Shown here: in pieces, positions 1 through 64,000 of the stretch
How the letters are laid out: each line of letters opens with the position of its first letter
Numbering within the stretch: position 1 is the first letter of the stretch
Source of the DNA: Sinomicrobium kalidii
GTDB taxonomy: Bacteria; Bacteroidota; Bacteroidia; Flavobacteriales; Flavobacteriaceae
Reading direction: 5' to 3'
Assembly (NCBI RefSeq): GCF_021183825.1
Contig: NZ_CP089211.1
Span: 2,170,001-2,234,000 of the forward strand
DNA: 64,000 nt
Made by a program: the position numbers and the translations under genes
Notes under the pieces: generated by a model
What the model saw: only the letters and a program-made list of their open reading frames with translations
The model's database searches: none
What the model was told of the DNA's origin: nothing

Positions 1-907
1 CTGATTTTAAGTTTTTAATAATCAGGTAGGTTAAACACTTTTCTCTTAGCTCGTCTGACAGCGTTTTATCCATAAAGCGGTAACAGTCGCCCAATTGAAA
101 TTTTCTGCCTGCCACTGTACAGGAATCATATTCGAATTTTTCAATGAGATAGTTTGGAAAACTCCTAAGTTCGGTATGCAGTGAAGAATCGATAACTCTA
201 TTACTGGTGGTATCCTTGAACGAGTAACCTACATCTTCGCCCTTCTTTTTGATGCCATTAAACAACCAGTATTTAATAACTTCGGAGCCATAACTAAAAT
301 CAAGGCGGATTATGTTAAATGCACGCTTTGACATCTTTCCTTTCCAAGTATCTAAATATTGAAGTAAAACCGAATCTACGGAATCTTTATACGTAAATGC
401 TGCTTTGAGATTGGCATCACGGTCTACAAAACTGCTATAAACCGAATTGTCTGTCATTTTCCTTTCCATTTTGTATAGAGAATATTGACAATTAAATTTT
501 TCGGCATTTCTCCCTTCGAATTTAAAGTCCCCTTCATCGTAACATAAATTCGCCTTATCTCCAGGCATAATGGTAAAGTATGCCCGCTGAAAGGAGTCGG
601 CCTGTTTTTTATCGGGAACCCTGTTCATTGGAATACGAACCCGCATTGTTAATGGGCAGTTTATTCGACTCCATTCAAAGAAAAACTTCCGGTCTTTGAC
701 CACCGCTGTGTATACACTATCTGTTCTTTCGTTACCAATAACAAATTCAGTTAAAACTATACTGATGGAATCACCATCTTCTAAAAAATCCAGGTCACCA
801 CTGATAGAAGTAATTTGCTTAAAATCGTAATCCCGGTTTTTATCAGTTCGGCAAGATACTATTTGAGAAAGAATAATTAATATGAGTAATTGAATATGTG
901 TTTTCAT
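1..907 (-). CDS. Partial lipoprotein, probable TlpA/thioredoxin-type protein of a SusCD locus
   Basis: An open frame starts at 907 (MKTHIQLLILIILSQ, then lipobox IVSC) and stays open to the left edge, so about 302 N-terminal residues are seen and the C-terminus is missing. The lipobox implies an outer- or inner-membrane lipoprotein. The visible part resembles the DUF4369-like N-terminal half of Bacteroidota thiol-disulfide oxidoreductases that often follow SusC/SusD; the CxxC thioredoxin domain would lie outside the window, so that name is inferred from layout. It is downstream of SusD on the same strand with a 141-bp gap. Confidence 0.7.
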   Translation of the reverse strand, partial: MKTHIQLLILIILSQIVSCRTDKNRDYDFKQITSISGDLDFLEDGDSISIVLTEFVIGNERTDSVYTAVVKDRKFFFEWSRINCPLTMRVRIPMNRVPDKKQADSFQRAYFTIMPGDKANLCYDEGDFKFEGRNAEKFNCQYSLYKMERKMTDNSVYSSFVDRDANLKAAFTYKDSVDSVLLQYLDTWKGKMSKRAFNIIRLDFSYGSEVIKYWLFNGIKKKGEDVGYSFKDTTSNRVIDSSLHTELRSFPNYLIEKFEYDSCTVAGRKFQLGDCYRFMDKTLSDELREKCLTYLIIKNLKS

Positions 908-1048
908 CTGTTTATTTTTTTATTGTTTTTCAATGGTCAGATGTAACCTTTGATGACTAAAATAATCATGGCTCTGTGAGTCTAAAGATGATTTTAGTCA
1001 TGTCGGTTTCATTTTTTAATACACTAAGAGTTAATGTCAATTATAGAA

Positions 1049-2419
1049 TTATCTTGGATTTTGCTGCAACCCATTAAGAACCGTCTCCGAATCGGGAAGG
1101 GGTAGCGCATAGCGCGGATCATTGGGAGGCAGCGTGTATGTTTGCCCATTGATCGTTCTTGTAAGCGTTACTTTAAAGCGATCTTCCTTATTTAACCGGC
1201 GTAAGTCTGTCCATCGAAGACCGCGAAATATTAACTCTTTCCTGCGCTCATTCAGAACTAAATCAAGCGCGTCTTCAGCATTAGCCGCCTCATATGGTTT
1301 AAATTCGGCATCACTGTTCCACCTATGAGATAAAAGGGTATTCAGATCATTTATTGCCGCTCCTGCCTCCCCGTTACGAGCATAGCATTCAGCACGGATC
1401 AGGTAAATTTCATCCGTAGCAATTCCACTGTAAGGATAACCGTTATAATTATAGGTTCCTGTAAAAGTATAGTCCCCCGAACTGTTGATTGTAAATAACA
1501 AGGTTTTTCTTAAATCGTTATCATTGTAAGTGGCGATCAAAGCGGGATCAATTATTGCCCTGGTTCTCGATGTCACCCGGGTAGTTGTTAATGACGTATG
1601 AAAAGCGTCCTCGCCTAAAAAATCGGTATGAATCGAATAACTTGTCCGTGAAAGTGAATTATAATCCGTCAGTTCACTATTCCGGTGTAAATATTCATCT
1701 GCATATTGCAACGCCTGGTCGTAATTACCGATAGCCAAATATATACGGCTCAGAAAGCCTAAAGTTGCCAGTCCGGACGGTTGGGTTTTGTAGGTGACCT
1801 CAGGCGGCAAGAGGTTAAGCGCTTCTTTTAGATCCTTTAAAATCTGATCATAGCATTCTTTTACGGTATGCCTTGTTACCCTGACATTCAGATTAGCTGT
1901 TAGCCTTAAAGGGATACCCAAATCCGTTTCGGATGTGACAGGGTCATATGGCATAGCATAGGTCTGCACCAGGTTGTAAAAAGCCCAGGAGCGAAAAAAG
2001 AGGGCCATCCCTTTCACCCTGTTGAAGTCATTTTGTTGAGATGGACTTATGGTTAGTCTTTCTATACCTTCCAATACGGTATTGGCATAATAGACCTGTG
2101 TATAGGCGTTTCTCCATTCGTTTTCACCATAAGTTTCACCCTCATAGATATCCCTGGCCCATATGTAGGCATTTCTGTATGTGTTGACCGATATCGTATT
2201 GTAGTCATCGGATGATACCAAGCCTAATGCCGGATCTCTAAACAGGTTGAAAACAGTATTGTTTTTTAACAGCTTTTCATAATCATCTAATGTAGCAGGT
2301 ACAATCAATGATTGATTGGGCTTAGTATCTAAAAATTCCTCTTCCCATGTACACCCATTGATTACCGTACAGATCATGAGCGCAAGAATACCTTTTGCAG
2401 TTGTATATCGGAGATTCAT
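1049..2419 (-). CDS. RagB/SusD family nutrient-binding outer membrane lipoprotein
   Basis: The 456-residue protein begins with a lipoprotein signal (lipobox VINGC) followed by the SusD-type start EEEFLDTKPNQSL. It has helical TPR-like segments typical of the family (RVKGMALFFRSWAFYNLVQ; GFLSRIYLAIGNYDQALQYA) and the C-terminal signature EIYLIRAECYARNGE followed by LVLNERRKELIFRGLRWTDLRR. SusD caps the SusC porin and binds the substrate at the cell surface. It sits 3 bp downstream of the SusC gene, so the two are co-transcribed. The length is normal to slightly short. The substrate cannot be read from sequence; no glycoside hydrolase or proteinase is in this immediate operon. Confidence 0.95.
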   Translation of the reverse strand: MNLRYTTAKGILALMICTVINGCTWEEEFLDTKPNQSLIVPATLDDYEKLLKNNTVFNLFRDPALGLVSSDDYNTISVNTYRNAYIWARDIYEGETYGENEWRNAYTQVYYANTVLEGIERLTISPSQQNDFNRVKGMALFFRSWAFYNLVQTYAMPYDPVTSETDLGIPLRLTANLNVRVTRHTVKECYDQILKDLKEALNLLPPEVTYKTQPSGLATLGFLSRIYLAIGNYDQALQYADEYLHRNSELTDYNSLSRTSYSIHTDFLGEDAFHTSLTTTRVTSRTRAIIDPALIATYNDNDLRKTLLFTINSSGDYTFTGTYNYNGYPYSGIATDEIYLIRAECYARNGEAGAAINDLNTLLSHRWNSDAEFKPYEAANAEDALDLVLNERRKELIFRGLRWTDLRRLNKEDRFKVTLTRTINGQTYTLPPNDPRYALPLPDSETVLNGLQQNPR

Positions 2420-2422
2420 GTT

Positions 2423-5400
2423 CTAAAATTTAATGTTTAAGCCAAATGATAAAGAAAACGGAGCAGGATATCCGCCTGCATAAATATCAGGGTCTATATG
2501 ATGGTTATTCGCTCTCCATAGGATGCCTATATTGTTTAAATAACTATATAGTTGAATAGAAGCTACCTCGCCATTTGTAATCCGGGATATATCCCAGTCA
2601 TACTTCAAGGTAATGTCCTGGAGGCGTATGTGATCTCCCCGTTCAACAAAAATTTCAGATTGCGTATAAAAACTTTGGCGGGCGGAATTTACAGGTGGTA
2701 CTTGCATTGAAGGTATATGGGTTCTGAGCTTGTCGCCGGGTTGCTGCCACCGGTCATAATAATCGGAGTGAATAAATAATCCATTATTATAAATTACCCC
2801 GTTTTCGATGGTATTCCTTCTGAAATAGTAATTTGCTTTAAAAAGCAGGTTAAAAGAAACTGAAAACCGCTTATAGGAAAACGTATTTCTAAAAGAACCG
2901 AATGTGGTTGGACGTGCCGATCCATGATAGACCAAATCGTCAACGGTTGTTCCTGACCGGATCCGGTTGTAATCCGTGCTCAGCTTTCCGTCTACGTATC
3001 CCTGCGGGTCTCCGGTATCCGATGTCAGACCTCCCCACTTATAGCTATAAACACCAAATAGACTGTTTCCTTCTATGGGTTGAACAACACCTGGTCTTAT
3101 GCCGACCAATAAACTTAATGGAGAAATATCAAGATGGTATTGGGTCACAATATCTTTTACATAACTAAACAGAAGATTTGAAGTCCACTTGAAAGTTCCT
3201 TTATGGATATTGATTGAGCTTAAATGGATATCAATACCGTTGGTTCTGACATTCGAAGTATTGCCGTAATACGAATCTAATCCCGTTGATCCGGGAATTT
3301 GGCTGAGGCCAAACAGATCTTCTCCCGATTTTATGTAATATTCAACGGAGCCAGTAACGATTTGATTCTTAAGACCAAAGTCCAGCCCGATGTTCAACGT
3401 CTTTATCCGTTCCCACCTCAAATCCGGATTTCCGGGATTAACGATGGAGGCGTATGGTGTTCCGTAAAACCAGGAACGACTCAGGGACCGGAACGTAGCA
3501 ACAGCTGTGACCGATTTATCGATATTCCCGTTTGCACCATAGGTGAGACGGATTTTCCCATAGGGCAGAAAGCCTACATTGTAAAAGTTTTCGTTAGAAA
3601 AATTCCATGCCAACCCGGTCGAGAACAACGGGACTGCCTTTTGGTTGGTGTTTACTCCAAATAGATTTGACTTGTCTATCCGCCCGCTTACCGAAATAGT
3701 ATACCTGTTGTCATAAGTATAACTTCCATTTCCAAAATAAGAGAGGTATCGGTCATTGAGTTGGGTTGTGCCAATATTATTCGGGATAACCCGTGAACCA
3801 GCGGGTATGGTGGGAAATGATGTGGTATAATCAACATTGGTAAATGCCAGGTTTTCCTTATTATAACCGTATAAGGTGTTTGAATTTGACTTAGTAACCG
3901 TTTCGTTGACTTCTGTTCCCAAAAGCGCAACCACTTCATGTGCCTGCCAGCCTTTTGAGTAGTCTAATTGCCCCCTTGCCCGGTGCGATGTTAATGTGGT
4001 GTGGGATTCCTGCAGTATGCCACCCAACGGTACGGGATACCGATCTTCGCTATTCAACCGGGTAAATTGGTTAATCAGGTCACGTGTGTGGTAGGTATCC
4101 TGGCTATAATGATCATTGTTTTGAGTACCGGCCCTTTCGTATTGGTACTGGAGGGATAGCTTAAGCTCATTCCCGATATCGTAATTTAGTCTTGTATTGA
4201 ACCTATTGTGAATTTGTGACTGACGATTGTCGGCAAACCGCATTTCATCATAAGGTCTGTAATGCCAGTCTAAAAGGCGCCCTTCTCCAACCGTATCAAT
4301 ATATGCTGGATTTCTACGTGCTACGGCAAGCGCTTCTCCGGTTTTATCATTAACCAGATCGAGATAAGGGGGTGTCGGAAAAAGAGATGAGTTCAGTTGC
4401 TGAACAGCATCGTTTGATTTTGTATTACTATAAGTCAAATTTGCTGTTCCGGTAATAGTAAGCCGTTCCATTGGCGAAAGTTCTACCTGCAATCCTATCG
4501 TAGTGCGTGCATTATCGTTACCAATTGCTGTACTTCTATGAGTGTCGTGGCCAAGCGAAAAATAATATGTACTATTCGCTGAACCGCCACGCATATTAAC
4601 CGCGTACTGGTTGTTAATACTGCTTTGATAAAAATATTTCTTTAAATCATCCCTGTAATCATTGTTTCGGTAAGCATCGATCTGCCGATACCCCGCTTCA
4701 CTATCCAAATTTCCCTTTTTAATCTGGTCAAGAATATGGACGACCGGGGTTACCGCGGGAAATCCGGACGTATTATCTAACGTAGTATTGTAGTATCCAT
4801 CGTGAAAGTTATCAATTTCCAGATCAATATAATCATTGGAAGAAATGCCAAGCATAGGTTTATAATAAAGGTCAGGTTTGTTTCCGATGGTGGTATTGAT
4901 ATTGGCTTCTATCCGGATCTTTTGATTAAGGCGTCCTTTTTTCGTTGTTATTACAATAACACCATTTCCGGATTTCACTCCCCATATACTTGAAGCTGCA
5001 GCATCTTTTAAAATTGTAATATCTTCAATATCGTTGGGATTGAGGTTTGAAATGGGACCATCATACGGAAAATTGTCTACAACGATGAGAGGCTGGTCGT
5101 TTGCAAACAGGGTTGTATGCCCCCGGATATTCAAATCAAGCCCTCCGTCTGCGCTTTCCGGAGTGTTTTTGTTAAATAAGAGACCGGGAACATTACCTTC
5201 GAGACGTTCCAGAATATTCGGGCTTACCCTTTGGTTGAGAAGTTCATTATCGGCATGAACAAAAGAGCCTGTGGAACGCTCTCCGGGTAATTGTTGATAC
5301 CCCGTATTCAGCACAACTTCATCCAAAGCAACTACATCCTCTTCCAACTGCACATTTAAAACTTCCCTTCCGGAAACGGGAAACTCCACTTTCTTAAACC

Positions 5401-5674
5401 CCACAAACGAATACACCAAAGTATCCTGAGAAGAGGCCATAATCGAATAGCTCCCGTCAAAATCAGAAATCGTCCCCTGCCCTTTTCCAGACACTACGAT
5501 ATTCACGCCCCCTAAAGGCTCCCCGTTCCTATCAGTAACCGTCCCGGTAATTTGGTGTTGCGCAGTAGTTTGAAAAGGTGGCGAAGCCAAAAGTGGCACA
5601 GGCAGGTTAAGTAAAATAAAGGCAATAGATATGGGGCACCAGCAGGACAGGCCTACTAATGTGGTGATCTTCAT
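2423..5674 (-). CDS. SusC/RagA family TonB-dependent outer membrane receptor
   Basis: The 1083-residue protein has an N-terminal signal, a carboxypeptidase-D regulatory-like domain (about residues 40-115, ITGTVTDRNGEPLGGVNI), a TonB-box/plug region (about 115-235, with RGHTTLFANDQPLIVVDN and NDIEDITILKDAAASSIWG, the SusC signature) and a long beta-barrel ending in a beta-strand with C-terminal aromatic residues (FSLSFGLNIKF). It imports glycans or peptides together with the SusD at 1049-2419, energised by TonB. No sigma/anti-sigma or SusR-like regulator is adjacent inside the window, so regulation is unclear. Confidence 0.97.
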   Translation of the reverse strand: MKITTLVGLSCWCPISIAFILLNLPVPLLASPPFQTTAQHQITGTVTDRNGEPLGGVNIVVSGKGQGTISDFDGSYSIMASSQDTLVYSFVGFKKVEFPVSGREVLNVQLEEDVVALDEVVLNTGYQQLPGERSTGSFVHADNELLNQRVSPNILERLEGNVPGLLFNKNTPESADGGLDLNIRGHTTLFANDQPLIVVDNFPYDGPISNLNPNDIEDITILKDAAASSIWGVKSGNGVIVITTKKGRLNQKIRIEANINTTIGNKPDLYYKPMLGISSNDYIDLEIDNFHDGYYNTTLDNTSGFPAVTPVVHILDQIKKGNLDSEAGYRQIDAYRNNDYRDDLKKYFYQSSINNQYAVNMRGGSANSTYYFSLGHDTHRSTAIGNDNARTTIGLQVELSPMERLTITGTANLTYSNTKSNDAVQQLNSSLFPTPPYLDLVNDKTGEALAVARRNPAYIDTVGEGRLLDWHYRPYDEMRFADNRQSQIHNRFNTRLNYDIGNELKLSLQYQYERAGTQNNDHYSQDTYHTRDLINQFTRLNSEDRYPVPLGGILQESHTTLTSHRARGQLDYSKGWQAHEVVALLGTEVNETVTKSNSNTLYGYNKENLAFTNVDYTTSFPTIPAGSRVIPNNIGTTQLNDRYLSYFGNGSYTYDNRYTISVSGRIDKSNLFGVNTNQKAVPLFSTGLAWNFSNENFYNVGFLPYGKIRLTYGANGNIDKSVTAVATFRSLSRSWFYGTPYASIVNPGNPDLRWERIKTLNIGLDFGLKNQIVTGSVEYYIKSGEDLFGLSQIPGSTGLDSYYGNTSNVRTNGIDIHLSSINIHKGTFKWTSNLLFSYVKDIVTQYHLDISPLSLLVGIRPGVVQPIEGNSLFGVYSYKWGGLTSDTGDPQGYVDGKLSTDYNRIRSGTTVDDLVYHGSARPTTFGSFRNTFSYKRFSVSFNLLFKANYYFRRNTIENGVIYNNGLFIHSDYYDRWQQPGDKLRTHIPSMQVPPVNSARQSFYTQSEIFVERGDHIRLQDITLKYDWDISRITNGEVASIQLYSYLNNIGILWRANNHHIDPDIYAGGYPAPFSLSFGLNIKF

Positions 5675-5778
5675 AGTTTTAATATTTGAGTGTTAGTGAA
5701 TACTCCCCATACCCGTGGGGTAAGACGTATGGATATGGTTTACCGTAAAAGGGGTGTGCGGTTGCGGAAAGGTTCTTT

Positions 5779-5928
5779 CTAAGCAGACGATCCCTGCCGG
5801 AGTTTTTGTATATCGTTTGCAATTTCCTCCATCAGGGTCTTGTTGCTTTCCTGTAATTCCCGGAAGGTTGCCATTTCCGCGCTCCATGCTTCCCGGAGCT
5901 GTTCCAATTTTTGGTGTGTTTTTTTCAT
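5779..5928 (-). CDS. Small coiled-coil protein, 49 aa
   Basis: An ATG at 5928 opens a 49-codon frame to TAG at 5779. The product starts MKKTHQKLEQLREAW and continues as a charged, heptad-like helix (MATFRELQESNKTLMEEIA) without signal peptide or membrane segment. It is 104 bp upstream of the SusC start on the same strand. The composition is protein-like and Lys/Glu rich, as in real short helical proteins. No family is recognised, and a role in the SusCD operon is only inferred from position. Confidence 0.45.
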   Translation of the reverse strand: MKKTHQKLEQLREAWSAEMATFRELQESNKTLMEEIANDIQKLRQGSSA

Positions 5929-6307
5929 AATAAGTGTGTTAATGTATTAAGTTTTAAAAACCGGCCACCGCGGCCAATAAGAAAACAAATTGAATTTGCT
6001 CGTAAAGAGAAAACCGCTTACCTTTATTGGCATTGCGTATAACCATGAAATGCAGCGGTCTTTTACCCTGTGGCAAAACCTATTGTGTTTTCCGCGGGTA
6101 CGGGGCCGGTTGTGCCCTCGTTATTCAAGGGCCCATTTTAGTTTTTTTGAAATAAAATGTAGCGATTGGAGTTGGAGCTGGCTGTTTTGGCACAGGGCAA
6201 AGCCTGTTGCCGTAAAATGCTCTGGTGGGTGTGTTTTTCTCGTTTTCATAGTCTCGATGATTATGTAAACGACATGCACTCGGGAAGCTTAGGAATAACC
6301 ATATTGG

Positions 6308-6415
6308 AAAAAACCAATAGGGCAGTCTCAATGCTTTGAACGTGGTACCGCTAAGAACCGCCAAGCCGAAACCTGGTTCCCCAAAGACTTACATGAGACC
6401 CGCCCTATCGGACTA
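6308..6415 (-). ncRNA. Structured small RNA, 6S-Flavo-like candidate
   Basis: Read on the minus strand, the sequence folds into one long rod. The outer stem is CCGATAGGGC (6411-6402) with GCCCTATTGG (6323-6314), one G-U pair. The next stem is GGTCTCA with TGAGAC, then CTTTG with CAAAG, and an inner GAACC with GGTTC. Asymmetric internal loops separate these. The closing stem is followed directly by six T (6313-6308), as in an intrinsic terminator. A TATCTTTG promoter box lies about 7 bp before the 5' end. A single interrupted hairpin of about 105 nt is the shape of 6S RNA, and Flavobacteria have a described 6S-Flavo class. Assignment to that class is from shape and memory, not from a covariance search. 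Confidence 0.6.
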
Positions 6416-6421
6416 TTATAG

Positions 6422-6429
6422 CAAAGATA
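6422..6429 (-). promoter_or_regulatory. TATCTTTG -7 box of the small RNA
   Basis: The minus strand reads TATCTTTG, an exact match to the Bacteroidota TAnnTTTG -7 element. It is placed so that transcription would begin just before the outer stem of the structured RNA at 6415-6308. Confidence 0.6.
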
Positions 6430-6565
6430 ATAAATCCAATAGATAGCGAGCTCACGGCCGACTCATAGGGAAAATTAGCGGTTTTCGTTTATGAGTGACA
6501 TCGTTAGTGATGCATTATTTAACGCTTCACTGTATTGTCGCCTGTTATTAACAATACAAACATAC

Positions 6566-6592
6566 AAAGTTTGCCGTTTAACGACAAACTTT
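6566..6592. promoter_or_regulatory. 27-bp palindromic operator before the XRE controller
   Basis: AAAGTTTGCCGTT (6566-6578), a central T, and AACGACAAACTTT (6580-6592) form an inverted repeat in which 12 of 13 arm positions match. It ends 21 bp before the XRE start codon at 6614. Controller proteins of restriction-modification systems bind such sites to regulate their own operon, so this is the probable autoregulatory operator; the binding itself is inferred. Confidence 0.7.
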
Positions 6593-6613
6593 TTTAAATA
6601 AAAATCTAATTCA

Positions 6614-6877
6614 ATGAGTAACACTAATAGATTAGACGAAGTATTTACAAAAAGAAAAATTACCAATAGGGTCGTTGCCAAATACGTAAAAAGGTCAGAA
6701 GGCACAGTATCTAAATGGCGAAATAACAAAAGACAACCCTCTGTACATGAGCTCAACAAAATCGCAGAACTTCTAAGAGAGGATATTAGAAACCTTTTGC
6801 ATAAGAGTGATTGGTCAGAGAGTAAGGCTCCTACATACTTAGAATTTAAAAGTCAACTCAAAAAAGACAATAGGTAA
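6614..6877 (+). CDS. XRE-family helix-turn-helix regulator (R-M controller type)
   Basis: The 87-residue protein contains a Cro/CI helix-turn-helix at about residues 16-60 (RVVAKYVKRSEGTVSKWRN, then QPSVHELNKIAELL). It precedes the MjaI-type restriction gene and lies 21 bp after a 27-bp palindrome. Small XRE proteins in this position act as controllers that delay nuclease expression until methylation is complete. The C-terminal tail (SWSESKAPTYLEFK region) is a common extension of flavobacterial HTH proteins. Its stop overlaps the start of a short fossil frame. Confidence 0.85.
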   Translation: MSNTNRLDEVFTKRKITNRVVAKYVKRSEGTVSKWRNNKRQPSVHELNKIAELLREDIRNLLHKSDWSESKAPTYLEFKSQLKKDNR

Positions 6878-7006
6878 TGCATAAGCTTAATTATCCCATA
6901 CGATTTTTTGAATTAGAGATTAATACTGCTGATAATACAATAGAAGCGTGTGGATATGCGTAACCCTAAATGGCATCCTGATGAAATACTTTTAGCGCTA
7001 TCCTAA
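6877..7006 (+). pseudogene. Short remnants of a nuclease-like gene
   Basis: Two short frames fill the gap between the XRE and MjaI genes. The first (6877-6963) encodes MHKLNYPIRFFELEI... and stops after 28 residues. The second (6956-7006), one frame off, encodes MRNPKWHPDEILLALS and stops. The second matches the characteristic start of HNH-type restriction proteins (NPxWxxDExILAL); compare WTYEEHILAFNLY at the start of the HNH protein at 15362-16132. I read it as the stub of a deleted nuclease gene. The first piece is not assigned. Confidence 0.4.
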
Positions 7007-7037
7007 AATTAACCTTTAACCAATTATTCAAACATAT

Positions 7038-7616
7038 ATGAAAAAGATTAAAATCCCCAATAGCGAAGTCCGGGAATTAGTATCAGGCAAAACCTATAGC
7101 TTTCCGAAATATACCACTCAGTTAATGAATTTAGCAAACTCGAATGCCCAGGGTACAAGACCTCATGTTGTGGGGCAAATGAGTGATCTTATCCAGGAAT
7201 TTCCAGGCAGGACCATTAGTGGATGGCAAAAGTGGTACTTGGAAAAGCAACCAGAAGCTATCGAAAATGCTACAGAAAAGGTATACGCCATGATTCGACA
7301 GTTCCAGGAGGTTATTGATGAGATTGATAAGGAAATGGTCAGAAATTGGGTTGAAGAGTTAGTGATTATAAAAACATTTTCGGGCTTAAGGTTTCAGGAT
7401 GCTATTTTAAAGCGGGTGGGCCAAGCAAAAAGCACCACTTGCAGGTTAGCTATGCCGGAAGAAGAAAGCAGAGGTATCGACGGGTATATCGGTGATATGC
7501 CGGTAAGCATTAAACCTATTTCCTATAAGAGCAAAATATTAAATGAACGGATTGATGCATCGCTGATTTTCTATAACAAAAAAAAGGATGGTATAACGAT
7601 AGAGTATGACTTCTAA
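7038..7616 (+). CDS. MjaI-family type II restriction endonuclease
   Basis: The 192-residue protein carries the conserved start of the MjaI family (FPKYTTQLMNLANSNAQG, then TRPHVVGQMSDLIQEFPGRT and WQKWYLEKQPEAIENATEK). A PD-(D/E)XK-type core follows near residues 148-166 (EEESRGIDGYIGDMPVSIKP), where Glu/Asp and the SxK lysine are the likely metal-binding and catalytic residues. Characterised family members cut CTAG; that specificity is inherited by family only. The partner methylase lies convergently at 8733-9851. Length is normal for the family. Confidence 0.88.
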   Translation: MKKIKIPNSEVRELVSGKTYSFPKYTTQLMNLANSNAQGTRPHVVGQMSDLIQEFPGRTISGWQKWYLEKQPEAIENATEKVYAMIRQFQEVIDEIDKEMVRNWVEELVIIKTFSGLRFQDAILKRVGQAKSTTCRLAMPEEESRGIDGYIGDMPVSIKPISYKSKILNERIDASLIFYNKKKDGITIEYDF

Positions 7617-7624
7617 AATAGCAA

Positions 7625-7975
7625 ATGTCTATGTTTACACAAGAACAAATACAAGCATTGTTAAATGTTTTACCGGAAAGAAAGGAGGATGCAATTAATG
7701 CTCCTGAATTAGCACGAGCTTTGGGCTATTCGTCTTTACCAAACCAGGAAGAATTAAGAGCCCTTATCAGGCAAGCAATTCGGGAGAATCATCTAATAGG
7801 AAGCGACAATAGTGGTTATTGGCTGATAAATAGTCTTGATGAATTAGAAGATATCTTAGATTCACTGGAACGAAGAGCTAAAAGGACATGTGATAGAAGG
7901 AATCATTTGCTAAATGCCTGGAATGAGAAATACCCAGACAATTTATCAATTAAAATCAGTAAAGATGTAAATTAA
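7625..7975 (+). CDS. Winged-helix-like small protein of the R-M operon
   Basis: The 116-residue protein starts 8 bp after the MjaI-type nuclease. Residues 1-65 look like a winged helix (INAPELARALGYSS, then ELRALIRQAIRENHLIGSDN and SGYWLINS). A charged helix follows (ELEDILDSLERRAKRTCDRR). The layout is common in phage and R-M associated regulators that read DNA. No catalytic motif is seen. It could be a regulator or a specificity/accessory subunit; the function is not known. Confidence 0.7.
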   Translation: MSMFTQEQIQALLNVLPERKEDAINAPELARALGYSSLPNQEELRALIRQAIRENHLIGSDNSGYWLINSLDELEDILDSLERRAKRTCDRRNHLLNAWNEKYPDNLSIKISKDVN

Positions 7976-7980
7976 AATCT

Positions 7981-8736
7981 ATGCAAGAATTCACGTTAAG
8001 TATTGATCCCAATAAATTCAGGTCGACCAATTCTTCCTGGAACAACTTAATGCTTAATGCCCCCTGGTCCGTAGGTTATGTTACAACTTTAATTGAGCTT
8101 ACTTCATTTAAGCAAAAAGAGGATTGGGAAGATTTTTATTATCAAAGCGGAGAACAACGCGAAGAATTAATATCTGGCTTAACTCCTGAGCAACAGAATA
8201 TATTAAATGATGCGTCTTTGGTACTCATTAATAAAACTGCCATTAACCAACTAAGCTGGGATATGAGAAATTTAAATACGCAATACGGCAGAACTAAGAA
8301 AAGATTGCAGGACAAAGGTCTTATTCTGTATGAATCGGTAAAAGACAACGGATGGGGCTTAACTATTGAGGAATGTATCGAATGCGTGCGTTTTCGGGTC
8401 ATTTGTGAAACCTGGAATGGGGTAATCGTCAGGGAAAAAAATACTGTTGAAAAACTAAAACAGCTATTCCCCCAAACCGAATTTAGAAAAGTAAGCGGAG
8501 AAAAAGACCACACTTATGCTGTAGATTATGAGCTATATAAAAACAGCGTTTTAACCGTAGCTATTCAAATAAAACCTAAATCATACACCTGGAACGCACC
8601 CTATATTCAAAAAGCAAAAAATGCGAATAGGCGTAAAAATCAAAAATATTTAGACGAATTCGGAGTCCAGGTTTTTGATGTCATTGCCGACAGTAAAGGA
8701 AATATTCTAAATTCTGATATCCTTAAAAAACTTTAG
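7981..8736 (+). CDS. Nuclease-like protein, candidate second PD-(D/E)XK enzyme
   Basis: The 251-residue protein starts 5 bp after the winged-helix gene. The N-terminal ~110 residues are helical with many aromatic residues. The C-terminal half has an alpha/beta pattern like a restriction-fold core: VDYELY (Asp/Glu) followed by a strand ending AIQIKPKSY (QxK), then a helix and FGVQVFDVIADSKGNIL. Glu/Gln-x-Lys after an Asp is the PD-(D/E)XK arrangement, so a nuclease is plausible, but I do not recognise the family. Its stop overlaps the convergent methylase stop by 4 bp, which ties it to the R-M island. Confidence 0.6.
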   Translation: MQEFTLSIDPNKFRSTNSSWNNLMLNAPWSVGYVTTLIELTSFKQKEDWEDFYYQSGEQREELISGLTPEQQNILNDASLVLINKTAINQLSWDMRNLNTQYGRTKKRLQDKGLILYESVKDNGWGLTIEECIECVRFRVICETWNGVIVREKNTVEKLKQLFPQTEFRKVSGEKDHTYAVDYELYKNSVLTVAIQIKPKSYTWNAPYIQKAKNANRRKNQKYLDEFGVQVFDVIADSKGNILNSDILKKL

Positions 8737-9851
8737 ACAACTCCTACGGTAGAATCTAATTTCTTTTTATCCAAAATTGATGTATCAACAGGTGCCGCCG
8801 TTACATAATCGGCCATAAACGATAAATCATCTTTTGGATATATCTGTTCCACCAGCCGAAACCTGATCCCGGTTTCCTGTTTGGTCATTACCGGTAATCG
8901 CAGGTTTTCATTAGAATGTTTTATCTCCCCTTTTTTGGCATCGGCATTTCTTTCATTAATGAAATCCATATGCTTTTCAATCCTGTTTCGGATAATGGCA
9001 TTGTAAAAATCTGCCGGGGCCGATGTTATATTATCCGTTATGATTTTCTGAAACATGGGGTCAATTTCATAACCCACACTATTCCTGTTGGAGGCGATAG
9101 CCGCAAGCGATGTTGTTCCGGTACCTAAAAACGGGTCTAAAACAGTATCTCCCTGCACAGAGTACATATTAATAAGCCGGTATGGTAATTCGAAAGGGAA
9201 GGCTGCACTTCTTTTTCTCGTTTCGGAATTCTCAATTTTTTGTTTGCTCCCCTTAAAATCCCATAAATCTGAAAACCAGATATTTCTTTCTTCCCAAAAG
9301 AACGAGCTTTCTCTTCTTCTTACTTTATCCGCTTCCGTATTAAACTTTCTTTTCCCTCCTTTTCTGAAAACAAGAATCCACTCATGCTCTAACGTAACAT
9401 AAGCCCCCGATGGCAACATTCCCGACCCCATAAACTTGTTTGGTGCGTTGGTTTGTTTTCTCCAGATAATATTGGGGAGATTCGGTACTCCCAGTTTTTG
9501 AAATGCATTTATAATTCTTGCGTGATTGGGATAGAGGGCAAACTCATTATTTATCGTCCTTGTGGCGTCTCCGATGTTAATGCAGGCAAAACCTCCGGGC
9601 ATTAGCACTCTTTCCACCTCTGCCCATACTTTGTCCAGCTCTGAATGCATCTGTTCGAACCCTTCGGCTCCTTTACCGCAATCAAGCGATGTCCGAATTT
9701 CAGGATTTTGTCTGGCCATTACATCATCCCACATTTCAATCATGGGATATGGTGGTGAGGTAACAACAAGAGCTATGGAATTGTCTTCTACCTGCTCCAT
9801 TTTTTGAGCAGCCCCGATAATTACCCTATGATTTGTTGATTCTGATTTCAT
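8733..9851 (-). CDS. DNA (cytosine-N4 or adenine-N6) methyltransferase, M.MjaI/MthZI-like
   Basis: The 372-residue protein has motif IV near the N-terminus (VVTSPPYPMIEMWDD, residues ~30-44), a second conserved block (MPGGFACINIGDATR) and the SAM-binding motif I near residue 240 (DPFLGTGTTSLAA, then GYEID). This IV-before-I order is the beta class, and the TSPPYPMIEMWD form is typical of N4-cytosine methylases specific for CTAG. It should protect the host from the MjaI-type nuclease at 7038-7616. It is convergent to the nuclease operon, so each half has its own promoter. Confidence 0.88.
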   Translation of the reverse strand: MKSESTNHRVIIGAAQKMEQVEDNSIALVVTSPPYPMIEMWDDVMARQNPEIRTSLDCGKGAEGFEQMHSELDKVWAEVERVLMPGGFACINIGDATRTINNEFALYPNHARIINAFQKLGVPNLPNIIWRKQTNAPNKFMGSGMLPSGAYVTLEHEWILVFRKGGKRKFNTEADKVRRRESSFFWEERNIWFSDLWDFKGSKQKIENSETRKRSAAFPFELPYRLINMYSVQGDTVLDPFLGTGTTSLAAIASNRNSVGYEIDPMFQKIITDNITSAPADFYNAIIRNRIEKHMDFINERNADAKKGEIKHSNENLRLPVMTKQETGIRFRLVEQIYPKDDLSFMADYVTAAPVDTSILDKKKLDSTVGVV

Positions 9852-10127
9852 TTCACAAACTTATTAAAATCCACACACTATTTTATTGATATCAATCCGT
9901 TTTTTAGTCCGGTCAAATAACAAAATGCTGGCTTGTATGTATATGTTGCATGAATAACAGGCTAATATGTGCTGCTCATTACTGAAGTTTTTTCAAAATG
10001 GTATAAAGGTTTTAATCTTCTTTTTTTATGGTTTTACGGGAATCCGTATGTTGTTTTAATGGCTTTTCTCTTTCTTTGAGGATGAAACAAATTCATCTCA
10101 TTAATTTTTAATACATTTAAACTGGAG

Positions 10128-10135
10128 TAATTTTG
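10128..10135 (+). promoter_or_regulatory. TAATTTTG -7 box upstream of the vsr operon
   Basis: TAATTTTG matches TAnnTTTG and lies 34 bp before the vsr start. No convincing -33 TTTG is seen. The rest of the 9852-10169 gap is AT-rich, is divergent between the methylase and vsr, and shows no gene. Confidence 0.4.
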
Positions 10136-10169
10136 CTTTAATTTGTTTGTAAAAACAAAATCTACCCGG

Positions 10170-10589
10170 ATGGCTGATGTACACGATAAAAAGACCCGGA
10201 GTTATAATATGAGCCGGATCAAAGGGAAAGATACTAAACCGGAAATCCTGGTGAGGAAATATTTATTTTCTCTGGGGTTCAGATATCGTTTACACGATAA
10301 AAATTTTCCCGGAAAGCCCGATCTGGTTTTTCCGAAATACAGAAAAGTTGTTTTTATACACGGATGTTACTGGCACGGTCATGAAGATTGTAAATATTTT
10401 GTCCCGCCCAAAACAAAAACGGAATGGTGGTTAAATAAAATCGGTAACAATAAAAAAAGAGATGAACAAAACATTTCCCGGATCAGGGACATGGGGTGGC
10501 TCCCCATCATTATTTGGGAATGTGAACTAAAACCCGGTAAACGGGACAAAACATTTGAAAATTTAGTCGAAGAGCTGAAAAAACAATGA
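10170..10589 (+). CDS. vsr: Vsr-family very short patch repair endonuclease
   Basis: The 139-residue protein starts at the ATG at 10170, giving the canonical Vsr start MADVHDKKTRSYNMSRIKGK; a longer TTG-initiated frame from 10143 is less likely. Conserved features follow: TKPEILVRKYLFSLGFRYR, the catalytic PGKPDLVFPKYR (Asp) and the zinc/active-site block FIHGCYWHGHEDC. Vsr nicks T:G mismatches left by deamination of 5-methylcytosine. It overlaps the C5 methylase start by 4 bp (ATGA), which is translational coupling. In this operon it may act as a repair enzyme or as an effector nuclease. Confidence 0.95.
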   Translation: MADVHDKKTRSYNMSRIKGKDTKPEILVRKYLFSLGFRYRLHDKNFPGKPDLVFPKYRKVVFIHGCYWHGHEDCKYFVPPKTKTEWWLNKIGNNKKRDEQNISRIRDMGWLPIIIWECELKPGKRDKTFENLVEELKKQ

Positions 10590-11821
10590 GCACCATCAGA
10601 TACATTGATTTATTTGCCGGAGCCGGGGGCTTATCGGAGGGCTTTCACAGACAGGGATTTAAACCTGTTGCTCATGTGGAATTTGATAAAGCAGCCTGTT
10701 TTACTTTAAAAACGAGAGTTGCATATCACTATTTATCTGAGTCCGGACAGGAAGACATATATCATTCTTACCTTAAAGGAGATATTGACAGAAAAGAATT
10801 ATATAAAGCTGTTCCGGAGAACTTACTAAATACGGTAATCAATGCGGAAATAGGTAAGGATAATCCGGGTGTTTTCAATAAAATAGATAATGTTCTCGGA
10901 GAAAACACCGTAGATCTGATTATAGGCGGTCCCCCATGTCAGGCTTACTCTGTTGTAGGGAGGGCTCCGCTGAAACATAAGAAGAATGATGAGCGCACCA
11001 GATTATATATACAATATGGCCGGTACTTAAGGAAGTACCGGCCCAAGGTATTTGTTTTTGAAAATGTTCCCGGAATCCTTACGGCCGCGGAAGGCAGTTA
11101 TTATAGAAACCTGAAAGCTTATTACCGGAGAATCGGTTATGAATTGGATGCTAAGTTGCTGAATGCTTACGATTATGGTGTGGTACAGAACCGGCAAAGG
11201 GTAATTATTATAGGTTGGAAAAAAGAACTCGATTGGTCTTATCCTGATATACCGATAGAAAAGCAAAAGTATTACAGAGATATTATTTTTTCTGATTTAC
11301 CCTCTGTGAGTCCGGGCGAAACAGGAAGAACACATGAATATACTTCAGAATTAAATGGCTACCTGAAACGAAAAGGTATCCGAAACGGAATCGGTTTTGT
11401 TGCCCAGCATATTACACGCCCTCATAACGACAATGACCTGGCAATCTATAAACTCGCTATAGAAGAACTTGAAAAAGGAGAGCGTATAAAAAATAACCGG
11501 ATTCCTGAAACGATGAGAACTCAGAATAATGTTACGGACTTTCTGGACAGATTTAAAGTGGTTGACAAAGAGCCACATACCATGATCGCCCATATAGCTA
11601 AGGATGGTCATCATTTTATACACCCCGACAAAGAACAACTACGATCCATTTCAGTAAGGGAAGCTGCCAGAATCCAGTCTTTTCCAGACGATTATTATTT
11701 CGAGGGAGTTAAAGAAGATCAGCCAAGAACGGCGGCTTTCAGGCAGATAGGGAATGCTGTTCCGCCGGTAATGGCAGAGAAAATAGCTTTAAGCATAAAG
11801 AATTTATTAAATGACAGATAA
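10586..11821 (+). CDS. DNA (cytosine-5) methyltransferase
   Basis: The 411-residue protein contains all main C5 methylase motifs in order: I (DLFAGAGGLSEGFHRQGF), IV with catalytic Cys (GGPPCQAYSVVGRA), VI (FENVPG), VIII (QNRQRVIIIG), IX (SVREAARIQSFPDDYYF) and X (QIGNAVPPVMA). It methylates the host target site, and Vsr corrects the resulting mutagenesis. It overlaps vsr by 4 bp and the following GHKL gene by 11 bp, so the methylase and the downstream ATPase are produced together. The target sequence cannot be deduced. Confidence 0.95.
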   Translation: MSTIRYIDLFAGAGGLSEGFHRQGFKPVAHVEFDKAACFTLKTRVAYHYLSESGQEDIYHSYLKGDIDRKELYKAVPENLLNTVINAEIGKDNPGVFNKIDNVLGENTVDLIIGGPPCQAYSVVGRAPLKHKKNDERTRLYIQYGRYLRKYRPKVFVFENVPGILTAAEGSYYRNLKAYYRRIGYELDAKLLNAYDYGVVQNRQRVIIIGWKKELDWSYPDIPIEKQKYYRDIIFSDLPSVSPGETGRTHEYTSELNGYLKRKGIRNGIGFVAQHITRPHNDNDLAIYKLAIEELEKGERIKNNRIPETMRTQNNVTDFLDRFKVVDKEPHTMIAHIAKDGHHFIHPDKEQLRSISVREAARIQSFPDDYYFEGVKEDQPRTAAFRQIGNAVPPVMAEKIALSIKNLLNDR

Positions 11822-14234
11822 TTCAAAAATAGATAAATATTCCTTTCAGCCTGGTGCTATGTCCATCATTCAGATGGGGGAAGAGTTAATAGGTCATCCA
11901 AGTACTGCAATTAATGAATTAGTGAAAAACAGCTATGATGCGGATGCGAAGAAAAGCAAAGTCTATTTTCAGCATTCAGAAAATACAGGTCATAGTTTTG
12001 CCATAATCTGTGATGATGGTAACGGCATGGATTCTTCTACTTTATTCGGTAGCTGGCTACAGCCATCCGTTAGTACCAAGCGAACTCCCGGAGCCAAAAG
12101 TGAAGTTTACCAAAGAAATCTGCTGGGCAGCAAGGGAATAGGCCGTTTAGCTGCCATGGCTTTGGGAGAAAATGTAACAGTCATCACAAAAGAAGAAAAT
12201 GAAAAAGAGTATAACTGGATCTCTGTTAACAGAGAAGCTTTTCGGGAAGAAAAATTATTATCAGACATTCATTTCCCAGGGGGTATAATTACTGATTTTC
12301 TTTCCCTTTTTTATGACAAAACCCTTCTAAGGGAAAGAATATCCCTTTACCTCGAAAAGGAAGTTAAAGAGGAAAGTGCAGAAGACAAGGATGCTTTAAC
12401 AGATCAGATTCTGGAAAAGATCATTGCTGACAACAAAGATCACATTATAAAGTTTCTGGAAAACGCCGGACTAACATCCTTCAATAAAGGAACCTTGATA
12501 GTCATAGAACGTCTGGATGATGCTGTATTAAAAATATTAAAAAAAGATTTTGACCAGATCGAACTTCCGGATATAAATACCGAACCTTATAAAGATACAC
12601 GGTTTTATAAAGCTCTCGCCACATTAATAACCCCTTTAAAATTCAATTCCAGAATACAACAGGAACTACTGGAAAAAGGTATTATCAAACAGGAAAAAGT
12701 GATTTCCGGAATTGAAAATGAATTTTCTATTGAATATTCTACAAATCTGATACCGGATCAGGAAGATAAAATAGAATGGCTTCCTGTAATTCCTATTCCG
12801 GTGCAATCAGTATATGATTACAGGGTTTATGGAAAGGTATCTGAAAAAGGCAATGTTGAAGGTATTATGTCTTTTCAAAGGTTAGAAGAAGATAAACACG
12901 AAATAAGTTTTAATCTTGCCGGCAAAGATATTCATGAAGAGAGTAACATCCAGCACAAATTATTTGAAGACGAAAATAACGAAGGCCCCGGAGAATATTA
13001 TTTTGATATCCGGGTATATGATATAGGAGAAAAAGATAATCTTGAAAAACTGGCAAGAAGTTTAAATCTTAATACAGGGAGTCAATTCAAAAGGGCCTTT
13101 AAGAACTTTCAGGGTTTAAGAATTTCCAAAAATGGTTTTGGCGTTAAGCCTTATGGTGAAGAAGTTGAGGATTGGATTGAATTATCCAAGGCCAGGGTTC
13201 AGCAACCGGGAAAAAATGTAAACACAAATCAGATCCTGGGATACGTATTTTTTTATTCACCTGATAACGACAACCTGGAAGAAAAAACCAACAGAGAAGG
13301 ATTCCTTGAAAATAAGGCCTTTCAGGAAGTTAAAGATACTATGAAAGCTATTTTTTCCGAGTTGGGTAAAATAAGATATAACTATCGTTTACTGCAAGGT
13401 TTAGGAAGAATTCCAAACAGTAAACATGACAGACCGGACTTCGAGGAATATTTAGCTAAGCTCTATAGCATGGATGCTACTCCTGCTTTAATAAGTTATT
13501 CTACCAAGTTCATGAAAGATGTATCCACATCCATGGATAATATTGAAGAATCTCTTTCATTCTCGGAGCGGTTAGCTTCTTTAGGTAGCGGTATAGAATT
13601 GGTATATCATGAAATGGCACAACCAATTTCCGGATTAAGGACCACTAAATCTTCTCTGGATCTCAAAAAGGAAAAAATTAATCCTGAGGTAAGAAACAAT
13701 TTTATCAATGATATTAATCACCTGAATTATGCCACTGATATTTTAGCAGAATTGAGAAAGTCTTTACAACCGGCAATAGGCAGAACCAGGAAGAAAAATT
13801 TTTTTCTATATACTACTTTTTTAAAAGTTTGTAATCTCTATAAATCTGATTTTGACGAACACCATATTTCAATTAAGGCCGATGAAAGGCTAAAAGACTA
13901 TCGTATAAATGATCTTGAATATGCATTCTGGATTGCTTTTCTGAACATTATTAACAATGCTGTTTACTGGTTAAAAAAAGCTGAAAAAGGAGGTGAAATA
14001 AGATTCTTAAAAGAAGGAGAACAATTAGTAATAAGTAATTCAGGGCCGTTCCTTAATGAAGAATTAATTGAGCATATTTTTAATTATGGCGTTACTACAC
14101 GTTCTGAAAAAAATGCTACAGGACTCGGGCTGGCTTTCACTCAAAGCATACTTAGCCGGAATAATTGGGATATCCAGGCAGAAAACCGGGAAGATGGTCC
14201 CGCATTCATCATTAAAAAAGCAGAAAATGACTAA
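11811..14234 (+). CDS. GHKL ATPase fused to a histidine-kinase-like module
   Basis: The 807-residue protein has two GHKL units. The N-terminal one is MutL/Hsp90/MORC-like: N box AINELVKNSYDADA (~residues 33-46), CDDGNGMDSS and GSKGIGRLAAMALG. The C-terminal half resembles a sensor kinase: ELVYHEMAQPISGLRTTKSS, an H-box-like helix with His600, then an ATPase with FLNIINNAVYWL and FNYGVTTRS...ATGLGLAFTQSIL. The middle (~200-560) is not assigned. No membrane segment is present, so it is cytosolic. MORC-like GHKL ATPases are known partners of methylases and nucleases in R-M systems; the added kinase half suggests phosphotransfer to the next gene. Confidence 0.88.
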   Translation: MTDNSKIDKYSFQPGAMSIIQMGEELIGHPSTAINELVKNSYDADAKKSKVYFQHSENTGHSFAIICDDGNGMDSSTLFGSWLQPSVSTKRTPGAKSEVYQRNLLGSKGIGRLAAMALGENVTVITKEENEKEYNWISVNREAFREEKLLSDIHFPGGIITDFLSLFYDKTLLRERISLYLEKEVKEESAEDKDALTDQILEKIIADNKDHIIKFLENAGLTSFNKGTLIVIERLDDAVLKILKKDFDQIELPDINTEPYKDTRFYKALATLITPLKFNSRIQQELLEKGIIKQEKVISGIENEFSIEYSTNLIPDQEDKIEWLPVIPIPVQSVYDYRVYGKVSEKGNVEGIMSFQRLEEDKHEISFNLAGKDIHEESNIQHKLFEDENNEGPGEYYFDIRVYDIGEKDNLEKLARSLNLNTGSQFKRAFKNFQGLRISKNGFGVKPYGEEVEDWIELSKARVQQPGKNVNTNQILGYVFFYSPDNDNLEEKTNREGFLENKAFQEVKDTMKAIFSELGKIRYNYRLLQGLGRIPNSKHDRPDFEEYLAKLYSMDATPALISYSTKFMKDVSTSMDNIEESLSFSERLASLGSGIELVYHEMAQPISGLRTTKSSLDLKKEKINPEVRNNFINDINHLNYATDILAELRKSLQPAIGRTRKKNFFLYTTFLKVCNLYKSDFDEHHISIKADERLKDYRINDLEYAFWIAFLNIINNAVYWLKKAEKGGEIRFLKEGEQLVISNSGPFLNEELIEHIFNYGVTTRSEKNATGLGLAFTQSILSRNNWDIQAENREDGPAFIIKKAEND

Positions 14235-15375
14235 TGGGGTAATTTTACATCTTGACAATGATTCAAAAATATTAAATCGATCAAAAGACCTTTTTGATCA
14301 ACAGGGCTTGGGCATCGACTATATTACCTGTGAAACAAAAGAAATATTTGAATCAGCAATCGCCGATAATCAATCCAGTATTAAAGCATTAATCTTTGAT
14401 TTATTAAGTGAAGAGCCAAGTGCTGATGAACTACAGAAAAAAGACGCTCAGTTTTTGGAAAACCTGCAATCAAGTTTTGCGAAATATAACATTCCTATCT
14501 TTATATATAGTGGTTTTCTACAAGCTCTTGAAAATGAATTTGATAATTATGGAACTGTTTTTACTGTAGATAAGGATCAAGGAATTCAGCCTGTTTTTGA
14601 CAAAATAAAAATGTTATTGGAATCAGGATTTATCGATGTTTTCTGTCCGGGAGGAATTTTAGAAACCGAAATAAAAGAAGAACTTCATAACTCCTTTATT
14701 AAACAATTTACCAAAAATGATCAGATAGAAGAAGTCATAAAAAGTATTTCTAAAGCGGCTCAAGAACCTGAGCAACCTTCTGATAGAGTAAAAAAAATCT
14801 TTAAAAGAATTGCCATAAAAGCACTTGCTTCTGACTTATTAGCCCCTGTAATTGATAGTAAAGATAAAGTTCATCCTATTGAACATTTCTACAAACGTCA
14901 AAGCGAATTACCCGTTTGGACAGGAGATATCTGGAAGCAACAGGAAAAAGAAGAAGCTGTTTTAGTTATGACTCCGAGATGTGACTTCGCAGTCAATAAG
15001 GTTGAAAATATTATATTGTGTCAGATTGAATCTGCCCCCAAATTTTCAATGGAAGCAAAACGTGAAAATTTATTAAAAGAACTAAGAAAATACTTAATTG
15101 ACAATATACATGGTAAAGCTAAAAGATATATTCCGAGTAATGTTTTTTTTCCTGAAGGAGGAATGGTAAATGTATCAAAACATTCAACTATAAATAAAGA
15201 TCAGTTCGTTAAAGATTATACTTATATAGTTACACTTAGCGATGATCTCACCAATGAGATCATTGGAAAGTTTGCCTATTATTTCCTTAGAACAGGAATA
15301 ACCAACATTAATGAAAACGAGTTTGAAGCAATTATCAAAGCTCTTAACTCGGAAAACGACAATGACCAAGAATAA
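14227..15375 (+). CDS. Receiver-domain protein of the methylase/GHKL operon
   Basis: The start at 14227 (MTNGVILHLDNDSKIL) is chosen because the longer frame from 14068 lies inside the GHKL gene; the 8-bp overlap fits the tight operon. The 382-residue product begins with a CheY-like fold: acidic residues D10/D12, likely phospho-Asp D58 (ALIFDLLS), S95 (IFIYSG) and K116 (TVDKD). Residues ~130-382 form an unknown domain with a VMTPRCDF motif and no DNA-binding helix-turn-helix that I recognise. It is probably the phosphorylation target of the kinase-like half of the upstream protein and may gate a nuclease. Confidence 0.8.
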   Translation: MTNGVILHLDNDSKILNRSKDLFDQQGLGIDYITCETKEIFESAIADNQSSIKALIFDLLSEEPSADELQKKDAQFLENLQSSFAKYNIPIFIYSGFLQALENEFDNYGTVFTVDKDQGIQPVFDKIKMLLESGFIDVFCPGGILETEIKEELHNSFIKQFTKNDQIEEVIKSISKAAQEPEQPSDRVKKIFKRIAIKALASDLLAPVIDSKDKVHPIEHFYKRQSELPVWTGDIWKQQEKEEAVLVMTPRCDFAVNKVENIILCQIESAPKFSMEAKRENLLKELRKYLIDNIHGKAKRYIPSNVFFPEGGMVNVSKHSTINKDQFVKDYTYIVTLSDDLTNEIIGKFAYYFLRTGITNINENEFEAIIKALNSENDNDQE

Positions 15376-16132
15376 AAACTGGACATATGAGGAGCACATA
15401 TTAGCATTTAATTTATACTGTAAAATACCATTTACAAAAATCAATGCCAACTATGCTCCTGTAAAAGAATTAGCTGGTATCATAGGCCGAACCAATGGAG
15501 CAATGGCAATGAAATTAGCAAATTTTGCCCGGCTGGACCCTGCCTTGCAAGCCAGAAATGTTTCCGGCTTAACCCAGGGGGCAAAAGGAGAAGAAGAGGT
15601 ATGGAATGAATTTCACGGAAACTGGGAAGAATTAGCCTGGCAAAGTGAACAGATTTTAGCCCGGTATAAAGGTATTCCTGTCGAAAAATCCTCGGAAATC
15701 AGTATAGACAATATACCCGAAGGTAAAGAAAGAGAGGCAACAGTAAAGAACAGAGTAAATCAATCATTTTTCAGGAAAATGATACTGGCCTCCTATAACT
15801 ACTCCTGCTGTATTACAGGAATATCTGTACCGGAATTACTGGTTGCAAGTCATATAATCCCCTGGTCTGAAGATAAATTTAACCGGATGAATCCTTCCAA
15901 TGGTTTGTGCCTTAATTCACTCCATGACTCTGCCTTTGATAAGGGGCTTTTAACTATTACCCCGGATTATAAAATTAAATTATCTCAGAAACTTCTCAAC
16001 ATCACAGATAATACAGCTTCAGGTTTTTTTTTACTATACAATAACAAATCCATTCTGCCATCAACACGGTTTTCGCCAGATCTTGAATTTCTGGAATGGC
16101 ATAATAAAAATATTTTTAAGGAGCCGTTTTAA
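15362..16132 (+). CDS. HNH restriction endonuclease
   Basis: The start at 15362 (MTKNKNWTYEEHILAFNLY) overlaps the receiver gene by 14 bp and gives 256 residues. The N-terminal region is the SAP/HTH-like start seen in HNH restriction proteins. The catalytic part, at ~160-205, has CCITGISVPELLVASHIIPW, then NPSNGLCLNSLHDSAFDKG (H-N-H with the zinc-like Cys residues), the HNH_2 type. It is the last gene of the vsr-methylase-GHKL-receiver operon and the most likely cleaving effector against unmodified DNA. Confidence 0.92.
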   Translation: MTKNKNWTYEEHILAFNLYCKIPFTKINANYAPVKELAGIIGRTNGAMAMKLANFARLDPALQARNVSGLTQGAKGEEEVWNEFHGNWEELAWQSEQILARYKGIPVEKSSEISIDNIPEGKEREATVKNRVNQSFFRKMILASYNYSCCITGISVPELLVASHIIPWSEDKFNRMNPSNGLCLNSLHDSAFDKGLLTITPDYKIKLSQKLLNITDNTASGFFLLYNNKSILPSTRFSPDLEFLEWHNKNIFKEPF

Positions 16133-16232
16133 ACCTTTTATTCTATATTAATATTTAACAGTTTATTAGTTTTGGTCCTTTTCCATGCCTTGCAATCCTA
16201 GTCATTATTGATTTATACTACATAATAATCTT

Positions 16233-16925
16233 ATGAATACACCTGATGAACTCAATGTAGTACGTAAGCTTTACTCAAATCAGGATTACCCCAAAACAAG
16301 ATCACTTTGGAGTCTGATAACAAATGCGTATAGAATGATAAACAGTGTTTACATATTTACAAATTTTGATGAGTATTGCAGACAACTTCGCTCAGATAAA
16401 CAGGAAGACAAACAGAAGGTTTACTGGAAGGCTTCTTACTACGAAAAATTAATTGATTATATAAAAATTATAACTGCTTTTGAAACACTAAACAAGGCTG
16501 TTTTGATAAAAAGAGGGATACTGATTCATAAAATAGATCGCACCTTTAATAAGGAATTATTTAAACAACAATCAGCAGGGAAACCAGTGAAAATATCCGA
16601 TTTTTATCAGGACGGTTATCCGGACATACCTATACGCGGGAATAGAACAGAGTGTAATGGTTTGGCAAAAAGTATGGCTACTATAAACTTTTCCCATACG
16701 CTTAATGAGGAGTATCAGTCTATACTTAATCTGGACAAAAAATTAGTGTATTACCTGAAGGAGATAAACTTAAAACGGAATAGGCTCCATTTATATACTG
16801 ATTTTCATGGCGCCTTTCATGTTGAACATCATATTGAGAAATGGAGATTTATTAAAGACACGTCCATTTCAGTTATAAAAAAGGAAAAGGATAAAATTGA
16901 TGAAGAATTAAAAAAAATAAAGTAA
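16233..16925 (+). CDS. Unknown helical protein, 230 aa
   Basis: The protein is soluble, basic and mostly helical, with no signal peptide. One segment, LKRNRLHLYTDFHG (~residues 188-201), is reminiscent of the RN...H motif of HEPN ribonucleases, but the spacing is Rx3H and not the usual Rx4-6H, so this is only a hint. It begins 100 bp after the HNH gene on the same strand and is followed 3 bp after its stop by an R2 repeat, so it may be an independent accessory gene and not part of the defence operon. Confidence 0.6.
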   Translation: MNTPDELNVVRKLYSNQDYPKTRSLWSLITNAYRMINSVYIFTNFDEYCRQLRSDKQEDKQKVYWKASYYEKLIDYIKIITAFETLNKAVLIKRGILIHKIDRTFNKELFKQQSAGKPVKISDFYQDGYPDIPIRGNRTECNGLAKSMATINFSHTLNEEYQSILNLDKKLVYYLKEINLKRNRLHLYTDFHGAFHVEHHIEKWRFIKDTSISVIKKEKDKIDEELKKIK

Positions 16926-16927
16926 GC

Positions 16928-17052
16928 TTTCAACTGCCCCTCATTTGAGTATAATACTGAAAAAACATCCATGTCTTGTCTGACCTATTTTTCTATCACC
17001 CCACTCTGCGAAGTGTTACAGGCACTGCAAATATCTCTGGCTTTGCAGTCTT
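16928..17052 (+). repeat. R2 repeat followed by R1 hairpin repeat
   Basis: TTTCAACTGCCCCTCATTTG begins an R2 copy that also carries the ACTGAAAAAACATCC stretch seen before other R4 copies. From 16993 follows an R1 copy whose hairpin is ACTGCAAA (17024-17031), a 10-nt loop and TTTGCAGT (17042-17049). Relative to the other copies (CTGCGAA/TTCGCAG) both arms have changed together (G-C to A-T), keeping the stem perfect. Confidence 0.75.
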
Positions 17053-17091
17053 ATTTCAGCATATTTTTACAAGTATTCAATTCAAACCCTT

Positions 17092-18282
17092 ATGAAATAT
17101 AAAATACTCTTTGATAAAGTAAGAACCATAGTTAAGCACCATACTGAACTTAAACAATTAAAGGGCGAAAATTTTAATGTATTTGATATTCTTAATCTTC
17201 AGACTAATGAAGTAAGAACACATTCTGCCTTTTTAGCAGAACTGTTAAATCCGAAAGGTTCTCATTTGATGGGAAGTCTATTTTTGGAGGATTTTTTAGC
17301 TATCATCAACCATGATATTAACGGAACAGAAGAGTTTGACATTTCAACAGCATCTGTTCTGGTAGAGGCCTATATAGGCAAGGTTGAAAAAGAAACAGGT
17401 GGGCGCATAGATATTTTGTTAACGGATAGTAAGGGAAATACCATCACTATTGAAAATAAAATTGATGCAGGAGACCAGGAGAATCAAATTCTTCGCTATT
17501 ACAATTACAATGAATCCAAAAACACAGTTTACTATTTAAACAAATACGGGGATGAACCCAGTGAAAACAGTAAGAATGAACTGGAATCCGGTTCCGATTT
17601 TCATATTATTAGTTACCGCAATCATATTATATCCTGGCTGGACAAATGCAATGAACTGGCGGCAGATCAGCCTATCCTGAGAGAAAGCATTAAGCAATAC
17701 AACATCTTAATAAAAAAACTAACGAATACCCTTGAAAACAAACAAGAAATGGAATTGAAAAAACTAATATTAGACAATCTTGAAGAAGCTGAGCTCATAG
17801 CACAAAAATATGATTCGGTTTTAGCACGTGTGCGTGAGGATTTCAGAATAGCATTGATAGAAGAACTTACAAATTACCGGGAACAAACAGATAGCTTAAA
17901 AAACTATAACATAAAGGCTAACAAAGCCATTAATGCCACATATTCCGGTATTTGGATTCCTCAAACAGAAAACTCCAAAAAAATGTTTGGGGTTTGTGGT
18001 TTTAGTGGTAAGGGACATATAAATGGTGATTTTTTTGTAGGATTGTATAATGAGACTGAGCTAGAGAATACAGATTTGAAAGGTATAGATAGTAATAAGA
18101 ATTGGAGGCATTATAAAGTTTTAACCTGTAATTTTAAAGAGAATCCGGAATGGACTATTAATTGTTCTGACAAGGATTTTCTAAAATATATTGCCAACCC
18201 GGAAAACTTAAAACAAGTAGTTAACGAGGTTAAAAAACAAATTATTGATTTTATTGAAAAGTATATTGGTTATGTCAGTTAA
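17092..18282 (+). CDS. PD-(D/E)XK nuclease superfamily protein (PDDEXK_4-like)
   Basis: The 396-residue protein begins with a helical region containing NVFDILNLQTNEVRTHSAFL and AELLNPKGSH, the conserved entry of the PF14281-type family. The nuclease core follows at ~95-125: VEKETGGRIDILLTD (Asp) and ITIENKIDAGDQENQI (ExK). A long helix at ~195-270 and a C-terminal alpha/beta domain (SKKMFGVCGFSGKGHINGDFF) complete it. Family members are solitary or defence-associated nucleases. Its 3' end overlaps the next gene by 11 bp, so the two form a two-gene unit. The substrate is unknown. Confidence 0.85.
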   Translation: MKYKILFDKVRTIVKHHTELKQLKGENFNVFDILNLQTNEVRTHSAFLAELLNPKGSHLMGSLFLEDFLAIINHDINGTEEFDISTASVLVEAYIGKVEKETGGRIDILLTDSKGNTITIENKIDAGDQENQILRYYNYNESKNTVYYLNKYGDEPSENSKNELESGSDFHIISYRNHIISWLDKCNELAADQPILRESIKQYNILIKKLTNTLENKQEMELKKLILDNLEEAELIAQKYDSVLARVREDFRIALIEELTNYREQTDSLKNYNIKANKAINATYSGIWIPQTENSKKMFGVCGFSGKGHINGDFFVGLYNETELENTDLKGIDSNKNWRHYKVLTCNFKENPEWTINCSDKDFLKYIANPENLKQVVNEVKKQIIDFIEKYIGYVS

Positions 18283-18784
18283 ACAAGAAGCCTTTATAAA
18301 TGATGAAATCTGGGTATTAACCTTTGCCGCTGCTTTCCAACGGGCTAATATTTACAAGAAGAATATTCCGGAAGAAAAGAAAAAACAATTTAAAGGGCAA
18401 TTAAGAGAATTTGTAGAAGATTTGGTTCATGCTCATTACCAAAATCAGACTTTGGATGATACCACTCATGTTGAAAACATAAAATTAGTAAGTGAGGGGT
18501 CGAGCAACAGTATTTTAAGAAATGGGAAACTTAATTTTGGTGTCAGTCAAAAACTATTTAATCTGTATTTGAAATACCAATGGTGTTTAAATAAAATTCC
18601 AATACCTCCTCACCTTCCCGTAGATAGAATAATTCAGCAGAAATCAGGTCTTAAAGTAATTCCCTGGACACAGATAGAAGATGAAAATGTTTATATGGAT
18701 ATTATAAATGCCGTAAGAAATAAGGCCAATAAAAACTGTCAACCCATTGCAGAATATGAATTAATGTATTTTAAGAGGAGGTAG
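18272..18784 (+). CDS. Partner protein of the PD-(D/E)XK nuclease, unknown function
   Basis: The ATG at 18272 (MSVKQEAFINDEIWVLTF) overlaps the nuclease stop by 11 bp and is preferred over an in-frame earlier codon at 18245. The 170-residue product is helical and has the conserved stretch GVSQKLFNLYLKYQWCLNKI followed by PPHLPVDRI, which I recall from a widespread uncharacterised family in defence and toxin contexts. There are no catalytic motifs. It may inhibit, activate or target the nuclease. Confidence 0.75.
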   Translation: MSVKQEAFINDEIWVLTFAAAFQRANIYKKNIPEEKKKQFKGQLREFVEDLVHAHYQNQTLDDTTHVENIKLVSEGSSNSILRNGKLNFGVSQKLFNLYLKYQWCLNKIPIPPHLPVDRIIQQKSGLKVIPWTQIEDENVYMDIINAVRNKANKNCQPIAEYELMYFKRR

Positions 18785-18822
18785 TTATAATCGTCTTTTT
18801 TTGTTGAAAAACCTACTCCGCT

Positions 18823-18898
18823 CTTCGAAGTGTTGCAAGCTCTGCGAACGTCTCCGACTTCGCAGCTTATTACACGTTAATGAAAAGCCAAGGCATCA
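18823..18898 (+). repeat. R1 hairpin repeat, copy 2
   Basis: The copy starts with GCTCTTCGAAGTGTTGCAAG. Its stem is CTGCGAA (18842-18848) and TTCGCAG (18859-18865) around loop CGTCTCCGAC, followed by TTACACGTTAATGAAAAGCC. Confidence 0.8.
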
Positions 18899-18956
18899 AG
18901 CCTCCCCTATATGGGGTTGAATTAAAACACTTTAACGTTATTAAGAAGTTACTAAT

Positions 18957-19931
18957 ATGAATAAAAAATTACTTTTTCTGTCTCTTTTATGTGGTACTAT
19001 ATCTTTATACAGCCAAACGGACAGTACCAAAATTGCATTCATAGCATATTGGTCCAAAGGAGATAGTTATGACTTTAAAGTTTCGAAAATTCAAAGCACC
19101 TGGGAAAATGACATCCTTACCAAGAAGGACTCCTCGCAGTACATTGCAAATTTCGAGGTATTGGATTCCACTAGCGAATCTTATAAGATTCAATGGACTT
19201 ATAAGAACAAAATTGTGAGCACATTTCAGGAGAAAGCCCGGGAATACTATCAGGACAAGGATGCCGTAAACCATATTATGAGCAAATATGATACTTCAAA
19301 AATAATATATAAAACAAACGAGCTGGGAGAGTTTATCCAAATACTTAACTGGCAACAACTAAGTTCAGTGATGAAAGAACTGCTCGACGAAATGGAAAAA
19401 AGCTTAGCAATAAAAAGACCTGAAAAGGCAAAGCAATTAAAACAGGCAATGGCCCCCCTGATAGAAATCTACAGCTCCAAGGAAGGGATTGAACAAATAG
19501 CTATGAAAGAACTTCAGTATTTTCATTTCCCATTTGGAGTGGAATACGATATTACAACTCCTATTGAATACGAACAGGAATTACCCAGTATGATTGGCGG
19601 AGACCCCATAATCGGTAATGCCGTGTTGACATTTGAAGAAGTTGATTTTGAAAACGCCTACTGTGTATTAAAAGAAGAAGTGTTTCTGAATCCCGAGGAA
19701 ACAAAACGCCAAACCACTAAACTTTTAAATAAAATGGGACTCAACGATTCTCAAGTAACTGAGGTCATGGAAAATGCAGTTTTTGATGTCAGGGATTTAA
19801 GCTACTATCAATACTTCTACTATCCCGGAGTTCCATACTATGTGCACAGCAGTCGAAACGTTATATTAAATATGGAAAAAACAGACTATAAGAGAATTGA
19901 CGAAGTATCCCTCGAATTGATTTATGAATAG
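18957..19931 (+). CDS. Secreted hypothetical protein, 324 aa
   Basis: An N-terminal signal peptide (MNKKLLFLSLLCGTISLYSQ, cleavage after ~20) implies export. The rest is rich in beta-strands and charged helices, with no repeats and no catalytic motif recognised; it resembles uncharacterised Bacteroidota periplasmic proteins. It lies between two repeat copies (R1 upstream, R1/R2 downstream), as a single-gene unit in the accessory zone. The function is unknown. Confidence 0.75.
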   Translation: MNKKLLFLSLLCGTISLYSQTDSTKIAFIAYWSKGDSYDFKVSKIQSTWENDILTKKDSSQYIANFEVLDSTSESYKIQWTYKNKIVSTFQEKAREYYQDKDAVNHIMSKYDTSKIIYKTNELGEFIQILNWQQLSSVMKELLDEMEKSLAIKRPEKAKQLKQAMAPLIEIYSSKEGIEQIAMKELQYFHFPFGVEYDITTPIEYEQELPSMIGGDPIIGNAVLTFEEVDFENAYCVLKEEVFLNPEETKRQTTKLLNKMGLNDSQVTEVMENAVFDVRDLSYYQYFYYPGVPYYVHSSRNVILNMEKTDYKRIDEVSLELIYE

Positions 19932-19976
19932 TTTTTGCTGGTTCCCGCCGCCCGAATCCTGAAACTATAGGCTTAC

Positions 19977-20045
19977 CCTGCTCTTCGAAGTCTTGCAGGC
20001 CCCGGTCCTCGTTTGAGCCTGGTGGAAGCGAGCCCCGGATGGTAT
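19977..20045 (+). repeat. Partial R1 joined to R2 repeat
   Basis: CCTGCTCTTCGAAGTCTTGC is the 5' part of R1. It runs directly into GGTCCTCGTTTGAGCCTGGT of R2, with no hairpin part between them. Confidence 0.65.
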
Positions 20046-20054
20046 ACATTATTT

Positions 20055-20978
20055 TTACTGCAACACAGGGACTTCCATATAAAAGGCAGTCATTCCAATA
20101 TAGTTGGTGGTAGCATTTAGTTTTTTGGTTAGTATCTTTTCTATGGTGGTCACCGGGGCATCCGGGACGTTAAAGGAACAAATACACCTTACACGCTTGC
20201 CATTGTAGTTAAAAATAAGGCCTTCGGTGGGCGTGTCGGGGTATTGTTGGGCAAGGGCGATTTGTATAGCTTGGAGGGTTTGATTGAGTTCTTTTGTGTG
20301 AATATTATCTTCCTCATCCCGGTCATAAGTAGCATCTGCCTGACCTATGGACTTACGGCCAGGCCTTAATATACGGGCAGAAGTCATTTTTACAGCTTTT
20401 TTTTCCGGTGTACGTACCTCGATTTGATGGTATCTTTTGAGTGCACAATCATACTCAGATATAGCATATACCAGGATGATGTCAAAATTTTTATCCATAA
20501 ACAGGTATTTCCAAAAAGGCACCTCTCTAAATACAATATTGGCAACATTATTAGTAAGCTCTTCACCATCACCGGTATTAAATGGAAGATTTTTTAGTTT
20601 TCCATCGCTCCTATCCGGCCCGTAGGAATACAACTGATATTCTACATAACTTCTTTTTAAGGTATCATCCTCCACATCTACAGTATCGATCTTTATATTA
20701 TAGCCGTATTTTTCTATAAACTGTGTTTTCCCTTCACGTTCATTGTGAATATCTTCCAGGATTTCCGCCATTTCCTTTTTATTGCGAGGCCATACTTCTC
20801 CATATTCGTCATGGCTGTCCGTGATATCCAGTATAATATCATCCTCGACAAAAGAAGACTTATAATCCTCTAAATAGTTTTGTAAATCCATGTACCGGTA
20901 ATACTGGTATCCTAAAAAGAATAGTATTAGCACGGTTAAAATTACCAGGCCTGTTTTAATACCCTTTATATTCTTCAT
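20055..20978 (-). CDS. Single-pass membrane protein, possible immunity protein
   Basis: The 307-residue protein has an N-terminal transmembrane anchor (GLVILTVLILFFLGYQYYRY, residues ~11-30) and an extracytoplasmic acidic domain. I do not recognise a family. Its start overlaps the end of the upstream gene (20956-21753) by 23 bp, so the two are coupled. If the upstream protein is a toxin-like domain as argued there, this anchored partner would be its natural immunity candidate; that is inference from order and topology only. Confidence 0.65.
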   Translation of the reverse strand: MKNIKGIKTGLVILTVLILFFLGYQYYRYMDLQNYLEDYKSSFVEDDIILDITDSHDEYGEVWPRNKKEMAEILEDIHNEREGKTQFIEKYGYNIKIDTVDVEDDTLKRSYVEYQLYSYGPDRSDGKLKNLPFNTGDGEELTNNVANIVFREVPFWKYLFMDKNFDIILVYAISEYDCALKRYHQIEVRTPEKKAVKMTSARILRPGRKSIGQADATYDRDEEDNIHTKELNQTLQAIQIALAQQYPDTPTEGLIFNYNGKRVRCICSFNVPDAPVTTIEKILTKKLNATTNYIGMTAFYMEVPVLQ

Positions 20979-21753
20979 TAAACAACTCTTTATACACTTG
21001 TTTAAATGCTGTCTTATCCTCGATTTTTATTATAATTGTTGGTTTGTCTTGTTTTCCATAGAATTCAAACCAATTATATCTTGAATTATCCCTTTTTTCA
21101 TCATATTTAATATGGTGTATGGTATTACTGTAGCCTTTTGGTGGTGGACTTACTCGCACGTACGCTTTAAATATTGTCTCCTCATATTCAACTTGCATTT
21201 CTACCTCATAAACGCCATCCTCTATTCCAAAACTGGAACGATTTGAACCGTAGTATTGACCACTTCCCCTATTACCTAAATCAATAGGCTCGAAATTATT
21301 GTTTACGCTGTCTACTCTATTTTTTATGGCATCAAATATTTTTCCCAGCAATTTCTTCAAATCTTCATTCCGTGCACTATAAAACGAATCCTTATCTATA
21401 TCCGGAGCCCCTATATATTTACGGTACAACCTGCTTATGCCATTTGAAGCACTGTTTTGATAGTCTTTCCATACGTCACCCTCACTTGGCCCCACGTAAT
21501 CAAAACCATGAGGGGTATTTTCTTCTGAAGTAACATCTTCTTTCCAAACGTATCGGCCGGTTTTTTTCTCCTTAGTCCAGTCGAACGGTTCTTCTCCCCT
21601 GGTATTTTTAAAGGGCATATCAATTAGGGAATCTTCGCCAGGAATATCAGGGATTCGTTTAACATGAAAGTGAAGATCTATATCCATACCCGTTGTTCGG
21701 TGCATCTCTAACCAGCTTTCAATGTCCTTTATGGAGTGTACAGTAAATTCCAT
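20956..21753 (-). CDS. Cytosolic protein with polymorphic-toxin-type linker motif
   Basis: The 265-residue protein has no signal peptide. Residues ~55-95 (EPFDWTKEKKTGRYVW, then VTSEENTPHGFDYVGPSEGD) resemble the linker that precedes toxin domains in Rhs- and VgrG-associated Bacteroidota effectors. The C-terminal part holds YYGSNRSSFGIEDGVYEVEM and a helix-rich end. No enzyme motif is identifiable. It is the first gene of a two-gene minus-strand unit with the membrane protein at 20055-20978. Alternatives are a plain hypothetical pair or an orphaned effector tail. Confidence 0.6.
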   Translation of the reverse strand: MEFTVHSIKDIESWLEMHRTTGMDIDLHFHVKRIPDIPGEDSLIDMPFKNTRGEEPFDWTKEKKTGRYVWKEDVTSEENTPHGFDYVGPSEGDVWKDYQNSASNGISRLYRKYIGAPDIDKDSFYSARNEDLKKLLGKIFDAIKNRVDSVNNNFEPIDLGNRGSGQYYGSNRSSFGIEDGVYEVEMQVEYEETIFKAYVRVSPPPKGYSNTIHHIKYDEKRDNSRYNWFEFYGKQDKPTIIIKIEDKTAFKQVYKELFNEEYKGY

Positions 21754-21835
21754 AATTCTTTTAGATTTACAAGGGGTAGTATCAGCTCATAAATATAAAG
21801 ATTTTTCTGATATGAAGTAAGAATTCCCGAGACAT

Positions 21836-22130
21836 TGCCCCTACTGGTCCTCGTTTGAGCCTGGCATAAACGAGAGCCCATTGTATAATGCGTTTACTTC
21901 GATAAGCAGCACAGGTGTAACGCATGAAAAAGGTTATGCCAAGATAGTACTGTTTACCTCCTTCTCGCATAACCTTAATAGCATATTTGCAACCCGGTAA
22001 AAATGCAGGCTATATCACCCGGTATGGCATGCTTCGGAGCAATGAAGACATCCGTTTACCTGGTCGTAATGTTTCCGGGCCTCTCTTACGGCACTATGGC
22101 AGTTGTCGTGGAAGCCCAGGTAAATCCTGT
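21836..22130 (+). repeat. R3 duplication, copy 1 (starts with R2)
   Basis: This starts with TACTGGTCCTCGTTTGAGCC and continues through CATTGTATAATGCGTTTAC into the 3' part of the Cys-rich gene at 22015-22221. A second copy with about 85-90 percent identity by eye lies at 40567-40842. Confidence 0.8.
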
Positions 22131-22221
22131 TTTCTGTGAGAGGCAACCAATTACACTCCTCTTTATGCACTTCATGGTCTCCGTTGGGTTGGGCGTTTTT
22201 GTTTACATAATACTTTGGCAT
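22015..22221 (-). CDS. Small Cys/His-rich protein, 68 aa, Bacteroidota family
   Basis: The protein MPKYYVNKNAQPNGDHEVH... ends with NGCLHCSEACHTG. It belongs to a recurring ~60-70 residue family in Bacteroidota with the YYVNKNAQxNGDHEVHKxxC start and a C-terminal GCxxCxxxCHT, which looks like a small metal site. It is cytosolic. The upstream sequence carries TATGTTTG (a TAnnTTTG box) about 40 bp before the start. A degraded copy lies at 40735-40923. The function is unknown. Confidence 0.8.
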   Translation of the reverse strand: MPKYYVNKNAQPNGDHEVHKEECNWLPLTENRIYLGFHDNCHSAVREARKHYDQVNGCLHCSEACHTG

Positions 22222-22376
22222 GGTTTTGTTTTTTTAAAGTTTGTTTTCAAACATAAAACCATTATTTGTCATTTCTTTGCGGAAAACCGCAACGCATTTT
22301 CTTACACTGCGTATTAAAACTTTGAAATCTGTTCTCATAACATGTTTAGAACCATCCCACAACCGAAAGGATCAGG

Positions 22377-22402
22377 ATTGTGTATCTTTGGTAATACACA
22401 AT
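22377..22402. repeat. Perfect 9-bp inverted repeat in the 22222-22769 gap
   Basis: ATTGTGTAT (22377-22385), loop CTTTGGTA, ATACACAAT (22394-22402). TATCTTTG inside it matches a -7 box. No gene follows at once; an R4 copy starts here. Confidence 0.5.
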
Positions 22403-22562
22403 ATTGAAAGCACATTGATGAAAATTTACTATCCGCAGTTTTATGCACTTCCTTTTTGGTATCCGGGCAGGAATTTAATTTTGGCATTTGCCATACCCTA
22501 CCCGGGGCATATAAGTGAATGTATAGCACGGGAAAGCGGGATTGTGTATATTTATTGGCAAC
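22402..22562 (+). repeat. R4 repeat, copy a
   Basis: This contains a truncated gene start (ATGAAAATTTACTATCCGCAG at 22418), the TATCCGGGCAGGAATTTAAT segment, the common tail CCTACCCGGGGCATATAAGT and ATTGTGTATATTTATTGGCA at the end. The R2 part is missing. Confidence 0.8.
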
Positions 22563-22675
22563 CATTAAAAAAGACGACAGGTTAAAAACCCCGCTCTTCG
22601 AAGTCTTGCAGGCTCAAACTCGCTCCAACAACAAATGCATTCCAAAAAGAAATTGGCCAATAGGGGTGTAAAGGT

Positions 22676-22683
22676 TATATTTG
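22676..22683 (+). promoter_or_regulatory. TATATTTG -7 box with ATTGGCCAAT at -33, Fic promoter
   Basis: TATATTTG matches TAnnTTTG. The TTG at 22653-22655, inside the perfect palindrome ATTGGCCAAT (22652-22661), is 20 bp upstream, the right place for a -33 element. The Fic start is ~85-115 bp downstream. Confidence 0.5.
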
Positions 22684-22769
22684 GGTAACTTAACGTTTAA
22701 AGAATAATCCATATGCCCGAATCTAAAACACGGAATATAAACTCCTGTTTAGTATGAGGTAGTAAGAGT

Positions 22770-23864
22770 ATGGTCAAACCAAATAAACAGGTAATCATGA
22801 AAAATACCTTACCCTTATTGCCCCCGCAGGCAGATATAGAAACGTCAAAAATTTTAAAGCAACTGGCAAAATCGCACCGCTTTCTCGCCGAGTTGAAGGG
22901 AACTTCTAAAACCATTCCTAATGAAAATATTTTAATAGATACTTTAACCCTTCAGGAAGCAAAGGACAGCAGCGAAATAGAAAATATAGTAACCACACAC
23001 GATGATCTGTATAAAGAAAACATCTTTATAGAGAGTAAAAGTGCAGCAGCCAAAGAGGTATATAATTATGCAAGAGGATTAAAGCTGGGATTTCAGGTCG
23101 TTCGGAAAGAAAAATTGTTGCTCAATAAACACATACTGGCCATTCAAAAAGAACTCATGGAGAATAATGCGGGTTTCCGGACGCAGGCAGGAACAATACT
23201 TAAAAACTCGTTGGGAAAGGTGGTGTACACCCCGCCGCAGGATACCAGGGAAATACTGGATTTAATGGCAAACCTGGAAAAGTTTATTAATGATAATGAA
23301 TTTTCAGACCTCGACCCTTTGATTAAAATGGCTCTAATCCACTACCAGTTTGAAAGTATCCACCCTTTTTATGACGGTAATGGGCGTACGGGGAGAATAA
23401 TAAACATATTGTATTTGGTACAGCAGGGGTTACTGGACATCCCGGTATTGTATTTAAGTCGGTATATTACCCGGAACAAACCGGAGTATTATCGGGTACT
23501 GCAGCAGGTAAGAGATAAAAACGGCTGGGAAAATATGGTTATGTATTTACTCAAAGGCGTTGAGGTTACTGCTATGCAGACCATAGTCCTTATTACGAAA
23601 ATTAAAAACTTGATGCAGGATTATAAAACAAGGTTAAGAACTGAACTACCTAAAATATACAGCCAGGATTTATTGAATATCATGTTTAAAAGCCCTTATA
23701 CTAAAACCGACTTTTTGGAAACAGAATTAAGGATAAGCAAACGAACTGCCCTGAATTATTTGGATACCGTTTCGGAAATAGGTTTGTTGGAAAAGATAAA
23801 GGCTGGAAAATCAAATTATTACATCAACACCAATTTGATTGACGTACTGGTTAATGAGCTATAA
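22770..23864 (+). CDS. Fic-family protein (AMP transferase), class II
   Basis: The 364-residue protein has the active-site motif HPFYDGNGRTGR beginning at His198, preceded by ALIHYQFESI, as in Fic enzymes that transfer AMP from ATP to target proteins. An N-terminal inhibitory helix is present: S67-SEI-E71-N72 fits the (S/T)xxxE(G/N) motif, so the enzyme is autoinhibited (class II). The C-terminal ~80 residues look like a winged helix (ETELRISKRTALNYLDTVSE, then IGLLEKIKAGKSNYYINT), as in Fic proteins that self-regulate. An alternative start is Met10 at 22797, which fits the family better. It is a single-gene unit. Confidence 0.92.
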   Translation: MVKPNKQVIMKNTLPLLPPQADIETSKILKQLAKSHRFLAELKGTSKTIPNENILIDTLTLQEAKDSSEIENIVTTHDDLYKENIFIESKSAAAKEVYNYARGLKLGFQVVRKEKLLLNKHILAIQKELMENNAGFRTQAGTILKNSLGKVVYTPPQDTREILDLMANLEKFINDNEFSDLDPLIKMALIHYQFESIHPFYDGNGRTGRIINILYLVQQGLLDIPVLYLSRYITRNKPEYYRVLQQVRDKNGWENMVMYLLKGVEVTAMQTIVLITKIKNLMQDYKTRLRTELPKIYSQDLLNIMFKSPYTKTDFLETELRISKRTALNYLDTVSEIGLLEKIKAGKSNYYINTNLIDVLVNEL

Positions 23865-23882
23865 CGAAAAAAAGTGTGAAAA

Positions 23883-23949
23883 TTTTCCACGTTAAGTAAT
23901 ACGTGGAAAAAAAACGAAGAAATTTTCCACGTTAAACAATACGTGGAAA
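23883..23949. repeat. Two tandem perfect hairpins after the Fic gene
   Basis: TTTTCCACGT (23883-23892), 8-nt loop, ACGTGGAAAA (23901-23910), then the same again 40 bp later: TTTCCACGT (23924-23932) and ACGTGGAAA (23941-23949). The first starts 19 bp after the Fic stop. They could be a bidirectional terminator or tandem operators. Confidence 0.7.
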
Positions 23950-23989
23950 TAATGATGCATCGAAATGAGACTCAACTGATCCCCCGCGC

Positions 23990-24066
23990 TGCAAAGTGTA
24001 TGCTGAAAGCGCTGCGAATGTCTCCGACTTCGCAGCCTATTACACGTCAATGACAAGCCAAGGCAT
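23990..24066 (+). repeat. R1 hairpin repeat, copy 3
   Basis: The stem is GCTGCGAA (24011-24018) and TTCGCAGC (24029-24036), followed by TATTACACGTCAATGACAAG. The remaining sequence to 24232 shows no gene. Confidence 0.8.
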
Positions 24067-24232
24067 CCCCTATTACAACTTATCAGAATTAGCAGACACT
24101 CATAAATTCACAACACCCCTATTCTCTCAACTTGGAATCAGTAGCCAAATAAAACAGCCTTCTGCTATAAACTCAACATTTTCTCCATATTAACCTTTAG
24201 ATTCGGGTATTCCTCATTTTTCTCCTAAATTA

Positions 24233-26164
24233 TCAGAATACTACCCATTGTGCATTCGTCCCTGTGCCGCTCTTGATACATAAATAACCATTAAAAGATG
24301 TCGAATCTGTCAAATCATTATATATTCTGTCTCCTTTGTTCCATACACCGGTAGAGGGCTTACTCCCCCCAATAAACTCCCGCACTAATTGGTTTGTATT
24401 AGGAACTATACGTGTATCTATAATCATAGGCGACATTCCTGTCTGAAAAAGACCTGCTTGCCCGGACGCCATGTTTCCTTTAAATCGAAAAACCACTCCA
24501 TAAGAATGTTGATTTCCTATGGAATAAGCTGAATGTCTCGAATACTTCACACTATTTCCTTCTATAATAGTACCCCTTGCATTTTCATTTATTCGAATCC
24601 CCCACAATTGTGTTTCACCCTCTTTTCCTATTACATTATTTAATATTCTACTATTCTCACTATTGCCAATATAGATACCGGAAAACCTATCTCCTTTTTT
24701 TCCATTATGATATATTTTTACATTTTGAATAACACAATCCGCAGGAGGAATGCTGTTATCAATTTTTATCCCATGAGCAGAACTATTGATATAAAGTCCG
24801 TTATCGATTATTAAACCAGAAACATTTTTGCCCGTATTAATACCATAAGTAAAACCATCCATTTTACAATTATTGATTACAGTATTTGTGTTATTGGCTA
24901 CAATTATTCCTTCTTTTTCATTGCCTTCCGAGGCCTTTCCCATAACATTAACCAAGGTTGGACCGGTTAATAAATCCCCTCCTTCTACCTTGCTAGGCAT
25001 ACAATCAATTTTTACAACACGCCCGTAAGCTCTTTTTATACTACAGTTTTCAAAATAAATTCCTTTATTAATGAAATTCATAATGTCACTTTCTGCAACA
25101 TATAAATTGCCATAATCGCCGGCAAACACATTAATCATACCATCATGCCAATGAGTTTCCTCTATTTGTACATTGGATACCTTAACATTATAAGCTCCCG
25201 ATATAAATATCCCAGCCGCATCTTTAATTTTATTTTCGTTAGAAACATCTTTGTCAAGCGTCATAACTCCAAACTTGATATTATCTATTGTAATGTTATG
25301 CGGATGATAAGTCTTCGGGTTGTCCGTACTTACAGAATCCGAGCCTCCCCAATGAATCAATATACCTCTCCCCAAAAATTCACTATCCGGAAAGAAAATA
25401 TTTTGTATTGTGATCTCGTTACTATCTCCAGTAATAAATATCCCGTTACCGCTTTTTCTATTAGTGACAACGGTAAGATTTTTCAGCATAACATTGTGAT
25501 AACCTCCCCCTTTCGGATAGTTTCCAACAACTATCGGACATTGATAATTTCCTGCGTAACTACTCGATTGGCCACCCGAGTATTCAATGGTGCCATTCTC
25601 TACGGATGAATTATTTTTCATTCTCAAACACTCATCCCTTCCTTCAAATTGGAATGTTAATATCGCTTTATTCAAAGCTATATTACAGTTCTCGACATCC
25701 AATGCTTTCTTTAAAATATATTCGCCATAAGTCATACTAACAGTATTATTAGTAAGGTTTATGGCTTTCTGAATTGCATGCGAATCATCCTCATCATCGT
25801 TAATATTGCTACCAAACCATTCGGGATAAGTTATATCGTTTCTCAATTTCCCTGAAAAATTGTTTCCCTTTATAATTTGAAATTTCCCTGCATCGATAAA
25901 TGTCCCCTCAAAAAATAAATCTCCCGATTCTTCTATAATGAGCTTATTACCTTTAAAAAACTTTAAGACCTTATCGGAAGGAAATACTATTGCTTTTGTA
26001 ACGGATATATTAGTTTTAAAAGTAATGGTTCCTATTAAAGGATTCCCCAAGGCACTTTGCAGGTCGTTTTCTGTGCTACCATTGGTTAAAAAGGCTTCGT
26101 TTTCCTGGGCAAAAGAGATTTGCACAACAATAAGTATAAAACATTGGATAAACTTTTTCATCAT
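24233..26164 (-). CDS. Secreted right-handed beta-helix protein
   Basis: The 643-residue protein has a signal peptide (MMKKFIQCFILIVVQISFAQ). From ~120 on it shows the N-V/I repeats of a parallel beta-helix (NCNIALNKAILTFQ; ENGTIEYSGGQSS; NVMLKNLTVVTNRKSGNGIF; ITIQNIFFPDSEF; NNCKMDGFTYGINTGKNVSG), as in pectate-lyase-like or periplasmic copper-binding-like folds. The C-terminus (VWNKGDRIYNDLT, then GYLCIKSGTGTNAQWVVF) is a phage-tail-spike-like carbohydrate-binding ending. It probably binds or cleaves a polysaccharide outside the cell; no specific catalytic residues can be assigned. No T9SS tail is present. Confidence 0.8.
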   Translation of the reverse strand: MMKKFIQCFILIVVQISFAQENEAFLTNGSTENDLQSALGNPLIGTITFKTNISVTKAIVFPSDKVLKFFKGNKLIIEESGDLFFEGTFIDAGKFQIIKGNNFSGKLRNDITYPEWFGSNINDDEDDSHAIQKAINLTNNTVSMTYGEYILKKALDVENCNIALNKAILTFQFEGRDECLRMKNNSSVENGTIEYSGGQSSSYAGNYQCPIVVGNYPKGGGYHNVMLKNLTVVTNRKSGNGIFITGDSNEITIQNIFFPDSEFLGRGILIHWGGSDSVSTDNPKTYHPHNITIDNIKFGVMTLDKDVSNENKIKDAAGIFISGAYNVKVSNVQIEETHWHDGMINVFAGDYGNLYVAESDIMNFINKGIYFENCSIKRAYGRVVKIDCMPSKVEGGDLLTGPTLVNVMGKASEGNEKEGIIVANNTNTVINNCKMDGFTYGINTGKNVSGLIIDNGLYINSSAHGIKIDNSIPPADCVIQNVKIYHNGKKGDRFSGIYIGNSENSRILNNVIGKEGETQLWGIRINENARGTIIEGNSVKYSRHSAYSIGNQHSYGVVFRFKGNMASGQAGLFQTGMSPMIIDTRIVPNTNQLVREFIGGSKPSTGVWNKGDRIYNDLTDSTSFNGYLCIKSGTGTNAQWVVF

Positions 26165-26363
26165 TCCTTTTTATTTTTAAAATACTTCTTTTTCTTTATA
26201 TATTGAAAACTATGTGTGTTAATTTAAAAACAACACGAAATTTGTAGTTCTTATGGATAAAGTCCCGAAATGGAACGTTAGCTTTTACAGAGAGGAAGAA
26301 AAAGTGTAGCCTTACCCAATCTAAGACACTGCTAAATTCAATAATTTTTCATTTATATCATAA

Positions 26364-26554
26364 CCCCAACTGGTCCTCGTTTGAACTCAATATCGAAAAA
26401 ACATCCATGAAAAATCTACTATCCGCAGTTTTATTCCCTTCCTTTTTGGTATCCGGGCAGGGATTTAATTTTGGTATTTGCCATGCCCTACCCGGGGCAT
26501 ATAAGTGAATGTATAGCACGAAAAAGAGGGATTGTGTATATTTATGTGTTGAAC
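26364..26554 (+). repeat. R4 repeat, copy b (complete, 191 bp)
   Basis: It runs from CCCCAAC (26364-26370) and TGGTCCTCGTTTGA through ATGAAAAATCTACTATCCG, TATCCGGGCAGGGATTTAAT and CCTACCCGGGGCATATAAGT to ATTGTGTATATTTATGT and GTTGAAC (26548-26554). The end matches GTTRRRY and the beginning YYYAAC. A new gene starts 27 bp later. The 26165-26363 part of the gap shows nothing else. Confidence 0.85.
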
Positions 26555-26581
26555 AACACATAAAACGGACGGCAAAAACAA

Positions 26582-26981
26582 ATGAAAGTTTACGGAAAAT
26601 GTAAAAATTGCAAAACTGAAATCGGATATTTTACAAGTACGCATACAAGAGTTGAATTTGCAATGCAAGACGGAAAAAAAAGCGCTGAATTGTAAGAATT
26701 GCGGAACAACAACGGAATTTCATGTTGATGAATTATTTACGAAAGCATCAAAAATTGCTCAAATAGGAGCGGGACTGATTTTTTTAATCGGAACACCGTT
26801 AATATTCTTCTTCGTGAACCCGATATTTACCGGAAGCAGGAATCATTATGTGATTTATATTGTTGGCGGATTTTTGCTCATACCCGTAATAGTTTACGGA
26901 ATTATAAAAAAACAAGACCGAATGAGGGTGAATTCATTTAACAGAAGTAAACTGAAAGGAAGAATTCATAATCCCGGATAA
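26582..26981 (+). pseudogene. Zinc-ribbon membrane protein gene with A8 frameshift
   Basis: ATG at 26582 gives MKVYGKCKNCKTEIGYFTST... and runs into TAA after a run of eight A (26674-26681). Removing one A joins it to the frame KKALNCKNCGTTTEFHVDEL, followed by two membrane segments (IAQIGAGLIFLIGTPLIFFF; YVIYIVGGFLLIPVIVYGII) to TAA at 26981. The joined protein of ~132 residues has two CxxC pairs (zinc ribbon) and two TM helices, so the split is a frameshift mutation, a sequencing error in a homopolymer, or slippage. It follows R4 copy b. Confidence 0.7.
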
Positions 26982-27007
26982 AAAATGCGTTGTACAATAA
27001 CTAAGTG

Positions 27008-27049
27008 TACCAACTGCTCCTCGTTTAAGTATAATACCGAAAAAAATCC
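27008..27049 (+). repeat. R2 repeat directly before the intact donor gene
   Basis: TACCAACTGCTCCTCGTTTA (27008-27027), then ATAATACCGAAAAAAATCC, immediately before the ATG at 27050. In R4 copies the same leader precedes truncated versions of that gene start. GTTGTACA (26989-26996) and TGTACCAAC (27006-27014) form an imperfect inverted repeat. Confidence 0.65.
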
Positions 27050-28015
27050 ATGAAAAATCTATTATTCGCCGTTTTATTCCTCTCCGCTTCCGTATCCGGG
27101 CAGGAATTTAATTTTGACATCTACCATACTTCGCTCCGGGACTATCTGCGGATGGAAGAAAAACTGGGAAGTGAACGCATACCCACCACATCAAACCATG
27201 TTTCCTTTAGCGGAGATGCCCAGCCTATTAAATTCCAACGAAAGGAAAATGAGCTCCCCGACTTAATCGTGTACTATTTTTTTAAGGAAAAGGACAGCAG
27301 CATGTCGTCTGTTCGGTATGAATGGGATGTGTACAACTTTGAGAAAAAAGAGAATAACCGTAAAAACAAAAAGTTTCAAAAGGCTTTAATCAAAAAATAC
27401 CGTGCCCTGGAAAAGGAGATCACGGGTTTATACGGGGCATCCGAAACTGAAGGCGACCTCTCTGATCTAAGCAAAGCTGAAACGGATGGCGGACTGAAAA
27501 AGAAAAATACCTGGCGGCCCAATGATAGTACGGAAATTGAAATGTACACGGCCATTTCTAATTTTTACCGGAAAAAAGGTATGGTCACCACCAACCCTAC
27601 GCATCGTATCCGGCTTTATATACGCAAGATCAAAAAAGACAAAAAGGAAATCCCGAAATTAGACAGTACCAGGGTAACTACTTTAGACCGTATTGCAAAA
27701 GATTTCTTCCATGCCTTACAGGCTAAAAACATGGAGCAATCTAAAGTATATCTGTCCGGTTTAATTGTGCAACAGGTCACCGATGCGCAATTGTATAGCA
27801 TCACCGATAATTTTAACCTGGAAAAAGAAACGGAATTGATGTATAGCGGCGTGCAACTGGCACCGAATGGAAGCACCTACACACTGCTTCAGTATAAACA
27901 CGCCGATGACACCTCAACCCCACCCGGTGCACTGATAAGGGTAATTTTTGATGAGAAAGATAAAATTGCGGGGGTGCAGCCTGTTCAATTGCAGGGGAAA
28001 ATATCGGATAAATAA
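27050..28015 (+). CDS. Secreted hypothetical protein; intact source of the R4 gene start
   Basis: The 321-residue protein has a signal peptide (MKNLLFAVLFLSASVSGQ). After it comes EFNFDIYHTSLRDYLRMEEK, a charged region, and a C-terminal domain (~225-310) resembling DUF3887/NTF2-like folds (DRIAKDFFHALQAKNMEQSK). Its first ~30 codons recur as truncated pieces in R4 copies a, b, d and e, and in part in c, all ending at the same point after CCATAC. This gene is therefore the intact member of a multiplied sequence. The function is unknown. Confidence 0.75.
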   Translation: MKNLLFAVLFLSASVSGQEFNFDIYHTSLRDYLRMEEKLGSERIPTTSNHVSFSGDAQPIKFQRKENELPDLIVYYFFKEKDSSMSSVRYEWDVYNFEKKENNRKNKKFQKALIKKYRALEKEITGLYGASETEGDLSDLSKAETDGGLKKKNTWRPNDSTEIEMYTAISNFYRKKGMVTTNPTHRIRLYIRKIKKDKKEIPKLDSTRVTTLDRIAKDFFHALQAKNMEQSKVYLSGLIVQQVTDAQLYSITDNFNLEKETELMYSGVQLAPNGSTYTLLQYKHADDTSTPPGALIRVIFDEKDKIAGVQPVQLQGKISDK

Positions 28016-28057
28016 GATAACCCCCTACACATACCCTTGCTTTCATATGACTGAAAA

Positions 28058-29824
28058 ATGAACACTACGAAAAATAAGATGTTTCATAAGCTATCGTTTT
28101 TTATTATATTCCTTACAGGGACCAATGTCATATCTCAGGTCGCAATCCCCTATCATCAAGGTTTTGAGAATAATTCTTTTTACACGGACAGTAATATCTA
28201 TATGGATATTGCCGGTCCAAGGTATCCCAATGGTTCTGTTTACCCAATTACACAGCAGCAGGTTATAACAGATGGTGAGGGTTACAGCTGGGAATTAAGT
28301 CCCAATCATCAATCTGGTAATAAGAGTTTGAGATTAACAATACATCGAGAAGATCATCCGCATAATGCAGTAAGTCCAAAATCCAGAGCAGAATTCAGTA
28401 TAAGGTCTAAAGCTGAAAAAGGAGATACTTTTTTTTACAGTTGGCGTTTTTTTGTTCCATCCAATGAAGAATTTGAAGATCATTCTGATGGCTGGAATAT
28501 AATAGGACAATTTTGGGAGACTAATAAAATATTATCTATAGAATATGTTGACAACCCCTCTTCTGTAAGTTTGTCCCGAAAATTACTTTTCCTGCTTTAT
28601 GATCCGAAAGAGAAGAAACATTCTCGTATTCATATAGAAGATGGAATTACCAAAGGGGAATGGAACGAACTTGTATTAAAAATTCATTGGTCCAACCGAG
28701 ATTCTATTTCCAATCCCGATAATTACGGATATCTGAATATATGGATCAATAATAAACCTGTAGTTTCTCACAGATATGTCTATGGAAATAATGATGATGT
28801 TCACAATTATTTCTGTAACTTATCTGAAGATAACGAAATTTCTCCCAGTCAATTTCACTTCCGGAATATTCACAAAGAAAATAGCTCAATAAGCAACCAC
28901 AATATAAAATTCGGACAATACAGAGCTAACCAATTTGGTACTAATTCTATTTATTTTGATGATTTAAAAATCACGGAAATATTTCCTGATAATTCTACCA
29001 GGATTAGGAAGGAATATTGCGCCAATAGTATTCCGCTGGATAATCGTATTTTGAAAATATACCCGATACCGGGTGCTACGGAATACATAGCCCAATTTGA
29101 ACATGATGGAATTTTCGAATATGCTGGAATGGGGAATTCCACAACTCTTAATCTAGATTATGTTGACTTTCTGATCGGTGGAAGAACTTATAATGTAAGT
29201 ATCAGAGCGGTCGGAGTTAAAAACAGTAGATATGGAAAAAGTTGCTCAATCACCATTCCTTCCTCTACCAAATTGAAAAAAGAATATTGTGACATTACAG
29301 TTTCTGCAGATCATCAGGTTTTAGAAGTATATAAAATCCCCGGCGCTACCGAATATATTGCTCGATTCGAAACTTCAGGTATTGTAAATTATGCAGGAAT
29401 GGGGAATTCTACAACATTAAATTTAAATTATATTAACTTTCTCGTCCCCGGCAAAACCTATAATGTGAGAATTAGGGCTGCTGGAGCAGAAAGTAGCACT
29501 TATGGGGAAAGTTGTTCTATTACACTTCCATCTCTATCATCAGAGTTAATTGTTGATTTAGAAAATAGTAGAAATCGGAATATAAAAGAAGAAAATGCGT
29601 TTATTGTATATCCAAACCCCTTTACACATGAAATAAATATTAAAGGAATTACAAATCTGAAAAAGTATAAAATTTTTGATGCTAAAGGGCAGTTAATTCT
29701 AGATAAGGAAACAGATAAAAACAATATAGATCTCAGACACCTCCCCGATGGGATCTATGTTTTATATACCTACGACGCCGCAGGTTTCAGTAAAAAGGTA
29801 GTTAAAATCATCAAAAGACAATGA
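28058..29824 (+). CDS. Heparin-lyase-I-like secreted polysaccharide lyase with T9SS sorting domain
   Basis: The 588-residue protein has a signal peptide. A jelly-roll lyase-like domain follows (~25-300: YPNGSVYPITQQQVITDGEG, SPKSRAEFSIRSKAEKGDTF, FVPSNEEFEDHSDGWNIIGQ), matching heparin lyase I/PL-type proteins. Two tandem ~80-residue repeats are next (each with KEYC..., GATEYIA.FE, YAGMGNSTTLNL), fibronectin-like and nearly identical. The C-terminal ~70 residues (AFIVYPNPFTHEINIKG, then LRHLPDGIYVLYTYDAAG and KKVVKI) are a type A sorting tail, so it is exported by the type IX system and placed at the surface. The substrate is probably an acidic polysaccharide. Confidence 0.85.
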   Translation: MNTTKNKMFHKLSFFIIFLTGTNVISQVAIPYHQGFENNSFYTDSNIYMDIAGPRYPNGSVYPITQQQVITDGEGYSWELSPNHQSGNKSLRLTIHREDHPHNAVSPKSRAEFSIRSKAEKGDTFFYSWRFFVPSNEEFEDHSDGWNIIGQFWETNKILSIEYVDNPSSVSLSRKLLFLLYDPKEKKHSRIHIEDGITKGEWNELVLKIHWSNRDSISNPDNYGYLNIWINNKPVVSHRYVYGNNDDVHNYFCNLSEDNEISPSQFHFRNIHKENSSISNHNIKFGQYRANQFGTNSIYFDDLKITEIFPDNSTRIRKEYCANSIPLDNRILKIYPIPGATEYIAQFEHDGIFEYAGMGNSTTLNLDYVDFLIGGRTYNVSIRAVGVKNSRYGKSCSITIPSSTKLKKEYCDITVSADHQVLEVYKIPGATEYIARFETSGIVNYAGMGNSTTLNLNYINFLVPGKTYNVRIRAAGAESSTYGESCSITLPSLSSELIVDLENSRNRNIKEENAFIVYPNPFTHEINIKGITNLKKYKIFDAKGQLILDKETDKNNIDLRHLPDGIYVLYTYDAAGFSKKVVKIIKRQ

Positions 29825-29928
29825 TAAACGAGCCTACAAGGGTTTTAAAAAACAGTTACTTTAGCAGTTAAAGAAAAATTGACGCGGATTACGAAAAATT
29901 AGACGCGCTCCGCGAATAAAAAGCCGGT

Positions 29929-30042
29929 CCTAACTCCTATCCGGGCAGGAATTTAATTTTGGTATTTGCCATACCCTACCCGGGGAATATAAGTGAATGC
30001 ATAGCACGGGAAAGCGGGATTGTGTATATTTATGTGTTGGGC
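29929..30042 (+). repeat. R4 repeat, copy c (internally deleted)
   Basis: It starts CCTAAC (29929-29934), jumps to TATCCGGGCAGGAATTTAAT, has the tail CCTACCCGGGGAATATAAGT and ends TATGTGTTGGGC (GTTGGGC 30036-30042, matching GTTRRRY). The gene-start part is missing. The next gene starts 26 bp later. Confidence 0.8.
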
Positions 30043-30068
30043 ATTATTAAGAAAACTGAATAAATCGA

Positions 30069-31103
30069 ATGAAATTAAATATTTTAGGACTTGCAATACT
30101 ACTTCTAACCATTTCTTGCAAAATTGTAAAAACACCGGAAAGTCAAAATATTAACCCTATATCATCTAAAATAGATTCAATAGCCGAAGTTAATAACTTC
30201 AATGGTGTAATTCTGTTGGCAAAAGATTCCGTCTTACAATATGAAAAAGCGTTTGGATATTCTGACCTGGAAAATAAAATCGAACTAAATATTACTGACC
30301 AATTTTATATTGGTTCTATAAGCAAGCAAATTACAGCCGTATTAGTTCTTCGAGAATACGAAAATGGTACTCTTAATTTAACAGATAAACTAAACAAATA
30401 CCTGCCTGAAATAAATCAACCGTGGGCAGATGAAGTAACTATACACCATTTATTAACGCATACACATGGCATTGTTGCTATTAATAAGCCATTGGAGTTT
30501 GAGCCTGGAACACAATTTCAATACTCTCAAATAGGATTTGGATTACTGGCTCAAATACTCGAAAAAATAAAAGAAAAATCATTTGAAGAAATAACAACAG
30601 AATTTTTTACAGCATACAACCTGATCAATACCTATCATCCGGGCACTAAAAATTATTCGGATTTAGTAAAAGGATATGAAGAAAACGAAGCAGGAAAGCT
30701 ACTGATTGCCGAAGGTAATCCCGTAAAATATATAGCAGCAGGAGGATTTATATCAAATGTGGAGGATTTGCTAAAATGGAATAAACTGTTGCATTCGGGA
30801 AGATTGGTTAAAACAAGCACTTTAGATCTAATGAGGACTCCATATGCAACGAGGGTCCATCCGATATTTGATAAAATAGAATATGGCTATGGATTACTCT
30901 TTAAGGACGGAGAACAAAATGTTCAGATAGGGGCATTTGGCTATGTGCCAGGTTTTCCTACGGCAAATTATTTTTATCCTCAATCTGGAATTAATTTAAT
31001 TATTTTGGAAAACATTGGAGTAAATTTGAATGATTTTAAAGTAACTTTTAAAACACATACAGATTTAATGGATTTAATAAAAAACGAACGGCCAGTCGAG
31101 TAA
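30069..31103 (+). CDS. Beta-lactamase-like serine hydrolase lipoprotein
   Basis: The 344-residue protein has a lipobox (LLLTISC at ~12-18). The class C beta-lactamase/DD-peptidase fold is shown by FNGVILLAKDSVLQYEKAFG, the catalytic SxxK tetrad SISK in QFYIGSISKQITAVLVLREY (nucleophile Ser), the YxN-type element YSQIGFG, and LLTHTHGI. It probably hydrolyses a peptide or ester in the periplasm or at the surface; the exact substrate is unknown. It follows R4 copy c and precedes copy d, a single-gene unit between two repeats. Confidence 0.88.
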   Translation: MKLNILGLAILLLTISCKIVKTPESQNINPISSKIDSIAEVNNFNGVILLAKDSVLQYEKAFGYSDLENKIELNITDQFYIGSISKQITAVLVLREYENGTLNLTDKLNKYLPEINQPWADEVTIHHLLTHTHGIVAINKPLEFEPGTQFQYSQIGFGLLAQILEKIKEKSFEEITTEFFTAYNLINTYHPGTKNYSDLVKGYEENEAGKLLIAEGNPVKYIAAGGFISNVEDLLKWNKLLHSGRLVKTSTLDLMRTPYATRVHPIFDKIEYGYGLLFKDGEQNVQIGAFGYVPGFPTANYFYPQSGINLIILENIGVNLNDFKVTFKTHTDLMDLIKNERPVE

Positions 31104-31109
31104 ACGGCT

Positions 31110-31300
31110 CCCCCAACTGGTCCTTGTTTGAGCACAACATCGAAAAAACATCAATGAAAAATCTACTATTCGCAGTTTTATTCACTTCCTTTTTTGGTAT
31201 CCGGTGCAGGAATTAAATTTTGGTATTTGCCATACCCTACCCAGGGCATATAAGTGAATGTATAGCACGGAAAGGAGGGATTGTGTATATTTAGGGTACC
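31110..31300 (+). repeat. R4 repeat, copy d (complete, 191 bp)
   Basis: It begins CCCCCAACTGGTCCTTGTTT seven bases after the hydrolase stop, includes ATGAAAAATCTACTATTCGC, the TATCCGGTGCAGGAATTAAA segment (one small insertion) and CCTACCCAGGGCATATAAGT, and ends GATTGTGTATATTTAGGGTA. The 3' GTTRRRY core is degraded here. Confidence 0.85.
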
Positions 31301-31314
31301 AAGCAATATGTTAA

Positions 31315-31758
31315 ATGAAAAATAGCGTTCCTGTATTCCTGTACTTTTTAGCGTTGGCTACTTTTGGGCAAACGCATGGAAATAACAGCCAAACCGTATT
31401 AGAAAAACCAGAAGAACAAGCGGTGGAGCAACGCCATAATGCCGGGCCATCGTCGTTGACATTTGTATCGGATGAAAACAAAGCCAGGCAACTGGCGGAA
31501 TCCGATATAAAAAACGGAACCCCATTCTTGTTGCTTATGGGAGGCATTGCCCCGGTAATCGTAGAAACCGGCCCTGAATTTGAAAAGAAATACGGCGTGT
31601 TTTTTTATGAATACGGCTGTACCGGCCCGGAGGATAAAGTTTTAACCGCCTATAACGAAACCGTTTTTGATTTTCTGGCCGACAAGTTTGGCAAGCAATG
31701 GATGAGAGAAATCCGGGATGATGTTATAGGTTTAAAAGCCTGGAAAAGGAAGGGATGA
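31315..31758 (+). CDS. Secreted hypothetical protein, 147 aa
   Basis: A signal peptide (MKNSVPVFLYFLALATFGQ) is followed by a small alpha/beta domain with ARQLAESDIKNGTPFLLLMG and ETGPEFEKKYGVFFYEYGCT, a pattern seen in other uncharacterised flavobacterial proteins. There is a single Cys and no catalytic motif. It lies directly after R4 copy d, whose promoter-like TATATTT end would drive it. The 200 bp after it show no gene. Confidence 0.7.
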   Translation: MKNSVPVFLYFLALATFGQTHGNNSQTVLEKPEEQAVEQRHNAGPSSLTFVSDENKARQLAESDIKNGTPFLLLMGGIAPVIVETGPEFEKKYGVFFYEYGCTGPEDKVLTAYNETVFDFLADKFGKQWMREIRDDVIGLKAWKRKG

Positions 31759-31958
31759 TATAGCCCTATCGAAGCAATTCGGGCAGCAAAGCCTTCCCGG
31801 ACATATAGCTACAGACCATTTGTAAACCGGAATAATGAACAAGAAGAATTATAAACTAAAAACGGACCCCCCGTGCGCGATTGTATCGCGTTCCCAAGAA
31901 CTACAGAGACAAAGGAGGCTGTGCATAGTTTGCAAACCGTTACCAAACATTTAACAAA

Positions 31959-32873
31959 ATGATGAGAAATAACAACTTTATAGTTGCAATACTTGTATTG
32001 GCCCTATTTTTAAATGCGTGCAATACCAAAAAACAAAGCACAAAAAACAGTGATTCACAGGTTATAGAAAGCCCTTATTTAGGCCAAAAGCCACCAGGTT
32101 TAATTCCCGAAGTTTTTGCCCCGGGCATTATTTCGACAGAAGCGTATTTTGAAGCTGGCGGTACGTTTTCACCAGATATGAAGGAGTTCTATTTCGTTAG
32201 GCAAGGTGGAAAATATGAAAAACGCACACCGCTTGTTATTCGATATGAAAATCATAGTTGGGGAAACGAAACTGTGACCGATATAATACACCCATTCTTT
32301 TCTAAGGATGGTAATATTATGTACCGTGGAAATACATATCGGGAACGAACCGACACTGGTTGGTCAGATATAAAAAACCTTGGAGCACCTTTCAAAGACT
32401 TCCGCATTATGGGGCTCTCGGTTTCATCTAAAGGAACATACTATTTTGATGAGGCAAGTAAGATAGGCACTATTCGCTATTCACGATTAATAAACGGCAA
32501 ACATGAAGAGCCACAAAAAGTGAGTAAGGAGATTAACACAGGGAAATGGATCGCCCACCCCTTCATTGCCCCGGATGAATCTTATTTAATGTGGGATGCT
32601 CAGAAAGAAGATGGATATGGTGATAACGACTTGTATATTAGTTTTCGCCAGAAAGATGGTTCATGGGGAACAGCAATTAACATGGGAAATAAGATAAATA
32701 CAGCACTCCAGGAAAATGGTGCACACGTGACACCCGATGGAAAATATCTGTTTTTTTGGAGGGGATATGAAAAGGTTAGAGAAGATGGAAGTACTTATTG
32801 GATAGGAAGCATTTATTGGGGAGATTTTATTCAGCTAAAAAAAGAACTTCTTGAGAATAAAAACATCAATTAG
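31959..32873 (+). CDS. PD40/WD40-like beta-propeller lipoprotein
   Basis: The 304-residue protein has a lipobox (LFLNAC) and PD40-like blades: [57 protein letters not shown] (then [19 protein letters not shown]) and [16 protein letters not shown]. TolB-like propellers of this kind bind peptides, proteins or glycans; here it is anchored in the membrane with a periplasmic or surface domain. It is a single-gene unit, followed by an R2 copy 4 bp after its stop. Confidence 0.8.
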
Positions 32874-32917
32874 CAACCAAATGGTCCTCGTTTGAGCACT
32901 GCGGAAACGGGAATCTA
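32874..32917 (+). repeat. R2 repeat, single copy
   Basis: AACCAAATGGTCCTCGTTTG, then AGCACTGCGGAAACGGG: the short R2 unit directly after the propeller gene, without the rest of R4. Confidence 0.65.
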
Positions 32918-32987
32918 ACATATAAAATCATTTTTAACGCTTACCAACCAACAAAAACACACACAACTGAAAGCTAAACAGACATAT

Positions 32988-33326
32988 TTGAAGGGAAAAT
33001 CAGTTTTTGTAGTTTCTTTGATCGTCATCGGAATTACCATACTGACCGTTTATTTAACCGGAATAAATTACAACCGGAGTTTGACTTCAAACCTGTATTT
33101 GTCATTAGGGATCATTGCAACCACGCTTTTCCTGTTTATGACTTACGGGCTTTATAAAGGAATCGGACTGATTGACAATTTTCCAAAATTCAGGAATTTT
33201 AAAAAAGGGGATATTATCGGACATACAGCACCCACTTTTGACACACCGGGGCACCATATACACCGGTACCGGAATTACATTTCTGATGCTGTGTTTTTTA
33301 AAATGGCCGATGTTTTGGCCTTCTAA
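32988..33326 (+). CDS. Small membrane protein, possibly 3'-truncated
   Basis: The frame from TTG at 32988 gives 112 residues with two membrane helices (VFVVSLIVIGITILTVYLTG and LYLSLGIIATTLFLFMTYGL) and a soluble tail (NFPKFRNFKKGDIIGHTAPT). No ATG precedes it in frame, so the start is uncertain. Related proteins usually end with a third hydrophobic segment, which is missing here (the tail ends SDAVFFKMADVLAF), so the 3' end may be lost. The function is unknown. Confidence 0.45.
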   Translation: MKGKSVFVVSLIVIGITILTVYLTGINYNRSLTSNLYLSLGIIATTLFLFMTYGLYKGIGLIDNFPKFRNFKKGDIIGHTAPTFDTPGHHIHRYRNYISDAVFFKMADVLAF

Positions 33327-33428
33327 AAGAATTGCTTGGCAATAAAGATCCTGTCACCGTTGCCATGAAATAATCCTGAAAATTATTATAAATATTATAC
33401 CTGTTGTTAGTCACTGGCGTTTGATTCC

Positions 33429-34277
33429 CTATCTTTCAAGGCTATTAAAGTATGCTGTTAATGTTCTTGGTCTTCTACCTATTATAGTTTCCAATATTAA
33501 AGAGTTACCACCGTGAAACCCAAACTGATCATAATGTTCGAACATCGTCTTTAATTCGTTTTTAGCAAATCCTTCTGGCATTTCTGTTTTTTTTGCGAAA
33601 TCTTCAAAACTAATTTCTTTGGCCTCAACTTTAATTTTTAAGGTTTTTCCAATAATATCCGCCAATTCATTACGATCATACATTCCGTCGGAAGAAAGTT
33701 CAAAAGTGCCATGATCTAATTTATTGTCAATAAAAGCAATAGCTACGACATCTGCTACATCCCGGTAATCTACATAACTCATCCTGGACCATTTAGAATA
33801 AGGTAAAGCAACTTTTTTTGTTTGTTTGATAACAGTCCAGTTCTCGCCGATTGTTTGCATAAATATTGCCGGTTGGAGGATAACAAATTTGATATTTGAT
33901 TCGTAAAGTGCTTCCTCTACAGGGCGTTTGGCCGCATGATTTCCTAAAGATAATGATGGGTGATAGACGCTGGAAAAAACGAATTTTTCGATTTCTGCTT
34001 CCCTGGCGGCTTTAACCATATTTAATCCCATTTCAACTTCATTTTCCACAAAAACGGGATTTAGGTAAAAAACACCATTTATATCTTTAACTGCATTCCT
34101 TAGACTGTCTATATTGTTCAAATCACCAACTACGGTTTCATCAGCTCCGTTTTCTAATGCGTTTTCCCCTTTTTTATCATTTCTTACAAGGGCTTTTATC
34201 TTAATATTTTTTTCCTTGAGTGCAGGTATTATATGTTTTGCAAAATTTCCGGTGGCCCCGATCATTAGTATTTTCAT
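33429..34277 (-). CDS. NmrA-like NAD(P)-binding SDR protein (ECF41 target candidate)
   Basis: The Rossmann motif MKILMIGATGNFAKHI at the start is followed by VVGDLNNIDSLRNAV and FVFSSVYHPSLSLG; this is an atypical SDR of the NmrA/HSCARG type, a redox sensor or epimerase/oxidoreductase. I choose the start at 34277 (282 residues) and not the ATG at 34295, because the sigma promoter read at 34298-34324 would start transcription near 34291, downstream of the earlier ATG. Epimerases/oxidoreductases are standard partners of ECF41 sigma factors, which fits the sigma gene at 34961-35800. Confidence 0.88.
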   Translation of the reverse strand: MKILMIGATGNFAKHIIPALKEKNIKIKALVRNDKKGENALENGADETVVGDLNNIDSLRNAVKDINGVFYLNPVFVENEVEMGLNMVKAAREAEIEKFVFSSVYHPSLSLGNHAAKRPVEEALYESNIKFVILQPAIFMQTIGENWTVIKQTKKVALPYSKWSRMSYVDYRDVADVVAIAFIDNKLDHGTFELSSDGMYDRNELADIIGKTLKIKVEAKEISFEDFAKKTEMPEGFAKNELKTMFEHYDQFGFHGGNSLILETIIGRRPRTLTAYFNSLER

Positions 34278-34297
34278 ATTCTTATGTTTTTTCAAAA

Positions 34298-34324
34298 TAC
34301 GTTGTTAATTCAGATGGAATGACA
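34298..34324 (-). promoter_or_regulatory. ECF41-type promoter of the NmrA-like gene
   Basis: On the minus strand TGTCATT (34324-34318), 16 bp, CGTA (34301-34298). ECF41 promoters are known as TGTCACA-N16-CGTC. The same layout is found before the neighbouring decarboxylase gene. Confidence 0.6.
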
Positions 34325-34426
34325 TTATACCCGCTGTTGTTGATAAATATAAGCAGATAAAAAACACCTTACCTTTAAATAAAATAGGGCATTTTTTATC
34401 TGTTTTTACAATCTTTTTGGAAGATC

Positions 34427-34891
34427 TCAACTAAATTGACCTACTTCATAGGTACCTGCCGGAGTTTCAAAAGCAATATTGAAACGGTTAAAGGTATTAA
34501 TCGAAGTAACCGCCAAGGTCAAATCGACCAGTTCGTCTTCTGTAAAATGCCTGGCAGCCTCTTTATAGACATCATCGGGAACCTGACCATCGTTTAATCT
34601 GGTTACCGCTTCTGCCCAACTTAATGCCGCCTGTTCCTTCTCCGAAAAAAACGGCGCATGTTTCCACGCATCCAACACAAACAATCGTTGTGCAGATTCC
34701 CCTTTGGCCAACAGCTCTTTGGAGTGCATATCCAAACAAAACGCACAACCATTTATTTGCGACACCCTGAATCTAAGGAGTTCTAAAAGTTGTTTGTCAA
34801 TAGTGGAATTGTTCAGATGTTTTGAAACGCCATGCATAGCTTTCAACACGGTATTTCCTTGTTCACTGAAATTTTCTAATCGTTGTTTCAT
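34427..34891 (-). CDS. Carboxymuconolactone decarboxylase / AhpD-like protein
   Basis: The 154-residue protein has the AhpD core LLELLRFRVSQINGCAFCLD, with CxxC and the following MH as the peroxidase-type active site, and AALSWAEAVTRLNDGQVPDD. Proteins of this family reduce peroxides or act in stress-related redox chemistry. It lies between the sigma factor and the NmrA-like gene, and an ECF41-like promoter occurs 33 bp before its start. Length is normal. Confidence 0.92.
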   Translation of the reverse strand: MKQRLENFSEQGNTVLKAMHGVSKHLNNSTIDKQLLELLRFRVSQINGCAFCLDMHSKELLAKGESAQRLFVLDAWKHAPFFSEKEQAALSWAEAVTRLNDGQVPDDVYKEAARHFTEDELVDLTLAVTSINTFNRFNIAFETPAGTYEVGQFS

Positions 34892-34923
34892 TTTTCTTGT
34901 TTATTAAAGGTTTCTGCTTATAA

Positions 34924-34950
34924 GACAAACAAGGGTGATGAAACGTGACA
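34924..34950 (-). promoter_or_regulatory. ECF41-type promoter of the decarboxylase gene
   Basis: On the minus strand TGTCACG (34950-34944), exactly 16 bp, TGTC (34927-34924). It matches the known ECF41 form TGTCACA-N16-CGTC at 9 of 11 positions and leaves a ~25-nt leader before the ATG at 34891. Confidence 0.7.
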
Positions 34951-34960
34951 AAAAACAGTT

Positions 34961-35800
34961 TTATAACCTTTTTAATTTTTGAGGGTCAACAACGGAGTAT
35001 ATGTTGTTGATCTTACCGGTGCCTGTGTTTATATTAAATATCTGGCAGACGATCAATTTATCGCCCTTGTAAAATAGCAGGGCCGGAGTATGGTTGAGCT
35101 GTTTGAATTCGATCCGACATTTCTTTAGAAACAGATTATACACTTTGATGGCGGAACGCGAAACTGCTTTGATGCCTGAAGTGAATTCCCTCAATACCTT
35201 AACCTTACCTCCTCCGTCAGCCTGGTAGGTGATGTGTTCAGATAGCTTTTCTTCCAGTATTCTGACTTCTCCCTTTCTGATAAGGTCAACGTATTCCTGT
35301 AGGAAATCATTAGAGGAGATACTTCCCGAATTGAAATCGGAGCCTTGTTCGTTTAAGGCTTTTTTTGCACGGCTCAACAGTTGCCTGGAATTATCAACAG
35401 AAAAGGAAAATACTTCGGCAATCTCTTGATGGGAATAGTTAAAAGCCTCCTTTAAAATAAAAACGGCACGCTCCTTTGGGTTCAAATATTCCAACAAGAC
35501 CAATATAGCATAGGATGCAACCTCCTGACTGTTGATTTTTTGGTCTGCTTTTTCAGTGGCTATGGGCTCAGGTAGCCACGTGGTTTGACCGGCCATTTTT
35601 TTTGCTCCTTTTTTTAAGTTGATAGATTTGTTGATGACGCTTTTGATTAAATATGCCGATTCGTTTTTAACAGTATCCCTGTTATGTTCAATATAGTTTG
35701 CCATTACGTCCTGTATAACATCATTCGCATCATCTATACTGCCAAGAATGTTATAGGCGTAGGGAAATAAGGTTGTTTGATAATCTTTTGAAATGCCCAT
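34961..35800 (-). CDS. ECF41-family RNA polymerase sigma factor with SnoaL-like C-terminal domain
   Basis: The 279-residue protein has sigma-2 (~1-65, ANDVIQDVMANYIEHNR), the ECF41 linker motif WLPEP at residues 75-79, sigma-4 (~100-150, LNPKERAVFILKEAFNYSHQ, then EIAEVFSFSVDNSRQLLSRA) and the fused C-terminal SnoaL-like domain with DGGGK at 195-199 and a variant of the NPDKL motif (DPQKL, 273-277) near the end. In ECF41 the C-terminal domain takes the place of an anti-sigma factor. The next two genes are the classical partners, decarboxylase and epimerase. A TAACTTTG box 87 bp upstream suggests transcription by the housekeeping sigma. Confidence 0.93.
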   Translation of the reverse strand: MGISKDYQTTLFPYAYNILGSIDDANDVIQDVMANYIEHNRDTVKNESAYLIKSVINKSINLKKGAKKMAGQTTWLPEPIATEKADQKINSQEVASYAILVLLEYLNPKERAVFILKEAFNYSHQEIAEVFSFSVDNSRQLLSRAKKALNEQGSDFNSGSISSNDFLQEYVDLIRKGEVRILEEKLSEHITYQADGGGKVKVLREFTSGIKAVSRSAIKVYNLFLKKCRIEFKQLNHTPALLFYKGDKLIVCQIFNINTGTGKINNIYSVVDPQKLKRL

Positions 35801-35886
35801 TAAGTGACTTTTATGAATGATACTGCTAACAGTTTTGTGTGAACGTCATTAACGAGAAAATGCGCGGGTATTTTTTGCTTATGCAA

Positions 35887-35894
35887 CAAAGTTA
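35887..35894 (-). promoter_or_regulatory. TAACTTTG -7 box upstream of the ECF41 gene
   Basis: Exact match to TAnnTTTG on the minus strand, leaving a leader of ~80 nt. No TGTCA-N16-CGT element is seen before this gene, so it does not appear to be autoregulated. Confidence 0.45.
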
Positions 35895-36054
35895 CTAAAA
35901 AACACCTTCTATAGATGCTTTTTATTAGGGTCTGTTAACACAATGGATATTATTTTTGAGATATGATACTTACCCAAGGCCAATGCTTAAAGATCGATCA
36001 TTTGTTTTCACCCAAATGGTAAATTCGGACAACATTTTGATTAAGGCACACCCT

Positions 36055-36126
36055 GCTCTTTGAAGTATTGCAAGCGCTGCGAATGTCTCCGGCTTCGCAG
36101 CCATTTACACGTCAATGACAAGCCAA
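36055..36126 (+). repeat. R1 hairpin repeat, copy 4
   Basis: TGCTCTTTGAAGTATTGCAA, then stem GCTGCGAA (36076-36083) and TTCGCAGC (36094-36101) and TTTACACGTCAATGACAAG. The rest of the 35801-36369 gap includes ACCACAAAGGCTCACGAAGC (around 36200), a degenerate repeat-like phrase, and no gene. Confidence 0.8.
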
Positions 36127-36369
36127 TACAACAAGTTCTTACTTCGGCAAGTGCTCAGGACACTGCTTTGTGGTTTTCCAAGTCATGGGTTTTATTTTAC
36201 CACAAAGGCTCACGAAGCAGGCACAAAGTTACACAGAGCATTATATAGAAATTAAAAGTATAACTCAATAGATTTATTTCCGGAGCTTCTCGCTGTATTG
36301 GCCAAGCAACTCCTGCTCTACAAAGTCTGGATCAGGCTGAAGTCGAGATCTCTTTTAGGGAGCATTCGA

Positions 36370-36735
36370 TCAAAAACCTCTCGACTGCGCTCCTATAATC
36401 TTTTTGCGGTGAAGATATCCCCATGTCTTGAGTGCATCGACTACCGGATGAAGAGATTTTGTATGTGGCGTAGCACTGTACTCCACAATGGGAGGAAATG
36501 CGTCAATAACTTTACGTCTTACGAGTTCGTTCATTTCGAGCTCTTTAAGTTCCTTTGACAACATTCTGTCACTAATACCAGCTACCTCTTTGGCTATTTC
36601 CTTAAATCTTTTTGTTCCATTTAAAATGGCAATCAAAATCTGTAATTTCCATTTTCCATTCAACACTTCCAATGCATCCCGAACAGCCAATAGATCTTTG
36701 TTATCACATTTGTTGTTATCCCCTCTTCTGCTCAT
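36370..36735 (-). CDS. HxlR-family winged-helix regulator
   Basis: The 121-residue protein has the HxlR signature: ALEVLNGKWKLQILIAILNG, RFKEIAKEVAGISDRMLSKE, LKELEMNELVRRKVIDAFPP and VEYSATPHTKSLHPVVDALK. Such regulators of the DUF24 group sense electrophiles or oxidants through an N-terminal cysteine; here Cys10 (NNKCDNK) is present. It is divergent from a DoxX-like gene, and the shared region contains a TACT-N7-AGTA operator. Confidence 0.93.
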   Translation of the reverse strand: MSRRGDNNKCDNKDLLAVRDALEVLNGKWKLQILIAILNGTKRFKEIAKEVAGISDRMLSKELKELEMNELVRRKVIDAFPPIVEYSATPHTKSLHPVVDALKTWGYLHRKKIIGAQSRGF

Positions 36736-36757
36736 TACTTACCTTTTGTATAGTGCT

Positions 36758-36786
36758 TACTAAAAGTATAGTACTAATTATTAGTA
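36758..36786. promoter_or_regulatory. HxlR operator, TACT-N7-AGTA
   Basis: TACTAATTATTAGTA (36772-36786) is a perfect palindrome with a central T and fits the TACT-N7-AGTA box of YodB/CatR-type HxlR regulators. A second TACT-N8-AGTA half-overlaps it (36758-36773). It lies 23 bp before the HxlR start and 105 bp before the DoxX-like start. Confidence 0.6.
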
Positions 36787-36890
36787 ATCAAATATACTTA
36801 ATATTGCATGAGCACTAGTGACTTATATACCCGAAAAACATGTTTATCATATTTTAATTATCAGATCAGTAAAACCAAAAAACAGGAACA

Positions 36891-37310
36891 ATGCAGAAAA
36901 AAAACAGTCCAGGCCTTTTGAAATGGTCGTATTATATATCTACCCTATTGTTTACCTTGATCATAGCGTTCTCCGTAGGGAATTATTTGTTTAACAACGA
37001 TTTTATCCGGGAAGGTTTTATTAAAATGGGCTATCCTACATATATTATTTACCCTTTGGCAGCAATTAAAATTCTTGGGCTCGTTGTGATCTGGAGCAGA
37101 AAGCACAATCTACTTTATGGCCTGGCATACGCAGGCTTCTTTTATAACTGTATTCTGGCTGCTTTTGCTCACCTTATGATTCACGATAACGGACAATGGT
37201 TTGCGGTTATTGCTTTAATTTTAATTGTGATATCCTATTTTATGTCAAAACAATTGCTGATCAATACGTCTGATAAAGGAGCATCAGGCGAAAAGAGAGG
37301 TAAGGTTTGA
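36891..37310 (+). CDS. DoxX-like membrane protein
   Basis: The 139-residue protein has four predicted helices (WSYYISTLLFTLIIAFSVGN; YPTYIIYPLAAIKILGLVVI; LLYGLAYAGFFYNCILAAFA; FAVIALILIVISYFMS), the DoxX_2 layout. It is often linked to thiol or oxidative stress. It is divergent from HxlR (36370-36735), which probably regulates it through the intervening palindrome. Confidence 0.85.
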   Translation: MQKKNSPGLLKWSYYISTLLFTLIIAFSVGNYLFNNDFIREGFIKMGYPTYIIYPLAAIKILGLVVIWSRKHNLLYGLAYAGFFYNCILAAFAHLMIHDNGQWFAVIALILIVISYFMSKQLLINTSDKGASGEKRGKV

Positions 37311-37360
37311 GCCAGTGTTTCGGCACATCCCAAACAGAGTTCGATATATTCAGCCTCCTG

Positions 37361-37386
37361 CTCTCCGAAGTGTTGCAGGCTCTTCG
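37361..37386 (+). repeat. Partial R1 repeat
   Basis: CCTGCTCTCCGAAGTGTTGC at the start of R1, without the hairpin part. Confidence 0.55.
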
Positions 37387-37456
37387 TCATGCTGCGGGAG
37401 GTTGAAAATACCGCTTACTAAAAAGAGATTTCTGCCGGTTTTCAGACGGTAAACAG

Positions 37457-38434
37457 TTACACCTCATGGGCCACCTTGGCAAACTTATTTCTGTACTCAA
37501 TCGGAGTAAGCCCTGTGATCTTTTTAAAGATATCCCTAAAAGCTTTCGTATCGGTATAACCTACATCAAACATGATCTCCGTTACATTCTTTCTCGATGC
37601 TTCAAAGAATGTTTTGGCAGCTTCTATTCTTACCCGTTGTATATATTCGATGGCTGTATTGTTGGTCGCCTCCTTAAATCTTCTTTCAAATGTTCTGCGG
37701 CCCGAATTGATCAAATTGGCTAAAGTTTCTATCTTTATTTTATCGCAATAGTGTTTTTCGATATAATCCTGTACTTTCTGGATATCATCATCATTGTGAT
37801 TCCGTTGACCTTTGAATATTGCGAACTGAGATTGGCTGTCTCTCCCCATATCCAATGCAAAATATTTTGAGATCATGACTGCCGTTTCCCTGTCGGAAAA
37901 CTTTTCAACCAGGTATAACAGTAAATTCCATAAACTACTTGCTCCGCCACTACTGTAAATATTATCGTGTTCGGTTATTATTGCACCATCTTCGACCTCC
38001 ACCTCCGGGAATCTTTCTTTAAACTCACTGATATAAGCCCAGTGTGTAGAGCATTTTTTGCCATTGAGCAAACCTGTTTCGGCTAAAAGAAAAGCGCCGA
38101 TGCACAAACTGGCAAGACGGGAACCTTTTTCGTGTAATTTCTTAAAATAAGGTATCGCTTCTGCATTGGCCCGAATCCCTTTGGCCGTATCGCCAAATAC
38201 AGGGGGGATGATAAGCAGGTCGGTTTCGGTCACATCTTTGAGCAACCTGTCGGTTTTTATCATGTATTCGCCATTGTTAGCGGGTACATACGCTCTTAGC
38301 CCCACATACTCGACCTCGAAAACGGGCTTTTTGCCAAATGTGGTTAAAAACTCATTAGCGGTATGGAAGGTTCTGAATGGCGGTGTAACGGCTTCAATAA
38401 CGCCATACTCGGGTACAAAGACAGAAATCTGCAT
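37457..38434 (-). CDS. GlxA-type AraC regulator with DJ-1/PfpI domain
   Basis: The 325-residue protein combines an N-terminal DJ-1/PfpI-like domain (~1-180, SRLASLCIGAFLLAETGLLN with the nucleophile-elbow Cys) and a C-terminal AraC double HTH (~220-320, KIETLANLINSGRRTFERRF, then ATNNTAIEYIQRVRIEAAKT, VTEIMFDVGYTDTKAFRDIF and KKITGLTPIEYRNKF). It is divergent from the SRPBCC/DoxX/VOC cluster and probably regulates it. Confidence 0.93.
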   Translation of the reverse strand: MQISVFVPEYGVIEAVTPPFRTFHTANEFLTTFGKKPVFEVEYVGLRAYVPANNGEYMIKTDRLLKDVTETDLLIIPPVFGDTAKGIRANAEAIPYFKKLHEKGSRLASLCIGAFLLAETGLLNGKKCSTHWAYISEFKERFPEVEVEDGAIITEHDNIYSSGGASSLWNLLLYLVEKFSDRETAVMISKYFALDMGRDSQSQFAIFKGQRNHNDDDIQKVQDYIEKHYCDKIKIETLANLINSGRRTFERRFKEATNNTAIEYIQRVRIEAAKTFFEASRKNVTEIMFDVGYTDTKAFRDIFKKITGLTPIEYRNKFAKVAHEV

Positions 38435-38534
38435 GCCTACTATTACTGTTAAACCGCAAGATAAAAAATAGTTTTGTCATAATCCCCCCCTAAAACTGTC
38501 ATTTTCACAACAGCCGTGATTTCATACCTCATTG

Positions 38535-38542
38535 TAACTTTG
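38535..38542 (+). promoter_or_regulatory. TAACTTTG -7 box of the SRPBCC cluster
   Basis: Exact TAnnTTTG match 34 bp before the ATG at 38577. Confidence 0.55.
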
Positions 38543-38576
38543 AATTATAAAATTTAACAAACAAAAATTAATCACA

Positions 38577-39002
38577 ATGGAACAAGTAACAAGAATTACG
38601 GTAGAAGCAACAGCAAATGCTCCCGTAGCAAAAGTCTGGAAGGTATGGAATACACCGGGCGACATCATGCAATGGAACACGCCCGACCCAAGCTGGCATA
38701 CGCCAAGCAGTGAAAACGACCTGCGGGTTGGCGGTACGTTTAAGAATAGAATGGAAGCCAAAGACGGCAGCTTCGGTTTTGATTTTGAAGGCATTTATGA
38801 TACGGTAGAACTGCATAAGGAAATCAGCTATACCATGGGTGACGGAAGAAAGGCCACCACCTTGTTTGCCGAGCAAAATGGCAAGACCAGCATAACAACC
38901 ACATTTGATGCGGAGACAGAAAATGATCCGGAGTTTCAGAAACAAGGATGGCAGGCTATCCTGAACAATTTTGTAGCATATGTTGAATCGACGCATCCGT
39001 AA
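38577..39002 (+). CDS. SRPBCC/AHSA1-family protein
   Basis: The 141-residue protein has the START-like pattern: ITVEATANAPVAKVWKVWNT, PGDIMQWNTPDPSWHTPSSE, LRVGGTFKNRMEAKDGSFGF and WQAILNNFVAYVES. This family binds hydrophobic ligands in a deep cavity; its exact role is unknown. It is first of a plus-strand cluster with a DoxX-like gene 10 bp downstream, another SRPBCC and a VOC protein. Confidence 0.92.
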   Translation: MEQVTRITVEATANAPVAKVWKVWNTPGDIMQWNTPDPSWHTPSSENDLRVGGTFKNRMEAKDGSFGFDFEGIYDTVELHKEISYTMGDGRKATTLFAEQNGKTSITTTFDAETENDPEFQKQGWQAILNNFVAYVESTHP

Positions 39003-39012
39003 ATGAATAAAG

Positions 39013-39387
39013 ATGAAGAAGTATAAAATAATCTTTTGGGTAGCAACTGCCATCATCATACTTTGGGAAGGAGTAATGCCGCTCGGCACCGTGCTGTTTG
39101 CACCGGAGTATGTGAATGCAGGCACAGCACCTTTGGGCTATCCCGATTACTTTGCCTACGCGCTTATTATCTGTAAAGTACTCGGCGTTTTTGCGATTGC
39201 TTACCCCAATATACCGGGCAGGCTAAAGGAATGGGCGTATGCAGGGCTGACGTTTAGTCTGATCTTTGCATTCATCAGTCATGCATGTGTCGATAAGAAC
39301 GTCGGGTTTATGCTGATGCCACTGGTAGTGTTGGGTATTCTTGCCGTTTCCTACATCTATAACCATAAGATCCGGACTCATGGCTAA
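39013..39387 (+). CDS. DoxX-like membrane protein
   Basis: The 124-residue protein has four hydrophobic helices (YKIIFWVATAIIILWEGVMP; YFAYALIICKVLGVFAIAYP; WAYAGLTFSLIFAFISHACV; FMLMPLVVLGILAVSYIYNH), the DoxX_2 layout. It starts 10 bp after the SRPBCC gene and is probably co-transcribed. It is similar to the DoxX-like protein at 36891-37310 in topology, not closely in sequence. Confidence 0.88.
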   Translation: MKKYKIIFWVATAIIILWEGVMPLGTVLFAPEYVNAGTAPLGYPDYFAYALIICKVLGVFAIAYPNIPGRLKEWAYAGLTFSLIFAFISHACVDKNVGFMLMPLVVLGILAVSYIYNHKIRTHG

Positions 39388-39584
39388 GACGAATTATCAA
39401 AGCATTGATCAGTATCACTAGGTATTTAGCGGTGAATCCCCGGCGCGGATGCAAACCAACCGATAAACCACTACCGGAAAAGCTGATCAAAGAAAATCAT
39501 CACCTTCAGGAAAAAGGAAAACGAGGAAATGGCGAAGGGTAGCCATACATAAGAATGAATTAATCACCATTAAATTTTAATACC

Positions 39585-40034
39585 ATGGAAAGTAATTCTG
39601 TTTCATTACACCGGGTCATCAAGGCAGATCCGGAAAAAGTATTCCGGGCATTTGCAGACCCGGTAGCACACTCAGGTTGGTTGCCGCCTTATGGATTTGT
39701 ATGCACTGTTCAGCAAATGGATTTTAAAGCAGGTGGTACGTTTAAAATGACCTTTATTAATTTCAGTACAGGGAACAGCCATTCTTTTGGCGGAACGTAT
39801 CTTGAAATAAAACCGAATGAATTTATTAAATATACCGATAGGTTTGACGATCCCGATTTGCCCGGAGAAACAACCACAACCATACAACTGAACAAGGTTT
39901 CGTGCGGCACTGAACTTCATGTGGTCCAGGAAGGAATCCCCGCGGCAATACCGGAAGAAATATGTTATTTGGGCTGGCAGGAATCGCTGGAGAAATTAAT
40001 AAAACTTGTAGAGCCCGAAATACCTGATGCTTAA
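39585..40034 (+). CDS. SRPBCC/AHSA1-family protein, second copy
   Basis: The 149-residue protein has VSLHRVIKADPEKVFRAFAD, AHSGWLPPYGFVCTVQQMDF, GGTFKMTFINFSTGNSHSFG and YLGWQESLEKLIKLVEPEI, the AHSA1 pattern. It is more distant from the copy at 38577-39002 than a recent duplicate would be. The VOC gene follows 12 bp later. Confidence 0.9.
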   Translation: MESNSVSLHRVIKADPEKVFRAFADPVAHSGWLPPYGFVCTVQQMDFKAGGTFKMTFINFSTGNSHSFGGTYLEIKPNEFIKYTDRFDDPDLPGETTTTIQLNKVSCGTELHVVQEGIPAAIPEEICYLGWQESLEKLIKLVEPEIPDA

Positions 40035-40046
40035 TTTAATCTGATT

Positions 40047-40448
40047 ATGACTGACTCTGATAACGGTAAATTGGTGAGTGCGGTTTTTATAACGTTCTCC
40101 GGGAACTGCAAAAAGGCACTCACCCATTACCAGACCTGTTTTGGCGGTACCCTGCAATTCGAGACTTTTGGAAGGGAATTGCAAGGGTATGCCGAAATGC
40201 CTGTCGTAAGCGGGTCGTTGGTTTCCGACAGGATAGTCATTCACGGTTCGGACCTGGTACACGACGAAGGAAGAACACTTGGGAATTATATGTCTATTTT
40301 TCTACACTGCAGAAATACATATGATAGAAAAGCGCTTATTGAAAAACTAAAATTTAATACGCAGGTTCCTTTTGTCAATAATGACGATGACCAAAAACTG
40401 GTTGAGGTAACCGATGCTTTTGATGTGAAGTGGGTGCTGAGCGTTTAG
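40047..40448 (+). CDS. VOC-family (PhnB/glyoxalase-like) protein
   Basis: The 133-residue protein has the VOC pattern of the PhnB type: AVFITFSGNCKKALTHYQTC, FGGTLQFETFGRELQGYAEM and VEVTDAFDVKWVLSV at the end (final metal/active-site strand). It is not a classical glyoxalase I, as several metal ligands are absent or uncertain. It is the last gene of the cluster. Confidence 0.88.
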   Translation: MTDSDNGKLVSAVFITFSGNCKKALTHYQTCFGGTLQFETFGRELQGYAEMPVVSGSLVSDRIVIHGSDLVHDEGRTLGNYMSIFLHCRNTYDRKALIEKLKFNTQVPFVNNDDDQKLVEVTDAFDVKWVLSV

Positions 40449-40541
40449 GGACAGCATAGGTACGCCATGAAAGGCGACCCTAAAGAGCGGCTTTTGTGAT
40501 ACCGTAAGGGTGCTTCGACCAAAGTGTCTTTGTCGGTTATA

Positions 40542-40845
40542 TCCCCGCTCTACGAAGTGTTGCAGGCCCGCTTGAGCCCGGCGGAAACGAAGGCCCATTG
40601 TATAATGCGTTTACTTCGATAAACTCAGTACAGGTGTAACGCACGAAAAAAGGTTGTGCCAAGGCAGTACGCTTTGCCTCCTCATCGCATATCCTTAATA
40701 GCATATCTGCAACCCGGGAAAAATGCAGGCTATATCACCCGGTATGGCAGGCTTCGGAGCAATGATAGCACCCGTTTACCTGGTTGTCATGTTTCCGGGC
40801 CTCTCTTACGGCACTTTGACAATCGTAGTGGTAACCCGCCAGGAT
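40542..40845 (+). repeat. Partial R1 joined to R3 copy 2
   Basis: CCCCGCTCTACGAAGTGTTG is an R1 start, then CGCTTGAGCCCGGCGGAAAC and CATTGTATAATGCGTTTAC of R3 follow to about 40842. The piece carries the 3' part of the duplicated Cys-rich gene. Confidence 0.75.
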
Positions 40846-40923
40846 TTTCCAACTGCAAAATCCTGCCGTTTTAAAGATCGTTTTTTCAAGTTTGTTCGCC
40901 CGGAAAATCTGAATTACAGCCAA
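40735..40923 (-). pseudogene. Degenerate copy of the Cys/His-rich small protein
   Basis: The C-terminal half (YHYDCQSAVREARKHDNQVN, then GCYHCSEACHTG) matches the 22015-22221 protein. The N-terminal half is replaced by unrelated sequence (MAVIQIFRANKLEK...), so the conserved YYVNKNAQ start and the first Cys/His are lost. Confidence 0.6.
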
Positions 40924-40947
40924 TTATCACCAAACGTTTTTCCTTTT

Positions 40948-41412
40948 TTAATCTCTAACTATTTCAGAAATCAATGCCTTATATTCCTGAACATTCTTAT
41001 CAAATTCCTTCTCTACGTGAAGCCATATTAAAGTTCCTACCGCTAACAATATTCCTCCAAATATGAATATAGACATATTACTACTTGATTTGAAGATTAG
41101 TGCAGCTAAAAGACCTAATATGAAGATAATATGTAAATAAACTACCCATTTCAAAATAGGGTGTTTAGTAAAAGAAATTTCTACATTTGAGCCATTTTCA
41201 GTATCTACTTGAAATATTTCTCCATTTAAAATAACTTTATTTTGCGCATTGAGGGCATCCAATCCAACCAGAAACCGTTTCCGTATTCTAAATTTCATTG
41301 AATTTTTACTATTCTTATTAAGTGCAAATATGTGAGCACGTCCAAGTGAGGATTCCAGTTTTTCGAAAATCTCTTTAGGACTACTTTTTGCCTGGAAATT
41401 CCATTTTTTCAT
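40948..41412 (-). CDS. Membrane protein of unknown function, 154 aa
   Basis: The start at 41412 (MKKWNFQAKSSPKEIFEKLE) is preferred over the earlier ATG at 41439. The N-terminal ~90 residues form a soluble alpha/beta domain that begins like SRPBCC-type proteins and contains MKFRIRKRFLVGLDALNAQN. Two membrane helices follow (WVVYLHIIFILGLLAALIFK; MSIFIFGGILLAVGTLIWLH). The function is unknown. The sequence just upstream on the minus strand reads CGTTGGCAAACA, close to the R4 end. Confidence 0.7.
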   Translation of the reverse strand: MKKWNFQAKSSPKEIFEKLESSLGRAHIFALNKNSKNSMKFRIRKRFLVGLDALNAQNKVILNGEIFQVDTENGSNVEISFTKHPILKWVVYLHIIFILGLLAALIFKSSSNMSIFIFGGILLAVGTLIWLHVEKEFDKNVQEYKALISEIVRD

Positions 41413-41472
41413 AGTATTATTATTTAAAATGTTTGCCAACGGTTTGTGTATGAATTATAAACTTTGTGAGCA

Positions 41473-42714
41473 CTAGTTCTGTTTTTTCATTTCAGTAGTA
41501 TACTTTTCCAGTTCAGGTTCATTATTCATTCTTGCGATTTGAATCGCTTTTTTATACCATTTTCTCGATTCTTTAAAATTTCCTTTTATCTTATAATAAT
41601 TTCCTTTTGCAAAATGTAACATTGAAGCATTCGGAAATTTATGAAGTCCTGATTCTAAAATCTCAAGAGCATCAGCTAACCTGTTATTGTCAAGGTAAAA
41701 ACCGGAAAATCTCCTGAACCATCTGGCTTGTCTATAGTAATTCTTAATAAAAGTTTTGCCGTCGATTTCAGGCATTAACTCCTCAAAAATTTTAAAATTA
41801 TTTTCTTTATGAGCTTGCAATAAAAGGTAGTGTTTTGTGTCAGAGTGAATATCTTCTGAAATATGATATTTTTTGCCCCTGGTTTGATAATGTTTTTTAA
41901 GACTTTCAATACCTCCGAAATCCAAAAACTCTTTAATTGAATAAAACCGGATTGGACCATAGTCACTAAAAAATAATTTCAGCCCCTCATTTATAGTGGT
42001 TAATGGCGTTGTGTAATGATTCTCTTTATCTGAAAGATTATAGTTCCATTTTATGTTTTTTACCGGATGCTTTTGAAAAATGGAATCTAAAGAAGACATG
42101 GATTCTGTTGCCCAATTTTCAACAGTTCCTAATGTTGCATATAGTTTTAAATCATCTTGTGCGTTTTGTTTCAACATTTTGCTCACCATTTCTAAGCGGT
42201 CTCTGGAAATATGTGTGGGACTTGCCAAAAGAAAGCCATTAAAAAGATAAGGTTTGTTTGCAAATAGCTGAATACCCAGACCGGCTGCCATTTCCCAGCC
42301 AAAATAAATTCGCTCATCCAGTGTTCTATATTTGGTATTTATGTCGGGAATCAGTTCTTTTTCCAGGAATCGAATAAATTTAGACGACTCTTTATAAAAT
42401 AGATTGCGTCTTTTTACAGCGTCTGTGTTAATCCCGACAACAATGAATTCTGGTGCAATTTCCCGCCAGGCAAGATTTTGCTGGAATACAATGCCATTCA
42501 AAAAATAACGTTGTGCATCAATTACATAAAGCACCGGATATTTTTTTGAATTTTTCGTGTAGTCAGCAGGTAAGAAAATCTGGATTTCCCGTTCTTCCTG
42601 TAAAATATCAGATTTAAAAACTATTGAATTACCAAATGCTTTTTCGTTTCTATTTTGAGATACAACCTGATTTATTGTGAAAAGAAGGATTAGTATGAAA
42701 CAGACTTTTTTCAT
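41473..42714 (-). CDS. Secreted esterase-like alpha/beta hydrolase with TPR tail, nucleophile missing
   Basis: The 413-residue protein has a signal peptide (MKKVCFILILLFTINQVVSQ). An Esterase-D/IroE-like fold follows (IFLPADYTKNSKKYPVLYVI, IRFLEKELIPDINTKYRTLD). At the nucleophile elbow the sequence is IYFGWEMAAGLGIQL where family enzymes have GHSxGG, so Ser is replaced by Glu and catalysis is doubtful. The C-terminal ~100 residues hold TPR-like repeats (DALEILESGLHKFPNASMLH, FAKGNYYKIKGNFKESRKWY). A CGTATATTTAGGAGCTAGCC stretch upstream resembles the R4 promoter end. Confidence 0.8.
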   Translation of the reverse strand: MKKVCFILILLFTINQVVSQNRNEKAFGNSIVFKSDILQEEREIQIFLPADYTKNSKKYPVLYVIDAQRYFLNGIVFQQNLAWREIAPEFIVVGINTDAVKRRNLFYKESSKFIRFLEKELIPDINTKYRTLDERIYFGWEMAAGLGIQLFANKPYLFNGFLLASPTHISRDRLEMVSKMLKQNAQDDLKLYATLGTVENWATESMSSLDSIFQKHPVKNIKWNYNLSDKENHYTTPLTTINEGLKLFFSDYGPIRFYSIKEFLDFGGIESLKKHYQTRGKKYHISEDIHSDTKHYLLLQAHKENNFKIFEELMPEIDGKTFIKNYYRQARWFRRFSGFYLDNNRLADALEILESGLHKFPNASMLHFAKGNYYKIKGNFKESRKWYKKAIQIARMNNEPELEKYTTEMKKQN

Positions 42715-43003
42715 ATTATTTTTCGTAATTAGGGCTAGCTCCTAAATATACGCAATATTCTTTATTGAACTTGAACATCAAACACAGAGGTAATATACTG
42801 AAAAACATAGTTTTGATCCCTAATCACTATTTTGAGTTCCATACAAGTAGTTGTTGTAAAATACCTAAGTCCGCTTGTCATTTACCAATAGCCAAAAAGT
42901 CAGGTCTTTTTTTCATAGTTTTGGTTTGGATTTCAAATACCAGCGACATATTCTCCCGATAAAACAAAGGACGAAACACTATGCACCGGGAAGGGGATAT
43001 TAC

Positions 43004-43160
43004 ATTATTGAAAAAACCTCAATGAAAAATCTACTATTCGCAGTTTTATTCACTTCCTTTTTTAGTACCCGGGCAGGAATTTAATTTTGGCATTTGCCAT
43101 ACACTACCCGGGGAGTATAAGTGAATGCATGGGAATTGTGTATATTTATATGCTGGCTGC
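43004..43160 (+). repeat. R4 repeat, copy e (no R2)
   Basis: ATTGAAAAAACCTCAATGAA, the truncated gene start, TACCCGGGCAGGAATTTAAT, CACTACCCGGGGAGTATAAG, then a shortened GCATGGGAATTGTGTATATT. No gene follows in the plus direction. The remaining 42715-43296 sequence shows nothing else but a short ACCGG...CCGGT stem near 43270. Confidence 0.8.
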
Positions 43161-43296
43161 AAGTTGAAAACAACGTATAATTAAATATTTGACATTCAAA
43201 ACAATATAAAAGACATCTGTTTCTATTAAGTGTTTTGTAAGGTTCAAAGGATTTCCAAAGACAGGTAAAAACCGGAGCCTGTTAAAAAGCCGGTCA

Positions 43297-44412
43297 TCAA
43301 TTCTGAAACAGAATCCGATCGTCCGGCCAGCCGTCGGCATCCGCTTTTAACCGTTGCAGCCCGAACCGCTTGCCATTCTCGCCTGAAGGCGGGTTTTCGA
43401 GCCAATAGGAATAACTGACCCAGTCCGGATGCGTTCCATCCAGCTTTTCACCTTTGATAATACCAATATGTCCCCGTCCGATACGGGTGCTGTTATCCCA
43501 GATAAAGGTCTGTTTATTGGGCATAAAAACGGTTCCTCCCCCGTTGTACATATTCGTACCGTTCTTGTCTACATATGGTCCGCGGATATCGGTTGACCAT
43601 CCCATACGAACTTCGTAAGTAGCGTTCTCCTCGTGGCCGAGACCGGTACCCCAGTTCACAAAAAGCCAGAATCCGGCTGTACCGTTTTTGGTCCCCGGAT
43701 ATATGGCAGCGGCTTCAATGGCACTATTTGCCTTGGGCTCCTTTCTGGCCAGGCTCCACATATTGGTCAGGGTCGGATGCCTCTTTCCATCCGGGCCAAG
43801 CCGGATCAGTTTGATCCCGCCGAAATGCGATCCGAAACAAAGGAACCATGAGTTTTCGGGCGTACGGACCGGACAGGGATCCAGGGCATTGTACGGATCG
43901 CCTTCCTCGGTTGAGATCACAATTCCCTTATCGACCCATGCATAATCGGGATCGGCCGGATCTAATGTTGTGTTCGTGGCGAGCCCAATGGCCGATTTGG
44001 TACTCCCAAGGCTGGATACACAATAATACATGCGGTACTCTCCGGAGATCACATGATAGACAATGTCAGGGGCCCAGGCCATATTTATGGGGCTGTAGTC
44101 TGCCCAGAAGGCAGGGCGGGTGGGAAATACGTCCGGTCCGCTGTTCCACACGCCGCTTTCCGGCGACGCGGTCCACCTCATTCTGATGCCTCCGCCGGTC
44201 GAGTACCAGAAATACTTGTCCCCAGACTTTATAATGCGCGACGCATCATTCAGGCCGGTAAGGCCAACCAGTCCTGTTCCTTCAGACATTTCGCTGGTTG
44301 GTTCAGCATTTACGGATAACATTGTTTGGGCAGGTCCGGCTTCGGAATTACAAGCCGAAAATACGGCACAGACACTCAGAAATACAAAAAGAGAAGTTTT
44401 CATAATTGGCAT
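43297..44412 (-). CDS. GH43-like glycosidase lipoprotein (arabinosidase type)
   Basis: The 371-residue protein has a lipobox (FSAC at ~17-20) and a five-bladed propeller of the GH43 type: GLNDASRIIKSGDKYFWYST, NMAWAPDIVYHVISGEYRMY, YNALDPCPVRTPENSWFLCF, SAIEAAAIYPGTKNGTAGFW. The catalytic acids cannot be fixed with certainty; the APDI and AIEAA motifs fit the family. It probably cleaves arabinan or another pentose polymer at the surface. It is not linked to the SusCD locus at the left edge. Confidence 0.88.
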   Translation of the reverse strand: MPIMKTSLFVFLSVCAVFSACNSEAGPAQTMLSVNAEPTSEMSEGTGLVGLTGLNDASRIIKSGDKYFWYSTGGGIRMRWTASPESGVWNSGPDVFPTRPAFWADYSPINMAWAPDIVYHVISGEYRMYYCVSSLGSTKSAIGLATNTTLDPADPDYAWVDKGIVISTEEGDPYNALDPCPVRTPENSWFLCFGSHFGGIKLIRLGPDGKRHPTLTNMWSLARKEPKANSAIEAAAIYPGTKNGTAGFWLFVNWGTGLGHEENATYEVRMGWSTDIRGPYVDKNGTNMYNGGGTVFMPNKQTFIWDNSTRIGRGHIGIIKGEKLDGTHPDWVSYSYWLENPPSGENGKRFGLQRLKADADGWPDDRILFQN

Positions 44413-44679
44413 TTTTGGTTAATTTTTAAACGGGAACATTCTGCTTACAACGGACATCAGGGGCCGGCTGACAAGTGGTGTTGTCCAGGGTTAACTCTCC
44501 ATGATGTAAGTCCGGGTAAATAATTTCTCCTCAACAGTAAAATAAGGGAATACAAATGCAGCATCAGGGGACTTTTGTCCAAATTCAAAGCAAAAATGTT
44601 GAGTTTTACCAATTTTATGGTCTTAATACTGTAGCCTTATCCAATTGTAGGCTACAGTGTTAGGGAAAGCTTCTATCTC

Positions 44680-44841
44680 ATGCCACAAAATCCTAAAATT
44701 GAATTTTACAAAATTCACTTAAAATCAACAAAAGAAGATCATTTAATTTTTCGAGAAATATTTGAACATATTTATAAAATTCGGAATGAAGATTGTTTTG
44801 ACTTTTTAAAAGTCCCCGACTGCCGCCCGGTTAAGTATTGA
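44680..44841 (+). pseudogene. N-terminal fragment of an unknown gene
   Basis: ATG at 44680 gives MPQNPKIEFYKIHLKSTKED followed by FREIFEHIYKIRNEDCFDFL, then stops at 44841 after 53 codons. The sequence looks like the genuine start of a larger helical protein, cut by a junction near 44815 (ending KVPDCRPVKY). The rest of the 44413-44965 gap shows no other gene. Confidence 0.4.
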
Positions 44842-44929
44842 AAGAGGATTTGTAGTATGCCGTAAAAAAAGGCATTGCAAATTCCACGTTCGACGGAAAT
44901 TTGGTTAGGTATTTTTTGGTGCTATTTTG

Positions 44930-44954
44930 GTGTATGTTTGTATTAAACATACAC
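44930..44954. promoter_or_regulatory. ParD operator palindrome
   Basis: GTGTATGTTT (44930-44939), five bases, AAACATACAC (44945-44954): perfect 10-bp arms, 11 bp before the parD ATG. It is typical of antitoxin autoregulation. Confidence 0.7.
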
Positions 44955-44965
44955 AATTTAACGTC

Positions 44966-45187
44966 ATGGCAAGACAAACAGTAACAATTAACGCACCCAA
45001 CGACCTTTGGATGAAACACCAGCTTGAAAAAAAATATTCAAGCAAAAGCGGGTCGATCAATGATTTGATCCGTAAAGAACGCTTATGGCCGAGGAATGAA
45101 CTGATCAGGGGTGAAGAAAGCGGCATTTCAAACAAAACCATGACCGAAATATTGCAAACCGCCAAAGAGCGTGCTAAAAAAGGTTAA
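44966..45187 (+). CDS. ParD-type antitoxin without intact toxin
   Basis: The start at 44966 (MARQTVTINAPNDLWMKHQL) is chosen over an in-frame upstream codon because the operator lies in between. The 73-residue protein is a ribbon-helix-helix antitoxin: beta-strand RQTVTINAPND, helix (GSINDLIRKERLW) and a C-terminal toxin-binding tail (NKTMTEILQTAKERAKKG). It would normally neutralise ParE and repress its own promoter. The ParE frame after it is broken (see next entry). Confidence 0.85.
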   Translation: MARQTVTINAPNDLWMKHQLEKKYSSKSGSINDLIRKERLWPRNELIRGEESGISNKTMTEILQTAKERAKKG

Positions 45188-45303
45188 ATGAAGTATCTCC
45201 AACCTACCAGGCAGAAAAAGATCTTATCTAAAGATACCGTTTTTTTACCGTAGAAGACCCTATTAGGATCGTTAGGATTATCGGGAGACAAAAATTTCCC
45301 TAA
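45187..45303 (+). pseudogene. Degraded parE toxin remnant
   Basis: In the frame starting AAT at 45187 the codons read NEVSPTYQAEKDLI, stop, RYRFFTVEDPIRIVRIIGRQ KFP, stop. The first half matches the ParE start (SPxAxxDLxxIYxFT), the second the last strand (IRIVRI..R). The central ~50 residues are deleted, there is one in-frame stop, and the natural ATG (45188) is one base out of frame. Confidence 0.6.
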
Positions 45304-45316
45304 CCTTTTCATTTCA

Positions 45317-48300
45317 TCACTCCAACACCACGCCTACGCCTATCTTTTCCAGTAAATAAGGGTTGTGATCTATCACTAAAAGATCATTGTGTACACTGAG
45401 TTGCTGCAATACCTTGTACAACAAATCGATATCGGCATAATGCAATCCTATGCCGGGTTCGTCTAATATTAATAGTTGATCTTTCGTTTTGTTTTGCAAC
45501 CAGTTGAGCAACAACAAACGTTGTTTTTCTCCGGAAGAAAGTGATTTTACCGTTTGATCGAGCCGTACATGAGAAAGCCCTATATGGTGCAATGCCTGTA
45601 ATTGCTGTACTGCCTTAGCTGTACCAGCATAAGGGGCTATCCAATCCAGCAATTCCGTAACGTTCAGCGCCAGGACATCTGCAATATGTTTTCCGCCTAT
45701 GGTATAGGCTAAAACAGCTTTTTGATAGCGTTTTCCCTCGCATACATCACAAATTTCAATATGCCTGGCAGCTATATCCAGACTCGTGGCTACGACACCG
45801 CTTCCCAGACAATGCGTACACTGACTGGTTTTGGTCTTATACGAAAAGGCTGCGGCCTTACCCCCTGTTTCCTTCGCAAATACCTTAGTGATCACTTTTA
45901 ACAGATCTAAATAGGCTACCAGCAATGTACTGTTATACGCTTGTAATTTTTTTGGTTCAAAATAATGTACACTTAGATATTGCTTCGGAAAATCAATACG
46001 CTTGCAATATACAGGTCGATGCTGCTGTAAACTTGGCATTACCACCTCTTTGACCAAAGTAGTCTTCCCGATACCCGACTTCCCTGTTATGGCTGTAATA
46101 CCGCCTACCGGGATATCGATTTGTGCTCTTTTGAGACTGTGACGTGCTATGCCTTCTATATGAATATGCGCTTTTCCCTGCCGAAAACGTACCGCACTGC
46201 TTTTTGTTTTTACATAAGGATGACATACTTCCGAAGACCGGTAAGCGGCTGCACTTCCCTGAAACGTAATTTCACCACCCATACTTCCTGCCCCCGGGCC
46301 TATCTGCACCAAATGATCGGCCGCCAGCATAATATCTTTGTGATGCTCAATGACAATGACCGTATTGCCCTTGGCTACAAGCGTTTTCAGCAAAGCGATC
46401 AGATCGGGTATATTGTTTTGGGATAAGCCCGCCGAAGGTTCATCCAGCAAATAGGTTACCCCTTGTAACGGACTGTTTAATTGTTTGATGAGCGAAACCC
46501 GCTGTTGTTCGCCGCCACTCAACGTGCCCGACTTTCGGTTAAGCTGTAAATGGTCTATATGCAATTGACGCGCCCGCTCCAATGTATGTTGCAAATGCGC
46601 ATGTAATTTTGCTACCAATTCGGCATCAACAGCATCTTTTGGCCGACTATTGACCAACCATGCTTCGAACGCCTGTAAACTCATCGCTTTCAGATCTCGC
46701 ATGGAGTTGCCGCCCAGGGTAACCGCCAAACGCTGGGGTTGTAATCCGCTTCCCTGGCAATGACTACAAACTTCCGGAGTGAACAAAGCGCGTAAATGTT
46801 GAATATTTTTGTTCTTTCGGGTAAGAAAGTATTCGTCCGTTAAATAGGTAAACAAGCCTTTCCACACCATCTTTAGCTGTTGGGTTCCCGCTCGTGACCT
46901 GGTTTTGAAAGTCCAGGTCGTTTCCCAGGTTTTCTCCGGAATTCCATGAAAGATCACCCCCCGTTGCTCCCGGGTCAATGCCTTAAAAGGCGTTTGCAGA
47001 TTAAAACCATACGTCTTTCCTATTTCACTTACGATCGCCATATACTGTCCGCCTGCCTGCCCGTAGTAATACAAGGCTTTGTTGTGCTCGAAGAGTCCGT
47101 CGGCAATGCTCAGGTCCTCATCCAGCACTATTTTGGACAGATCGGGAAGCAATTCTTGTCCCACGCCGTCACAAATACCACATTTCCCCAATTCGTGCGC
47201 ATTCGAAAAATGACTGGCCGACCATTCCCTGCCTTCGTATTGTGCTTTACGCGAAAAGGCAAAACGTAAACTTTTATCGATATCGGTTTGTTTGGCTACA
47301 TCCGAACGCCCGGAAAACTGCTGATCTTTCCGGGTGATACAAATGCTGGGCGTCAATCCGGTGATATGATCTGCTTCAAAATGATAGTCAACGCCTACCC
47401 TGTTTTGTTGATAGCTTGAAAATTGTTTGCTCATTTCCTGTAATCCGTAGCCATGCAGGGTATCGATCACCAAAGAAGATTTTCCCGATCCTGAAATTCC
47501 CGTAACCACCGTGAGCTGTTGTTTGGGCAACGTAACATCAATGTCTTTTAACGCATGAGTCCGTGCTCCCTTGATACGAATGGTGTCAGTAGCTGATTGT
47601 TCGGGAATACGTTCGCTTACTGCAGCTATACTTTCGGCATTATTTACCCATACATCGCACCCCGACTGAAACAAAGCGTGATTCTCAAAACATACGATCC
47701 CCGAAGTTTCGTGTTTCAACTGATGCAAAGCCTTTAGCAGTTGTACTACATTTTGCTGGTGTAGCCCGATACTCGGTTCTTCTAACACTAAGATGGTTTG
47801 TTGGGCAGGTTTCGCAAAGTACTTGGTGAGTTTAATACGCTGTGCTTCGCCTCCGCTTAATGTGTTGGACGGTTGCCCGAGTTTGATATATCCTAAACCT
47901 AAACGCAGCATCAAAGTCAGAATTCCGGATAATTTCTTTTCATGCCGAAAGAGATCATACGCTTCTGCTATACTGAGATCATAAATTTCTGCGATGTTCT
48001 TAGTATTCCAATGTACCTGAAGGACTTCCGGCTTAAAACGTTTCCCGTTACACTCGGGGCAGGTTTGATTAATGGTTCCCATAACACTCATCGAAAGGGT
48101 AATAACCCCTGCTCCTTCACAACGCGGGCAACGTCCTGCTTTGTTATTAAAAGAAAAGGCGCTTTTCTTCAATTGCAATGTCCCGGCTTCATCGGTTTTT
48201 GCCAACAGGTCCCGGATCTTATCGGCCATTCCCGTATACGTCGCCGGATTGCTGCGCGGCGTTTTTCCTATCGGTTGATCGGATACGGTGCGTAATTGCA

Positions 48301-49807
48301 GTGCCTGTTCTTTGCCATAGGCTTTGATCGCATCTAATACGGCAGCTGTTTTTCTGCTTACTACCGATAAACTTTGTGCGGCCGGCTGAAAGTCTGCTTC
48401 TGAAAGCTGTTGCCGTTCGCTGTTCGAATTTTGTGCGGGAGAACGCAATTCGGCCAATGTCGGGCTCGCTATACCTTCTGCCTGGAGAAAGGCTGTCCGC
48501 TTACCGTTAAAGATCACCTCCCCACCATGAATCCCGGCTTTTGGGCCTAATTCTATAATCCAATCTGCTTGCTGAATCAAATTCAAATCGTGCTCTACGA
48601 CCATTACCGTATTTCCCCGGCTGATCAAACGTCGTAAAATGCCATACAAATGCTGCTGATAGGCCGGTGACAATCCGATAGAAGGTTCATCAAAAACATA
48701 TAAAATCCCCTGTAAACTACTGTTTACCTGTTTAATGAGTTTGATGCGTTGCCCGTCTCCACTGGAAATATCCATACTCGGCGTGCTCAAACGGTAATGA
48801 TCCATCCCCAACCGGATCAAATCGTATAACGGGGTGCACAATTTGTCTACCAGCACCTGCTCTCCTGCCCGGTACTTCCCTGCCCGGAGTTTATTGTACA
48901 ATTCCTGCAAAGGCAACTCCATCCATTCCTGAAAATTCAATCCTTTCCATCGATACTTCAAATGTTCGGCCCTGATACGTGCACCCCGGCAACCGGGACA
49001 GATTTTAGCACTTGTAAACCGGAGAATACTCGGATTCCGGTCCAGCCGGAGAATATTGCTCATAATAGGCAAAATTCCCTTGTAATAACCTATTTCACGG
49101 GGTTTCGCCTTAAAACCTTCCCAGCGCAGGCGCGATTCCAGACTATGCTTTCCGTAGTACACCTGTATACGTTCACTACCATTCCAGATCACCTCCTGTT
49201 GTTCGGGAGTCAGGTCTTTCCACGGAATATCTACATTAAATCCGTGGGCTTCACAAACCTTGTTCAACTCCTCAACGGTAACCTGCGAATACACGATATA
49301 ACCGTTGGGCAAGGTGGTTACAATAGCTCCTTCGCGTAAAGTTTTGGTTTCGTCTCCCACCAGTTTAGCTGTATCGATATATTCGGCTTCACCGATTCCG
49401 CGACATTCCTCACAAGCGCCTTTGGGATGATTGAACGAAAACAGGGACTTACTCATGCTTTCTGCTGCGGAGTACCGGGCGAACAAAATTCGAAAAATGG
49501 GCGTCAACTCGGATAAGGTCCCAAACGTAGCATTGATCGATTGAAAACGCCTGGATTGCTCTACCTTGATCACCGGCGGAAGCCCGGCTATATCATCTAC
49601 CGAAGCTGTTGGTATCGAAGCTGCATTTTGTTGATTGTAAGCCGGCAAACTCTCTAAAAAATACCGGTAGCCTTCATTCCCGATCACTCCCATGGCCAGG
49701 GAAGATTTCCCCGAACCGGAAAGTCCTGTAACCACAATGAATTGGTTTTCCGGGACTGTTAAAGCTATATTCTTAAGATTGTTTTGGTAGGCGTTTTGAA
49801 TGCGCAT
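45317..49807 (-). CDS. Tandem UvrA-like ABC ATPase, 1496 aa
   Basis: A UvrA has ~940 residues; this has about 1.6 times that and four ABC units. Signature motifs: SSGDGQRIK (~350), LSGGEAQRIK (~650), LSGGEQQRV (~1095), LSSGEKQRL (~1425). Walker A is seen at residues 28-36 (GLSGSGKSS), ~768 (GISGSGKSS) and ~1240 (GKSGIGKTT). Unit 2 retains the UvrA sequence IGKTPRSNPATYTG but has lost its Walker A. Zinc-binding CxxC pairs remain (CEECRG; CPRCEG...CPECNG; CGICDG; CTHCLG...CDVCEG). It is probably a DNA-damage or drug-binding UvrA paralogue and not the housekeeping UvrA. It is a single gene with no UvrB/C nearby. Confidence 0.85.
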   Translation of the reverse strand: MRIQNAYQNNLKNIALTVPENQFIVVTGLSGSGKSSLAMGVIGNEGYRYFLESLPAYNQQNAASIPTASVDDIAGLPPVIKVEQSRRFQSINATFGTLSELTPIFRILFARYSAAESMSKSLFSFNHPKGACEECRGIGEAEYIDTAKLVGDETKTLREGAIVTTLPNGYIVYSQVTVEELNKVCEAHGFNVDIPWKDLTPEQQEVIWNGSERIQVYYGKHSLESRLRWEGFKAKPREIGYYKGILPIMSNILRLDRNPSILRFTSAKICPGCRGARIRAEHLKYRWKGLNFQEWMELPLQELYNKLRAGKYRAGEQVLVDKLCTPLYDLIRLGMDHYRLSTPSMDISSGDGQRIKLIKQVNSSLQGILYVFDEPSIGLSPAYQQHLYGILRRLISRGNTVMVVEHDLNLIQQADWIIELGPKAGIHGGEVIFNGKRTAFLQAEGIASPTLAELRSPAQNSNSERQQLSEADFQPAAQSLSVVSRKTAAVLDAIKAYGKEQALQLRTVSDQPIGKTPRSNPATYTGMADKIRDLLAKTDEAGTLQLKKSAFSFNNKAGRCPRCEGAGVITLSMSVMGTINQTCPECNGKRFKPEVLQVHWNTKNIAEIYDLSIAEAYDLFRHEKKLSGILTLMLRLGLGYIKLGQPSNTLSGGEAQRIKLTKYFAKPAQQTILVLEEPSIGLHQQNVVQLLKALHQLKHETSGIVCFENHALFQSGCDVWVNNAESIAAVSERIPEQSATDTIRIKGARTHALKDIDVTLPKQQLTVVTGISGSGKSSLVIDTLHGYGLQEMSKQFSSYQQNRVGVDYHFEADHITGLTPSICITRKDQQFSGRSDVAKQTDIDKSLRFAFSRKAQYEGREWSASHFSNAHELGKCGICDGVGQELLPDLSKIVLDEDLSIADGLFEHNKALYYYGQAGGQYMAIVSEIGKTYGFNLQTPFKALTREQRGVIFHGIPEKTWETTWTFKTRSRAGTQQLKMVWKGLFTYLTDEYFLTRKNKNIQHLRALFTPEVCSHCQGSGLQPQRLAVTLGGNSMRDLKAMSLQAFEAWLVNSRPKDAVDAELVAKLHAHLQHTLERARQLHIDHLQLNRKSGTLSGGEQQRVSLIKQLNSPLQGVTYLLDEPSAGLSQNNIPDLIALLKTLVAKGNTVIVIEHHKDIMLAADHLVQIGPGAGSMGGEITFQGSAAAYRSSEVCHPYVKTKSSAVRFRQGKAHIHIEGIARHSLKRAQIDIPVGGITAITGKSGIGKTTLVKEVVMPSLQQHRPVYCKRIDFPKQYLSVHYFEPKKLQAYNSTLLVAYLDLLKVITKVFAKETGGKAAAFSYKTKTSQCTHCLGSGVVATSLDIAARHIEICDVCEGKRYQKAVLAYTIGGKHIADVLALNVTELLDWIAPYAGTAKAVQQLQALHHIGLSHVRLDQTVKSLSSGEKQRLLLLNWLQNKTKDQLLILDEPGIGLHYADIDLLYKVLQQLSVHNDLLVIDHNPYLLEKIGVGVVLE

Positions 49808-49989
49808 GTAGAACCTTCTTTTGCAATAGAAGTGGCAAAGGTACTTAGAGCGTGTTTAAAAAGAATTCAATTGGCTAAAAAAATGCCTTTTTTGTCAAAA
49901 ACACGCGGTTATTTTTCAATTGCGTTTTTAAAAAAGTACTGATCTACAGTATCACAACCACCAAAATAGAACTACATGAATAATCGTAG

Positions 49990-50166
49990 CTAATTTTAGG
50001 GAAGATTACAGCAACGCTCTCTTATCAGGCAGAGGGAACTCCAAGAGCAGCACTTATTTTGAAAGAACAAGAGCTTTACTACAGAATTAGCATAGCACCT
50101 CATGGTTCTTTAGAAATTCCTTGCGGAAAGATTGCTTTTAAGCATCTCCCAAGAAAAGGACAGTAA
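49990..50166 (+). pseudogene. C-terminal fragment of an unknown protein
   Basis: A frame open from 49990 ends at TAA 50166 and reads ITATLSYQAEGTPRAALILK, then EQELYYRISIAPHGSLEIPC and GKIAFKHLPRKGQ. It has protein-like composition but no start. The family is not recognised. Confidence 0.35.
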
Positions 50167-50201
50167 GTTAAGTTCTGAAAAAGAAACTTAAATTTACTGA
50201 T

Positions 50202-50267
50202 ATGACACGAAGAAAATTAACTGCAAGATTCAAGACCAAACTGGTCCTCCGAAGGCCTATCGTATAA
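50202..50267 (+). mobile_element. IS3-type orfA fragment
   Basis: ATG at 50202 encodes MTRRKLTARFKTKLVLRRPI and stops at 50267. It matches the start of IS3-family OrfA (RRKFTAEFKTKVVLEAL). Only this ~60 bp is left; no inverted repeats or OrfB are visible. The end runs into a divergent R2/R3-like stretch (CTGGTCCTCCGAAGGCC). Confidence 0.5.
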
Positions 50268-50345
50268 AAGCGTTTGTATGCTCTTTTGGAATCCTTTAAA
50301 TATTGATGCCTTATGGGGTTTACGCTCCTACGTAACTGAAATAGT

Positions 50346-50371
50346 TAATTGTGTATATTTGTGTGTTGGGC
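50346..50371 (+). repeat. R4 3' end with GTTGGGC core
   Basis: TTAATTGTGTATATTTGTGT joined to GTTGGGC (50365-50371): the promoter-like TATATTTG and the GTTRRRY core, the cleanest example of the 3' end of R4. Confidence 0.65.
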
Positions 50372-50445
50372 AACAAGCTGAAAATAAACTATTGCGGTTT
50401 GTTTTAAAATTTAAGATACAGGTAACTAATAAAATAATTAGGACT

Positions 50446-50658
50446 ATGATACTTTTTTTGATAATACTTGCTGTTATATTTTGCGTCACTGTTTATTTCT
50501 TTCGTAGGCTTATTGTAAAACAGTTCAGGGATCAGATACCAAATAAAAGACTTAGGATAATTGGTATAGGTGAAGGTGTTTTATGGATTGCTTTTGGTGC
50601 TGTTTGGTTAATACTTGTCTTTGCGCAGTGGGCAGACCTTATACCTAAAATAAATTAA
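50446..50658 (+). CDS. Small two-TM membrane protein, 70 aa
   Basis: The start at 50446 (MILFLIILAVIFCVTVYFFR) is chosen because it begins the hydrophobic segment; the longer frame from 50278 reads through the R4 end. A second helix follows (GVLWIAFGAVWLILVFAQWA) with a basic loop between them. The function is unknown. It is 75 bp after the GTTGGGC core, so it sits where a cassette gene would. Confidence 0.6.
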   Translation: MILFLIILAVIFCVTVYFFRRLIVKQFRDQIPNKRLRIIGIGEGVLWIAFGAVWLILVFAQWADLIPKIN

Positions 50659-50869
50659 TAGTACGGGTAATCGGTGAAGGAATGAAAAAGTCAGACCGTG
50701 GAGGTGATAAAAGCGGAGCCTGTTGAAGCAACAGGAAATAATGCTGAATCATAAAACATGTTAAGTTTAGAGTGTACATTATTCAGGAACCTTTTAAAAG
50801 TTATCTGATGGCAAAAACAGCCATTCTTAGTCAAGAAAAAACCTTTGTAAGTATAAAAATCAATATAAA

Positions 50870-51566
50870 ATGAAATATACCCTATTTTTTCCTTTTGTTT
50901 TTTAGTCTGATTCACACCTATGGTCAAATTACGGAAGAAGGCATTATATCCACCGGGGATGCCGGCGGAAATCATGCTTTTACAGGAACCCATTCCAATG
51001 CAACATTTGACAACTGGATGAATACCGGGTATAGCGGAACTGCTTATAATCTGCTCGGTTATTCCAATCCACACGCAGGTTTCGGTATTGTAGACGGCAA
51101 CAATATTGTTTCTCCAATAATCTGGATGTATGCCCATTCGAGAAATGCTTTTATTGTAAAAACAATGAACTACCTCGGGGATATGACTTCCGGTGCCGAT
51201 TTATTTACGGTAAGAGCCAATGGCAATGTGGGTATCGGGACTACAAATCCGCAATCCAAGCTTGCCGTAAAAGGCCAAATACGGGCAACGGAAGTAAAAG
51301 TACTGGCCAATATCAGCGTACCCGACTATGTGTTTGAACCGGATTATAAACTCCACCCTTTAAAAGAAGTACAGGAATATATAGAAATGTACAAACACTT
51401 ACCCGAAATTCCCTCTGCAAAAGAAATAGAAAAAGAAGGTATTGATCTCGGGAATATGAATATGCGGCTCCTGAAAAAAATCGAAGAACTGACACTGTAC
51501 CAGATTGAGCTGTTGGGACGGCTGGAGGAAATGGAAAGGAGGATTGGGGAATTAGAATGGAAATAA
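50870..51566 (+). pseudogene. Tail-fibre-like secreted protein, frameshifted signal peptide
   Basis: ATG at 50870 starts MKYTLFFPFVF and hits TAG; shifting one frame at a T-run gives FSLIHTYGQITEEGIISTG and a ~215-residue protein. It has a signal peptide (when repaired), the phage-tail-like GNVGIGTTNPQSKLAVKGQI, and a C-terminal region typical of Bacteroidota tail-fibre/adhesin-like proteins (YVFEPDYKLHPLKEVQEYIE, LPEIPSAKEIEKEGIDLGNM, then a coiled coil). It lies convergent to the polysaccharide operon. It may be a real gene with a sequencing error. Confidence 0.7.
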
Positions 51567-51570
51567 CAAA

Positions 51571-52698
51571 TCATAAGGAAAGGTCAGTATATATTTTTTC
51601 CAGTTCGGAGATATTTTTTTCCATATTTAATTTTTCATTAAATAGCGTGAATGCATTCTTTTCAAATTGCTTTCTTAATTGGTCATCGAAATATAATCTT
51701 TCAATGGATTTTACCATTCCTTTTACATCTTCAACATCAGTAAGAAAACCGTTAAATTCATGAACGATCAAATCTTTGTTACCATCACAATCTGTCACAA
51801 CACAAGCCTTGGAAAGCGCAAGACTTTCTATAACGGAATAGGGCAATCCTTCATATCTTGAAGTAGAGATGTATAGTAAAGATTTCTTAATTACGGAAAG
51901 AATTTTGTCTCTTTCCATCCATTTAATCAGAGTAACATTATCAGTAAGTTCTAAATTCTCAATAAGCTGTATAATATTCTCTTTATTGGGACTATATTCC
52001 CCGACTCCCATTATTACCAAATGGATATCTGGTATTTTTCTTTTTAGTTCATGAACCACCCAAACCATCATTTCCACATTTTTCTGATATGAGGGCCTGC
52101 TAACGGTACATAAATACTTGTCAGGTAATTCGATAACATTTACATCCCTGGTATTATCTATTGGAAAAATGGAATTATCAAACCTAAGGGCTCTTTCTTC
52201 GCTATATTTTACTTCATCTATTCCTCTTCTTCTTTCCGATTCGGAAGTAGCTAAAAGAATAGAATTAAAGTTTTTAAATACTTTTTCGATAAACAAATAC
52301 AGTCGTTTCAAGAAACGACTTTCTGCACTTAAAAAAGAATAGGCATGAGGCGTATGCAATACATTGACTTTGTAAAATAAAGACGCTGCCCTGGCTATGA
52401 TTCCTCCTTTTGCACTATGGGCATGGATAATATGTGGTTTTTCCTTTTTAAGAATTTTAACCGTTCTAATTACCGCTACACAATCTTTAAAAACATTGAT
52501 TTCCCTCTGTACCGGGATTTTATATTCCTTTAATGATTTTCCATTACGGTCAACATATTTTTTTTTCGAACCATCCTGTTGATAAACTATTACATTTTCA
52601 AATCTATCAGGGTCTATATTTTCAGTTACTAGTTTTAAATAAACATCGACCCCTCCAACAGCATGTAAAACATGAGCTATTTTAATTTTTTTGTTCAA
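51571..52698 (-). CDS. GT4-type glycosyltransferase, last gene of the polysaccharide operon
   Basis: The 375-residue GT-B enzyme has a start with MNKKIKIAHVLHAVGGVDVY, the HAHSAKGGIIARAAS motif of WcaA/EpsF-like transferases, and the C-terminal donor-binding block YISTSRYEGLPYSVIESLAL (EX7E). It transfers a sugar from a nucleotide donor to the growing glycan on its lipid carrier at the inner membrane. It overlaps the upstream gene by 4 bp. Confidence 0.9.
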   Translation of the reverse strand: MNKKIKIAHVLHAVGGVDVYLKLVTENIDPDRFENVIVYQQDGSKKKYVDRNGKSLKEYKIPVQREINVFKDCVAVIRTVKILKKEKPHIIHAHSAKGGIIARAASLFYKVNVLHTPHAYSFLSAESRFLKRLYLFIEKVFKNFNSILLATSESERRRGIDEVKYSEERALRFDNSIFPIDNTRDVNVIELPDKYLCTVSRPSYQKNVEMMVWVVHELKRKIPDIHLVIMGVGEYSPNKENIIQLIENLELTDNVTLIKWMERDKILSVIKKSLLYISTSRYEGLPYSVIESLALSKACVVTDCDGNKDLIVHEFNGFLTDVEDVKGMVKSIERLYFDDQLRKQFEKNAFTLFNEKLNMEKNISELEKIYTDLSL

Positions 52699-53747
52699 TT
52701 CTTGTATTTATTTATGATTTCGATTACTACGTCTGTGCTGTTTTCCCAGTTAAATGTATCCAATTTTTGATATGTAATCCGCTTTCCTTCCAACTTTAAT
52801 CCTCTTTCTATGCCATCTGCAATAGAATTTACGTTGTTTGGATCTACATAAATCACCGACTCATCCCCTATCTCCTTAAAAACAGGGATATCAGAAATAA
52901 CGCAGGGAAGTCCCTTACTCATAGCCTCAATAACAGGAATTCCAAACCCTTCATAAAGACTAGGAAAAACAAAAAGTAAGGCATTTTCATAATACGATAC
53001 TAGTTCTTTATCAGTCACATTACTCAAAAATTTAATCCTACCATTATAATCGGACGAACTGTTGCCTAATTCATCCGAAAAATGGGATATTTTATTCCCA
53101 ACAATGTATAATTTTAGAGACTTGTCTTTGATTACTGAAAAGGCCTTTATCAACCTCTGATAGTTTTTTCTGGGGTGATGGGACGATACAGTTAACAAAT
53201 ATTTTTCCTTCTGATTTATGCGATTACTATTTAAAGCTTCTTTTTTAAAAACTTCTGTAAGTCCATTATACACTACTGATACTTTCTCCGAAGATATTTT
53301 TAATTCCTTACAGATGTCTTTCTTTGAAGCATTGCTTACGGTAAAAACATGCAAACACCTTCTAGCAATTTTAGGGACCATAAAGTTGTAAATCATGGAA
53401 AAACCTCTTGAAAAGGTTTCCTTATAATATTTAAATGCCATATCATGGACGGAAATGATTTGTCTTTTATATAGTAAGGGACCAGTATATCCAAAGGAGA
53501 TCAACAATGGGCTATTATTTTTCAACAAATACGAGTATAAATCAATTTGTTCCCATATATGACTTTTATTATATCCTATTTTCTTTGCTTCTAATTCCGC
53601 TGCCAGTTTATTATGAAGAATTGAAGGAGGGGTAACAAACTGTACTTTATCTCCTAATTCCTTTTTAAGGATTTTGGATATTTCAACCGCAAACCTTTGT
53701 ACTCCAGTTATTGGTTGGGTCAAAAATCTGGCATTTATAACGATCAT
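52695..53747 (-). CDS. GT4-type glycosyltransferase
   Basis: The 350-residue protein begins MIVINARFLTQPITGVQRFA, has KYLLTVSSHHPRKNYQRLIK and the EX7E block VFPSLYEGFGIPVIEAMSKG, then PCVISDIPVFKEIGDE. It is similar to mannosyl/rhamnosyl transferases of O-antigen loci. It overlaps the next and previous genes by 4 bp. Confidence 0.92.
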   Translation of the reverse strand: MIVINARFLTQPITGVQRFAVEISKILKKELGDKVQFVTPPSILHNKLAAELEAKKIGYNKSHIWEQIDLYSYLLKNNSPLLISFGYTGPLLYKRQIISVHDMAFKYYKETFSRGFSMIYNFMVPKIARRCLHVFTVSNASKKDICKELKISSEKVSVVYNGLTEVFKKEALNSNRINQKEKYLLTVSSHHPRKNYQRLIKAFSVIKDKSLKLYIVGNKISHFSDELGNSSSDYNGRIKFLSNVTDKELVSYYENALLFVFPSLYEGFGIPVIEAMSKGLPCVISDIPVFKEIGDESVIYVDPNNVNSIADGIERGLKLEGKRITYQKLDTFNWENSTDVVIEIINKYKN

Positions 53748-55108
53748 TTTTGTAAATATTTCGAATTAAATAAGAATAAAGCATTAAAAAATGAAAAGAA
53801 TATTACTCCATCGGATCTAGCAAGGATGTTCTCCGTAATAGATATGAGAATAGTTGTTATTAAAAAAAAGAAATACAGGTTCTCTTTATATCCTATTGAC
53901 ATTCTAACCTGTAAACATAGGGAAACCAGATAAAAGATAAGACCTATTGCACCCGAAGCTACCATAAAAAATAAGAATTGGTTATGACTATTATAAGTAG
54001 TCCATGTATATATCTTGGCACCAATCTTATCTCTATAACAGGTGTTAAGTTCTTCTTGGGAGTCACCAATACCCACACCAAATAAAAAATTTTTCCTTAT
54101 AACCTCAAAAGAACAATAATACACACCATTCCTGACATTAATGGAATTATATGTTTCGATATCATTGCCATCGCTTGGCAGCTCAAATTTCGTTGCTAAA
54201 ATCTCATCTATCCTTATTTTTAAAGGCGGAAATATTAAATAACTGCTCAAAGCTATTGAAAAAAAAGCTATTGCAACGAAAATGTAAGTTCTTATCTTTA
54301 ATGTATTAAAAAACAATAATGCAAGAAAAGAAGCTGCAAAGAAGGCAAACAAAGGCATTCTTGCTGACAATAACAATAACCAAACAAATAACAACACTCC
54401 CAATAATAGCAAAAGCGTTTTTCTTACAAACCGTATTTTAGTCCCTACAAATACTTTTTTTAAAATTACGAACAAGACAAAAGACACCCACCACCCTTGA
54501 TAGGTAGTATGGGTGTCTACCAGCTTTATAACAAAGTTTCTGAACCTTCTTAATTTAATTTTAGAAACAGTTTCTTTATTGATGTGTTCTAAGCTGGAGA
54601 GATTGTTCCTTTTTATTTCGGATGCACTCAATTCGCCAAGCAAGAAATTGATGTTAAATAATGAAAATACTATTTGGTACAAAATCAGCATAATCACAGC
54701 AATACAAAACAACAAGACAATATTCTTTATCTGTTTATAATCGAACGCATCCCGGTTTAAATAAAAAACCAGGGGAAACGCGAATAGCGACAGCATTTGA
54801 ACAAGTTTGTTTATTCCTTCTGATAAATTTTGAGAGTACGACAATGAAATGATCAGGCACAAAAATGGCAGAATAGTACCACATAACAATATCAACTGAT
54901 GTTTCCTCTCTTTATAAGAAGGTAAGTGGCCATATTTCTTATCCCTATAAAAAAAACGCGTAACTCCAGCAATACACCATGCGATAGTACCTACACTCCG
55001 TATACCATATGGCAGAATAGGAAACAAAGCCAATAAATAAGTGAGATATAATAGTATGAGATTTAATATATCTCTTTTAAATAAAGAGTTGTTATTGATT
55101 AACACCAT
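53744..55108 (-). CDS. O-antigen ligase/polymerase-like membrane protein (Wzy_C type)
   Basis: The 454-residue protein has about 10-11 membrane helices and a periplasmic loop with the family motifs RNGVYYCSFEVIRKNFLFGV, GIGDSQEELNTC and YNSHNQFLFFMVASGAIGLI. This G-x-G-x-x...HNxxL pattern is the O-antigen ligase/Wzy_C signature. It either polymerises repeat units or attaches them to a lipid. It overlaps the upstream gene by 17 bp. Confidence 0.85.
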   Translation of the reverse strand: MVLINNNSLFKRDILNLILLYLTYLLALFPILPYGIRSVGTIAWCIAGVTRFFYRDKKYGHLPSYKERKHQLILLCGTILPFLCLIISLSYSQNLSEGINKLVQMLSLFAFPLVFYLNRDAFDYKQIKNIVLLFCIAVIMLILYQIVFSLFNINFLLGELSASEIKRNNLSSLEHINKETVSKIKLRRFRNFVIKLVDTHTTYQGWWVSFVLFVILKKVFVGTKIRFVRKTLLLLLGVLLFVWLLLLSARMPLFAFFAASFLALLFFNTLKIRTYIFVAIAFFSIALSSYLIFPPLKIRIDEILATKFELPSDGNDIETYNSINVRNGVYYCSFEVIRKNFLFGVGIGDSQEELNTCYRDKIGAKIYTWTTYNSHNQFLFFMVASGAIGLIFYLVSLCLQVRMSIGYKENLYFFFLITTILISITENILARSDGVIFFSFFNALFLFNSKYLQK

Positions 55109-56270
55109 TCATTAAAGATTCCTGTTTATGCAAAAATAATAGAGGGAAAAGCACTAAAAAAGATATACTTTGGGTAATTGTTATAAAAAAAGAAGTACAA
55201 AAAAAACCAAATAAAATAATCCTTAGTTTTCTACGGTTTATGGATTTTTCATAAATAAATAACAATATAAGCATTATACCCAAAAGCCCTATAGAGATCA
55301 GCATTAATAACCAGTAATTATCCAGTGTAGCCAGAAATCCCATTTCATTAGCTGCCGCTCCGGCCTTCCCTATACCCCCCCCTGTCAACCAGTTGAATTT
55401 CAAATCAATATCATCCAACCAATGGTTTATTCTAATTATTATCGATTTGAATGAAAACAAATTATACCTCTGCATGGGTATTAAAAGAATTAGCAAAAAG
55501 GGAAGGGCATACGGCATCGTTAACTGAATTTTTCTTATATTCTCTTTTTTTGATAAAAAACTGATAATAAAATATATAACAAGCACTAAGTAGACACTCC
55601 GTACAATACTTAATATTGCCAAAAGCAAAGGGTATATTTTTCTTTTCCTAAATTTTTCATCTTCTTCAAAAAGAAAATATGCAAGTATGCCGAAATATCC
55701 TAACGAAGCAGCTTCTCCCACTAGGCCAGGACTTCTCCAAAAGGAATAAAAATTACTGATTTTAAACTTATACTCAGGATCAAAGGGCCATACAAACCTT
55801 CCGGTTAATAATTCCATGTACTTTTCTGGTCCCAAAATATATGTCAGCCCAATAAAGAGTATATTCAACAGGACGAATATGTATATCCACTTTAAAATCT
55901 TCCTCCACAAAAAAACTGGAATCGGGGCCTGTTTATATACAAGAATCAAGATAAACACAAGAAATACCTCTCTAAAGGTAATTAAAAACCCGGAGATACT
56001 ATCTGCATTGACTATTAGTAGTATCAGGGATATAAATAAATATGCAAAAAATAAGATATCAACCTCAGAAATGGTAAGTTTTTGCCTTTTCAAAATATTC
56101 GCCAAAAAATATGTCATGACTATTAGAACCCCTAAGAAATGAACCACAGACTTCAATTGCCATATTCCAAAAAGTTTAAAGAAATTAAAAGTAATTATCC
56201 CCTGTGTAGAAATAACCTGTATTAAAACACCGAAAAACAATAGATTATGTAACTTAAGTTTCATCGGCAT
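55092..56270 (-). CDS. O-antigen polymerase-like membrane protein
   Basis: The 392-residue protein has ~10 membrane helices. Loop motifs WRSPGLVGEAASLGYFGILA and LTGGGIGKAGAAANEMGFLA, then TLDNYWLLMLISIGLLGIML, resemble Wzy-type polymerases. With 53744-55108, the operon has two such proteins; one may be the polymerase, the other a ligase. Which is which is not decidable by eye. Confidence 0.75.
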   Translation of the reverse strand: MPMKLKLHNLLFFGVLIQVISTQGIITFNFFKLFGIWQLKSVVHFLGVLIVMTYFLANILKRQKLTISEVDILFFAYLFISLILLIVNADSISGFLITFREVFLVFILILVYKQAPIPVFLWRKILKWIYIFVLLNILFIGLTYILGPEKYMELLTGRFVWPFDPEYKFKISNFYSFWRSPGLVGEAASLGYFGILAYFLFEEDEKFRKRKIYPLLLAILSIVRSVYLVLVIYFIISFLSKKENIRKIQLTMPYALPFLLILLIPMQRYNLFSFKSIIIRINHWLDDIDLKFNWLTGGGIGKAGAAANEMGFLATLDNYWLLMLISIGLLGIMLILLFIYEKSINRRKLRIILFGFFCTSFFITITQSISFLVLFPLLFLHKQESLMNGVNQ

Positions 56271-57450
56271 TTGCTGTTATTTGATTGAAAACTTCCTTGT
56301 ATTGCTCTACAAGGGTTTTTATAGAAAATTTGTTTCTATGATCCTCTGTAAACTTAAAGTCATTCAAAATACTGGGATCCAATAGGATTTTATCTAATAA
56401 TAAGGTTAAATTCTCAACATCAGGTGCAAACAGAAAAGAACGATTTTCTTCCTCAAACAGCTCGGGAATTCCTCCTTTTTTACTTCCCAAAACTACAACT
56501 CTATTCATCAATCCCTCAACTACAACTCTTCCGAAGGGCTCTTCCCAAATAGACGGAACAACAAGTACATCTATTTTTTTATAAAAATCATTCGCTTCTG
56601 TATACCCTAAAAAGGTCAATTGATCTGAAAATAAATATTTAGCCAGTTCATTTCTATAGTTCTCATCAACCCTTCCTGCAATAAATAATCTCCAGTTATC
56701 TTTATCTTTAAGTCTCGAAAAACTTTCGAGCAACAACTCAATTCCTTTGGATTTATTTATTTGCCCTATAAATCCAAAATTAATTTTATTCTTCTTTTCA
56801 AATTTCACTTCCCGCTTTTGCTGATGATAATTTACAAAACCATTGTTAATAATTCTTTTTTCAGCATTTTTAAAATATCCTCTTTTAATATGGTCCTGCA
56901 ATATGTAATTACTTATCCCTATTAGGCCATCTACTTTCCTGGATTCTTTTTTCTTGCGCCAAGAAAGGATTTTGCATTCCAAACATTGATTAACACAGGA
57001 AACATTGATCCTAAATTTATTAGTTTTAGGACATTGTAAATAATAATCTCTTAAAGTATGAATGACTTTCAGGTTGTTTGCTTTGACCAACTCCCATATA
57101 TTAATCGAAAATCCAGCCAAATTATTTGTGTTGATCACATCAGGATTAAATTCTTCAAATATCTTTTGTAGTTCGTTTTTATATCTTTTATTATTAATAT
57201 CATTTACATGCCAAAAGAATTTTTGGATACCCGAATGGTCTTTCCCGGAAAATGGCCAAAAAAGATTTTTCATTTTCAGGCGCCATACTTTAACCCCATT
57301 TAATACATAAGATTCTTTTTCTGTTCCAAGTGTTACAACCCCAACGAGAATATGATTATCTGCCAGGTTTTCTGCCAAAGCTTGTACCGATCTCTCGGCA
57401 CCTCCTACTTTATATGGATGATACAGGGTATTTATTATTAATATTCTCAT
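56254..57450 (-). CDS. GT4-type glycosyltransferase
   Basis: The 398-residue protein begins MRILIINTLYHPYKVGGAER, has VINTNNLAGFSINIWELVKA, INFGFIGQINKSKGIELLLE and the EX7E block VVPSIWEEPFGRVVVEGLMN. The CxxxC cluster at ~150-166 (CVNQCLECK) is found in some related transferases. It overlaps the next gene by 17 bp and touches the previous by 1 bp. Confidence 0.92.
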   Translation of the reverse strand: MRILIINTLYHPYKVGGAERSVQALAENLADNHILVGVVTLGTEKESYVLNGVKVWRLKMKNLFWPFSGKDHSGIQKFFWHVNDINNKRYKNELQKIFEEFNPDVINTNNLAGFSINIWELVKANNLKVIHTLRDYYLQCPKTNKFRINVSCVNQCLECKILSWRKKKESRKVDGLIGISNYILQDHIKRGYFKNAEKRIINNGFVNYHQQKREVKFEKKNKINFGFIGQINKSKGIELLLESFSRLKDKDNWRLFIAGRVDENYRNELAKYLFSDQLTFLGYTEANDFYKKIDVLVVPSIWEEPFGRVVVEGLMNRVVVLGSKKGGIPELFEEENRSFLFAPDVENLTLLLDKILLDPSILNDFKFTEDHRNKFSIKTLVEQYKEVFNQITANADET

Positions 57451-58505
57451 TAAAGCTCTTCAATTACTTCGATGCGATCATTTAAAGCGATCTCACCATA
57501 AACCTTTTCAATTTCTTTATTTCTATATTTCAATATTTTTTGAGGGATCTTAAAAGCCAGTATTTCCATTTCGTCCTTTTTAAAAATCATAGAAATCGTT
57601 TGGCTTACAGATGAAAAAAACAGTCCTAGCTTTGCCGGTCTCTTATTAAAAAGAAAATACAGTTCCAATGGCAAATCATTCCTAACTACTTCCCACTGCA
57701 ATTTATCCCTGACCATATCCAAAATTTCATCAGATTCATTCCTATGAGCATAATAAGTTACGGCAATACCTCTGTCTTTCTCTTCGAAATAATTTTTCGT
57801 TTTTATCAGCATGTCCAAGTAATCCTCAGAAGAAATAATCTTTAAATCTACCATACTTTGCCCTACGAAAGCTACGACTTTACTATCTACATCACTTTTT
57901 TTACCAATCCTTCGTGTTAGGGAAAATTTATTAGGGAATAACTTAAGATGGGAGTTAAGTTTGGGGAATTGATCATAATAAAACGTAAAATACAGATATT
58001 GAGATTGGATAGGAAAAGGCTTAATTCCTATAAAAAGATACAACAACTTATTTTTTATTTTATTCTCATAACGATGAAACCCTTTCTTATTGATAAAATT
58101 TATATCATAAATACTCCCTGTTCCATCATCAACATAAATTTTATCTGCTTTTGAGAATAAACTGGCAATACTACAATGATATATAGAACTTATGTGTCCG
58201 ATGAATAGATATTCTATTTTTCTTTTGTAAAATGACGAAGTCTTTATTTGCTTTTTTAATTTCAAAAAAGTCTTTATTTGCTCTATTTTTCCTTTTATAT
58301 CTAAAGCATCCAAAACCCAGTGTACGTCTCCTTTAAAATTCAAACAGGTCAAAACCTCTTCTATTTGTTTTTTATTAAGATCATTTCCTTCTGTGAAAAG
58401 AATCAGGCATAAGTTTTCCGTTTTCCAGTAATCGCTTGCCTCAAAAATATTGATAACCTGCAAAGGTGAAGCTGCAATACCTAATCCAAATATTTTATTT
58501 GTCAT
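57450..58505 (-). CDS. Sialyltransferase-like glycosyltransferase (GT52/polysialyltransferase type)
   Basis: The 351-residue protein has a GT52/polysialyltransferase-like layout: start GLGIAASPLQVINIFEA, middle KIYVDDGTGSIYDINF, then AVTYYAHRNESDEIL (the His and acidic residues of the bacterial sialyl motif) and LGLFFSSVSQTISMIF (S/T-rich motif). Given NeuB-type synthase and a cytidylyltransferase in the same operon, it is the likely transferase for a CMP-nonulosonate. The sequence match is distant. Confidence 0.65.
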   Translation of the reverse strand: MTNKIFGLGIAASPLQVINIFEASDYWKTENLCLILFTEGNDLNKKQIEEVLTCLNFKGDVHWVLDALDIKGKIEQIKTFLKLKKQIKTSSFYKRKIEYLFIGHISSIYHCSIASLFSKADKIYVDDGTGSIYDINFINKKGFHRYENKIKNKLLYLFIGIKPFPIQSQYLYFTFYYDQFPKLNSHLKLFPNKFSLTRRIGKKSDVDSKVVAFVGQSMVDLKIISSEDYLDMLIKTKNYFEEKDRGIAVTYYAHRNESDEILDMVRDKLQWEVVRNDLPLELYFLFNKRPAKLGLFFSSVSQTISMIFKKDEMEILAFKIPQKILKYRNKEIEKVYGEIALNDRIEVIEEL

Positions 58506-58509
58506 TCTT

Positions 58510-59832
58510 TCAGTTTATTTTCCAAGGCATTGGATATACCTTATTACTGTAATACCACACCCATAAAAATATTACAAGTGCAGAGAAAGCATATACATAA
58601 GCGGCACCTGAACTACCAAATATTTTTAAAGAGGGGAAAAGTAATACTAAATGTAACAAAGAACTCAGAAAAGTTATCTTGGCCAGGACGGCTGTTTTTT
58701 TAACATAGAAAATATAACCTACAACCATATAATAACATCCGTGAAAAGCATTTCCCAATAAAATCCAAAATACGTATCTAAGAGAATCCTGATAATTTTC
58801 AGGTAGTAACCAAGGTACTATCCACAAAATCACAATATATAAAAATACACATATGCACAATATGCTTCCAAAATAAAAATATGTTGTTTTTACTAATTCC
58901 TTTTTAAGTATCAATGGATCAGAATCCCTATCAATAATTGATAGGGTTTTATACAAATAAGGCGTATAGGCTTTGTTAAAGGCTGTAGTCAATACCATTA
59001 AAACCAAGGCAAATTGATATCCTGTAGCATAAAGCCCTACTACCGAAGTTCCAATCATCGCTGTAATAACATAACGGTCCAGACCTGTACGGATCCATTG
59101 GCTTAATTGATGGGGAATTAAGGGAATTCCAAATCTTAGAGCATCTTTCAGGTCTGTCTTTCGGCATTCCAGACTGATTTTTTTACGGAAAAAGAAAAAG
59201 AAAAAACTCAAAATACCAAAAAGGGACACAGCTGCAAATACCCCCAAAATTCGTCCAGAGAACCCCATTTTTAGGGAAACCACAAACCATAGGGATAGCC
59301 CTACATTAAGTAATACCTGCAACACATCATATACTATATAAGAAACAGCCTTTTCCTCCAATCGCCATAAATCCAGGTTCAAAGTGGTTAAAAAAGTGGC
59401 ATACGAATGAAATACGGCCAATAATATCCACATTGGAGGAAGTTCAATCAGGCTTACGATATAATCTTTAAACAAAAAGACGAAAACAAATACTACAAAA
59501 GATGAAAAACTCAAAATAGTAATAAGTGCAAAGAGATACTTTTTTCGGTCTTCAACAGTTTGATTGTAATAATTAGCAGATTGTGCCCCATGAACGGACA
59601 ACCCTGTAAAAACCGAAAGAATAGCAACTAATACCGTATAATTATTTACTATGCCATATTCAGAAGTTGATAAATAACGTGCGATAATCGGCAGGATCAA
59701 GAATGGGATGGCTTTATTTAATACTTCACCTAGAACATAAATAAACCCGATTTTGGATAAATCATTGGATAAAATAGTTCTGTAAACTTGCTTACTCTTA
59801 TGAAAAAAACTATTCATAAATTTCCCAGACAA
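58510..59832 (-). CDS. wzx: Oligosaccharide flippase (Wzx/RfbX, MATE-like)
   Basis: The 440-residue protein has ~12-14 membrane helices and the start LSKIGFIYVLGEVLNKAIPF, LILPIIARYLSTSEYGIVNN, the family signature. It moves undecaprenyl-linked repeat units across the inner membrane. A start at Met6 (59817) is possible. It lies 4 bp from the next gene. Confidence 0.92.
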   Translation of the reverse strand: MSGKFMNSFFHKSKQVYRTILSNDLSKIGFIYVLGEVLNKAIPFLILPIIARYLSTSEYGIVNNYTVLVAILSVFTGLSVHGAQSANYYNQTVEDRKKYLFALITILSFSSFVVFVFVFLFKDYIVSLIELPPMWILLAVFHSYATFLTTLNLDLWRLEEKAVSYIVYDVLQVLLNVGLSLWFVVSLKMGFSGRILGVFAAVSLFGILSFFFFFFRKKISLECRKTDLKDALRFGIPLIPHQLSQWIRTGLDRYVITAMIGTSVVGLYATGYQFALVLMVLTTAFNKAYTPYLYKTLSIIDRDSDPLILKKELVKTTYFYFGSILCICVFLYIVILWIVPWLLPENYQDSLRYVFWILLGNAFHGCYYMVVGYIFYVKKTAVLAKITFLSSLLHLVLLFPSLKIFGSSGAAYVYAFSALVIFLWVWYYSNKVYPMPWKIN

Positions 59833-59850
59833 CGTCTTATCGCTTTTTAA

Positions 59851-61440
<1,590 letters not shown>

Positions 61441-61444
<4 letters not shown>

Positions 61445-62202
61445 TTTGTATGTGTGTTTATTTGATTGATCATTTTCGCTTGTAAATCCTTATTAGAATC
61501 AACTATTGAAATTATAGATTGAATATCATTGAAATCATTACTCCCCAATTTATTAAAAATTTGAATCAGGTTATTATAATCATTTTTATCGTCTAAAGTT
61601 AAGCGTATATCATTTCTGTTAAAACTTAAATTATTAATTTCTAACCATTTAACATTAAAAATATTTTCGTTTTGATAAATGTACTGTGTTACATGCTCCA
61701 TATGAGCAGGGGTTGTTATCTTTTGAAATGCAATTTTCAGAGAATCCAATGTAACATATTCCGCAAACAAACCCCAATGTGTCAATATTGACGGAATTTT
61801 TCCTATTCGATAAGATACATAATCTACCTGAGAATCTGCTTCATTTATAAGTTCAAGTATTAAATCTGTATTAATAAATGGATTATCAGCACAAATTCTT
61901 ACTATATGCTTAATATTATATTTTTCGGCAGCCAAAATAAACCGTAATAATACATTCTCTTCATCTCCTCTATATATCAATTTTGTATAATTCTTAGCAA
62001 TTTCCACTAACGGATCGTCCTTAGGAGTATCAGTTGTAGCCAAAATAATTTTAGGTCCTTTTACCTCCTCTATCAATCTTTTCAAAATAAATTCTATCAA
62101 AGGTATATTCCTAAAATAACAATTTGTCATTTTTCGGGGTAGTCTCGAAGAACCACTTCTGGCCTGCACAATAATCCCCAAAGATGTTTTTAGTAAATCC
62201 AT
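61441..62202 (-). CDS. SpsF/NeuA-like cytidylyltransferase
   Basis: The 253-residue protein begins with the nucleotide-binding motif LGIIVQARSGSSRLPRKMTN and has IVRICADNPFINTDLILELI and VDYVSYRIGKIP. This is the SpsF form of the CMP-sugar activating family. In this operon it would make the CMP-activated nonulosonate. It is the first gene of a ten-gene minus-strand operon, with a TACTTTTG promoter ~130 bp upstream. Confidence 0.88.
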
Positions 62203-62332
62203 TAAACCTTTCTTCGTTTTTATTTCTATATCTTTAAATAGAGATACTTCACTTCTAAAATCGTTGCTTAAACTTTGAACAAACCTCTTTTATCAAAAAC
62301 CAAAATTTCTCATAAAGAATACACTATCCGCG

Positions 62333-62340
62333 CAAAAGTA
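62333..62340 (-). promoter_or_regulatory. TACTTTTG -7 box of the polysaccharide operon
   Basis: Exact TAnnTTTG match on the minus strand, ~131 bp before the cytidylyltransferase ATG. No other candidate is visible in this 241-bp gap on that strand. Confidence 0.5.
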
Positions 62341-62410
62341 CGATAATCCCGTAAAGTACAAAGGAGAATCCTTCAGCTTGTCCCGCCCGGCCCTGCTCCG
62401 TACATTTTTG

Positions 62411-62418
62411 TACATTTG
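62411..62418 (+). promoter_or_regulatory. TACATTTG -7 box of upp
   Basis: Exact TAnnTTTG match 25 bp before the upp ATG at 62444. No good -33 element is seen. Confidence 0.5.
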
Positions 62419-62443
62419 AAACAGATACAAAATACCATCCCAC

Positions 62444-63103
62444 ATGAATATACACCATATAGGGGCACAGAATTCCATACTGAAACATTTCATCGCCGAA
62501 TCCCGGGACCGCAACACCCAGGCCGACCGTATGCGTTTCCGTAAAAACATGGAGCGCATCGGGGAGATCCTGGGGTACGAACTTAGTAAAAATCTGTCTT
62601 ACCGGGATAAAACCGTCGTCACTCCCCTGGGGGAAAAACATATCCCCCTTATTACAAACGAAATTATTATCTGTTCTATACTCCGTGCAGGACTCCCTTT
62701 TCACAACGGACTCCTCAATTACTTCGACCATGCCGAGAATGCCTTTATATCGGCCTACCGGCATCATACGGGAAATGGTGATGATTTTGAGATCGTGGTC
62801 GAATACCTTTCCTCCCCTTCCCTCGAAGGCAAGACGTTGTTGCTGGCCGATCCGATGCTGGCTACCGGGCAATCGTTTATTTCAGTCTATGAAAGCCTGA
62901 AAAAGCTGGGAACTCCGGCGGAAATCCACCTTCTTGCCGTTATCGGTGCCCAACCGGGAATTGCACAGGCAGAACAGCATTTTCCTTCAGAGGCACATCT
63001 GTGGATCGCGGCCATTGACGATGAACTTAACGAGAAAGGCTATATCGTCCCTGGACTGGGGGATGCGGGAGACCTGGCCTACGGCACCAAGTTACAGCAT
63101 TAA
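62444..63103 (+). CDS. upp: Uracil phosphoribosyltransferase
   Basis: The 219-residue protein has TQADRMRFRKNMERIGEILG, ICSILRAGLPFHNGLLNYFD, the PRPP loop LLADPMLATGQSFISVYESL and the uracil-binding end ELNEKGYIVPGLGDAGDLAY. It makes UMP from uracil and PRPP (pyrimidine salvage). It is somewhat longer at the N-terminus than in E. coli, as usual in Flavobacteria. It is convergent with the DUF6427-type gene, with a 6-bp gap. Confidence 0.96.
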   Translation: MNIHHIGAQNSILKHFIAESRDRNTQADRMRFRKNMERIGEILGYELSKNLSYRDKTVVTPLGEKHIPLITNEIIICSILRAGLPFHNGLLNYFDHAENAFISAYRHHTGNGDDFEIVVEYLSSPSLEGKTLLLADPMLATGQSFISVYESLKKLGTPAEIHLLAVIGAQPGIAQAEQHFPSEAHLWIAAIDDELNEKGYIVPGLGDAGDLAYGTKLQH

Positions 63104-63109
63104 CGTTAC

Positions 63110-64000
63110 TTATGAAACAAATAACAGCAATACAGGGAGGATCAGAAACAACCACAGTACGGATTCTTTCCACCATCTCTTCGAAATGAGTTGCAGATAG
63201 TTGGTGATGAGTACCGAAGCCGGGAAAAAGGCAAAAACCACCTCATCGCTTTCCCTGTTGTTCGAAACAGCTGCTATCCCCGCACCTGCAAACAGGGCAA
63301 TGACCACGAGGAGCAAAGCGGATTGTACCACCGAGGGCTTTGCCTTGTAATTGGCCATAAAAGCCACCAGGGAGATCAAACTGAAAAATGCAATTAGTAC
63401 CATGGGAAGAATAAACCCTATCGTTTTGGTTTTTATGCTGTAAAAATTCACGGAAAACCGAAAAATTTCCACAAACCAGTCCATTCCGGTAAACCAGATG
63501 GCATAAGTAAACAACAGGATGGCCACGGTGAACATCGCTACAAAAGGAACCAGCCAGTTCCTGTAATCGCCCAGGCGATAAACAATTATTGAGGCGAACA
63601 CCACTATGAGAAACAACAGGGCCCATTCGTAAAACAGGGAAGCCACGCATATCCACAAAGAAGCATCGAATATTTTCTGCCTTATCTGTATAAGCGACCG
63701 TATGCTGATCACCCGGCGCAAAGCCAGTAATACAAAAAAGTTGGCCATTACAATTTCTGTGCTTCTGAATATCTGGGGAAAAAGGCATAAAAACAGTACA
63801 TACAACAGCACTGCATATGAATTGCCCTCGCAAAGTGCATTTTTACGAATAATAAAATTGACAATAAAAACACTGAAAAGTATCACGAAAAAAAACACGG
63901 AACAGGAGAAAAATACGGGAACATTCCACACCGTATCATAGAGATAAAATTGTGTTATCCAATAAAAAAAACCCATATACAGGGAGATCAATAAAAAATT
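63110..64000 (-). CDS. DUF6427-type membrane protein, 5' end outside the window
   Basis: The frame is open to the right edge (the last codons read N-F-L-L-I-S), so the true start lies beyond 64000; the earliest in-window codon used by frame prediction is a TTG at 63991. The visible ~296 residues have 8-9 membrane helices, with the family motif FVLLALRRVISIRSLIQIRQ, KIFDASLWICVASLFYEWAL and YRNWLVPFVAMFTVAILLFT. This uncharacterised family lies beside upp in many Flavobacteria. Confidence 0.88.
   Translation of the reverse strand, partial: NFLLISLYMGFFYWITQFYLYDTVWNVPVFFSCSVFFFVILFSVFIVNFIIRKNALCEGNSYAVLLYVLFLCLFPQIFRSTEIVMANFFVLLALRRVISIRSLIQIRQKIFDASLWICVASLFYEWALLFLIVVFASIIVYRLGDYRNWLVPFVAMFTVAILLFTYAIWFTGMDWFVEIFRFSVNFYSIKTKTIGFILPMVLIAFFSLISLVAFMANYKAKPSVVQSALLLVVIALFAGAGIAAVSNNRESDEVVFAFFPASVLITNYLQLISKRWWKESVLWLFLILPVLLLFVS

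Follow-up and report, generated by a model that had tools for sequence, protein, structure and literature searches.

MORC ATPases silence DNA in animals and plants, and their bacterial versions adjoin methylases. Two-component signalling with a kinase-to-receiver logic serves phage defence in Detocs, which is not known to include a methylase or a MORC-like ATPase. Its components, which we take to be DtcA/B/C, had no match in the PADLOC listing for ten proteins (among the best 25 matches for two of them), a library that may not include Detocs.

The closest described system is that of Bellieny-Rabelo et al. (2021; PMC8011034), who tied a paraMORC-like kinase, HEF_HK (PF19191), and a receiver, Response_reg_2 (PF19192), to C5 methylases, Vsr and HNH_2. 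As in the operon below, the kinase combines an N-terminal HATPase_c_3 domain, an H-box and a C-terminal HATPase_c domain beside a receiver-like protein, and C5 methylase, Vsr and HNH_2 genes lie nearby; the main text of that work never mentions MazF, PemK, SH3 or an output domain. Prokaryotic MORC and paraMORC proteins, with GHKL and S5 ATPase modules, had been placed near DNA methylases and Vsr, and in the case of paraMORC1 also HNH (Iyer, Abhiman and Aravind, 2008; PMC2292703); the main text of that paper lacks the term ‘Receiver’, whereas our operon has a fused kinase half and no helicase. In VcSduA, a Shedu/paraMORC3-type system, the GHKL ATPase domain is needed for anti-phage activity, but it forms a single protein with a fused PD-(D/E)XK nuclease, and the available portion of the report does not mention a phosphorelay (PMC12137116). 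HEPN-paraMORC fusions near R-M genes likewise pair a paraMORC ATPase with a second, proposed RNA-acting effector; there, however, the effector is directly fused and of the HEPN fold, and the accessible sections mention neither a kinase nor a receiver (PMC3710099). A targeted literature search found no anti-phage system of the kinase/receiver/methylase/GHKL type.

In a 64,000-nucleotide stretch of Sinomicrobium kalidii DNA (the window; contig NZ_CP089211.1), a first-pass annotation had proposed an operon of overlapping genes. ORFs and domain matches confirm the five-gene order it gave, namely Vsr, C5 methylase, double-GHKL ATPase/histidine kinase, receiver protein and HNH nuclease (Table 1), and the ORF coordinates reproduce its overlaps of 4, 11, 8 and 14 bp between successive genes; domain matches, together with the predicted receiver model and a fold search, bear out the gene identities it assigned, including a MORC-like GHKL ATPase with a kinase-like half and a receiver. 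Its suggestion of a regulated restriction role stays plausible, but the combination that it called unusual is of a kind already published in 2021 (PMC8011034). Homologues keep the operon order in relatives instead of lying scattered: the complete order occurs in four of six named relatives, and the other two have methylase, kinase, receiver and HNH without a detectable Vsr, one of them with a different HNH. Across the window and six further loci (L002-L007), with each start at the latter assigned automatically as the in-frame ATG closest to the preceding stop, the 8-bp kinase-receiver overlap is present at 7/7 loci and the 14-bp receiver-HNH overlap at 5/7. The retained order and these recurrent overlaps argue that the gene packing is more than chance. 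The window has no tRNA and no Rfam match. Scans of it returned 28 promoter sites against 23.3 expected and nine terminator sites against 5.1, counts on which we base nothing.

Table 1. Features of the operon, in window coordinates.
Feature	Position	Strand	Evidence
Vsr mismatch endonuclease	10170-10589	+	PF03852 E 3e-35; TIGR00632 above its cut-off
C5 cytosine DNA methyltransferase, 411 aa	10586-11821	+	PF00145 (DNA_methylase) E 4e-63
paraMORC-like GHKL ATPase fused to histidine-kinase half, 807 aa	11811-14234	+	HATPase_c_3 E 3e-19; HATPase_c E 2e-9
Codon of predicted phospho-acceptor His600 (YHEM)	13608..13610	+	H600 conserved in alignment
Kinase catalytic (CA) domain, residues 662-803	13794..14219	+	
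Response-regulator-like protein, 382 aa	14227-15375	+	AlphaFold model, mean pLDDT 85.6
Receiver (REC) domain, residues 1-139	14227..14643	+	predicted model and fold search
Codon of predicted phospho-acceptor Asp58	14398..14400	+	D58 in 110/110 aligned proteins
Output domain, residues 217-378, predicted MazF/PemK-like barrel fold, TGD...PRC[DN]...RTGI signature	14875..15360	+	
HNH nuclease, 256 aa	15362-16132	+	HNH_2 E 2e-14

Vsr enzymes act in T:G repair at methylated cytosines. The reading frame of the window's Vsr is open from a TTG at 10143, and the TIGR00632 match starts at ORF residue 10, the ATG at 10170; the protein carries PDLVF and HGxxWHxH, which we take to be Vsr motifs. The methylase has GGPPCQ, ENV, QNRxR and GNAVPP, presumably the C5 methylase motifs, and its best PADLOC match is DrmMII (E 5e-156). 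A DNA methylase adjoins the kinase and receiver genes in 36 of the 38 counted loci, none of which was selected via the methylase and some of which are near-duplicates. The adjacency is present in five divergent branches, and at one locus (L041) an N4/N6 methylase stands in place of the C5 enzyme. We conclude that the recurring core is methylase, kinase and receiver, with HNH and Vsr optional, a point that looks new. This breadth of adjacency, together with the change of methylase type and the occurrence of relatives of the kinase/receiver system on viral contigs, speaks against the kinase and receiver being stress or cell-state signalling components that merely travel with R-M genes and whose job is not defence. 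Although the 2021 work began from stress-induced Pectobacterium genes and left their role open (PMC8011034), we regard such a function as quite unlikely. The profile of the window receiver itself found no receiver relative on the viral contigs.

The N-terminal half of the kinase is a paraMORC-type module of GHKL and S5 ATPase domains whose ATP motifs are intact and whose fold matches the Morc3 and SMCHD1 ATPases. Its GHKL residues E36, N40, D43, D68, G70, G72, G106, G109 and G111 are present in all 106 aligned proteins, as are H600 and E601 of the H-box, just N-terminal of which residues 577-594 have a pLDDT below 50 in the model; in the receiver, D58 and K116 are found in 110/110. This low-confidence stretch and two other positions speak against a phosphorelay: the G1-box residue, an Asp in canonical kinases, is Asn743 in 106/106 proteins, and in 90/110 receivers Asn11 takes the place of the second acidic residue at the metal site. 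Both Asn residues would suit a MORC-like ATPase that does the sensing and itself brings about restriction, either by looping DNA or as a subunit resembling a restriction enzyme, with the kinase half and receiver vestigial. So would the affinities of the N-terminal ATPase: its nearest family is that of the BbrUII/HgiDII restriction enzymes (E 7e-17, well short of the family cut-off), and PADLOC matches it to a model for type II restriction enzymes (E 3e-13). The invariance of H600, E601, D58 and K116, however, and a kinase half that is better conserved (67% identity on average between pairs) than the GHKL half (60%) make direct action of this kind, with a decayed relay, very improbable.

With the wider paraMORC-kinase/receiver superfamily the window pair shares HATPase_c_3, an H-box His-Glu and HATPase_c in one protein, a neighbouring receiver that has the phospho-acceptor Asp and the Lys (but with the Asn11 noted above), and the linkage to DNA methylases. 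Membership in the 2021 families themselves was rejected for both proteins, which are also shorter than those of the 2021 branch (kinase, 807 vs 966-1001 aa; receiver, 382 vs 525-575 aa). PF19191 gave no match to the window kinase at E<=1 and none at the locus at E<=10, and was absent among the best 25 of 30 families for 28 aligned kinase relatives (so that no more than one of them could match, with E over 0.19); PF19192 gave no match to the receiver at E<=1 and none genome-wide at E<=10, and was absent among the best 25 of 34 families for 31 aligned receiver relatives (again one match at most, with E over 0.13). As positive controls, the kinases of L030 and L035, two loci of the 2021 branch, match PF19191 at about 1e-28 and their receivers PF19192 at 5e-34 and 9e-27; eight genomes with PF19192 below the family cut-off were left outside the comparison. 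Profiles nonetheless recover distant homology: the kinase aligns with the 2021 family across most of its length (hhalign E 7.5e-43) and with a third branch (E 1.3e-64), the receiver with the third branch (E 3e-24), and the output domain with the 2021 receiver (E 4e-6). The window kinase and receiver thus represent a separate branch, which, like the composition of its switch protein, seems to be new.

Below E 0.06 the window receiver matches nothing in Pfam; by sequence, no solved structure matches it below E 0.2, or its output domain below E 0.9. The output domain is predicted to adopt a MazF/PemK-like fold without significant MazF sequence similarity, which looks new; this is read from the full-length receiver model, for which the fold matches are mostly receiver domains, and the output domain may have another fold. 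The likeness stays at the level of fold, as MazF membership by sequence was rejected: PF02452 does not match the window receiver at E<=1 and is absent among the best 25 of 34 families for its 31 relatives, and an alignment with MazF, using 12 sequences of 30 loci kept by a motif filter, is not significant (hhalign E 0.03). The conserved residues also differ from those of MazF/PemK toxins. The same non-significant local alignment puts other residues at the MazF Arg and Thr, which we take to be catalytic and which have no clear counterpart. The xCD...R signature of the output domain is found again in four related but divergent branches. A literature search for a receiver with a MazF-type output came up empty. 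A search with the output domain alone returned 37 proteins, none with a Pfam domain, and gave no hint of an independent function; one of them, P0242, may be a split receiver, apparently sharing a contig with the kinase P0169. PADLOC also links the end of the receiver weakly (E 0.004) with a type I specificity subunit, which we put down to chance.

REC identity tracks that of the kinase (Mantel rho 0.48 and 0.51) and output-domain identity barely does (0.11), the pattern that a cognate REC partner carrying a separate output module would give; the REC and kinase trees conflict significantly, so their co-evolution is partial. The output domain has been swapped between operons while kinase, methylase and HNH stayed similar, an exchange that looks new and offers a concrete handle on which part faces diversifying pressure. 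HNH proteins, L004 apart, are 65-73% identical across both output-domain types; the output domain of L004 is 74-84% identical to those of L003, L006 and L007, while its HNH is only 26-27% identical to those of other loci. Only seven loci are DNA-verified, which makes for a weak test of whether output domain and HNH vary independently.

These identities bear on whether the operon is an ordinary type II R-M system, with the C5 methylase and HNH as the pair and the kinase/receiver merely tuning HNH expression or activity, the regulated restriction suggested by the first-pass annotation. The HNH protein matches the HNH endonuclease 6yex over residues 113-253 (E 8e-10) and carries SHIxPW, NGLCLN and FDKG motifs, so that the motifs of both members of such a pair are present, and an HNH relative lies downstream of the receiver at 7/7 loci of the window's branch, with the recurrent overlap as further support. 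Elsewhere it lies directly downstream at only 2/8 loci of the 2021 branch, 0/6 of the third branch and 1/16 viral contigs, in small BLAST or HMM searches that distant HNH genes could escape. Most counted relatives outside the window's branch thus have methylase, kinase and receiver without an adjacent HNH, and the split implied by the first-pass annotation, with GHKL for sensing and HNH for cleavage, is not supported as the core. The apparent decoupling of HNH from output domain likewise argues against tuning of an R-M pair, as does the receiver, in which neither the Pfam search nor the AlphaFold model gave a DNA-binding HTH domain; we consider this explanation rather doubtful.

Our preferred reading, tentatively held at a probability of about 0.45, is a methylation-marked, phosphorelay-gated restriction or abortive system. 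It draws on the conserved order, the constant kinase-receiver overlap and the invariant H600, E601, D58, K116 and GHKL residues, and equally on the profile homology to the 2021 and third branches, the tracking of kinase by REC, the methylase adjacency and the Morc3/SMCHD1 matches. For the signal, phosphotransfer, order of events and outcome, we infer the following. From the established roles of their families, the C5 methylase would mark self DNA and Vsr would repair the T:G mismatches left by 5mC deamination. Unmodified or invading DNA would be bound by the paraMORC half, loaded onto it or closed around it as a clamp, and this state would turn on the fused histidine kinase; phosphate would pass from His600 to Asp58. 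Phosphorylation would then release or activate the output domain, a candidate second, exchangeable effector or target-binding module, while in the window's branch the cutting of DNA would fall to the HNH protein. The fusion of MORC and histidine kinase in a bacterium could make phosphate on the partner protein a readable output for MORC clamp sensing; if the output domain acts as an effector, a two-component switch would here be in charge of restriction. A bolder form, which we hold to be unlikely, makes the receiver itself the effector, under the control of phosphorylation: an enzyme of MazF fold that acts on nucleic acids through a new active site (around Cys252, Asp/Asn253 and Arg355), fired by the MORC-type DNA clamp via the His-Asp relay upon unmethylated DNA, with cassette exchange diversifying the effector and sensor and methylase kept. 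If true, a single unit would combine the sensing of self and non-self DNA with two-component signalling and an abortive toxin.

Among other mobile elements, plasmids yielded one distant match to the window receiver and one to a 2021-branch receiver, and phages three distant kinase matches.

The receiver protein (RR) of this operon shows domain exchange, its output domain having been swapped relative to REC. Among loci verified on DNA, the window and L002 carry one output-domain type and L003-L007 another (32-40% identity across types), with methylases 71-78% identical across both types and HNH proteins, that of L004 apart, 65-73%. We extended the comparison to 58 RR-kinase (HK) pairs plus the window, the partners being inferred from equal contig size and matched by eye from two lists of 120, with size 29800, common to two RRs and two HKs, excluded. 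In this set REC identity shows almost no correlation with output-domain identity (Mantel rho 0.08, p 0.01), and the output domain hardly tracks the kinase (0.11, p 0.002), against 0.48 and 0.51 for REC versus HK and 0.80 between the two HK halves. A first pass with wider output-domain borders gave 0.12, 0.18-0.19, 0.48-0.51 and 0.78, respectively.

In tree tests each alignment rejected the tree of every other part (p-AU <= 0.011, from fast trees and 2000 replicates, too few according to the program), with likelihood gaps of 792 and 2002 for REC versus output domain, 525 to 1230 for REC versus the HK halves, and 162 and 365 between those halves. As the REC and HK trees are mutually rejected, these two are also not strictly co-inherited. 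Across 5995 RR pairs, 18 combine REC identity above 70% with output-domain identity below 50%, and 74 show the reverse; P0043 and P0102 share 87% identity in REC and 36% in the output domain, the break falling around residues 130-160.

The first-pass annotation had described an overlapping five-gene defence operon, and the window indeed has these five ORFs in the order described, overlapping by 4, 11, 8 and 14 bp. Pfam identifies genes 1, 2, 3 and 5 as Vsr, DNA_methylase, HATPase_c_3 + HATPase_c and HNH_2, and gives the fourth, the RR, no match below E 0.06. In PADLOC, DrmMII is the top match of the methylase, an HNH model without description ranks ahead of a type II restriction enzyme model for the nuclease, and the first 131 residues of the HK match a type II restriction enzyme model (E 3e-13). 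In NCBIfam, where every one of these matches falls short of its cut-off, the N-terminal ATPase of the HK comes closest to BbrUII/HgiDII restriction enzymes (61 bits against a cut-off of 550) and to MutL, and the C-terminal half to sensor kinases. Each of the five proteins contains the motifs sought.

The window branch is rare, for RR-profile matches are few: the window genome and four distant ones among 395 genomes of the phylum, and six, the window genome included, among 397 of the family, where G753, its contig as long as that of L007, belongs to the branch and G682 (locus L049) is a diverged relative. Two short peptide patterns, run once and non-exhaustively against the species-genome collection, recovered six loci, of which L002, L003, L005 and L006 keep the full Vsr-C5-HK-RR-HNH order. 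BLAST with window proteins or small HMMs, which distant Vsr or HNH copies may escape, detected no Vsr in L004 and L007. L004 conserves methylase, kinase and receiver, and its HNH protein is only 26-27% identical to its counterparts.

Four divergent branches share the core of methylase, kinase and receiver. In branch B, the kind described in 2021 (PF19192 above its cut-off in 8/395 genomes), all eight loci have C5-HK-RR, one (L035) with Vsr upstream and two (L032, L035) with HNH directly downstream; L037 has an HNH gene on the opposite strand, two genes off. Five of the six branch C loci (L038-L040, L050-L052) have C5-HK-RR and three have Vsr directly downstream, with HNH detected in none by the same searches. 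The sole branch D locus, L041, replaces C5 with an N4/N6 methylase. A fifth branch, E, comprises 16 viral contigs (L083-L098) that encode a kinase relative; 15 of them have a C5 methylase near the gene for the kinase or the receiver, 14 a receiver-like ORF downstream of the kinase, and one (L091) an HNH. Leaving out L049 and L048, which duplicates the L007 locus, a methylase accompanies 36 of 38 loci (window branch 7/7, B 8/8, C 5/6, D 1/1, E 15/16). For branch B systems, PMC8011034 reports 91.6% linkage in 644 regions; C5 methylases are conspicuous there, Vsr occurs in 20 genera, and HNH_2 is the endonuclease domain represented best. It suggests paraMORCs as a possible source from which the kinase branched.

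By hhalign, the window-branch HK matches B (E 7.5e-43) and C (E 1.3e-64), its RR matches C (E 3e-24), and its output domain matches B (E 4e-6) and the single D sequence (E 3e-7 over 55 columns); RRs of B and C match at only E 0.01. E receivers match C (E 1e-6 over 49 columns) and B (E 3e-4), and their comparison with the window branch is not significant (E 0.0035, probability 9%), so that for E the basis for a shared output domain is the signature, as judged by eye. The signature comprises C[DN] after P in 110/110 aligned window-branch RRs, and CD by eye in B (8/8), C (6/6), D and E (12/12), followed near the end by R-x-G in B (6/8, the other two having R-V-A), C (6/6), D and E (12/12, as R[PQ]G). 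The E alignment holds 12 of 14 receivers, omitting L088 and L098, equal in length to L087 and L095; L092 and L094 are near-duplicates.

In most of the relatives counted outside the window branch, methylase, kinase and receiver stand together with no HNH gene next to them, and in the few loci compared (seven) the output domain and the HNH changed independently of each other; we therefore think that the output domain is its own module rather than a dedicated HNH regulator. Components, key residues, homology, order and domain exchange are shown by computation. We favour a system in which methylation would serve as the mark and a MORC-like clamp would drive a phosphorelay to the receiver; here we infer the sensed signal, the phosphotransfer and the output domain's action. 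Among the papers listed, most of them surveyed by title and abstract opening, none was seen to describe a laboratory test of an operon of this kind.

Eight of 28 aligned kinases (P0133, P0160, P0164, P0174, P0175, P0191, P0200, P0215) share a conserved N-terminal extension of ~125-150 aa, absent from the window kinase, which may be an additional domain for binding DNA or a signal. The region around the operon may be a defence island.

Features near the operon and in two related loci
Locus	Coordinates	Feature	Details
Window	7038-9851	Second R-M set	Directly upstream of operon
Window	within 7038-9851	Two MjaI-family restriction enzyme genes	192 aa, E 3e-68; 251 aa, E 8e-8
Window	within 7038-9851	N4/N6 methylase of second R-M set	Convergent
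Window	17092-18282	PDDEXK_4 nuclease-like gene	PADLOC candidate PDC-S26 match, E 1.6e-136
Window	22770-23864	Fic/SoFic-type adenylyltransferase gene	
Window	45317-49807	UvrA DNA-binding + ABC domain protein	1496 aa
L004	10161-10874	HNH gene	
L049	5684-9876	Diverged operon	Methylase 54%, kinase 43% identical; receiver ORF 213 aa, match confined to REC part
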